Shown here: piece after piece, positions 1 to 33,529 of the stretch
Position numbering within the stretch: the first letter of the stretch is position 1
How the letters are laid out: each line of letters starts with the position of its first letter
Origin: a virus
IMG/VR virus record: IMGVR_UViG_3300021378_000088
Location: 1 to 33,529 of that record
Reading direction: 5' to 3' (one strand)
DNA length: 33,529 nt
Translations under genes and position numbers: made by a program
The notes under the pieces: model-generated
What the model saw: only the letters and a program-made list of their open reading frames with translations
The model's database searches: none
Told to the model about the DNA's origin: nothing

Positions 1-1482
1 GAATGGGGTACTTCTACATTCTCTGAAACTGGTATTACTATGACGGCAGAAAGTTTCTCTTTAACATCGTCTTCTAATGATATATTCGCAATGGGTGACT
101 TAAACTTCACCGCGGGATTATCTACTGGCGAAGTGGTCGGAACTTTCATCTATGATGAACCTACTAATAAATCTATACTTTCTGGATTAACAACGATTAC
201 GATTGACGGAACTTCATATCTTTCAGCATCAACTATAACTGATGTTCCAGTTGTATTAACTGGTAACTCAGGCACTGGAAACGAGGTATCTATCGCAGTG
301 GGTTCAGCAACAGACGGAAGACTACGATTGATGAACAATGTCGGTGCATTAATTTACAAATTCCCAGCGGCAGACGGAACAGCAAATCAAGTAATGAAGA
401 CTGATGGCTCTGGCGATTTAGTTTGGGCTAACGACACTGATACAACCTATGTAAGTTCAGACTTCACACACGATGACTTAACTGGTTTCGTAGCAGACGA
501 ACACATTGATTGGACAACAGCAAGTGCGGGAACTATACACGCAAGTAATTACACCGATACAGATACAGTTTACACAACATTCACTTCAGATTTTGATAAC
601 AGATTAGCAACAAAATCAACAACTAACTTAAGTGAAGGAACAAACTTATACTACACAGATGCAAGAGCAGATGCAAGAGCAGACATTAGGGCACAATTAA
701 AAATTGATGCATTAGTTGGCGGAGCATCAGCGGCCTTTGATACATTAGTAGAAATTGAAAACGCAATGGCTACTGATACTGAATTGACTAACGCAATTTC
801 GGCACTAAACCATGACAGTTTATCAGGATTTGTAGCAAATGAACACATTGATTGGACACAAGCGAGTGCGGGAACAATTCACGCAAGTAACTATTCTCCA
901 GACCAAACAGTATCATTAACAGGTTCTGGTGCAACAACGATTACAGGAACATATCCTAACTTTACTATTAGCAGTACTGATACAAACACATCAACAGACA
1001 TTACGGGAAATATAATTCCAGCAACTGACAACACTTATAACCTAGGTAGCACTACTAAAAAATACGCAAACATATATGGACATTCGGTACATGCAACATA
1101 TGCCGACTTAGCAGAAAGATATGCGGCCGATGGAATATATGAAGCAGGAACAGTTGTAGTGTTTGGCGGTGAAGCAGAAGTTACTACAACAACAGAAGCA
1201 CAAGATGTTTCAGTTGCTGGCGTAATCTCAACTAATCCAGCACTTAAGTTAAATGCAGATGCAGGCAATTCACAAACACATCCTTATGTAGCATTAAGAG
1301 GAAGAGTCCCGTGTCAGATAATTGGTCCAGTATCTAAGGGTGACTTAATCGTAACAGCAGACAATGAGCCAGGCTTTGCACAAAGTGTTGGCAAAAATGA
1401 CACAGGTCGTTCAGTGTTTGCCAAATCAATCGAAACAGACTTGACAGCAGGTAAAAAAGTTATAGAAGTTGTAATTCTGTAA
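1..1482 (+). CDS. Tail fibre-like structural protein, 5' end outside window
   Basis: The frame is open from the first base of the window, so the gene starts upstream and the ATG at 40 is probably internal. The visible part is low-complexity and rich in Thr, Asp, Gly and Ala, as in phage fibres. A 28-codon unit containing GFVA(D/N)EHIDW and AGTIHASNY occurs twice, at 469-552 and 811-894. The stretch ending LYYTDARADARADIRAQL (about 640-710) resembles the YTDAR segments of many phage fibres. From 1099 to the stop lies a domain starting YADLAERYAAD and containing GVISTNPA, RGRVPC and SKGDLIV. The next gene ends with a version of the same domain, so this is probably a modular C-terminal knob or trimerisation unit. 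A role in host recognition is inferred from composition and neighbours. No chaperone or peptidase motif is obvious. Confidence 0.8.
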   Translation, partial: EWGTSTFSETGITMTAESFSLTSSSNDIFAMGDLNFTAGLSTGEVVGTFIYDEPTNKSILSGLTTITIDGTSYLSASTITDVPVVLTGNSGTGNEVSIAVGSATDGRLRLMNNVGALIYKFPAADGTANQVMKTDGSGDLVWANDTDTTYVSSDFTHDDLTGFVADEHIDWTTASAGTIHASNYTDTDTVYTTFTSDFDNRLATKSTTNLSEGTNLYYTDARADARADIRAQLKIDALVGGASAAFDTLVEIENAMATDTELTNAISALNHDSLSGFVANEHIDWTQASAGTIHASNYSPDQTVSLTGSGATTITGTYPNFTISSTDTNTSTDITGNIIPATDNTYNLGSTTKKYANIYGHSVHATYADLAERYAADGIYEAGTVVVFGGEAEVTTTTEAQDVSVAGVISTNPALKLNADAGNSQTHPYVALRGRVPCQIIGPVSKGDLIVTADNEPGFAQSVGKNDTGRSVFAKSIETDLTAGKKVIEVVIL

Positions 1483-1524
1483 TATTCTTTTATTAACTGT
1501 AAGTATTGCTTTTTTAACTAATCC

Positions 1525-1532
1525 GATAAATA
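1525..1532 (+). promoter_or_regulatory. T4-type late promoter, GATAAATA
   Basis: The octamer GATAAATA is followed by CT, the form most often seen in this window. T4 late promoters have a TATAAATA octamer about 10 bases before the start, which predicts transcription from about 1538, exactly where the first leader hairpin begins. It would drive the fibre gene at 1772 through a leader of about 230 bases. Confidence 0.75.
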
Positions 1533-1537
1533 CTATT

Positions 1538-1733
1538 GTAACAGTTTTACTGTTGCGAACAAATGCCGAAAGAGGTGAAGGACCTTTCAGCATCAAGTAG
1601 GAGAAAGAACATCCTTATTATATCAGATGTCGAAATTAATTCTATGAGAATTCATATATGCAATTAGATGGAGGTATTAAATTTTCTACTAGGTTAGTCC
1701 TTCAGACTAACTGAGGGAGTGGAAACACTCTTT
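1538..1733 (+). promoter_or_regulatory. Structured 5' leader of the fibre gene at 1772
   Basis: This gene-free leader contains several inverted repeats. A stem at 1538-1545/1549-1556 (one wobble pair) starts at the predicted transcription start. An imperfect hairpin spans about 1564-1592 around GAAGG. A perfect 6-bp stem AATTCT/AGAATT spans 1638-1652. A perfect 7-bp stem GTTAGTC/GACTAAC spans 1693-1711. A stem closed by a GAAA tetraloop, GAGTG-GAAA-CACTC, spans 1717-1730 and extends with wobbles to 1714-1733. The ribosome-binding site GGGAG follows about 30 bases further on. An 18-codon reading frame at 1657-1713 has no convincing ribosome-binding site. I do not recognise a known riboswitch. 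Confidence 0.5.
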
Positions 1734-1771
1734 AAATGAATATTTTATAAAATATAAAACGGGAGAAATAA

Positions 1772-4111
1772 ATGGCAGCATATGCAATCCAATTCCGTCG
1801 CGGTACAACAACAGAACATAATTCATTCACGGGTTTAGTGGGTGAGGTTACTGTAGATACAACTAAGAAGACAGTTGTAGTACACGATGGTTCAACAGCG
1901 GGTGGATACGCCCTGGCACTAGAAGGTGCCGCAGTATCATCATCAACGGGTGCGTTCTCAAGTAACGTAACAGTTGGCGGAACACTAGCCGTTACATCTA
2001 CCACAACTATGGGTGGAAACCTAACAATGACTGGTCACATTTTGCCAAGTGCAAACGTGACTTACGACTTAGGTTCAACTACAAAAATGTGGAGAGATGT
2101 TTATATTGGCCCAGGCTCATTATACATTAACGGTAAAAAAGTTATTGAAGATGATTCCGGTTCGATTAACATCACAACGGACAACAACGAAGACCTTAAG
2201 TTCACTACAAGTGGAACAGGTACTCTAAAACTAATTTCAGGTAATGGTATTTCAGTTACTGGTGAGATTAACGCAACATCTGGTGACCTACAAATTGGTG
2301 ACCACATGGACATGAACTCTAACTTGATTAAAGAACTAGCAACTCCGGTTTCTAGTACTGATGCGGCAAACAAAGCATACGTTGATTCAACGTCTGCTTC
2401 AGCAGTAACAGGCGGCTCTAATGCTGGCTCGTTTTCTACTGGTGCATTCTCAAGTAACGTAACTGTCGGCGGTAACTTAACAGTTTCTGGTACAACAACT
2501 ACAGTAAACTCAACAAATGTCGAAATTGGTGATAACATTATTGCTCTTAACTACGATACTACAGGTACTCCTTCAGAGAATGCTGGTATTGATGTTGAGC
2601 GTGGTGATTCATTAAACGTTCAGTTACTATGGGACGAAACAAGTGACAAGTGGACAGTAGGTTCACAAACATTTGTAGCGGCAACATTCGAAGGTGACTT
2701 AACTGGTGACGTAACTGGTACAGTATCTTCAATTGCTAACCATGACACTGATGACTTAACAGAAGGCTCAAATAAGTTCTTCACTAACGCTTTGGCACAA
2801 GGTGCTATCTCAGTAAGTGGCGACTTGGGTTATTCTGGTGGCGTTGTATCTTTCACAGAAAGAACTGACGCAGAAGTAACTACATTAGCAAGAGCGGCAA
2901 TTTCAGGCGCTGGTTCGCTAAGTTACAACTCAACAACTGGTGTTATGTCATTCACTATGAATGATGAAACAGTCCAAGATATTGTTGGCGCAATGATTAC
3001 TGGTAATACTGAAACAGGTATTGCTGTAACTTATGATGACGCTGATGGTACTTTAGACTTTGTTGTAGCAAGTCAAACTGACGAAAACTTTACAACAGCA
3101 GACCATTCTAAACTAGATGGTATCGAAGCAAGTGCGACAGCAGACCAAACTGATGCAGAAATCAGAGCGGCAGTTGAAGCGGCAACGGACTCAAATGTAT
3201 TCACTGATGCAGACCATAGCAAATTAGACGCTATCGAGTCTACAGCAGATGTTACTGATGCTACTAACGTAGCGGCAGCCGGTGCAGTTATGGAATCAGA
3301 TTCAACAACAGCGGCAATGTCGTTTGTTATTGATGAAGACAACATGGCTTCAGATAGTGCTACTAAAGTTCCTACACAACAATCTGTTAAAGCATATACA
3401 GATGCACGTGAAACTGCAATTACATCAGCATATCAATCATATGCAGATACGGCAGAAGTAGATGCAAAAGCATACGCAGATACAGAAATTGCGGCATTAG
3501 TTGATAGTTCACCAGCGGCAATGAATACGCTGAACGAATTAGCGGCAGCCTTAGGTGATGACGAAAACTTTAGCACAACAGTTACTAACTCTATTGCTAC
3601 TAAACTAGCACTAGCAGGTGGTACAATGTCTGGTAACATCGCAATGGGTGGTAACGATATCACTGGTGGCGGTGACGCAACATTTACTAACTTCAACGGT
3701 ACGGCGACATATGCAAAATATGCCGACCTTGCAGAAAGATATGCGGCTGACGCAACATATGAAGAAGGTACAGTAATGTCATTTGGTGGTGAAGCAGAAG
3801 TTACTTCAGCAGTAGGTTATGGTTCAACTAAGATTGCAGGTGTAGTTTCTACTAAGCCAGCATTCGCAATGAACGATGCGGCTGGTAACTCAGAAACTCA
3901 TCCTTTCATCGCTCTACAGGGTCGTGTACCATGTAAAGTTGTTGGAACAGTTTCTAAAGGCGACATCCTAGTAGCATCTGATATTTCAGGTACTGCTACA
4001 GTATGGACAGAATCAACAGTAGACCCACGTATGACAGCATATGTTGGTATTGCTATTGAAGACAAGACTACTGATGGCGAAGGTTATGTTGAAGTTAAAG
4101 TAGGTAAGTAA
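1772..4111 (+). CDS. Tail fibre-like structural protein, 779 aa
   Basis: The ATG is preceded by GGGAGA at a good distance. The N-terminus (MAAYAIQFRRGTTTEH) is of the type that opens many marine phage fibres. Repeated units VGGxLxVxxTTT occur near residues 65 and 230. A module of about 70 residues containing VNSTNVEIGDNIIALN, then DVERG and WDETSDKWTVG lies at about 2461-2670; related modules occur twice in the fibre at 4854. Coiled-coil-like segments with DHSKLDGIE and DHSKLDAIE occur near residues 450-490. The C-terminal domain (3719-4108) starts YADLAERYAAD and matches the C-terminus of the preceding gene. Late promoter, long folded leader and downstream terminator suggest a single-gene transcript. 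Adhesin function is inferred; no receptor can be named. Confidence 0.82.
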   Translation: MAAYAIQFRRGTTTEHNSFTGLVGEVTVDTTKKTVVVHDGSTAGGYALALEGAAVSSSTGAFSSNVTVGGTLAVTSTTTMGGNLTMTGHILPSANVTYDLGSTTKMWRDVYIGPGSLYINGKKVIEDDSGSINITTDNNEDLKFTTSGTGTLKLISGNGISVTGEINATSGDLQIGDHMDMNSNLIKELATPVSSTDAANKAYVDSTSASAVTGGSNAGSFSTGAFSSNVTVGGNLTVSGTTTTVNSTNVEIGDNIIALNYDTTGTPSENAGIDVERGDSLNVQLLWDETSDKWTVGSQTFVAATFEGDLTGDVTGTVSSIANHDTDDLTEGSNKFFTNALAQGAISVSGDLGYSGGVVSFTERTDAEVTTLARAAISGAGSLSYNSTTGVMSFTMNDETVQDIVGAMITGNTETGIAVTYDDADGTLDFVVASQTDENFTTADHSKLDGIEASATADQTDAEIRAAVEAATDSNVFTDADHSKLDAIESTADVTDATNVAAAGAVMESDSTTAAMSFVIDEDNMASDSATKVPTQQSVKAYTDARETAITSAYQSYADTAEVDAKAYADTEIAALVDSSPAAMNTLNELAAALGDDENFSTTVTNSIATKLALAGGTMSGNIAMGGNDITGGGDATFTNFNGTATYAKYADLAERYAADATYEEGTVMSFGGEAEVTSAVGYGSTKIAGVVSTKPAFAMNDAAGNSETHPFIALQGRVPCKVVGTVSKGDILVASDISGTATVWTESTVDPRMTAYVGIAIEDKTTDGEGYVEVKVGK

Positions 4112-4140
4112 TTATCTAGTTTACTGAAAATAAACAACGA

Positions 4141-4168
4141 AAAAGGGAATCTTAGGGTTCCCTTTTTT
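4141..4168 (+). terminator. Intrinsic terminator after fibre gene
   Basis: A perfect 9-bp stem AAAAGGGAA/TTCCCTTTT with an 8-base loop ends in a run of T, 30 bases after the stop codon of the preceding fibre gene. Confidence 0.9.
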
Positions 4169-4211
4169 ATTACCAAATCATTAACAAACATCTTAATAAA
4201 ACTCACTTTTT

Positions 4212-4219
4212 GATAAATA
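4212..4219 (+). promoter_or_regulatory. T4-type late promoter, GATAAATA
   Basis: GATAAATA followed by AG. The predicted start is near 4225, giving a leader of about 80 bases for the 85-residue gene at 4307. Confidence 0.7.
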
Positions 4220-4298
4220 AGAGTGTAGGGTTATGAAACTCTAACAGAAAAGACAAAGAGATATTATCTCTGAGTTTAAATTAACACTCTTAAAGGAG
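4218..4298 (+). promoter_or_regulatory. Nested-helix leader of the 85-aa gene
   Basis: Three perfect helices nest: TAAGAGTGT/ACACTCTTA (4218-4226/4284-4292), AAACTC/GAGTTT (4236-4241/4272-4277) and AGAGAT/ATCTCT (4257-4262/4266-4271). The last two abut on the 3' side and could stack. A small GTTA/TAAC hairpin (4230-4245) competes with the middle helix. The outer helix ends at the ribosome-binding site AAAGGAG (4292-4298). Its 5' strand overlaps the late promoter, so the outer helix forms fully only if transcription starts by about 4219 or comes from upstream. Confidence 0.5.
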
Positions 4299-4306
4299 AA
4301 TATAAC

Positions 4307-4564
4307 ATGGCAGCAAAAGCAACAGTAGGTAACGGTTTAGGTTCAATTACTACAATTCTTGATTCAGACGCGGCAGTGGCTAACCAAGCGGCATTAGACG
4401 CAATTTCGGCAGCATTACAAAATGCAGGTCACACAGTTGTAGGTATCGACGGCGCACTAGCAGGTGTAATGCACTTCGCAATTCAAGGTGGACCAGATGC
4501 ATCAGCATACGCGGCAGAAGTTTTAGGACAGGCTCTTTCAGCAGTTTGTACTTTCACTAACTAA
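4307..4564 (+). CDS. Small Ala-rich protein of unknown function, 85 aa
   Basis: The ATG follows the strong ribosome-binding site AAAGGAG. The protein is rich in Ala and Gly, nearly neutral, with helix-forming stretches (AALDAISAALQNAG and ASAYAAEVLGQALSAV) and one Cys near the end. No signal peptide or metal site is evident. It has its own late promoter, folded leader and flanking terminators, like the fibres on either side, which suggests an independently expressed, perhaps abundant late product. A virion role is inferred from position only. Confidence 0.8.
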   Translation: MAAKATVGNGLGSITTILDSDAAVANQAALDAISAALQNAGHTVVGIDGALAGVMHFAIQGGPDASAYAAEVLGQALSAVCTFTN

Positions 4565-4583
4565 TAAAACTTTTAATTAAGTG

Positions 4584-4612
4584 AAAAAGCCCTCTTTATG
4601 AGGGCTTTTTTT
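4584..4612 (+). terminator. Intrinsic terminator after the 85-aa gene
   Basis: Stem AGCCCTC/GAGGGCT with loop TTTAT and seven T residues, preceded by five A residues that extend the stem. It starts 20 bases after the stop codon. Confidence 0.92.
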
Positions 4613-4642
4613 ATGTATAAACATATCTTTTTTTATAAATTG

Positions 4643-4650
4643 TATAAATA
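4643..4650 (+). promoter_or_regulatory. T4-type late promoter, TATAAATA
   Basis: An exact TATAAATA, the canonical T4 late octamer. The predicted start at about 4656 coincides with the first base of the hairpin GTAAGTG/CACTTAC. It would drive the 1543-residue fibre gene. Confidence 0.78.
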
Positions 4651-4655
4651 GATAT

Positions 4656-4756
4656 GTAAGTGATAAAGAAAAACACTTACGATAGTTGAGATATCTTCCG
4701 ACTAATCAAATGCATGAGACTTTTCCGTGCAGTACATTGAGAATCCTTCCGATGTA
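4656..4756 (+). promoter_or_regulatory. Leader with three tandem hairpins sharing one loop motif
   Basis: A 5'-terminal hairpin (GTAAGTG 4656-4662, CACTTAC 4674-4680) is followed by three short hairpins. Their stems differ: TAGT/ACTA (4683-4704), TGCA/TGCA (4711-4731) and TACAT/ATGTA (4733-4756). Their loops are nearly identical: TGAGATATCTTCCG, TGAGACTTTTCCG and TGAGAATCCTTCCG. Constant loops on different stems suggest repeated RNA-protein or RNA-ligand sites. About 97 A/T-rich bases follow before the start codon, including a six-codon frame ATG..TAA at 4831-4851 that overlaps the ribosome-binding site of the fibre. No known RNA family is recognised. Confidence 0.6.
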
Positions 4757-4853
4757 TAAAAAATAAAAATAAGTAAAATAAACGTTATGTATATTATTTC
4801 ATGGAATGGTCTATGGAGTAATCAATAACAATGGCTAATTATAGGAGATAATA

Positions 4854-7800
4854 ATGGCTGATATTAAAAACTTTGGTATCCGTGGTATAGGTGCTGATGT
4901 TCAGTTCGGTAAGTCGGGCGGTCGTGTTGTATATGATTCGGGAAATTCCCTTTTCAAAGTAACAACTGATGGTTCTACTTTAGGTAACATGAATGTCGCA
5001 ACTCCAACTTCGGACAACCATGCGGCAAACAAGAGTTATGTTGACTCAGTTGCTTCAGGACTTGACGTTAAACAGTCAGTTCGTGCGGCTTCAACAGCAG
5101 ACGTAACTTTAAGTGGACCGGGCACAACAATTGATGGCGTAACTATGGCATCAAATGACCGTGTTCTACTAAAAAACCAGTCCTCAGCGGCTGAAAACGG
5201 TATCTACGTATACAATGGTGCGGCGTCAGCAATGACTCGTGCAACTGATATGGACGGTGCCGCTGAATTTGTTGGTGCATTCTTCTTTGTTGAAGAAGGT
5301 ACTGTAAACTCAGACCAAGGCTTTGTATGTTCAACTGACGGTACAATCGTTGTTGATACAACTTCAATTGCCTTTACACAATTCACAGGTACTGGTCAGT
5401 TAACAGCAGGTGCAGGCTTATCTAAAGCCGGTAATGCAATGTCTGTTAATGTTGACGATACTTATGTGAAAATTGATGGTTCAGACAATCTAACTGTTAA
5501 AGGTACTACGACTACTGGTCAAGTACTTCGTTCAGACGGTTCAGGTGGCGTGGCTTATGGCGCGGTTAACTTGACATCTTCAGACGCAGTTACTGGTGCT
5601 TTACCATTAGCAAACGGCGGTTTAGGTGTTGATGCATCTGATGCCGGTGGTAAAATTACTGCTCGTTCAAACTTAGGTTTGGGCTCAATGGCTACACAGG
5701 CAGCGAATAACGTTGCAATTACTGGCGGTTCAGTAGATTTATCAAGTGGTACTTTAACTCTAGCAAACGACCAAATCAATGGTGATAAAATTTCTGGTGG
5801 TACAATTGACTCAGCGAACCTTTCAGGTGGCGCAGGCAAGACTATCTCTGGTTTTGATATTACTGTTGCGGCTGGTAAAACACTAGACGTTGATGGTGTA
5901 GTTGATATTGACGCTTCATCTGGTAATATGGACGGTGTGACTGTCGGTGCAACCACAAGTGCGGCTGGCTCGTTTACAACTATGACTTCTGACTCAGTTG
6001 ATGTTAATGGTGGTGCTATTGATGGTACAACTATTGGTGCTAATGTGGCAGCGGCAGGTACATTTACAAACGTAGATGCTACAGGTACAATCAAAACAGA
6101 TGTACTAGACAACTACTCTGGTTCAAACATTGCGGTTAATGCTCCAATGGATGTTACTGGTGATGTTGGTGTAACTGGTTCAGTAACGGCCACTACATCA
6201 ATTATTACTGATACAATCAGTGAAAGAGTTGGCGCGGCTGGTGTTACAGTTGACGGCGTTGTAATGAAAGATGCTGGTGTAACAGCAACTGGAACTTCAA
6301 ACCTAACAACTGCGACAATTGGTACTGCTGATATTAACGGCGGTGCAGTAGATGGAACAATCATTGGTGCTAACACATCAGCGGCTGGTACTTTCTCAAC
6401 AATGACAACAGCGAGTGCTTCTATCACAGGTGGTTCAATCTCTGGTACTTCAATCGACTTGTCAGGTCAAACTTTGACTTTGACAGCGGATTCAGTATCT
6501 GGTGATTCAATAGATGGCGGAACAATTTCTAACTTCGCTTCAACTGGTATTGACGATAATGCTGACCAAACAGTCCTAACTTTAGCGGCTGATGAGTCTG
6601 CAACTTTCGCCGGTGCAGTAACAGTTACTGGTGACTTAACAGTTAACGGTTCTGTAACATCAATCTCTTCAACTAACACTACTATCGAAGACAACACAAT
6701 TGTTTTAAACAATGGTGAGTCTGGTGCTGGTGTAACTGAAGGTTCAGCAGGTATTTCTATCGACCGTGGTACAGCGGATGATGCACTTATCAACTGGAAT
6801 GAGACAACAGATGAGTTCGAACTAAAAGTTGGTGCTTCATATGGTGACTTAAAAGTTTCAACACTTACGGGTGATGTAACTGGTGACCTAACTGGTGATG
6901 TAACTGGTGATGTAACTGGTAACTTAACTGGTAATGTAACTGGTAATGTAACTGGTAACACTGCTGGTGTTCATACAGGTGCAGTAACTGGTAACGTAAC
7001 AGGTAATGTAACTGGTGACTTAACTGGTGATTCTGCTGGTACACATACTGGCGCAGTTTCAGGTACAACTGTATCTGCTTCTGGTGGTTTCTCTGGTGAT
7101 TTAACTGGTGCAGTAACTGGTAATGTAACTGGTAACTTAACAGGTAACTCTGCCGGTGTTCACACTGGTGCAGTAACTGGTGATGTAACTGGTGACTTAA
7201 GTGGTGATGTAACTTCAACTGGTACTTCTACATTTACATCTATTGATGTAAACGGTGGTGCAGTAGACGGAGCAATCATTGGTGCTAATACTTCAGCGGC
7301 TGGTACTTTCTCAGCGTTGACTTCAGCAAATGTTACAATCACAGGCGGTGCGATTTCAGGTTCAGACTTGACTTCATCTAATGTTGATTTTGATGGTGGT
7401 GCGATTGATGCCACAACTATTGGTGGTAACACATCAGCGGCTGGTACATTTAGTACTTTGTCCACTGCAAGTGCGGCTATTACTGGTGGTACAGCGTCAT
7501 TGACAACAGCAACAGCGACAAACCTAAACTCAGGCAATGCAACTATTACTGGCGGTTCAATCTCCGGTACTGATGTTGACTTGTCAGGTCAGACCCTAAC
7601 ACTAGGTACTGATTCAGTTTCTGGTAATGCCGTCCACGGTGGTACTATTTCTAGTGCTTCATTGGCTGGTGCCGCTGGTACAACAATATCTGCATATGAC
7701 ATTACTGTCGGTGCGGGTAAAACATTAGACGTTTCTTCAGCAGACGCTCTAACTTTGGCTAATAACCAGATTTCTGGTGATAAAGTTCATAGTGGAACTA

Positions 7801-9485
7801 TCTCTGACTTTGCGTCAACTGGTATTGATGATAATGCAACTTCTACGAAGTTAACATTGTCAGACACTACTGCAACATTTGGTGTAAATGGTGACTTCGG
7901 CGCTAACACACTAGATGCAGGTGCTTCTACTTTAGCATCATTATCTGTAACAGGTAATGCTTCAGTAAGTGGTAACCTAACAGTTTCAGGTTCAGTTACA
8001 ACTACTCTATCTGAAACAGTGAACATTGAAGATAACGAAATCGTTCTTAACTCAAACGAAACTGGTGTTCCTTCACAGGACGGTGGTGTTGTTATAGAGC
8101 GTGGTTCATCTGACAATGCGGCACTAAACTGGAACGAAACTTCAGACAAGTGGGAACTTAATGTAGGCGCGGCTAAGGCTGACTTACATATTAACGACCT
8201 AACTGTTTCTGAAATCGCTCTAACAAACGAACTTCCATTATCAATGGGTGGTACGCATACTGATACTTCAGGTTTTGCGGCTTCTTCAATGATGACAATG
8301 GACGGTTCAGGTGCAGTTACAGAACTTGCTAAAGGTTCTAACTCAACTGTACTTAAAGTTGCGGCAAACGGTACTCTTGGTTACGCTAAAGCAGATTTAA
8401 CTGCTGACGTAACTGGCACTCTTCCTATAGCGAATGGTGGTACAGGTATCACATCAGCGGGTTCTGATAATAAAGTTATGACTTCTGATGGTTCAGCACT
8501 AGGTATGGAATATGTAGGTCAACTACGTAATTCAACTGGTGTTATGGCCATTGACGGTTCAGGCGTTACTTCAGGTTCTGGTGAATATGTTGCAATTACT
8601 AATGCTACTGGTAAAGTAACTCTAACAGCCAAAAACGCGGCGGCATCTGGTGCTGTAGATATGTATCTACAAGGCCAAGGTGGCGGTGATGTATTTATTG
8701 TTGGTCAATCTGGCGAAGCCTTAATTCAAGGTGAAGACGATACAGACTTAACAGTATCTGGTGGTGATGCTTCTGGTGGTGGTGCTGGTGACTTAATCGT
8801 TAAAGGTGGTAATGGAACTGGCGGTAACGCTTCAGGTTCAGTTGTCATTAAAGGCGGTAACGGTGGCTCAGCAGACGGAAACGTTCAAATTAAAGGTGCA
8901 GATGACACAGCAATCGCTACTTTCGTAGAGACTGCAAGTGCAACTGACTCTTTAACAGTGACTAACGGAACTGGCGGTGTAGAACTAGCAATGGCTGGTG
9001 GTACAAACGTCAACATGACATTGGCTCCAAAAGGTTCAGGTATTCTACTTGCACCAAATGGCTATGATATGTCATCTGCGGCAGATTCTGCCCTAGCAAC
9101 TAAGGACTATGTTGACGATAAATCGGCAACTTCAGGTTCTTCAGGTACTAGACGTGTGGCATTTACTGCTAACGGTTCATCTTCATTTACAATCGGCACA
9201 ATGGCTAACATTTCAGGAAAGTCTTACTATGTAAGTCGTATCTCTGCAAAAGTTACTACTGCGTTTGTTGGATGTGACGAGTTAGTCGTTTCTGACGGTA
9301 CAAATACTCTAATGACAACAACTGATGCTGACCTTTCTGAGGGCGGTTTATATATTGTTGATTTAGGTTTTGAACTTGCAACAACAGGTGGTGCAACTAT
9401 TACTGGTACTTTACAGAATGGTGGTTCATCTGCTTCACCAACAACTGGTGCGATAATTGTTACTGCGGAATACAAGCAAATCTAA
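4854..9485 (+). CDS. Giant repetitive tail fibre / adhesin, 1543 aa
   Basis: The ATG follows AGGAG. The N-terminus (GIRGIGADVQFGKSGGRVVYD) looks like a virion attachment region. It is followed by a segment at about residues 60-180 with KSYVDSVASGLDVKQSVRAA and ENGIYVYNGA, a module common in marine phage fibres. The centre has four NGGA(I/V)D-type repeats, two copies of a module with IEDNxIVLN, ERG or DRG and WNET (about 6620-6850 and 7970-8190), and a strongly repetitive (N/D)(V/L)TG block at 6870-7213. A Gly-rich stretch lies at about 8755-8900. The C-terminus (from about 9150) is less repetitive and could be the receptor-binding tip or a trimerisation knob. A beta-helical or beta-prism fibre is expected. 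The length exceeds the other fibres here. Function is inferred from composition and context. Confidence 0.85.
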   Translation: MADIKNFGIRGIGADVQFGKSGGRVVYDSGNSLFKVTTDGSTLGNMNVATPTSDNHAANKSYVDSVASGLDVKQSVRAASTADVTLSGPGTTIDGVTMASNDRVLLKNQSSAAENGIYVYNGAASAMTRATDMDGAAEFVGAFFFVEEGTVNSDQGFVCSTDGTIVVDTTSIAFTQFTGTGQLTAGAGLSKAGNAMSVNVDDTYVKIDGSDNLTVKGTTTTGQVLRSDGSGGVAYGAVNLTSSDAVTGALPLANGGLGVDASDAGGKITARSNLGLGSMATQAANNVAITGGSVDLSSGTLTLANDQINGDKISGGTIDSANLSGGAGKTISGFDITVAAGKTLDVDGVVDIDASSGNMDGVTVGATTSAAGSFTTMTSDSVDVNGGAIDGTTIGANVAAAGTFTNVDATGTIKTDVLDNYSGSNIAVNAPMDVTGDVGVTGSVTATTSIITDTISERVGAAGVTVDGVVMKDAGVTATGTSNLTTATIGTADINGGAVDGTIIGANTSAAGTFSTMTTASASITGGSISGTSIDLSGQTLTLTADSVSGDSIDGGTISNFASTGIDDNADQTVLTLAADESATFAGAVTVTGDLTVNGSVTSISSTNTTIEDNTIVLNNGESGAGVTEGSAGISIDRGTADDALINWNETTDEFELKVGASYGDLKVSTLTGDVTGDLTGDVTGDVTGNLTGNVTGNVTGNTAGVHTGAVTGNVTGNVTGDLTGDSAGTHTGAVSGTTVSASGGFSGDLTGAVTGNVTGNLTGNSAGVHTGAVTGDVTGDLSGDVTSTGTSTFTSIDVNGGAVDGAIIGANTSAAGTFSALTSANVTITGGAISGSDLTSSNVDFDGGAIDATTIGGNTSAAGTFSTLSTASAAITGGTASLTTATATNLNSGNATITGGSISGTDVDLSGQTLTLGTDSVSGNAVHGGTISSASLAGAAGTTISAYDITVGAGKTLDVSSADALTLANNQISGDKVHSGTISDFASTGIDDNATSTKLTLSDTTATFGVNGDFGANTLDAGASTLASLSVTGNASVSGNLTVSGSVTTTLSETVNIEDNEIVLNSNETGVPSQDGGVVIERGSSDNAALNWNETSDKWELNVGAAKADLHINDLTVSEIALTNELPLSMGGTHTDTSGFAASSMMTMDGSGAVTELAKGSNSTVLKVAANGTLGYAKADLTADVTGTLPIANGGTGITSAGSDNKVMTSDGSALGMEYVGQLRNSTGVMAIDGSGVTSGSGEYVAITNATGKVTLTAKNAAASGAVDMYLQGQGGGDVFIVGQSGEALIQGEDDTDLTVSGGDASGGGAGDLIVKGGNGTGGNASGSVVIKGGNGGSADGNVQIKGADDTAIATFVETASATDSLTVTNGTGGVELAMAGGTNVNMTLAPKGSGILLAPNGYDMSSAADSALATKDYVDDKSATSGSSGTRRVAFTANGSSSFTIGTMANISGKSYYVSRISAKVTTAFVGCDELVVSDGTNTLMTTTDADLSEGGLYIVDLGFELATTGGATITGTLQNGGSSASPTTGAIIVTAEYKQI
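6006..7451 (+). repeat. Four NGGAIDGTTIG-type coding repeats
   Basis: Sixty-base units at 6006-6065, 6336-6395, 7251-7310 and 7392-7451 encode variants of (N/D)GGA(I/V)D(G/A)xxIGxNxxAAGTF. They are in frame inside the fibre gene and diverge mainly at third codon positions, so selection acts on the protein repeat. Confidence 0.85.
6870..7213 (+). repeat. 12-bp coding repeats, GGTGATGTAACT type
   Basis: Tandem variants of GGTRAYGTAACT or GGTRAYTTAACT encode runs of the tetrapeptide G(D/N)(V/L)T. They cluster at about 6870-6962, 6980-7030, 7096-7150 and 7168-7212, separated by S/T-AG-x-HTGA(V) spacers that also repeat. The 12-bp period keeps the frame, so copy-number change would lengthen or shorten the fibre shaft without a frameshift. 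Confidence 0.9.
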
Positions 9486-9530
9486 TTTGTGAGTAAACTG
9501 TAATAACTATTACCATCATGGTGATAATAG

Positions 9531-9557
9531 AAAGGGGGACTTCGTGTTCCCCTTTTT
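9531..9557 (+). terminator. Intrinsic terminator after giant fibre
   Basis: Stem AAAGGGGGA/TTCCCCTTT with one G-T pair, loop CTTCGTG, then T residues. It lies about 45 bases after the stop codon, just past a small ACCAT/ATGGT inverted repeat. Confidence 0.88.
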
Positions 9558-9600
9558 ACGTCTATAGCCAAAGTGTTAACCGAGTAATATTAGCATATTA

Positions 9601-9608
9601 GATAAATA
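9601..9608 (+). promoter_or_regulatory. T4-type late promoter, GATAAATA
   Basis: GATAAATACT form. The predicted start near 9614 gives a leader of about 70 bases containing the inverted repeat CTTAAT/ATTAAG. It drives the gene at 9686. Confidence 0.75.
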
Positions 9609-9685
9609 CTTACAGAACTAAAATCTTTAACGACAGACTTAATTTATTAAGACTGACATGATAAAACGAACGTTGAGGAACGATA

Positions 9686-11518
9686 ATGGCTGTAACGATT
9701 AATGCAAGAGGGACCAGTGTCCCTTACTTTAAAATTGGAAAATCTGGAACCACCTTCTATCAAGGAGATGCAGACCCGAGTAGTACATATACTATAAACG
9801 CAAACGATGTTTGGTTTGACACGTCAAACAACACGGTAAAGTTTCGTGTATCAAACGCTTGGTCTGGAATCACAACTGCTTCCGATTTAACTGTAACTGG
9901 CGACTTAACAGTTCAAGGTACAACTACTACAGTAAACTCAACAGAGATACAAGTTCAAAATACTTTAAAGTTTGAAGGTTCTACTTCAAATGATTACGAA
10001 ACAACTTTAACAGTTGTCGACCCGACAGCAGACAGAACGGTAACAATACCGAATGCAACAGATACGTTAGTTGGTAAAGCAACAACAGATACATTAACTA
10101 ATAAATCAATTGATTTAGATTCTAATACGCTTTCAGGTACACTTACAGAATTTAATACTGCGATGCAAGGTGATGATTTCGTTTCTTTAACAGGAACAGA
10201 AACACTTACAAATAAAACATTCACAGCACCTAATTTAAATGCTCCTGTGTTTGGCACAGGCACAAGTAGTCCATATTTTACAGAAGTTAGATATAATACT
10301 TCAAATATGATGAAATTCAATCAGATGTACACGGGTGCATCTAGTGGCTCATACTTTGACCCAAATGAATATCAAAAAGTTGTTACTATTATTCCAGCAG
10401 GCAATAGTGAAAACTATCAAATTATTGGTCGAATTACGGCACAAAATGCTGGCGAAACACATATAGTAAATTTCAATGCCGCACTTAGAAGTGGTGACCC
10501 ATTACCAGATTTAAGTTGGACTGTAGAGTATTCAGAAGAATATAATGGCGCTAGGTATATTGACCCACAGTTATGGACAAAAGAAACAACAACATCAGGA
10601 TTTATTTTTGCATTTAAAGTATTATCAAGAATCTATGGAACAGTAACAGTTGACATGGATGTCATTCCAAGAACTAGTTCTTTATTAAGTAATGTTTCAG
10701 TTAATAGTACACAAAACAGTGAACAATCATCTGTAGATACTGGCTATACTGCAAATGATATGACTAGAGTGTTTAGAAGACAAGGCACAACACATACATT
10801 CTCAGGAAATATATTACCAGATACTACCGAAACATATGATATTGGCTCTTCTACAATGAGATTCAATGATATCTATCTTGCTGGTAGCACAGTTGATATT
10901 GGTGGTACAAAACTTTCTAAAGATAGTGATGGCAACTTAGACATCAAAGACTCAAGTGATGTTAGAAAAACAATAAAAGCCGCGGCGATTGAACTATTTG
11001 ATACTGACGGTAAGAAAATTAAAATTGAACGTGATTCCACATCGGGTAAAATGAAATCACGTAAGTACGATTCAAGTGGTAATGAAGAAACAGACTCAGA
11101 TGACGTTATTACCCTAGAAGAAGATAAGTCACCGAAACTAGGTGGAGATTTTGATGTAAATGGCAATAAGATAACATCAACATTAAATGGCGATATTGAG
11201 ATAGCACCACATGGAAGTGGTAATGTAAATATTATAAGTACGGGTGCTATCGTTATGCCAGTTGGCACAACGGCACAAAGACCAGGTACAGGCGTTGTTG
11301 GTATGATGCGTTTCAATTCTGATATAGATGCTTTTGAAGGTTACAATGGTGCATCTTGGGTTAAACTTGGCGGAATGACTCCATCAAATGATTCCAGAGA
11401 CAATGGTTTAATTACTGATACTGAAGTCTTTAATGCGAACTATGGTTCTATCACTGACACTGATACAGCATCATATACATTAGACAGAGGTCTTGTAAGT
11501 AATAGTGATACAGTTTAA
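9686..11518 (+). CDS. Tail fibre-like structural protein, 610 aa
   Basis: The ATG follows a weak AGGA. The N-terminal 70 residues contain YFKIGKSGTTFYQGD, then LTVTGDLTVQGTTTTVNST at about 70-90, matching the start of the module seen in the fibres at 1772 and 4854. A middle region of about 200-330 has more aromatic residues and looks globular (ENYQIIGRITAQNAGETHIV). The motif GYNGASWVKLGG near residue 555 belongs to a YNGxxWVK family also seen in gp15 and gp18 here. The last 40 residues carry DNGLITD, NYGSITD and DRGLVSN, a spaced motif shared with the small minus-strand protein at 30280. Fibre or baseplate-attached adhesin is the likely class. Confidence 0.78.
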   Translation: MAVTINARGTSVPYFKIGKSGTTFYQGDADPSSTYTINANDVWFDTSNNTVKFRVSNAWSGITTASDLTVTGDLTVQGTTTTVNSTEIQVQNTLKFEGSTSNDYETTLTVVDPTADRTVTIPNATDTLVGKATTDTLTNKSIDLDSNTLSGTLTEFNTAMQGDDFVSLTGTETLTNKTFTAPNLNAPVFGTGTSSPYFTEVRYNTSNMMKFNQMYTGASSGSYFDPNEYQKVVTIIPAGNSENYQIIGRITAQNAGETHIVNFNAALRSGDPLPDLSWTVEYSEEYNGARYIDPQLWTKETTTSGFIFAFKVLSRIYGTVTVDMDVIPRTSSLLSNVSVNSTQNSEQSSVDTGYTANDMTRVFRRQGTTHTFSGNILPDTTETYDIGSSTMRFNDIYLAGSTVDIGGTKLSKDSDGNLDIKDSSDVRKTIKAAAIELFDTDGKKIKIERDSTSGKMKSRKYDSSGNEETDSDDVITLEEDKSPKLGGDFDVNGNKITSTLNGDIEIAPHGSGNVNIISTGAIVMPVGTTAQRPGTGVVGMMRFNSDIDAFEGYNGASWVKLGGMTPSNDSRDNGLITDTEVFNANYGSITDTDTASYTLDRGLVSNSDTV

Positions 11519-11534
11519 TTATACTGTAAATTTA

Positions 11535-11542
11535 GATAAATA
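11535..11542 (+). promoter_or_regulatory. T4-type late promoter, GATAAATA
   Basis: GATAAATACT form in the 52-base gap before the gene at 11571. It leaves a leader of about 22 bases that contains the ribosome-binding site CGGAG. Confidence 0.78.
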
Positions 11543-11570
11543 CTATTAACAAGAGTACGGAGATACTATT

Positions 11571-11960
11571 ATGGCAAGACAGAATGGTGCCGCATCGGCA
11601 AGTGAAAATTTAACAGGTAATATTAACTTTTATACAATGTATATAAAGACATTGGATATTACTGCAACTGGTGATATATTAGACCAGACACAACAAAATT
11701 TAGATGATGTAGTTAATATTATATCATTGGTAGCACAACCTACAATTATGAATGCTCCTTTATCAGTCACATTAACCGGACTTGCTCCGACTTTGACAGG
11801 TGCAGGATTTGTTTTTAAATTCGCAGTAGAACACGCAGATGTTTTTGAACGTAGCGGTGATAATATTGCTGTTTTGAAAGAACTTCTTCACGGAATAACA
11901 ATTGATAGTGTTGCATTAAGCACTTCAAATGTAGAATTTGCTATGTCAGATATACTTTAA
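11571..11960 (+). CDS. Unknown late protein, 129 aa
   Basis: The ATG is preceded by CGGAGATACTATT. I do not recognise the family. Residues 20-50 (NFYTMYIKTLDITATGDILD) and the following segment suggest mixed alpha/beta structure. PLSVTLTGLAPTLTG (about 65-80) resembles the beta-rich segments of the fibres. There is no Cys, signal peptide or transmembrane helix. It has its own late promoter and terminator at the end of the fibre block, so a small virion or fibre-associated protein is plausible but not shown. Confidence 0.75.
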   Translation: MARQNGAASASENLTGNINFYTMYIKTLDITATGDILDQTQQNLDDVVNIISLVAQPTIMNAPLSVTLTGLAPTLTGAGFVFKFAVEHADVFERSGDNIAVLKELLHGITIDSVALSTSNVEFAMSDIL

Positions 11961-11983
11961 TTATTTTATTAAGATTTAAAATG

Positions 11984-12013
11984 AAAAAGGGAACCGAAAG
12001 GCTCCCTTTTTTT
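11984..12013. terminator. Bidirectional intrinsic terminator
   Basis: AAAAAGGGAACC-GAAA-GGCTCCCTTTTT forms a strong hairpin with one mismatch. It carries T runs on both strands, so it can end the + gene at 11571 and the minus-strand RNA transcribed from 12232. Confidence 0.88.
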
Positions 12014-12232
12014 ATGTAAGTAAAATAGGTAGGACTTGGGTACACCTACAAATACGGACCGAAATACCATTTCTAAACCGTACAACCTAACCCCGAAAGT
12101 GACTTCGATGTGACTCCCTCTGTTTTCCAGATAAAGCCTGGGTACCACCCCTGGTTAGTCAAGTTCGACTCTTTTGGTAGGAGCCTCTTCCTTGCACTAT
12201 TAACAAAAGTTAATTAGACTTTTGCTACTTAT
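11984..12232 (-). ncRNA. Candidate structured non-coding RNA, about 250 nt
   Basis: A near-consensus sigma-70 promoter faces into this gene-free stretch and an intrinsic terminator closes it, defining a free-standing transcript. In + coordinates, helices include CAAAAGT/ACTTTTG (12204-12224, at the RNA 5' end), AGTC/GACT (12157-12170), CCAG/CTGG with inner GGGT/ACCC (12127-12154), a 10-bp broken helix TACGG..GAAAT-ACC-ATTTC..CCGTA (12053-12082) and GTAGG/CCTAC (12029-12049). The CCTAC strand at 12045-12049 can instead pair at long range with GGTAGG at 12177-12182 (with flanking A/T pairs), so two folds compete. No reading frame with a ribosome-binding site was found. It does not match a tRNA cloverleaf, and I cannot place it in a known family. 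Confidence 0.65.
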
Positions 12233-12238
12233 AATACT

Positions 12239-12267
12239 AATATAGCACAAGTGATTCGCTTTGTCAA
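12239..12267 (-). promoter_or_regulatory. Sigma-70 promoter on minus strand
   Basis: Reading the minus strand, TTGACA (12267-12262) and TATATT (12244-12239) are separated by exactly 17 bases. Transcription would start near 12232 and run through the candidate RNA. It lies just downstream of the stop codon of the minus-strand gene at 12281, so it does not serve that gene. Confidence 0.78.
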
Positions 12268-12280
12268 CAACTTTTTTTAA

Positions 12281-12982
12281 TTATTTGAATATTTTTTTGA
12301 TAGTTGAGCAGATGGTGTTTCCTTTCGGCTCAGTAGGTAATGAATTATCTTCTATCCACTCAGGAAACTTTTCGAACAGTGTTTTCCACTGAACCATTTC
12401 ATTATATAAATCTACTATTCTTTTTAGATGCTCAGTAGTGTTTGGGTAGTTATGTTCAGATTTTAATTTATTGACTCTCTGTTTACATTCATTTAAGTCA
12501 GAGATGTCTCTGTTAATTGCTTCGAATATTTTCTCAAATGATTCTATATTGTTAAATTTATTGATAAGAAACTGATGATGTTTGTTTTTTGGTTTGCTAT
12601 CGTATAGAAACATAATTTCTTGTAAGTCATAATACAATGCCTTTACTGGATTAATACTTTCCCTGTATCTTTTCATAATTTCTTCGATAGCAAAGTCCTG
12701 ACTTTCAGTCGCTAGGTTCTCAAGTACACTTATAGCCAATATATTGATTCGTTGGCTACTTGCTGATAGAGCCTTCTTTGATTCTTCTTTCACTTTAGCG
12801 ATTACTATGTCTACAAGACGTGCTTCGGTAACATCTAAATCTCTTTTTAGATATTCTACATGTCCAGGACTTGAATGAACTATTGTTCTTCGTAGGCTGT
12901 CCGTCACTCTTTCACCCTTAAGAACTTGCTTACAGTCGCGGATAAATCTTTGTTTTTCTAAGTTTATGATATGATGATTCAC
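12281..12982 (-). CDS. Unknown helical protein, 233 aa
   Basis: A GTG start is chosen because GGAGGAG lies seven to eight bases upstream. The product is Lys/Glu-rich and predicted mostly helical, with likely coiled coil in the second half (FEKIFEAINRDISDLNECKQ). No catalytic motif, metal site or membrane segment is evident. It is the last protein gene of the minus-strand gp14-gp15-Nudix cluster, and a variant late promoter lies just upstream. Function unknown. Confidence 0.8.
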   Translation of the reverse strand: MNHHIINLEKQRFIRDCKQVLKGERVTDSLRRTIVHSSPGHVEYLKRDLDVTEARLVDIVIAKVKEESKKALSASSQRINILAISVLENLATESQDFAIEEIMKRYRESINPVKALYYDLQEIMFLYDSKPKNKHHQFLINKFNNIESFEKIFEAINRDISDLNECKQRVNKLKSEHNYPNTTEHLKRIVDLYNEMVQWKTLFEKFPEWIEDNSLPTEPKGNTICSTIKKIFK

Positions 12983-13015
12983 TATATCTCCTCCAAACCC
13001 TCTCTCTTATACTAG

Positions 13016-13023
13016 TATTTAGG
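13016..13023 (-). promoter_or_regulatory. Variant T4-type late promoter, CCTAAATA
   Basis: On the minus strand the octamer reads CCTAAATA followed by CTAG, preceded by an A/T-rich stretch. The start near 13010 gives a short leader with GGAGGAG before the GTG at 12982. Two octamer positions differ from the common form here, hence lower confidence. Confidence 0.5.
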
Positions 13024-13038
13024 ATGAATCTGATAATA

Positions 13039-13476
13039 TCAAAGTGACGATATAATGTCTTTTATAATCTTTAGTTTTTTCTTACGAAAAAGGGTGCGTC
13101 TAGTTCCAGGATGCAACGGTTTAGGTATATAGTTTGTTTCGACCCAAGCGTATCCACCTGTTTCATGGTTTGTTTTGGGTATGAATTCTTTTTCAACTAA
13201 TATAACAAAAGAATAGTAACTAAATTCTCCTTTTCTTGTGTGATATTGGTCTAATGGATATATCTTAATAACATCGTTTTCGGTATTTAAATCAATTTCT
13301 TCAGATAATTCTCTTAATAGTGCTTGAGACACGTTCTCATTATCTTCGACTTTACCGCCAAAGAATCCCCAGTTTCTAGGAAATGAACCGTTTAATGTTC
13401 GTTGTTGTAGAAGTATACGGCCTGTGTCTTTTGCTATTATGCATCCGCCAGATGCTCTTATCCTGTTTTCTTTCAT
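13039..13476 (-). CDS. Nudix hydrolase, 145 aa
   Basis: Residues 41-63 form a Nudix box: G41, E47, R55-E56, E59-E60 match GX5EX7REUXEEXGU, with Asp62 where Gly is usual. Nudix enzymes hydrolyse nucleoside diphosphates linked to another group (dNTPs, ADP-ribose, Ap4A, capped RNA) using divalent metal at the REXXEE glutamates. The ATG is chosen because it overlaps the gp15 stop codon as TAATG, a translational-coupling arrangement; a longer reading would need a TTG start. Length suits a single-domain enzyme. Position behind gp14 and gp15 implies late expression. The substrate cannot be told from sequence; T4 NudE (ADP-ribose, Ap3A) is one precedent. Confidence 0.9.
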   Translation of the reverse strand: MKENRIRASGGCIIAKDTGRILLQQRTLNGSFPRNWGFFGGKVEDNENVSQALLRELSEEIDLNTENDVIKIYPLDQYHTRKGEFSYYSFVILVEKEFIPKTNHETGGYAWVETNYIPKPLHPGTRRTLFRKKKLKIIKDIISSL

Positions 13477-14852
13477 TACGGAGTAGTTACTAGTTCTAGC
13501 CTCCAATATCCACCTTCATATATTCCTTGATATGTGTCAGTCCATTCGCCTTTCTCAAACTTAAACTGCTGAGATGTTGTTGTGTTTGTTACATATTCAC
13601 GGGTAACATTTGCACTAGCATCAAAACTTTTTACCCACTCTGTTCCGTTATATTCTAAAATATCATTGGCATCAATTGCTATTCCCCAAACACTACTACT
13701 ATCAGCAGAATCTAAGGTTAGATATCTTTGTCCATTTGCGACATTTGGAACACTATTAAATCCTGGTTTTGCTGTAGAGGCATTAATAATTCTATCTACA
13801 GAAGTTACTGTGTTTGTTGGTAGAGTAGCAGGGTCTATTGTAAATGCCAATGTTGTTACATCACTAGTAGTCGCAAGTGTTCCAATCACATCCGCATTCA
13901 AGTCTTCTACTTCGCCATGATACTTTAGTCTAAGCCTTGAAACTCCACTATCTAAAGTGCCATAATCTTTAAGAACAGTTGCCCACGGAATACTAGCATC
14001 GTAATTTCCATTTGCATATGGACTACATACTACTGTTCCTGCATTTTTATAAACTCTCAGTGCGTAATTGTTTGGTGTCACAATGACACTTGATTGTGCT
14101 TTTAAGTCAGCAAAGAATTCAAATGCATCTGGGTCATAATCAAGTGTGTCTAAATCGTTGTATGTGTATATATTATTGATAATATTTCTAACTACATTTT
14201 GTCTTGTTACTTGTGCAGGTGGATTAATCCAAATAGGAATTTGGAATATCATCGTTGCGATATCAATCTGGTCTTCAATTCCTGCTGGTATTCCTCTGCT
14301 TGTCCATTGTAAGTCAGTCATTTCTACTACTGTGATAGTTGTCCAGTCTACTGGATTATCATTGTGCTGTATTTCTAATGCTGGATTAAACAATACTAAG
14401 ATTTGTTCAAGTAGTTGTAATTTTTGGTCTGTATTCGAAGTCCATATGTCTACTTGCATATTCAGTAAGTAAGGAACTGGCATTAATCGTTTTACACTAT
14501 ATTTGTTGCCCGGTTCACTTGTATAAGAGTTTGAACCATCATCAAATTTTCTTTCATTGACACTTACAGCGTCATTGAAAAATGGTTCTTGTAGTCTTTG
14601 TCTATCTGGTTGTAAACTTTGAACATGTGCCGCAATGAACGGTGCAGAGTTTACTACGTTCTCAGAGTTACCTTTGAGAATAGTTGCCGCCATACGAGAC
14701 ACATCTCCATATCTGGATGGTACTCTGATATAATAATCAGTTGTCCCATCATTCATTTTCTTTCCAGTTTTAACTGTAAAGCCACTAAACATTCTAATAA
14801 ATTGTAGAATGTATCTTCGAATCTGATTGTCATAGAAATGATTTTGTGCCAT
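13476..14852 (-). CDS. gp15: Tail sheath stabiliser/completion protein, gp15-like, 458 aa
   Basis: The N-terminal 230 residues follow T4 gp15: an opening FYDNQIRRYILQFIRMFSG, then IRVPSRYGD, NSAPFIAAHVQSLQPDRQR and later FQIPIWINPPA. In T4, gp15 caps the completed sheath and tube and joins the tail to the neck. At 458 residues it is much longer than T4 gp15 (272). The extra C-terminal part includes RYLTLDS, ILEYNGTEWVK and GEWTDTYQGIYEGGYWRLEL, an added module of a kind also found in other virion proteins here. It starts one base after the gp14 stop and ends by overlapping the Nudix start, so the three are probably co-translated. Confidence 0.88.
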   Translation of the reverse strand: MAQNHFYDNQIRRYILQFIRMFSGFTVKTGKKMNDGTTDYYIRVPSRYGDVSRMAATILKGNSENVVNSAPFIAAHVQSLQPDRQRLQEPFFNDAVSVNERKFDDGSNSYTSEPGNKYSVKRLMPVPYLLNMQVDIWTSNTDQKLQLLEQILVLFNPALEIQHNDNPVDWTTITVVEMTDLQWTSRGIPAGIEDQIDIATMIFQIPIWINPPAQVTRQNVVRNIINNIYTYNDLDTLDYDPDAFEFFADLKAQSSVIVTPNNYALRVYKNAGTVVCSPYANGNYDASIPWATVLKDYGTLDSGVSRLRLKYHGEVEDLNADVIGTLATTSDVTTLAFTIDPATLPTNTVTSVDRIINASTAKPGFNSVPNVANGQRYLTLDSADSSSVWGIAIDANDILEYNGTEWVKSFDASANVTREYVTNTTTSQQFKFEKGEWTDTYQGIYEGGYWRLELVTTP

Positions 14853-14853
14853 A

Positions 14854-15861
14854 TTAGTCTACCTTTGGTCTCACTGCTTTTGACAGATTGACTTTTGATG
14901 TAATAGTAGTTCCGTCATCTAATTTTACTGTTCCACTATTGTTAATAAATTGATTATGTAATGCGTGTCCTACTTCCCACGCTCCATCATCATCGTTAAT
15001 TCTGTACCACTTACTATCTCTATATTGAAATAACCTCGATGGTGTATAATCTGTTCTTAAGAAATATGAGTCCGTTGCTGGAGAATTTGGAAATTCTTTT
15101 CCGTATGCTACTGTGGCATAATCCACATCATCTGGGTGATTTGACTGTGTTGCATACTGTAGATTGTTTGTTCTGTAGTCCCAGTATTTTCCAGGGACAT
15201 TATCGGCCGCTTCTTGTACGACAGCATCAGTGATTTGAAGTTCTTTATTGTAGGTTGATAAGATATTCTTCAAATCTGACGCTTCTTCACCAGTACCAAG
15301 AATATCAGAGTACTCTTGTGTATCTTGTAGTTGTTTACAACGAACACGCCAAATATGTGGCCACCAACCAGCATCAAAGCCGCCTGCGTCTTTTGTTGCT
15401 TCTTGTACAACCCAATATTGATTGACTGCATCTGGGTCTTCACCATCGTTGCCTTCTAGCATCATATCTTCACGCATATGAGGCAATTCGATTACATCAC
15501 CAGTCATAATTTTACGACCTAGTTGATTAACCATTTCGTTTAGATGTAAAGTGAATACTTGTTGGTCATTGCCTAGAAACATGCCGAACTGTGATAATTC
15601 AAAATCTTGGTCAGATACAGTATAAACTCCTCTAAGGTCATACACATCAGCATCATACTTTCTATCACGGTTTTCTAAGAATAGTAAATCTTGTATTGCC
15701 GGGTTTGCAGGGTCATAGTCTGCGGCAGTCTTATCTTGTGAGCCAACATACTTATGAATTAGAAGAGATGTTCCACCGTGGTCAAAGTGTGCTTTGACTG
15801 TTTTGTCAACAAATTTATAATCGTTACCCTTTTTAGGATTCCATAGGCTAAGTCTTGCCAT
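14854..15861 (-). CDS. gp14: Neck protein, gp14-like, 335 aa
   Basis: The ATG has GGAG upstream and a late promoter 34 bases away. The central part matches the T4 gp14 pattern: LSQFGMFLGNDQQVFTLHLN, then MTGDVIELPHM and QYWVVQEATKD; the paired FGM and GDxIxxP blocks are the clearest signs. T4 gp14 forms the neck with gp13, to which gp15 and the tail attach. T4 gp14 is 256 residues. The extra C-terminal region contains DSYFLRTDYTPSRLFQYRDSK followed by WYRI, an insert type common in marine T4-like phages. It heads the minus-strand operon, opposite to gp13 at 18069, whereas genes 13-14-15 are collinear in T4. Confidence 0.85.
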   Translation of the reverse strand: MARLSLWNPKKGNDYKFVDKTVKAHFDHGGTSLLIHKYVGSQDKTAADYDPANPAIQDLLFLENRDRKYDADVYDLRGVYTVSDQDFELSQFGMFLGNDQQVFTLHLNEMVNQLGRKIMTGDVIELPHMREDMMLEGNDGEDPDAVNQYWVVQEATKDAGGFDAGWWPHIWRVRCKQLQDTQEYSDILGTGEEASDLKNILSTYNKELQITDAVVQEAADNVPGKYWDYRTNNLQYATQSNHPDDVDYATVAYGKEFPNSPATDSYFLRTDYTPSRLFQYRDSKWYRINDDDGAWEVGHALHNQFINNSGTVKLDDGTTITSKVNLSKAVRPKVD

Positions 15862-15894
15862 AACTATTTTTCTCCATAATTTGACTTCTTACTG

Positions 15895-15902
15895 TATTTA
15901 TC
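15895..15902 (-). promoter_or_regulatory. T4-type late promoter, GATAAATA, minus strand
   Basis: Reads GATAAATACAG on the minus strand, upstream of gp14, with GGAG between promoter and start. It forms a divergent pair with the promoter at 15931. Confidence 0.8.
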
Positions 15903-15930
15903 ATATAATATAGTAATATAATTTGAATAT

Positions 15931-15938
15931 TATAAATA
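15931..15938 (+). promoter_or_regulatory. T4-type late promoter, TATAAATA
   Basis: Exact TATAAATA, 22 bases before the ATG at 15960. The predicted start at about 15944 gives a short leader with AGGAAGG. Confidence 0.78.
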
Positions 15939-15959
15939 AAGTTTTAGGAAGGTATATAA

Positions 15960-16661
15960 ATGCAAAATCAAGGATACTTATCAGTAAAAGAGTTAATTTC
16001 TCCTTTTACTGTTAAACAGTTTAAAATGTGGGCAATGAACCCAGACAACATACATCGTGGTAACGCTGTAAATGGGGAATACTACGGGAAACATCGTAAA
16101 GGTAGAGAATACAATGTCTGGTGGACTAGAGTGCCACCAAGAGAGATGTGGCAGCCCATCGTAGATAACTTAAGTAGATACATTGATACTTTCTTTCAAG
16201 GAAAAGAATGGGATATTCATGTAGTAGATTGTATTACAACAAGGCCAGCAAGTTCAAAGATTAGGGCACATATTGATACTCCTTATAGATTTGAAGAGTA
16301 TGCTCGTATATCAAATGATGAAGTGTTTGGCATACAATGTATAATACCATTAGATAAGTTTACACTTGAAAACGGAGCAACTTGTGTTCTTCCCGGCTCA
16401 CACAGTGAAATGTATTATTATAAAGATATAGAAGAGAATCAGAGTGACTATGATGAGATGTTAGTTAATGATGGATTTCAATTTGTTTCAAATCCTGGCG
16501 ATGCACTGATGTATAATGCAAGAACTTTACACAGTACGATGCCAAATAAGAGTGAGAATTTTAGAAGTGCTTTACTGATAAATGCACTTGATGTCAATAT
16601 CTTAAAAAGAATTAGAGAACTTGACCAGAACACTAAAACAGCCCGTAAATTAAAAAAATGA
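15960..16661 (+). CDS. PhyH-type 2-oxoglutarate/Fe(II) dioxygenase, 233 aa
   Basis: The iron-binding triad is visible: H104-I-D106 in IRAHIDTPYR and H191 in YNARTLHSTMPN, with R202 eleven residues later in the position that binds 2-oxoglutarate. NPGDALMYN before the second His and LENGATCVLPGSH in the middle are typical of the phytanoyl-CoA dioxygenase family. Members hydroxylate small molecules, lipids or protein side chains using O2 and 2-oxoglutarate. Such genes are frequent in marine T4-like phages, but their substrates are mostly unknown. A late promoter sits directly upstream, so action on host or virion components late in infection is possible. Substrate cannot be inferred. Confidence 0.88.
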   Translation: MQNQGYLSVKELISPFTVKQFKMWAMNPDNIHRGNAVNGEYYGKHRKGREYNVWWTRVPPREMWQPIVDNLSRYIDTFFQGKEWDIHVVDCITTRPASSKIRAHIDTPYRFEEYARISNDEVFGIQCIIPLDKFTLENGATCVLPGSHSEMYYYKDIEENQSDYDEMLVNDGFQFVSNPGDALMYNARTLHSTMPNKSENFRSALLINALDVNILKRIRELDQNTKTARKLKK

Positions 16662-16669
16662 CGGAAAAC

Positions 16670-16698
16670 TTGACAAATCGCCCGTTGTGATGTATAGT
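16670..16698 (+). promoter_or_regulatory. Sigma-70 promoter
   Basis: TTGACA (16670-16675) and TATAGT (16693-16698) with a 17-base spacer lie just after the dioxygenase stop. Transcription would begin near 16705. No late octamer is present here, so the following gene appears to be read by unmodified host polymerase. Confidence 0.78.
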
Positions 16699-16739
16699 AA
16701 TATTAATTATTGATATATAAAAGTAAAGATGAGCAAAAC

Positions 16740-18020
16740 GTGACAGCAAAAACAATGAGAAAAAGCAAAGCAAAAAATAAAAATCCATTTAGTGATGAAT
16801 CAATCACCGGCACAGAACCAACTTGGGAAGGCTCAGATACATGGACAGCAGAGAAGTATTACAGAGAACGAGGAAGAACTCCGTACTTCTATAGTTACTA
16901 TCATAAATCAAAAGATTTTATTCCTTGGGTTGTTGACTATATGAAAACAAATGGTTATTCTAACGAAGATATAAAATCATATAAAGCAGCCGAGGATTGG
17001 CGAACTAAAAGCACTCTTGCCGGCTATGTGAGAGCATTGTCAAAAGGTATGCCAGAAAACCATGACGGTATTTCTGAATATTTAGATACATTAGATGGAG
17101 TTTCAGCAACATCTTTGCGTGATGCTTCGGATATTGTTAAACAACAAATAGAAGAAATTGTTGCTTATGGCAAAACAATCAAAGAAGAGCAAAGGGCAGA
17201 GAATACTATAGAAGACAAAAAGTATAAGCCATCTATTCAACAACTTCTATTCAACAAATCGTTAGAAATGTCAGATGAGATAGATGAATTTGTCGAAGAG
17301 TACGATGGCACAACAACAATGCTATCCAGTTTCGACCCTCAGAGAATGTTATTGATTGTTGGGGCTAAACCAAATCACGCTAAAATAATCGCATCAATAT
17401 ACAAGCCAGCATATGATGATTTTGCAGAACTTGTTAATCCTCCTAGTACTAAAAAAATGAATGAACTTGAAAAAGATTTACACGAGCAACTCAAAGAGGG
17501 TTATTCGCATTTATCTAAAAATATCATAAAGAACCAGTTTAAGATGTACAAGACTATTATGGATGCGTGTGATAATATCGTATTAAAGGGCAAAGTGACA
17601 AGAAAGCCTCGTAAGAAGAAGATAGTCAGTGCTGAAAAGCAAGTCAGTAAGTTTAAATATTTAGACCATCATCCAGAAACAAAATCAATTAGTGTCAATC
17701 CAGCAGACTTAGTAGGGGCAAATATTGCCATAGTATATAATTCCAAGACAAGAAAACTTGGAGTATACCACGCTCAGAATGTAGACCCAACAGGAATGGG
17801 TAGAGATGGCTCTGGACTTAGTGTTAAAGGTACAACTATTCAAGGGTATGACCCAGATACCAGCGTCCAAAAGACGTTACGAAAGCCAATCGACCAGTTA
17901 GCAACGTTTAAGAAAATAGCAAAACGTTCATTCCAGAAGGAGTTCAGTGCTATTAATAGTGTTGAAGTTAAAATGAACGGCAGATTTAATGACCATAGTT
18001 TGATTATCAAAGTTTTTTGA
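16740..18020 (+). CDS. Unknown protein with basic N-terminus, 427 aa
   Basis: The start is uncertain. A GTG at 16740 is chosen because it lies downstream of the predicted transcription start; ATG at 16755 (MRKSKAKNKNPF) is the alternative, and neither has a strong ribosome-binding site. The N-terminus is very basic, followed by a Trp/Tyr-rich segment (TWTAEKYYRERGRTPYFYSY), then WRTKSTLAGYVRALSKGMP. The middle is acidic and helical (KSLEMSDEIDEFVEEYDG). The C-terminal third has a Lys/Arg patch (KGKVTRKPRKKKIVSAEKQ) and a likely beta-rich end (NIAIVYNSKTRKLGVYH). I do not recognise the family, though it looks like a conserved marine phage protein. Basic patches hint at nucleic-acid binding. 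Its sigma-70 promoter suggests early expression. Confidence 0.78.
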   Translation: MTAKTMRKSKAKNKNPFSDESITGTEPTWEGSDTWTAEKYYRERGRTPYFYSYYHKSKDFIPWVVDYMKTNGYSNEDIKSYKAAEDWRTKSTLAGYVRALSKGMPENHDGISEYLDTLDGVSATSLRDASDIVKQQIEEIVAYGKTIKEEQRAENTIEDKKYKPSIQQLLFNKSLEMSDEIDEFVEEYDGTTTMLSSFDPQRMLLIVGAKPNHAKIIASIYKPAYDDFAELVNPPSTKKMNELEKDLHEQLKEGYSHLSKNIIKNQFKMYKTIMDACDNIVLKGKVTRKPRKKKIVSAEKQVSKFKYLDHHPETKSISVNPADLVGANIAIVYNSKTRKLGVYHAQNVDPTGMGRDGSGLSVKGTTIQGYDPDTSVQKTLRKPIDQLATFKKIAKRSFQKEFSAINSVEVKMNGRFNDHSLIIKVF

Positions 18021-18026
18021 TAAATA
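18019..18026 (+). promoter_or_regulatory. T4-type late promoter, GATAAATA
   Basis: GATAAATACT form whose first bases overlap the TGA stop of the preceding gene. It drives gp13 at 18069 through a leader of about 37 bases with GAGGG. Confidence 0.8.
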
Positions 18027-18068
18027 CTGTTATAAGTAGTTTACTGTAAATGTATTTGAGGGTCAACA

Positions 18069-18821
18069 ATGGCAAAACAACGCAATAAGATAAAAAATGA
18101 TGTAATTAAACAGATTAGACTGTTACTTGGTGACGGTATGGTTGACATCGAACTAGACCCAGAACACTATGACCTTGCAATTGATATTGCTTTAGATAAG
18201 ATTAGACAACGCTCAGAGAATGCAGTAGAAGAAGACTTCTATACTATTATACTTAAAAAAGAAGTAGATGAATACTCACTTCCTAAAGAAATAACAGAAG
18301 TAAAGAAGATACATCATCGTTCATTCGGACACGGCATATCTTCTGGTGTTGATATGGACCCATTTGAATTAGCATATGCAAATTCATATTTCTTTATGAA
18401 CAACCATGTTGGCGGTATTTCAACATACGAATTATTCTCTCAGTACCGTGAAACTCTAAACAGAGTTGCGGCAACTGATATTCAATTTATCTGGAATCCT
18501 GCTACTAAGAAAATTAAACTTCTAAGAAAAATGAGAGCAGATGAAACAGTTCTTCTTCACGTTTACTTAGAAAGACCGGATGACCAATTACTAGTAGACC
18601 CTTACTTAAAATCTTGGATGAGAGATTACTCATTAGCATATTGTAAGAAAATGATTGGTGAAGCCCGTTCTAAATTCGCTACACTTCCTGGCGCACAAGG
18701 AGGAGTTTCATTAAACGGTGATGTCTTAAAAGCAGATGCCGCGGCAGATATAGAGAAATTAGAAACAGAATTGAAACTGTACATTGATGGTTCAGCACCA
18801 CTAGGTGTTATGATTGGCTAA
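18069..18821 (+). CDS. gp13: Neck protein, gp13-like, 250 aa
   Basis: The N-terminus (IKQIRLLLGDGMVDIELDPEHYDLAIDIALDKIRQRSENA) follows the T4 gp13 pattern of a small helix, then a V-I-E-L-D-P-x-x-x-D-x-A-I-x-x-A motif that is strongly kept in T4-like neck proteins. The middle (YSLPKEITEVKKIHHRSFG, then DIQFIWNPATKKIKLLRKM) and the end (LKSWMRDYSLAYCKKMIGEARSKF) also fit. gp13 and gp14 form the collar to which the tail joins after DNA packaging. It is somewhat shorter than T4 gp13 (309). It is on the opposite strand from gp14 and gp15 and has its own late promoter. Confidence 0.86.
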   Translation: MAKQRNKIKNDVIKQIRLLLGDGMVDIELDPEHYDLAIDIALDKIRQRSENAVEEDFYTIILKKEVDEYSLPKEITEVKKIHHRSFGHGISSGVDMDPFELAYANSYFFMNNHVGGISTYELFSQYRETLNRVAATDIQFIWNPATKKIKLLRKMRADETVLLHVYLERPDDQLLVDPYLKSWMRDYSLAYCKKMIGEARSKFATLPGAQGGVSLNGDVLKADAAADIEKLETELKLYIDGSAPLGVMIG

Positions 18822-18823
18822 CA

Positions 18824-19012
18824 GTGGCTTTTCATCCACTCAACACTAAAAGTCCTTGTGTAAGCATATGCAAGTATAACGAGAAAAACTTCTGTATCGG
18901 ATGTAAACGTCATATGAACGAAATATTCGATTGGCTTGATTATACTGATGATATGAAAGATGCCATTCTAAAAGATTTAAAAACCAGAGATATAACCTCA
19001 GAAAACGGTTGA
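18824..19012 (+). CDS. DUF1289 small Cys-rich protein, 62 aa
   Basis: Four cysteines, C12, C16, C24 and C27, lie in SPCVSICKYNEKNFCIGCKR, followed by EIFDWLDYTDDMKDAIL. This is the DUF1289 signature (C-x3-C-x7-C-x2-C-(K/R)R, then E-I-x-x-W), a short family widespread in proteobacteria with a presumed metal or Fe-S site and no settled function. The GTG start, two bases after the gp13 stop, allows translation coupled to gp13; there is no good separate ribosome-binding site. The stop codon overlaps the -35 box of the next promoter. The phage copy probably came from a proteobacterial host (inference). Confidence 0.85.
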   Translation: MAFHPLNTKSPCVSICKYNEKNFCIGCKRHMNEIFDWLDYTDDMKDAILKDLKTRDITSENG

Positions 19013-19038
19013 CAACCAGTCATTTTTTGTGATATAAT
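19009..19038 (+). promoter_or_regulatory. Sigma-70 promoter, consensus boxes
   Basis: Both hexamers are perfect: TTGACA (19009-19014) and TATAAT (19033-19038), with an 18-base spacer. Transcription should begin around 19044-19047, directly before the dNMP kinase. Confidence 0.85.
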
Positions 19039-19066
19039 AAAATATTACAAAATGAGAAAAGAACAA

Positions 19067-19687
19067 ATGATAATCGGTATTACAGGACTAATCAGTTCAG
19101 GTAAAGGCACAGTCGCCGACACCCTAGTCGAAAAACATAATTACATTAAGTTGAGTTTTGCAGATAAACTTAAAGATGGAGTTGCAACTGTATTCGGTTG
19201 GGACCGTGCTATGTTAGAAGGTGATACAGTAGAAAGCAGAGAATGGCGTGAAACTGTTGATGATTTTTGGACTAATGAAACTGGCAGAGAGATTACTCCT
19301 AGACTTGTACTACAAGAGTTCGGCACTGATTGTATGCGTAATGGCTTTTATGATGGCATCTGGGTTAGTCTAGTAAAACAAGAAATTATCAATAACCCTC
19401 AAACCAATTACATTGTACCTGATGTACGATTTGCTAATGAGATAAAAATCATTAAAGATTTAGGTGGTGAAGTTTGGAATGTCAGAAGAGGCGAACTACC
19501 AGAGTGGTGGGGAACTGCGATACTCGACAACACTACTGGCTCAAACTTAATGAGAAGTACCTATCCCGATGTACATCAAAGCGAATGGAGATGGATAGGA
19601 ACTAATGACGAGTTCAATTTTATACTTTATAACAATGATACTATAGAGAAATTATATAGTAAAGTTTCGGATAGGTTGTCTACGTAG
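19067..19687 (+). CDS. Deoxynucleoside monophosphate kinase, T4 gp1-like, 206 aa
   Basis: The P-loop GLISSGKGT follows MIIGIT at the N-terminus. LQEFGTDCMRNGFYDGIWV and YIVPDVRFANEI, then VWNVRRGELPEW, are the family landmarks that T4 dNMP kinase shares (GTD, IVPDxR). The enzyme phosphorylates dNMPs to dNDPs for phage DNA synthesis. ATG 19067 is preferred because GAGAAAAGAA precedes it at ribosome-binding distance; ATG at 19052 (MRKEQ extension) would leave a leader of only 5-8 bases. A consensus sigma-70 promoter immediately upstream fits early expression, unlike the surrounding late genes. Confidence 0.88.
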   Translation: MIIGITGLISSGKGTVADTLVEKHNYIKLSFADKLKDGVATVFGWDRAMLEGDTVESREWRETVDDFWTNETGREITPRLVLQEFGTDCMRNGFYDGIWVSLVKQEIINNPQTNYIVPDVRFANEIKIIKDLGGEVWNVRRGELPEWWGTAILDNTTGSNLMRSTYPDVHQSEWRWIGTNDEFNFILYNNDTIEKLYSKVSDRLST

Positions 19688-19721
19688 TTAACTCTTAAAA
19701 CAGTGTTTTTTCGTGTTTTTG

Positions 19722-19729
19722 ACTAAATA
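19722..19729 (+). promoter_or_regulatory. Variant T4-type late promoter, ACTAAATA
   Basis: ACTAAATA differs from the common octamer at the start but is the only candidate before the sheath gene. The leader contains an A/T-rich inverted repeat (TAGTA...TACTA, about 19731-19752) and AAGGAG before the ATG. Confidence 0.55.
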
Positions 19730-19784
19730 GTAGTAGTGAAATATATTTACTATTAGTAATTAAATCAACCAAGGAGAAAATACT

Positions 19785-22463
19785 ATGGCTACATTAGTAT
19801 CACCGGGTGTATCAGTAACAGTTAGTGACGAGTCGCAATATGCGGCAGCCACGCAAGGTACCCTACCATTATTAGTTATTGCGACAGCAAGTAACAAAGC
19901 AGATGCATCAGGAAGTGCAACCGCGTCTGGTACTAAACCAGCAAACGCAGGAGTTGCCTACTTAGTATCATCTCAGAGAGAGTTGGTCGAAACATTCGGC
20001 GAACCAAAATTTTATGAAGTTGGCGGTTCAGTTGTTCAAGGTTCAGAAACAAGTGAATACGGACTATTAGCGGCATACCAATATCTAGGAGTTTCAAACA
20101 ACGCATACATTATTCGTGCAGACGTTGATTTGTCAGAACTAGAAGCATCAAGTACAGCACCAGCAGGTGTTATCACTAACGGTACATATTGGCACAATAC
20201 TTCGAAATCAGATTTCGGAATGTTTAAGTGGTCAGGTACTGCTTGGGCAGCCCAAACAGTTTCAGTTTTACACGATGCACCAGGAACAGGAAACGTAGAA
20301 GCGATTTCAGGTGGCTTTGCGGCTCCTTCGAACAACTTTGGCCAAGCAGGCGATTTTGCAGTTGTAACATCTACTGCAAATGTTTCATATTATGAAAAAG
20401 TTGCAAGTGCGTGGGTTTTAGCAGGCGACACTGGTTCTAGTGACTTCCAATTTAAAATGTTTGCACCAACATTAAATTCAGCAGGCGCGGCATTAGTAGC
20501 CGGCGATGTTTATGTTCGTCTAGCGACTGCAGGCGGCGGGTTAGATGTAGACTTAAATGTTTACAACTCAACATCAGGTTTATTTACAGCAGTTCAGGCT
20601 CCAGCATATGCTTCAGACGATTTAGCATCAGCGACATTAACATCTTTAGGTGATGTTTATGCTATGTACAACACAGCGGCAAATGGCTTTGGTCATTTTA
20701 ATCTAAAACGCCATTCGGGTGCAACTACATCAGTTATTACTACAGGTGTACTTCCAAGTACTACAGCAATTACTGGTAGTATCATAATCGAAGGTGAGAC
20801 AAGAACATTTAGTTCTGCCACAATTGATGCAGTTATTACGGATATGCAGGCAAATGCGGCATTGAATACAGCAAACGTTAAAGTTGAAAAGATTGGTACA
20901 AATAAAATTCGTTTTACTAAGACAGATGGTAAAGAGTTGAATATTTCTTCAGCGGCACATCATGCTGTGTTTGGTTTAACAGCATCTACAGTATCAGCAT
21001 CAGTTTGGGAAGCATTATCTTACCAAGCAAAGTCAACACAAATCACAGGTACACTTGCAGAAGGTACATTATGGTATAGTTCATCGCTTAACATTGAAAT
21101 AATGAAAAATGTTAACAACGGTGGTACTATGGAATGGCAGAAGTATGCATGGTCAGAAGATACAAATAGTCTTGCACCAAGTGAATGTCAATTAGTTTCA
21201 GGCGCTCCAACAACTCAAAAAGATGGCACTGCTCTAGTAGCCGGTGACATTTGGGTAGACGGTGATGCAGTTCCATATGCAACAATTTATCGTTGGTCAG
21301 GTTCAGCGTGGGTCAAACTAGACAACGCAGACCAGTCATCTACAAACGGAATGGTATTCAGTCATTACTCACACGATGCACCTTATGATGCAGACGGAGT
21401 AGCAGTGGCAAGAACAGCACACGCATCAGCGGCTAATCCAGATTTACATCCAGAAGGCATATTGATGGTTAACATGGACTACTCTACTTACAACGTTAAG
21501 AAATATACTAGCGGTAAGTGGGAATGGGCTTCAGGTGTAAACACTGACGGTTCAGGCAAGTTCGGACCAGTTGCTCAACGTCATATGGTTGTCGAAGCAA
21601 TGCAATCAGCAGTTTCATCAAACGATGGAATTCGCTCAGAAGCAGTATACTTCAATCTAATCGGTGCTCCAGGATACTTTGAATTGATGGATGAAATGAT
21701 TACATTAAACAAAGACAAAAAAGAAATCGCATTCGTAATTGGCGATACTCCTATGTCATTGAAATCAGATTCAACTTCATTGAAAAACTGGGCTTCAGCA
21801 AATGTTCCAGCAGAAACATACGCGGCAATGTATTATCCACACGGTTTATCAAGTGACTTATCTGGTAACGATGTAGTTATACCTTCATCGGCGATTGCAC
21901 TTAGAACAATTGCATTCTCAGACCAAGTTTCATATCCGTGGTTTGCTCCAGCGGGTCTTACTCGTGGTGTAGTTTCAAACGCAACACAAGTTGGTTATAT
22001 CAACTCAGAAGATGAGTTTGTTAAAGTACAACTTAGCGAAGGTCAACGTGATGTTCTTTATGGACAGCGTATTAACCCAATCGCAGACTTCCCATCAACA
22101 GGAATGGCAGTATATGGTCAGAAGACTACACAAGCAACTGCTAGTGCCTTAGATAGAGTTAATGTTGCTCGTTTGACAAACTATATGCGTCACAACTTAG
22201 ACCAATTATCTCGTGCATTCTTATTCGAACAAAACGATAAGATTACAAGAGATAATATGAGAGATGCAGTAGAACGTTTCTGTGGCAATCTTGTTACTCA
22301 AAGAGGTTTATATGACTTCTTAGTAGTATGTGATAATTCAAATAACACACCAGCAAGAATTGATAGAAATGAATTATGGGTAGATGTTGCAATTCAACCA
22401 GCGAAAGCAGTTGAGTTCATTTACATCCCACTTCGTATCAGAAATACTGGCGAAACATTATAA
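19785..22463 (+). CDS. gp18: Contractile tail sheath protein, gp18-like, 892 aa
   Basis: The N-terminus MATLVSPGVSVTVSDESQY followed by LVSSQRELVETFGEP and YLGVSNNAYIIRADV is characteristic of T4 gp18. The C-terminal third (FNLIGAPGYFELMDEMITL, YPWFAPAGLTRGVV, AVYGQKTTQATASALDRVNV, LFEQNDKITRDNMRDAVERF, ending FIYIPLRIRNTGETL) is the conserved sheath core. gp18 subunits form the sheath that contracts to drive the tube into the cell. At 892 residues it exceeds T4 gp18 (659); the excess lies between about 20166 and 21530. That insert repeats W-containing units such as FKWSGTAW, IYRWSGSAWVKLDN and GDIWVDGDAVPY. They are probably surface-exposed sheath decorations. Confidence 0.96.
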   Translation: MATLVSPGVSVTVSDESQYAAATQGTLPLLVIATASNKADASGSATASGTKPANAGVAYLVSSQRELVETFGEPKFYEVGGSVVQGSETSEYGLLAAYQYLGVSNNAYIIRADVDLSELEASSTAPAGVITNGTYWHNTSKSDFGMFKWSGTAWAAQTVSVLHDAPGTGNVEAISGGFAAPSNNFGQAGDFAVVTSTANVSYYEKVASAWVLAGDTGSSDFQFKMFAPTLNSAGAALVAGDVYVRLATAGGGLDVDLNVYNSTSGLFTAVQAPAYASDDLASATLTSLGDVYAMYNTAANGFGHFNLKRHSGATTSVITTGVLPSTTAITGSIIIEGETRTFSSATIDAVITDMQANAALNTANVKVEKIGTNKIRFTKTDGKELNISSAAHHAVFGLTASTVSASVWEALSYQAKSTQITGTLAEGTLWYSSSLNIEIMKNVNNGGTMEWQKYAWSEDTNSLAPSECQLVSGAPTTQKDGTALVAGDIWVDGDAVPYATIYRWSGSAWVKLDNADQSSTNGMVFSHYSHDAPYDADGVAVARTAHASAANPDLHPEGILMVNMDYSTYNVKKYTSGKWEWASGVNTDGSGKFGPVAQRHMVVEAMQSAVSSNDGIRSEAVYFNLIGAPGYFELMDEMITLNKDKKEIAFVIGDTPMSLKSDSTSLKNWASANVPAETYAAMYYPHGLSSDLSGNDVVIPSSAIALRTIAFSDQVSYPWFAPAGLTRGVVSNATQVGYINSEDEFVKVQLSEGQRDVLYGQRINPIADFPSTGMAVYGQKTTQATASALDRVNVARLTNYMRHNLDQLSRAFLFEQNDKITRDNMRDAVERFCGNLVTQRGLYDFLVVCDNSNNTPARIDRNELWVDVAIQPAKAVEFIYIPLRIRNTGETL

Positions 22464-22485
22464 TATAAACTAGAGAGTTTAGTTT

Positions 22486-22514
22486 AAAACCCCTCCATCA
22501 GTGAGGGGTTTTTT
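22486..22514 (+). terminator. Intrinsic terminator after sheath gene
   Basis: Perfect 10-bp stem AAAACCCCTC/GAGGGGTTTT, 7-base loop, then more T. It starts 22 bases after the sheath stop. Confidence 0.93.
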
Positions 22515-22535
22515 ATGGGCGCCATTAACGTATCT

Positions 22536-22543
22536 GATAAATA
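22536..22543 (+). promoter_or_regulatory. T4-type late promoter at the start codon
   Basis: GATAAATACAG lies only five bases before ATG 22549. Using the same spacing as elsewhere, transcription would start at 22549-22550, so the mRNA would begin at or near the AUG with no room for a ribosome-binding site. Confidence 0.7.
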
Positions 22544-22548
22544 CAGAT

Positions 22549-24327
22549 ATGAGAATTAATGAAGTCATACTACACGAAGAATTACTAGACGTAAAGTCTG
22601 TGATAACTTCGCCTATTAAAAAACTAGATAAAGTTTTTAAGAGTAACAACTATGAATTAAGAATAGTTGGCGGCGCTGTGCGTGACTTAGCGTTAGATAA
22701 AACACCAAAAGATATTGATTTGGCAACTGATGCTACGCCAGAAGAAATGATGAAGATACTTGATAAATCAGGAATCAGACATATACCTTCTGGTTTAGAA
22801 CATGGAACTATCACTGCGATACTAGATAACGAGCCATATGAAATCACAACACTAAGAGCAGACAAAGAAACAGATGGCAGACACGCAGAAGTTGAGTTTG
22901 TTAAGAGTTGGGAAGAAGATGCTAAACGTAGAGACTTGACATACAATGCTATGAGCATGGATATGGAAGGCAATGTATTTGATTACTTTGGTGGCATGGA
23001 CGACTTACAAGATAAAGTCAGTAAGTTTGTCGGTGACCCAGAAGAAAGAATCACAGAAGACTATTTGAGAATATTAAGATACTTTCGTTTTCAAGGTAGA
23101 CTATCAACTCCTACTTGGGATAAAGACACACTGAAAGCAATCAGTTCAAATGCAGAAGGTTTGAAAAAGATAAGTGCTGAAAGAGTGTGGCAAGAAATGG
23201 GCAAAGTTCTTTCAGGTAACAACGTTGCGAATATATTAGATTATATGGCTAAGACTGGTGTTAGTAAAGTTATAGGATTATCAACTAATGACTTGAACAA
23301 AGTAAAAGATAATGGTAATTCTATCGTTGCATTAGCACAGACGGGCAACACAATAGATATAGCAAAGCGTTGGAAATTAAGCAAAGTTCAAGCAACTATG
23401 TTAGACTTTCTAGTTAAGAATAAGAATAATACACTTGACCAAAAGAAAGTAGAAGATATGATTGCTGATGGAGTTGATAAGACTTTAATTACATCATTAG
23501 CAACTTTACAAGGCAAAGAAGTAAACATAGACGCAGAAGTTCCAAACTTTCCGGTAACAGGTGCTGACTTGATTGCCAAAGGTATGAAACCAGGACCAGA
23601 GATGGGTGCAAAACTTGGACAACTCAAACAGAAGTGGAAGCAAAGTAACTTCAAGGCAACTAAAGATGAATTGTTAAAAGAAAATTCAGACTTAGGCACA
23701 CAAAGAGGTAGATTAGAATACTATCTAAAGAAACCAGTCGAAGATGGAATGTTAGTTCATTTATCTGGTTTAGGAAAGTTTCATAAAGATAACGATGAAT
23801 TAGCAGATATAGTACCAGAAAGAAATGGAGTATATGCTTTACATCCTGATAAATGGGAAAGCACATTTTACAGTCTAACAAATAAAGATTTCAAAAAGAT
23901 TGTTCACTATAAACCAACATTAATAAAAGCACCAGCAGATATGATTGTTGCTGATATGGCTATTGCAAATAGATTTTATAGAACAGATAGTCCAGAAGAA
24001 CAAGAACAACTTGCTAAAGAATATAAAGATAGTATAGGTAAAGACATATCTAGTATGAAAATGCCAGAGGTGATTATGCCTGCGGCCAAGTTATCTAAGA
24101 TGGATGAAGCAGTTCATAGATTTATGACAGGACACGGCGTAACCTTTGCTGGTAAGAAACATGATGAGATAGAGATTGAAGTGACAGGGACTGATAATGT
24201 GAATAAGAAATATATCGTTACAATACTTGCTCCAAAAGAACTATTTGGCAAACAAACTCAAATCTCTTCTAAGTATATGAATAGAGGACCTTGGACTAAA
24301 ACAAAAATAGAAGATGCATTTAAGTAA
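22549..24327 (+). CDS. CCA-adding-type tRNA nucleotidyltransferase with extra C-terminal region, 592 aa
   Basis: Residues 1-410 follow the class II CCA-adding/poly(A) polymerase family: GGAVRD (41-46), catalytic D55 and D57 in KDIDLAT, KRRDLTYNAM (126-135), FDYFGGMDDLQ, ERITEDYLRILRYFRFQGR and later FPVTGADLIAKGMKPGPEMG. The enzyme adds CCA or A residues to RNA 3' ends. Residues about 410-592 are an extra region I do not recognise (GMLVHLSGLGKFHKDNDELA, GVYALHPDKWESTFYSLTNKD, ending KYMNRGPWTKTKIEDAFK). The N-terminus MRINEVILHE|ELL resembles a T4 capsid-targeting sequence with an L-x-E cleavage site. ATG 22549 is chosen over a GTG at 22501, which lies inside the terminator. It sits between sheath and tube genes under a late promoter. 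Confidence 0.88.
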   Translation: MRINEVILHEELLDVKSVITSPIKKLDKVFKSNNYELRIVGGAVRDLALDKTPKDIDLATDATPEEMMKILDKSGIRHIPSGLEHGTITAILDNEPYEITTLRADKETDGRHAEVEFVKSWEEDAKRRDLTYNAMSMDMEGNVFDYFGGMDDLQDKVSKFVGDPEERITEDYLRILRYFRFQGRLSTPTWDKDTLKAISSNAEGLKKISAERVWQEMGKVLSGNNVANILDYMAKTGVSKVIGLSTNDLNKVKDNGNSIVALAQTGNTIDIAKRWKLSKVQATMLDFLVKNKNNTLDQKKVEDMIADGVDKTLITSLATLQGKEVNIDAEVPNFPVTGADLIAKGMKPGPEMGAKLGQLKQKWKQSNFKATKDELLKENSDLGTQRGRLEYYLKKPVEDGMLVHLSGLGKFHKDNDELADIVPERNGVYALHPDKWESTFYSLTNKDFKKIVHYKPTLIKAPADMIVADMAIANRFYRTDSPEEQEQLAKEYKDSIGKDISSMKMPEVIMPAAKLSKMDEAVHRFMTGHGVTFAGKKHDEIEIEVTGTDNVNKKYIVTILAPKELFGKQTQISSKYMNRGPWTKTKIEDAFK

Positions 24328-24334
24328 AAAAACC

Positions 24335-24469
24335 ATGGAACTATTACTTGTTAATTACAAGAACATACACAGTGCTATGTTAAAAGACTGTGCTGACAAA
24401 CAAAAGTTCACTAAGTTGATTGCTGATTTAGAAAAAGATTTAGAGGAGTTAGAAGATGCAAGTATATAA
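24335..24469 (+). CDS. Small acidic helical protein, 44 aa
   Basis: A 44-codon frame starts seven bases after the nucleotidyltransferase stop and ends inside the next gene with a 14-base overlap. The protein begins MELLLVNYKNIHSAMLKDCA and ends in a Glu/Leu helix (LEKDLEELEDASI). There is no clear ribosome-binding site before it, but spacing and overlap suggest translational coupling in both directions. Function unknown. Confidence 0.6.
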   Translation: MELLLVNYKNIHSAMLKDCADKQKFTKLIADLEKDLEELEDASI

Positions 24470-24803
24470 GGAAACAATCTGGCACTTCACTTGTAAATCT
24501 TGTACTGGATTTTGGTCTATTGCCGCTTCTGATGAATGGGTGCCAACAGAACTGTTTTGTCCACACTGTAGTTCGAAACGCACATATGACAACGAACTAG
24601 CAGACCAGATGGATGACAATGACTATCTTCCTGAAAGCAAGCCGTCTCAACTCGAAAACTATTATGAATTTGAAGACGAGTTTGGCGATATGGAAGAACT
24701 TAAAAAAGAAGAATGGTGTTCTTGTGGACACAAAATCATAGATTGTGACTGTAAAGCAGGATGCAAATGTGGTTGTAATAAACGATTTTTAGGTGCATAT
24801 TAA
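24456..24803 (+). CDS. Zinc-ribbon-like Cys-rich protein, 115 aa
   Basis: The ATG follows GAGGAG within the preceding small gene. An N-terminal pair CKSC (residues 14-17) and a second pair CPHC (34-37) make a plausible zinc ribbon; FTCKSCTGFWSIAASDEWVP resembles the metal-binding half of such domains. A middle acidic part follows. The C-terminus is an unusual Cys cluster: CSCGHK, CDCKAGCKCGCNKRF. A related Cys-Gly cluster occurs in the protein at 29080. Metal binding is inferred and the biological role is unknown. It belongs to the transcript of the nucleotidyltransferase. Confidence 0.8.
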   Translation: MQVYKETIWHFTCKSCTGFWSIAASDEWVPTELFCPHCSSKRTYDNELADQMDDNDYLPESKPSQLENYYEFEDEFGDMEELKKEEWCSCGHKIIDCDCKAGCKCGCNKRFLGAY

Positions 24804-24829
24804 CTTACAACTTAATTATTGATAAAATA

Positions 24830-24837
24830 GATAAATA
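24830..24837 (+). promoter_or_regulatory. T4-type late promoter, GATAAATA
   Basis: GATAAATACTAG form. The sequence right behind it can form a 7-bp hairpin TAGTGTT/AACACTA (24839-24865). It drives the tail tube gene, with GGAG before the ATG. Confidence 0.8.
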
Positions 24838-24883
24838 CTAGTGTTAAAACCATAATCGAACACTATTATAGGAGATAAAGAAA

Positions 24884-25480
24884 ATGGCAAGAACATTAAA
24901 CAATTTTGGTGTACCTACTGATTCAGGCGCAGATGCCGTTGGTACTGGTATATTACAACCAAAACTAAACTATAGATTCCGTGTAGTAGTTGCTGGTTTT
25001 GGTGGAACTGGAACAAGTTCACAAGAATTCACAAGACAGGTTATGAATGTATCCCGTCCAAAGGTCTCACACGAGTCAATTCCATTAGATTCATACAACT
25101 CACGTATGTATGTTATGGGTAAACACACTTGGGAGCCAATTACAATAACATTGCGTGATGATATCGCAAATAATCTAACTAAACTAGTTGGTCGTCAAGT
25201 ACAATCACAGTTAGACCATAAAAACCAAAAAGGTCCTTCAGCGGGTACTAATTATAAGTTTTCAACATTGATTGAAATCTTAGATGGTAACTCTGGTGAT
25301 GCGACTGAGCAATGGCAGTTAGAAGGATGTTTCATCACAAACGCTGACTATTCACAGTCTGATTACGCAGTTTCAGACCCAGTAACTATCACTGTGACTT
25401 TACAGTATGATAATGCTGTTCTGAATGACGACATTATGCCACCTATGGACTTCGTATCTGATTCTACTGTAGCAGGTTAA
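24884..25480 (+). CDS. gp19: Tail tube protein, gp19-like, 198 aa
   Basis: Length and pattern suit T4 gp19 (163 residues, slightly longer here). A beta strand block YRFRVVVAGF is followed by FTRQVMNVSRPKVSHESIPL, then SYNSRMYVMGKHTWEPITIT, EQWQLEGCFITNADYSQSDY and DPVTITVTLQYDNAVLND. The order of strands and the W-E-P-I-T-I-T-L-R motif are typical of tube proteins that stack as hexamers to make the inner DNA channel. It follows the sheath in the tail region as in T4, with the nucleotidyltransferase unit inserted between. Confidence 0.9.
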   Translation: MARTLNNFGVPTDSGADAVGTGILQPKLNYRFRVVVAGFGGTGTSSQEFTRQVMNVSRPKVSHESIPLDSYNSRMYVMGKHTWEPITITLRDDIANNLTKLVGRQVQSQLDHKNQKGPSAGTNYKFSTLIEILDGNSGDATEQWQLEGCFITNADYSQSDYAVSDPVTITVTLQYDNAVLNDDIMPPMDFVSDSTVAG

Positions 25481-25498
25481 TAAACAGGAGTAACCTCC

Positions 25499-27076
25499 AT
25501 GTCGTTTGAAAGAAAGAGTGCTAAGAATACGGCTAGACGAGTTCTAGCCGATAGTGCTAATGCAAAACATAGATTTGGATTCTCAGGTGAACACGGCTCA
25601 CCTATTACTGAAAACGCACCTAAACTCTCTGACCTTTATTTTATAGAATTTAAAGCAGTATCAGATGACACAATATCGGATTTAACTCAATTATCCGGCT
25701 TAGCAAAAGCAGTATCTCCTATTGCAATTAATACTTCAACAATGCCAATTGACCAATACGGTAAACGTGTTTTCGTTCCTACTCGTGTTGATTTTCCTGA
25801 AGTATCACTTACAATGTATGATACAGTGGATGGTCAAATGTTTAACTTCGCAGAAGATATATACAGTAAATTCTTTAAGAACCAAGATGCTAAAGTTACT
25901 GGTGCTAATGCAGAAGAGGTACTGACAAGTGCCCACAAACACGGCAGAAAATTACCTGAAAATAAACATTCGTACTATCATCAACATTTTGAAAAGATTA
26001 CAATATATCACTTTTTTGGTAACCTTGATGCTTCGTCTCCTCATGCAAATGAAACACAAAACCGCGGTAAAGGAACAGTTCAAAAAATAGAATTGATTAA
26101 TCCACTAGTCACAAATATTGTTTTTTCTCCAAGTGATTATAGTGTTACAGACATAAGAACTACAGATTTCACAGTTCAACCAGAAAACATAATAATAGGC
26201 AACGTAGACTCCTCTATAACATTCCCGGCTTGGATGACATTAGGAATGGATTATATGTTAGATGAATTAAGTCCACAACTTAAGAGACTACCGGGCAATC
26301 TTTATCCTGATAAATTTGCAGAAGGTCCAAGAGGCGAGTACTCTAGGTTTAAGTCAGTTAGTAGAACAGCCGGTAATGAAAATTATGAAGATTCTCTAGG
26401 CAAACAACGAGTTAATCAATATGGCAATGACGACAGAACTCAGGCTGAAAGTCTTACAGACCCAGCAAGAATAGAACAACAAGAGTATAACGACACGAAT
26501 AGAAAACTAAACGAACTAATGAGATTGTATAATGCTCAAATTCAAAATCCTAATGAGCAAGGCAATGAAGCATTAGCAATGGCTTTAAAGAGTCAAATTG
26601 GAACAATTAATGCCGCAAGACAGAGTAGATTTGAAAGAGGACAAGAGGCAGGCGGTAATCAATTTGATACTCCATATACTCCAACATATACGAATCCAGA
26701 TATTCCAACATTTGGTGGTATCGGAAACAGTAATCCGGGAGGACAAGGATATCCAAGATATTCTACAGACATTGGCTCAGCAATGATAAGAGAACTTGTC
26801 GGGTCATTCTTTGGCAATCGAAAATTTGATGCTAATAACATCAAAGGCACAGTAATAAATAAAATGATAGGTAACGATGGCAAATCAGAGAGTAGAAAGA
26901 TTTTAGGACAAGTGTTGACTGACGGCATGGTTTCAAGTAATAGCGGAGCCTATCAAACAACAACAAAGGCAAATCAATCTATTCCAACTAAAAATACAGA
27001 AGTGTTTAAAACGAATAACACAGATATGTCAATTGGAGTAAGTAAAGCAATCTTACGAAAATTCTTAAATAACTAA
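25499..27076 (+). CDS. Tube-like baseplate/tail protein with long C-terminal tail, 525 aa
   Basis: GGAG precedes the ATG, 18 bases after the tube gene. The N-terminal 230 residues look like a tube-fold paralogue: DLYFIEFKAVSDD, then AINTSTMPIDQYGKRVFVPT and DFPEVSLTMYDTVDGQ align in kind with the tube protein's SxPLDSYxxRxYV and WxPITITLRDD. VFSPSDYSVTDIRTTDFTVQ continues the fold. The C-terminal half is hydrophilic and Asn/Gln/Gly-rich (RLYNAQIQNPNEQGNEALA), then a compact end MIRELVGSFFGNRKFD. In T4 the tube is started by gp48 and gp54, which share the tube fold, so a tube-initiator or baseplate-hub role is plausible; which one cannot be told. Confidence 0.75.
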   Translation: MSFERKSAKNTARRVLADSANAKHRFGFSGEHGSPITENAPKLSDLYFIEFKAVSDDTISDLTQLSGLAKAVSPIAINTSTMPIDQYGKRVFVPTRVDFPEVSLTMYDTVDGQMFNFAEDIYSKFFKNQDAKVTGANAEEVLTSAHKHGRKLPENKHSYYHQHFEKITIYHFFGNLDASSPHANETQNRGKGTVQKIELINPLVTNIVFSPSDYSVTDIRTTDFTVQPENIIIGNVDSSITFPAWMTLGMDYMLDELSPQLKRLPGNLYPDKFAEGPRGEYSRFKSVSRTAGNENYEDSLGKQRVNQYGNDDRTQAESLTDPARIEQQEYNDTNRKLNELMRLYNAQIQNPNEQGNEALAMALKSQIGTINAARQSRFERGQEAGGNQFDTPYTPTYTNPDIPTFGGIGNSNPGGQGYPRYSTDIGSAMIRELVGSFFGNRKFDANNIKGTVINKMIGNDGKSESRKILGQVLTDGMVSSNSGAYQTTTKANQSIPTKNTEVFKTNNTDMSIGVSKAILRKFLNN

Positions 27077-27092
27077 TAGTAAGGAAATTATA

Positions 27093-27356
27093 ATGAAAAT
27101 TGATATATTAACTGCAAAACTATTAAAAAAAGGATTCTCTCAATCAAAAGCAGAGGCATATGCAGTAGAACTTACTAACATAGCAAAGATTTACGGTGTA
27201 AGTCCGTACGACTTTGTTGATGAACTTTCAGAAGACTTCTCTTTCAATGACTTAGGCTCATTTGTTACGAATAATGCATTGCGATTTGGATATAAGACGG
27301 GCAAGATGACTCCTCTAACTCCAACAACATATGTCGCAAGGTCAATTATTAAATAA
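27093..27356 (+). CDS. Unknown small protein, 87 aa
   Basis: AAGGAAA precedes the ATG. The protein starts with helices (KIDILTAKLLKKGFSQSKAEAYAVEL, with YGVSPYDFVDELSE) and has a basic end. The stop overlaps the next ATG as TAATG, so it is translationally coupled to the gp4-like nuclease. The family is not recognised; a virion assembly role is inferred from position only. Confidence 0.8.
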   Translation: MKIDILTAKLLKKGFSQSKAEAYAVELTNIAKIYGVSPYDFVDELSEDFSFNDLGSFVTNNALRFGYKTGKMTPLTPTTYVARSIIK

Positions 27357-27802
27357 TGGCGAAATTTCACAAAGGTCAATATACAGTACTAAACGCCTCA
27401 AAATACTCAGGAAAAGGGACACCCGTTTTTCGAAGTAGTTGGGAACAGACTTTTATGCAATTCTGTGACAACAACCCAAATGTTATGGCCTGGGCAAGTG
27501 AACCAGTCAGAATTTCATATAAACATCCGTTAACTGGCAAAATAACATCATATGTTCCTGATTTCGTTATGGTATACAGAGATTCCAAAGGTAAGAAAAA
27601 TGCAGAACTAATTGAGATAAAACCAGCGAACCAATCCAATCCTAAATTCGCAAAAGGTAGGGCACAACAGGCACAAGTAGCAATAAATTATGCTAAGTGG
27701 GATGCCGCTACACATTGGGCAAAAAAACGAGGTATGAAGTTTAGAGTTCTTAATGAAGGTGATATCTATTCTAACACTAAGAAACCTAAACCTAGAAAAT
27801 AA
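27356..27802 (+). CDS. gp4: Head-completion nuclease-fold protein, gp4-like, 148 aa
   Basis: Length matches T4 gp4 (150). Conserved features are FRSSWEQTFMQFCDNNPNV (E30), SYVPDFVMVY (D69) and AELIEIKP (E87, K89), a PD-(D/E)xK-like set related to TnsA-type endonucleases. In T4, gp4 acts after packaging to stabilise the filled head and allow tail joining; whether it cleaves DNA is not settled. Start is fixed by TAATG overlap with the preceding gene. Confidence 0.87.
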   Translation: MAKFHKGQYTVLNASKYSGKGTPVFRSSWEQTFMQFCDNNPNVMAWASEPVRISYKHPLTGKITSYVPDFVMVYRDSKGKKNAELIEIKPANQSNPKFAKGRAQQAQVAINYAKWDAATHWAKKRGMKFRVLNEGDIYSNTKKPKPRK

Positions 27803-27807
27803 CAACA

Positions 27808-27912
27808 CACCTTAGGACCGATATAAGTTTCGGCTTTGCTGTTACATATGTCTTATAGGTGAGGATGCCATTATCCATTATTCATATCGCTACTATGTCT
27901 ACAAAAAATGGC
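27808..27912 (+). other. Gene-free stretch with inverted repeats
   Basis: Between gp4 and the putative gp16 gene lie inverted repeats: CACCT/AGGTG (27808-27812/27857-27861) enclosing CCGA/TCGG (27818-27833), and GCCATT/AATGGC (27867-27872/27907-27912). No T run follows a strong hairpin, so this is not a clear intrinsic terminator. It may be a weak structured RNA end or nothing functional. Confidence 0.3.
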
Positions 27913-27924
27913 AACTTTATTTTT

Positions 27925-27932
27925 GATAAATA
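27925..27932 (+). promoter_or_regulatory. T4-type late promoter, GATAAATA
   Basis: GATAAATACG form. The leader to ATG 27961 is about 22 bases and contains AAGAG as ribosome-binding site. Confidence 0.77.
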
Positions 27933-27960
27933 CGAATATAATTAATTAAGAGTGTATATT

Positions 27961-28476
27961 ATGACAAAGAAACTAGAAGAAACCTTCAATATTCAACCAG
28001 CAGAAGAAGAAACTGTTGAAAAAGTAGAAGAAACTCCAACTATTGAAGAGTCTAAAGAACTTACTGAAATTTTATATTCAGAATTAGCAACTACTGAAAA
28101 GATTGATAGTGCGTTACCGCTAGTATCAGACCTTAATCAACATGATAAAGAGATGGACGATATTCATCAAAAGGCATTAGATGCTTTTAATGACTTAGTT
28201 CAATTAGGAATGAATGTAGAAGTTCACGCTGGTGCTAAATTGCTAGAAACAGCGAATCAGATGCTAAAAACGGCTATGGAAGCAAAAGATAGCAAAGTTG
28301 ATAGAAAATTAAAGATGATTAACCTTCAATTACAAAAAGCCAAGTTAGACCACAACGTTGCAAAGGCTAAACCAGAGGGAATTGAACTAGAAAGTGACGG
28401 AGCAGTTGTAATTGACAGAAATGAACTGTTGAAACGCATAGACAATGCCCAAAAAGACATAGAAAAAGATAAATAA
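27961..28476 (+). CDS. gp16: Probable small terminase subunit, gp16-like, 171 aa
   Basis: ATG 27961 is preferred to an upstream GTG at 27952 because AAGAG lies nine bases ahead. T4 gp16 is 164 residues with a central coiled coil. Here an acidic N-terminus (EEETVEKVEETPTIEESKEL) is followed by helices DLNQHDKEMDDIHQKALDAF, MNVEVHAGAKLLETANQMLK and RKLKMINLQLQKAKLDHNVA. The GAKLLE..NQMLKTAMEAKDSK stretch is the most gp16-like. The small subunit forms a ring that recognises DNA and regulates gp17. The assignment rests on length, helical pattern and proximity to gp17, and is less certain than gp17 itself. Confidence 0.72.
   Translation: MTKKLEETFNIQPAEEETVEKVEETPTIEESKELTEILYSELATTEKIDSALPLVSDLNQHDKEMDDIHQKALDAFNDLVQLGMNVEVHAGAKLLETANQMLKTAMEAKDSKVDRKLKMINLQLQKAKLDHNVAKAKPEGIELESDGAVVIDRNELLKRIDNAQKDIEKDK
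28468..28475 (+). promoter_or_regulatory. Possible T4-type late promoter overlapping stop codon
   Basis: GATAAATAAG overlaps the TAA of the putative gp16 gene, as several late octamers here overlap stop codons. The Asp-Lys-stop codons themselves make GATAAATAA, so chance is possible. Confidence 0.45.
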
Positions 28477-28517
28477 GAATAGAACAATTATACTTTAAAA
28501 CATATTTGGAAAGCGTT

Positions 28518-29087
28518 ATGAAAACATTTAAACAATATTTAACAGAGTCCACTAAAGAACACAAGTTCACACTAAGGTTCTGTTGCGACTTAGATGAAGC
28601 AGGTGCAAACCGTATTGAGGCATTCTTGTCAAAATATGACCTTAAGTCGATGTCAAAAACATCAACTACACCAATCACTAAGAATCCAATGTTTTTCAAA
28701 GATGTAGAAAACTCAAAAGTTTCAAAAGTCGATATCGCAACAGGATATCCATTATCAGCAGATATTCTAAGACAACAACTAAGTGATTTACTTAGTATGC
28801 ACCTTACACACGTTGCTGTTCATCCAGAAGGATGGGAACCAGAAGAAGAAGTTGTTGACGAAGACAAAGAGGCACTATTAGTATCAGATTATGATGAAAC
28901 ATCAGATGACGGTAAAACTTACGGTAAAACTTTTGTAGATAAATTTTTAAATGATTTAGAGAAAAAAGAACATGAGGTTGTAGAGAATGAAATGAGCGTA
29001 ACGCCAAAATCTGACCCTGCACCAGAGCAAATGGATAAAGAAGAAAAATCTACTCCATCTGTAATTTCAGGAGACGAAAATGACTAA
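28518..29087 (+). CDS. Unknown protein with capsid-targeting-like N-terminus, 189 aa
   Basis: ATG 28518 is preferred to a TTG at 28506; GGAAAG lies upstream. The N-terminus MKTFKQYLTE|S closely resembles the T4 internal-protein targeting sequence MKTYQEFIAE, with an L-x-E site of the kind cut by the gp21 prohead protease. Residues 15-100 look globular (HKFTLRFCCDLDEAGANRIE, then PLSADILRQQLSDLL). The C-terminal half is very acidic (EPEEEVVDEDKEALLVSDYD). It lies between the putative gp16 gene and gp17 and overlaps the next gene by eight bases. An internal head protein is a reasonable guess; the body of the protein is not recognised. Confidence 0.78.
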   Translation: MKTFKQYLTESTKEHKFTLRFCCDLDEAGANRIEAFLSKYDLKSMSKTSTTPITKNPMFFKDVENSKVSKVDIATGYPLSADILRQQLSDLLSMHLTHVAVHPEGWEPEEEVVDEDKEALLVSDYDETSDDGKTYGKTFVDKFLNDLEKKEHEVVENEMSVTPKSDPAPEQMDKEEKSTPSVISGDEND

Positions 29088-30159
29088 GAAATATACATTA
29101 ACAACATCAGAAGAAACTGTTACAGAGAATCCAGAAGATATCATCAGATTGATGAAACTAGCAGGTCTCACAAATGCACAACCAGTTGCTGAAGAAGAAG
29201 TAACTGAAGAAGTAGAAGCAGAAGTCTATGAGCCTACTGAAGCAAATGACGAACTAGACTTAGATGATTTTTCTAAAAAGTCTCCAGAAAGCATTTCAAA
29301 ACAAAAGAAATCAATTCAACCAACTCTTGGTGATAACCCATTAGAGTACTCTTTAGACGAAAATGAAATCTATGAAGCAATGATGGAAGAATTCAACGAA
29401 ATCGAAGAAGTAGAAGAAGGCAAACTTCCTCCTGGATTACAAGCATATCAGGATAAGAAAAATGGCAAAAAATCTGACAAAGAAGAAACAGATGAGTCAA
29501 TTGAAGAATCAAAGCCAGACTTTTTAGACTTAGATAAAGATGGCGACAAAGAAGAGTCAATGAAAAAAGCGGCTAAAGATAAAAAAGAAAAAGTAGAAGA
29601 AGATGGCACAACTGTCTCTGTATCTCGTAAACCATCAGTAACAAGCAAGCCTGTATCATCTACAGACAAGGCTAATGCAGATGCAACAAACGCCGCATCT
29701 GATGAAAAGTTAATTAAAAAAGCAGTAAATAGAAAACGCAATTATAATGATGATGGAATTGCACCACCTAGTGGACATCACAATAATACTTCTAACAGAT
29801 GGGCAGAATCAGTAGAAGAAATGAGTGAAGAAGAATTAAACGAAATAGGTCGAAGCAAACCAGAAGAAGAAGAACGATTAGCAAGGTTAGAGAACCAATT
29901 AGCAAAAATGAATAAATCTGGTAATACTTTGGGTGCAGAGTTTACTCAAAAAGTAATTGACCAAGCAAAAAGAAACTTAGCAAATATGACTGAATCAGAA
30001 TTAAAAGAAGATTGTGGCTGTGGTCACGGTTCAGATTGTGGTTGTGGTCCAGAATGTGATTGTGGTTGTAACTCAGTAAAAGAATCAACTGATGAATTAT
30101 CAATGCAAGATGCAGTTAATGAATCACAAGAAAGACTTAAGTATCTAATAAGTCGTTAA
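29080..30159 (+). CDS. Acidic, low-complexity protein with Cys-Gly cluster, 359 aa
   Basis: The ATG follows GGAG and overlaps the previous stop. Glu/Lys/Asp-rich composition suggests a mostly disordered or helical protein. Landmarks are EDIIRLMKLAGLTNAQPV near residue 22, EEGKLPPGLQAYQDKKNGKK near 112, and KPDFLDLDKDGDKEE near 145, whose DLDKDG resembles a calcium-binding DxDxDG loop. A CGCG/CDCGC cluster follows near residue 310 (DCGCGHGSDCGCGPECDCGC). The last part is helical (DAVNESQERLKYLIS). Composition recalls prohead scaffold or core proteins, but no homology is evident. It is followed by a strong terminator. Confidence 0.8.
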   Translation: MTKKYTLTTSEETVTENPEDIIRLMKLAGLTNAQPVAEEEVTEEVEAEVYEPTEANDELDLDDFSKKSPESISKQKKSIQPTLGDNPLEYSLDENEIYEAMMEEFNEIEEVEEGKLPPGLQAYQDKKNGKKSDKEETDESIEESKPDFLDLDKDGDKEESMKKAAKDKKEKVEEDGTTVSVSRKPSVTSKPVSSTDKANADATNAASDEKLIKKAVNRKRNYNDDGIAPPSGHHNNTSNRWAESVEEMSEEELNEIGRSKPEEEERLARLENQLAKMNKSGNTLGAEFTQKVIDQAKRNLANMTESELKEDCGCGHGSDCGCGPECDCGCNSVKESTDELSMQDAVNESQERLKYLISR

Positions 30160-30187
30160 AAATAGCATTCCTCCATTGCAAAAAAGA

Positions 30188-30214
30188 AAGTCTCCTTAGT
30201 GAGACTTTTTTTTG
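30188..30214 (+). terminator. Intrinsic terminator, + strand
   Basis: Stem AAAGTCTC/GAGACTTT, loop CTTAGT, then further T residues, 28 bases after the stop at 30159. Confidence 0.92.
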
Positions 30215-30225
30215 GTCGCCCAATA

Positions 30226-30250
30226 AAAAACCCGGCGATTAAACCGGGTC
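30226..30250 (-). terminator. Intrinsic terminator, minus strand
   Basis: On the minus strand ACCCGG/CCGGGT with loop TTTAATCG is followed by a T run. It ends the small gene at 30280 and faces the + terminator at 30188. Confidence 0.88.
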
Positions 30251-30279
30251 TTCTAATATATTTCAGAGTTGATTATCAA

Positions 30280-30573
30280 TTAGTATGCATAAGACCCATC
30301 ATTATTTCTAATAGTGTCTGATGCTGTGTCGGTAATTGAACCAAAGTCTTGTGTGTCAACTCTAACACCAGTAATTTCACCTAGTGAAGTATAACCACGA
30401 GTTCTTCCAGTTGAACCACCTGTTGCAGAACTATGTCCTGCGCCTCTAGTTGGTAAATCGTCACCGCTGTCTGTTATAACACCAAAGTCATCCATTTCTC
30501 TTAAATCGATAGTACGTCTAACCTTAATCTTTGCCATTCCAGCGATTGCTCTTAAACCTCTGTATCTTGCCAT
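30280..30573 (-). CDS. Small putative virion protein with DFGxITD repeats, 97 aa
   Basis: The ATG at 30573 is chosen because GGGAG lies nine to ten bases upstream; longer readings would start almost at the predicted transcription start. The N-terminus is basic (MARYRGLRAIAGMAKIKVRR), followed by DDFGVITDSGDDL near residue 28 and QDFGSITDTASD near 77, with a Gly/Ser/Thr/Arg-rich link between. The D(F/Y)GxITD motif also ends the fibre at 9686. The gene has its own late promoter and terminator and stands alone on the minus strand. Probably a small virion protein (inference); the family is otherwise unknown. Confidence 0.82.
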   Translation of the reverse strand: MARYRGLRAIAGMAKIKVRRTIDLREMDDFGVITDSGDDLPTRGAGHSSATGGSTGRTRGYTSLGEITGVRVDTQDFGSITDTASDTIRNNDGSYAY

Positions 30574-30627
30574 TTTTATTTCTCCCATATGAATGATGTT
30601 GAAGTGGGAATCTCCAATCATCAATAG

Positions 30628-30635
30628 TATTTATC
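30628..30635 (-). promoter_or_regulatory. T4-type late promoter, GATAAATA, minus strand
   Basis: Left member of the divergent pair, driving the small gene at 30280-30573 through a leader of about 50 bases. Confidence 0.82.
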
Positions 30636-30663
30636 ATATCTGACAGATACATAATATACATAT

Positions 30664-30671
30664 GATAAATA
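30664..30671 (+). promoter_or_regulatory. T4-type late promoter, GATAAATA
   Basis: Right member of the divergent pair, driving gp17 at 30696. The leader is under 20 bases with only a weak ribosome-binding site (AAGTGAG). Confidence 0.82.
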
Positions 30672-30695
30672 CTATTATAATTAAGTGAGTATTTA

Positions 30696-32255
30696 ATGGC
30701 AGATTTAACTAAAAAACCATATCAAAAAACACAATTTAGTAATACACAGTTGTTAGAATTTAGCAAGTGTATGACTGACCCTTTCTATTTTTTGAATCAG
30801 TATTTCTGGATTCAGCATCCCACAAAAGGTCAAATACTATATGCGGCATATGAATATCAACAAGATTTAGCAGATTCTTATCATAATTATAGATTTTCTA
30901 TATCTATGTTGGGCAGACAGATGGGTAAATCAACTACAGCGGCTGGTTATCTACTATGGTATGCAATGTTCAATCCAGACCAAACAGTTCTGATTGCGGC
31001 ACACAAATATTCTGGTGCCCAAGAGATTATGCACAGAATTAGATATGCATATGAGATGTGTCCAGATTTTATTCGTGCTGGTGTAACAAATTACAACAAA
31101 GGTAGTATCGAATTCGACAATGGCTCACGTATTATTGCTCAAGCAACAACTGAAAACACTGGTCGTGGTCTTTCAATCTCATTACTATACGCAGATGAGT
31201 TTGCGTTTGTGCGACCAACTATTGCAAAAGAGTTTTGGACTTCTATATCTCCGACACTAGCAACAGGTGGTAAAGCAATTATCACATCAACCCCAAACTT
31301 AGATGATGACCAATTTGCAATCATTTGGGCAGGTGCTAATAAACAATTAGATGATTATGGAAATGAAACAGATGTAGGCATAAATGGCTTTAAACCATAT
31401 AAAGCATTATGGCATCAACATCCAGATAGAGATAAGCAATGGTCAGTTGAAGAAGAAGCACGTGTTGGTAAAGAACGTTTTCTAAGAGAACACGAATGTC
31501 AGTTTATTGCTTACGATGAAACTCTAGTAAACAGTCTGAAGTTGTCAGGAATTAAAGGAAAAGAACCGATACTAAGAACAGGACAAGTTAGGTGGTATGA
31601 AGATATCAATAAAGAGTCTACATATGTTATAGGATTAGACCCGGCTATGGGAACAGGCGGTGATAATGCCGCTATTCAAGTATGGGCATTACCAGAACTT
31701 ACACAGGTTGCAGAGTGGCAGAATAATAGAACAGATATTAGAGGACAAGTACAAACAATGCATACAGTTCTTACTATCATTAAAGATGAAATGAAAGAAC
31801 TAGGCAATTCATCACCTGACATATATTGGTCAGTAGAAAACAATTCATTAGGAGAAGCCGCTCTTATAGTTATTGAAGAAATGGATGAAGATAAATTCCC
31901 CGGAACATTCTTACATGAACCGAAGAAGAAAGGAAGACAAAGAGCATCCAGAAAAGGATTCACTACTACTTATAAGACAAAAATCACAGCCTGTATGAAG
32001 ATGAAATCTTGGATTGAAAGTGATAAGATGACTCCATTAAGTAAAAATTTTATAAGAGAACTGAAAACTTTCATAGCAAAAGGTAAAAGTTATGAAGGGA
32101 AAACAGGAGAAACAGACGATTTGGTTTCAGCAACACTATTATGTGTAAGACAAATACAAGTTATAAGTAGATTTGAAGAAGGATATGAAGAACTACTTGG
32201 AGAGACATTAGATAGTGATGTGGAATATAACGACCCTCTTCCTGTGATATTTTGA
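30696..32255 (+). CDS. gp17: Terminase large subunit, gp17-like, 519 aa
   Basis: The ATPase half has Walker A GRQMGKST (73-80), Walker B LLYADE (163-168) and the coupling motif TSTP (197-200). The nuclease half has catalytic acids D315 in VIGLDPAMGTGGDNAA, E381 in YWSVENNSLGEA and D474/D475 in GETDDLVSATLL. This is the packaging motor that docks on the portal, pumps DNA with ATP and cuts concatemers. T4 gp17 is 610 residues; here the N-terminal region before Walker A is short. It is the surest marker that the window belongs to a T4-like phage. The gene has its own late promoter and its stop overlaps the next one. Confidence 0.97.
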   Translation: MADLTKKPYQKTQFSNTQLLEFSKCMTDPFYFLNQYFWIQHPTKGQILYAAYEYQQDLADSYHNYRFSISMLGRQMGKSTTAAGYLLWYAMFNPDQTVLIAAHKYSGAQEIMHRIRYAYEMCPDFIRAGVTNYNKGSIEFDNGSRIIAQATTENTGRGLSISLLYADEFAFVRPTIAKEFWTSISPTLATGGKAIITSTPNLDDDQFAIIWAGANKQLDDYGNETDVGINGFKPYKALWHQHPDRDKQWSVEEEARVGKERFLREHECQFIAYDETLVNSLKLSGIKGKEPILRTGQVRWYEDINKESTYVIGLDPAMGTGGDNAAIQVWALPELTQVAEWQNNRTDIRGQVQTMHTVLTIIKDEMKELGNSSPDIYWSVENNSLGEAALIVIEEMDEDKFPGTFLHEPKKKGRQRASRKGFTTTYKTKITACMKMKSWIESDKMTPLSKNFIRELKTFIAKGKSYEGKTGETDDLVSATLLCVRQIQVISRFEEGYEELLGETLDSDVEYNDPLPVIF

Positions 32256-32261
32256 TAAATA
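32254..32261 (+). promoter_or_regulatory. T4-type late promoter, GATAAATA
   Basis: GATAAATACT form overlapping the TGA stop of gp17. The gene at 32289 follows with AGGACGAG in the leader. Confidence 0.8.
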
Positions 32262-32288
32262 CTACCAAATAGGACGAGAACAAAAATT

Positions 32289-33529
32289 ATGGCTATAAAT
32301 TTAGATAATATCGCAACAAAAGTAATGAAATTAATGCAGGGAACAGGACTTCAAATGAAGATGTTCGATGCTACTAGTGGCAAAAGTGTAGCAATTCCAG
32401 AAGATGCAAGATTTTTTTATGTTAAATCACCAAATATGATGGTTCATATTGATGATACTACAAACGAATTAAAATTTCATATTGGAGAAGATGTCGATAT
32501 TGATAATGAAAGTGTCAATAATATGATGAAACAATTGAAATCTTTGGCACATACTAACATGTTAGATTTTGATATTCGCTCATTCGGAAAACATATCGAA
32601 CCTAAAAACTATGCATACAAAGTTAAACAAAATAAGGAGCAAACCATGACAGACCACGTCAATGAAGGCATGGGCCCATTGTCGGGCTCTTCAAAAACAA
32701 GCAGACAGACATTAGAAAATGTCCGACTAATTTTAAAACACCGTGCGCCAGTAAACGAAGAATCTCGTGGTTCTCGTTCACGCAACATCTCAGCAATTTT
32801 CGTTGAGACTGGCGAAGGCGAGCGTTTCAAATACCCATTTATTCACTTAAATGGCGCAAGAGCGATGGCAAGACACGTTGCATCAGGTGGTGAAACACAC
32901 GATATGGTAGGAGAAGCAATCATAGAACTGTCTGATAACTTATCAAGGCTAAAAGAATTTATGAATGTTGTGAACAAGCAACAACTAGTAAACGAAACGA
33001 ACCGTGCTGATGTTTGGAATGTTAAACGCAGTGTAATGGCTATCAAAGAAAAGATACAGAGAATACAAGGCGTAAAAGGTTATGCTAATTTTGTAGAAGA
33101 CATGGCTCTTAACGGAAGAAAAACACAAGCAGAAATCTCAGAAGAAATGGTCGATGCATATGTACAGAAATTCACAAAATCTACATTTGAAGAAAACTTA
33201 AAAGATATTTTCCCATTACTACATAAAGTAAATGAAGAAGAATTTGAAAATCGCAGAGATGGACAGACTGCCAGAATTAAAGAGATAATGACAGCAACAG
33301 TTAAGAAGACTGGCGAAAGAATTAACACAATTACTTTCGGCGCACCAAGCAATCAATCTTATGATTATGATAAAATTAAGAAACAGTTCGCAGAACCACG
33401 TACGCCAGAAGAAGCGGCACAACTTAAGATTAATAAGATAGCAATGACATTTGATGACCTTGCTGATAGAGTTCAAGTAGATACATTATTAGACAAGAAA
33501 GGCAAAAAGAAAGGTCACGATTTAGCGGC
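32289..33529 (+). CDS. Conserved marine myovirus protein, 3' end outside window
   Basis: The frame is open from ATG 32289 to the end of the window (413 codons). Residues 1-115 form one unit (MKMFDATSGKSVAIPEDARF, then MMVHIDD and RSFGKHIEPKNYAY). A second, mostly helical unit begins near residue 120 (SRQTLENVRLILKHRAPVNE, then RSRNISAIFVETGEGERFKY and HLNGARAMARHVASGG). An in-frame ATG at 32646 preceded by AAGGAG could allow a shorter internal product. From memory this two-part protein recurs in T4-like marine phages without assigned function. Position after gp17 and a late promoter suggest a virion or assembly role. Confidence 0.82.
   Translation, partial: MAINLDNIATKVMKLMQGTGLQMKMFDATSGKSVAIPEDARFFYVKSPNMMVHIDDTTNELKFHIGEDVDIDNESVNNMMKQLKSLAHTNMLDFDIRSFGKHIEPKNYAYKVKQNKEQTMTDHVNEGMGPLSGSSKTSRQTLENVRLILKHRAPVNEESRGSRSRNISAIFVETGEGERFKYPFIHLNGARAMARHVASGGETHDMVGEAIIELSDNLSRLKEFMNVVNKQQLVNETNRADVWNVKRSVMAIKEKIQRIQGVKGYANFVEDMALNGRKTQAEISEEMVDAYVQKFTKSTFEENLKDIFPLLHKVNEEEFENRRDGQTARIKEIMTATVKKTGERINTITFGAPSNQSYDYDKIKKQFAEPRTPEEAAQLKINKIAMTFDDLADRVQVDTLLDKKGKKKGHDLA

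Follow-up and report, generated by a model that had tools for sequence, protein, structure and literature searches.

The internal proteins IPI-III and Alt of phage T4 are CTS-tagged, processed by gp21 and injected, according to accounts in PMC3012670, PMC9391042 and PMC12373910. The CTS propeptides of T4 are given as 10-20 residues long (PMC5694885) and, according to the T4 head review, nothing but the CTS is conserved among the T-even internal proteins (PMC3012670). The polyvalent proteins found in phages and in conjugative elements are large, carry interchangeable ParB, GNAT, RelA/SpoT and NTase domains and have been proposed to be injected (Iyer 2017, PMC5512222), while the term 'CCA-adding' is absent from the main text of that paper. 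Ejection proteins of the giant phages SPN3US and phiKZ are reported to be packaged in the head and cut by the prohead protease at xxE, some at more than one site (PMC5694885), and the CCA-adding enzymes of jumbo phages are described, among RNA-repair functions, as restoring tRNA 3' ends (PMC7824862). CTS-tagged internal proteins, polyvalent proteins, prohead-protease-cut ejection proteins, phage CCA enzymes and virion-associated enzymes are each known separately; among the open-licence papers listed by our searches we found no description of their combination, nor of a cargo polyprotein strategy of phages.

Here we analyse a gene from a fragment of a T4-related myovirus, a virus record of 33,529 bases that was taken over its whole length and is called the window below. 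The terminase of the window is 52.5% identical to that of PA5oct-like Pseudomonas phages and 51.7% identical to that of Agrobacterium phage Atu_ph07. The 592-aa gene product consists of a 15-residue N-terminal extension, a CCA-adding core (residues 16-376), module 1 (379-510) and module 2 (521-592). The core, the modules, the junction sites between them and a late-promoter-like motif are all present, as is a gp21-type protease in some relatives. The original prediction took the product for a packaged and injected tRNA repair enzyme, an idea that is now partly supported by a good deal of comparative evidence, and we regard it as probable from these comparisons that the gene encodes a polyprotein containing a CCA enzyme which would be processed by the prohead protease and injected.

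The likeness to the T4 internal proteins and Alt lies in an N-terminal peptide ending in LxE or IxE, a late structural context and, in some relatives, the gp21-type protease, whereas here the cargo is CCA-adding, one precursor holds several modules with sites between them, and packaging is predicted. Interchangeable domains are shared with the polyvalent proteins, among which the processed form of P1 DdrB is reported to enter the head (PMC5512222); unlike them, the present protein has prohead-protease-like sites between its modules and a T4-like peptide at its front. The cuts described for SPN3US and phiKZ remove propeptides, several of more than 100 residues, and we know of no release of several enzyme modules from one precursor in that work (PMC5694885). 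The jumbo-phage CCA-adding enzymes have the same catalytic core and the same proposed role in tRNA 3'-end repair (PMC7824862), whereas the cultured-phage CCA enzymes sampled here are without a CTS-like extension. T4-like cyanophages carry soluble enzymes in their virions (S-CREM2, PMC10665884; S-SM1, PMC3037559), three of those of S-CREM2 with N-termini of the MKxFxxFLxE type, but the S-CREM2 virion table contains no CCA enzyme and we know of no multi-cut precursor from these two papers.

Gene context and late expression

The reading frame extends from an ATG at 22549 to a stop at 24327, the coordinates first given for it. Translation could also begin at an in-frame GTG at 22501, but less probably, since many relatives have the frame closed only a few codons ahead of the ATG. 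The upstream neighbour is an ORF at 19785-22463 and the tube gene lies downstream at 24884-25480, with one small cysteine-rich ORF before it. The original placement of the gene between sheath and tube genes, behind a putative late promoter, stands, the label of putative sheath being that of the original prediction itself. As the motif GATAAATAC ends 4 bases before the ATG, the CCA-gene mRNA may be almost leaderless. On both strands of the window the motif occurs 11 times against 0.44 expected and a maximum of 3 in 100 Markov shuffles, and nine of the 11 copies precede a gene start, as assigned in this analysis, by 13-54 bases. Among 31 related loci examined, a subset of those collected, 21 have ATAAATA at -12 and, by eye, a hairpin upstream of the CCA gene similar to that in Table 1. 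The late motif is missing from the other ten, nine of which are also without the hairpin, and this counts against the polyprotein as a late, packaged product; L036, one of the ten, has the variant GCTAAATAC.

Table 1. Features of the CCA gene and its surroundings, in window coordinates (↓, proposed point of cutting).
Feature	Position	Strand	Basis or remark
Intrinsic-terminator-like hairpin and T run, between putative sheath gene and CCA gene	22489..22514	+	Read from sequence
Late-promoter-like GATAAATAC	22536..22544	+	Ends 4 bases before ATG
Whole gene: CTS-like peptide, CCA-adding core, module 1 and module 2 (592 aa)	22549..24327	+	
Capsid-targeting-like MRINEVILHE, proposed cut after E10	22549..22578	+	[LIV]xE↓E kept before core
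Complete class II CCA-adding tRNA nucleotidyltransferase core, residues 16-376	22594..23676	+	TRNT1 alignment, Pfam
Protease-like junction LKE↓N, core/module 1	23674..23682	+	Same LKE↓N at MCP position of G019 and G020 (by eye)
Module 1, residues 379-510, found without CCA enzyme in other proteins	23683..24078	+	
Protease-like junction MDE↓A, before module 2	24100..24108	+	
Module 2, residues 521-592, small SH3/tudor-like beta barrel (predicted)	24109..24324	+	
Small cysteine-rich protein, often near CCA gene (association only)	24456..24803	+	Matches in 42/107 loci
Second window protein with T4-like targeting N-terminus, MKTFKQYLTE↓S	28518..29087	+	Relatives in G002 and G011

A complete CCA-adding core

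The assignment to CCA-adding-type enzymes is confirmed. Residues 16-376 align with chain residues 12-402 of the 416 of human mitochondrial TRNT1 (4x4w; E=1.3e-81), the best solved match, and the core, a complete one of class II, also matches the head domain PF01743 (E=1e-36, 126.5 bits, cut-off 23) and the RNA-binding domain PF12627 (E=1.7e-11, 44.1 bits, cut-off 22). The alignment takes in the catalytic stretches, which are intact, and ends at KDELL, just before the first junction; followed residue by residue, it contains the catalytic motifs GGxVRD / DxD and EDxxR of class II enzymes. The NCBIfam CCA model gives 224 bits, below its cut-off of 290, so that the core is only likely, judged by its sequence, to add CCA specifically.

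All 13 tRNA genes in the tiles of three relatives encode CCA (ten in G011, one in G002 and two in G006), and none was found in the window or in G003. The enzyme is therefore unneeded for maturing the tRNAs of these relatives, which weakens phage tRNA maturation as its purpose and favours repair. The same observation bears on an alternative that we consider unlikely, namely an ordinary intracellular enzyme of tRNA repair or maturation, made late, whose extra domains act in the infected cell and whose N-terminus and linkers are a helical start and acidic spacers respectively. The jumbo-phage enzymes described for tRNA repair (PMC7824862) offer a precedent for such an enzyme, while the CCA already encoded in relatives' tRNA genes speaks against it.

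A conserved targeting-like N-terminus

The first ten residues are MRINEVILHE, as originally quoted, and with the glutamate that follows they form an N-terminal peptide of the 10-20 residues typical of a CTS that ends in a gp21-type site, MRINEVILHE↓E; a targeting role for it is predicted. The proposed likeness to T4 targeting peptides, with an L-x-E end, is borne out by the N-termini in the T4 record (IPIII MKTYQEFIAE, gp24 MAKINELLRE, Alt MELITELFDE, IPI MKTFKEF...STITE) and by similar starts on unrelated neighbours in relatives. The original prediction hinged in part on relatives sharing a conserved N-terminal motif, and they do: of 24 distinct strings upstream of the core, 23 carry [LIV]xE↓E (63 of 66 ORFs; the exception is L049-L051), and the motif is kept even where the core has become internal and the start Met is gone, as in L047, L048, L052, L200, L202, L208 and others. 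Its retention despite changed flanks speaks against the helical start of an ordinary intracellular enzyme, as does the absence of such an extension from all six cultured-phage CCA enzymes sampled (0/6, by eye). The CCA enzyme of Atu_ph07 has no extension before its core, and an IAE lies within its first core helix (by eye). At the first site of the window protein P1' is Glu, unlike the S, N or T found at capsid-protein sites, and this counts against the processed polyprotein. The Phosso enzyme, one of the six sampled, has 522 aa and exceeds the core at its C-terminus.

Two of the 27 window genes tested for such an N-terminus, a search suggested with the original prediction, match the patterns, the CCA gene and the second protein of Table 1. 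In relatives the CCA gene lies within islands of unrelated proteins that have similar starts. The 0-14 kb island of G006 has MRIIEI, MLINEV, MRINEV, MKIFEIINE, MKIYDIITE and MKINEINE, and the 50-60 kb island of G011 has MRLYDLFE (on an NMNAT-like protein), MRLDEV, MRLHEF, MKINELLGE and MKLTQLTE. The pattern M[KR][ILF]x[EDQ][ILVF], the N-terminal patterns being partly chosen after N-termini had been inspected, is found at N-termini versus internal Met in 7/168 versus 0/968 cases in G006 and 8/412 versus 3/2551 in G011, with no signal in G002 (1/72, p=0.2) or G003 (0/31). For a broad [LIVF]xE pattern p was 0.021 in G011, 0.047 in G006, 0.32 in G002 and 0.17 in G003, and clustering of a related N-terminal pattern gave p=0.0002 in G011 and p=0.005 in G006 by scan permutation. 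A strict T4-like CTS pattern occurs at N-termini versus internal Met in 3/412 versus 6/2551 (G011), 2/168 versus 0/968 (G006), 2/72 versus 4/593 (G002) and 0/31 versus 0/215 (G003), and shows no clustering in any of these four (G011 p=1), which counts against the packaged polyprotein.

Separable C-terminal modules

The C-terminal part, first estimated at about 180 residues, comprises about 216, the core stopping at residue 376. It had been thought to be a possible RNA-binding or targeting domain; instead it holds two separable modules behind protease-like sites, and since these are absent or located in other proteins among relatives the earlier proposal is unsupported. That the region is part of the CCA enzyme is ruled out by the end of the core at 376 and by L028, in which a core of 99% identity lacks module 1. 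We found 61 related loci for the CCA gene. Viral loci with module 1 number 65 and those with module 2 number 52, the CCA loci included; in cultured phages neither module 1 nor the ENFADGK module gave a match at the limits used.

The modules recur in varied company. In L044 a separate gene opens with module 1 (MRLHDLFE↓NN), followed by a 5'-nucleotidase-like domain (NT5C) and a basic module, and in L057-L061 module 1 lies in another protein; the L057-L061 proteins, some of the module-1 set, start without a CTS-like peptide, which counts against the packaged polyprotein. A short ORF of L214, 88 aa when counted from Met, consists of module 2 without partners; its start, MKTFKQYVDE↓AVGKF, puts a targeting peptide in the style of T4 exactly where fused forms have [LI]xE↓AV, with the same E↓A point. 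Extra domains in other relatives include NT5C, GNAT acetyltransferase, HD and ParB-like domains, the last a label assigned in this analysis from sequence; the L047 protein of 1216 aa, for example, matches HD_4 (2.9e-15) and NT5C (1.8e-7) in Pfam in addition to the CCA core. The window protein thus shows the polyvalent trait of several unrelated domains in one polypeptide, a core and two modules, while its table from a general Pfam scan lists no zincin-like peptidase or LPD match.

The two modules are probably separate effectors. Their predicted structures are confident (pLDDT 84.9 for module 1 and 84.2 for module 2). An ADP-ribosyltransferase was suspected in module 1 from strand order and sequence, but structure comparison gave no informative match. 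Foldseek against the PDB gave 23 matches at E<=10, none of them at E<=0.001; when 136 of Foldseek's chains were compared by VIA-align, 2aua alone appeared (Z 5.4, rmsd 3.4, 100 aligned), and among viral models there was one clear match, A0A6J5P8X5, another uncharacterised phage protein. For module 2 the best Z was 6.8 (7de9, rmsd 1.9, 54 aligned), with TraI translocation-signal domains tied at Z 6.3-6.4, middling scores that suggest the common resemblance among small barrels of SH3/tudor-like type.

Protease-like sites at the junctions

Every linker of four kinds contains a site: core to module 1 (7/7), core to module 2 (13/13), module 1 to module 2 (5/5) and DUF6321 to module 2 (3/3), DUF6321 being a family for which no paper was found in the open-licence literature. 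Over 61 distinct linkers of up to 60 residues, [LIVM]xE↓x is present in 53, whereas 1000 shuffles averaged 21.1 and never exceeded 34, a count in which Lys joined the allowed P1' residues after an earlier count had been seen; the linkers are related by descent and the shuffle maximum is thus no probability. The remaining eight, including all four ParB-HD linkers, have no site and count against the processed polyprotein. In multi-module proteins [LIVM]xE[AGSNDTEQ] occurs 74 times in 1598 linker residues versus 52 times in 24385 module residues. Chance sites in acidic spacers (the shuffled mean of 21/61) would be expected of an ordinary intracellular enzyme, but the observed number lies above all 1000 shuffles.

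Capsid proteins of the relatives carry sites of the same kind. Proteins of gp23 type were found in 7 of 12 records and, at the position of the T4 gp23 cut, FLTE↓A, they read by eye LNE↓S (G011), LTE↓S (G002 and G003), LNE↓N (G017), LKE↓N (G019 and G020) and LTE↓T (G021). A protease of gp21 type (S77) was found in 4 of 19 records in one survey and 8 of 18 in another, four being shared, and among the records that have it are G002 and G003, in which the CCA gene comes after the same sheath-side gene. No match was obtained in 15/19 and 10/18 records, many of them fragments, which counts against the processed polyprotein, nor in the window, itself a fragment of 33.5 kb.

The agreement between junction and capsid-protein sites, together with the excess of the former, argues for cutting and against a single uncut multidomain protein of polyvalent type that is packaged and injected with its LxE sites unused. 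We think this second alternative quite improbable, even with the injected polyvalent proteins containing ParB, GNAT, RelA/SpoT and other domains, and the N4 virion RNA polymerase, packaged unprocessed, that are described in PMC5512222 as parallels for it; single modules occur as tagged genes of their own, and the DdrB example from the same source involves processing. The distribution of sites also bears on whether the protein might be a head-core (scaffold) component, recruited and then destroyed, so that the enzyme would be of use to the producing cell alone. Sites of this kind are where prohead core proteins are cut, and a basic DUF6321-like module of relatives resembles, by eye, the C-terminus of T4 gp68. 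Sites are rare within modules (the 52 in 24385 residues, taken over all modules) and the catalytic stretches are intact, so that the CCA core should survive the protease, and we hold destruction in the core to be very improbable.

A second group of proteins with GVAE linkers

In 25 module-1 ORFs (L145-L169), several of them near-duplicates such as L153-L157, the commonest tetrapeptide is GVAE with 36 copies. The wider G[VIML][AT]E occurs 57 times in the 17437 residues of these ORFs, against a shuffled mean of 2.1 and a maximum of 7, mostly between modules in those ORFs that were read by eye. The remaining ORFs of these loci contain it too, at a lower frequency (28 in 25209 residues). At the DNA level the word CAAGGTGTGGCGGAA, with up to two mismatches, has 41 copies, spread over 7 of 11 records, with every copy in a given record on one strand and with the frame confirmed for part of the copies at most; the reversed control gave two matches in all. 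Codons of the (Q)GVAE linker are mostly uniform over 37 distinct 27-base contexts (GGT 29/37, GAA 35/37). Many proteins of the group start MRAQEFVAE, MRANEFLIE, MKIREVIVE or MRASEFLIE, and others do not. The linker encoded by CAAGGTGTGGCGGAA could be at once a cut site and a recombination word for the swapping of modules.

Targeting-like N-termini in cyanophage virions

By mass spectrometry, S-CREM2 particles are reported to contain a SAM hydrolase, an APH-like kinase, a cytidylyltransferase, a Cas9-like nuclease and two endolysins, with no CCA enzyme in the table (PMC10665884). Three of the four non-lysis enzymes have a targeting-like N-terminus in the deposited sequence: the SAM hydrolase (MKDFDSFLEE), the kinase ((V)KRFDAFLTE) and the cytidylyltransferase (MKNFSSFLTE). 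In the Cas9-like protein FASFMAE↓AA spans residues 19-27, and the detected gp13 starts MKDLHSFLTE. Three detected proteins have homologues in or beside module-1 proteins. For gp156 these are N-terminal modules (37% identity, 1e-39) of the module-1 proteins of L162 and others, for gp154 the module-1 protein of L167 (28%, 7e-6), and for gp160 proteins encoded close to module-1 genes (77-78% over 41-48 residues), which start MNIKDIITE, MIIDELFE and MILGDFFSE.

A strict pattern, written after the S-CREM2 N-termini had been read, matches 4 of 40 detected versus 2 of 154 undetected proteins (p=0.017), and a broad one 7/40 versus 8/154 (p=0.017), in a test over 194 of 221 annotated features and 40 of 52 detected proteins in which the two endolysins and ten others were left out. 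The 36 of 40 detected proteins that fail the strict pattern, many of them tail and head parts, count against the packaged polyprotein, as do the two undetected ones that match it, and the authors name high expression as another possible reason for detection (PMC10665884). Virions of S-SM1 are reported to contain a putative citidylyltransferase (PMC3037559). For PA5oct no paper on virion proteins was among the matches listed.

Proposed mechanism and its meaning

In the processed and injected polyprotein, the N-terminal peptide would direct the precursor into the prohead core, as for the T4 internal proteins, and the phage's S77 protease would cut after LHE (residue 10), LKE (378) and MDE (520), so that the CCA-adding enzyme and both small modules would come free within the head. 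These would be injected along with the DNA, and the enzyme would restore or maintain tRNA 3' CCA ends at the start of infection. Packaging, cutting, injection and tRNA repair are steps that we infer from the sequence comparisons; delivery with the DNA would let tRNA repair begin before late-gene expression. The original prediction saw in such repair a possible counter to tRNA-attacking defences. If a CCA enzyme is indeed packaged, tRNA 3' ends would be under attack, or in need of protection, as early as the first minutes after infection begins.

Animal viruses are well known to make polyproteins. If the present one is real, phage heads deliver sets of enzymes cut from one precursor, beyond single internal proteins, and injected proteins of uncultured phages could be predicted from sequence by their N-terminal peptide and cut sites. 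More tentatively, and at somewhat less than an even chance, many T4-related phages may inject CTS-tagged precursors in which swappable enzyme modules are joined by prohead-protease sites, with CAAGGTGTGGCGGAA as a possible recombination site, the head protease doubling as polyprotein processor and the CCA enzyme being one cargo of a repair kit for tRNA, NAD and nucleotides.

The small cysteine-rich protein downstream of the CCA gene is matched across the loci of the ORF set (Table 1), some matches spanning only 30-40 residues. In G006 a protein whose N-terminus is similar to that of the cysteine-rich protein is encoded two genes ahead of the CCA gene.

Neighbours and modules of the proposed CCA polyproteins

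In G011, a 342-kb phage contig related to the window, the gene for an NMNAT-like protein that carries a putative T4-type capsid-targeting peptide (CTS) lies close to that of the CCA polyprotein. NMNAT-like proteins have been reported in cyanophage virions (PMC10665884), which suggests NAD repair as a further injected function. The same contig contains a tmRNA gene (L081:15184-15530; designated tmRNA* by ARAGORN).

A basic DUF6321-like module (KITKRTPMG...SKAKRREMAIAAKLS) is shared by CCA proteins, NMNAT-like proteins and cyanophage proteins, and by eye resembles the C-terminus of T4 gp68 (SKAKRRQIARKA). The module may act as a second head-core signal, placed at the C-terminus. In the second group of module-1 proteins (loci L145-L169) the DNA word CAAGGTGTGGCGGAA, which encodes QGVAE, the candidate cut site, is repeated between the modules of large proteins, with up to eight copies per record. 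An ADP-ribosyltransferase-like segment (LYHVGTLDASKK...GLSVST) was recognized by eye in two CCA-containing polyproteins, L207 and, at the C-terminus, L042, for which a Pfam search gave no match to the segment.

Two further window proteins are listed in the table. The one with a targeting-like start, for which neither PHROG nor Pfam gave a match within the limits applied, has relatives in G002 and G011 located between head-closure and terminase genes. The cysteine-rich protein has matches, some of them short, in 42 of the 107 loci of the ORF set, and an N-terminus like its own occurs at position 1607 of G006, close to the CCA gene of the island there.

Coordinates and occurrences of the features discussed
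Feature	Record	Position	Strand	Basis or remark
CTS-tagged NMNAT-like protein	G011	49775-50893		CTP_transf_like, 1.2e-9
Protein with T4-like targeting start MKTFKQYLTES	Window	28518-29087	+	N-terminal sequence
Small cysteine-rich protein (MQVYKETIWHFTCKSC...)	Window	24456-24803	+	Often close to CCA gene
DUF6321-like module	L006, L008, L015, L037; G011; cyanophages Sf-CH8, P-TIM68	49775 (G011)		

Position of the late motif

The late motif of the CCA gene (22536-22549 region) ends four bases 5′ of the start codon, and its late mRNA is possibly leaderless; in the remaining motif-bearing window genes the motif starts 32-54 bases upstream. For the minus-strand gene at 30588, an alternative start at 30621 would be nearer its late motif.
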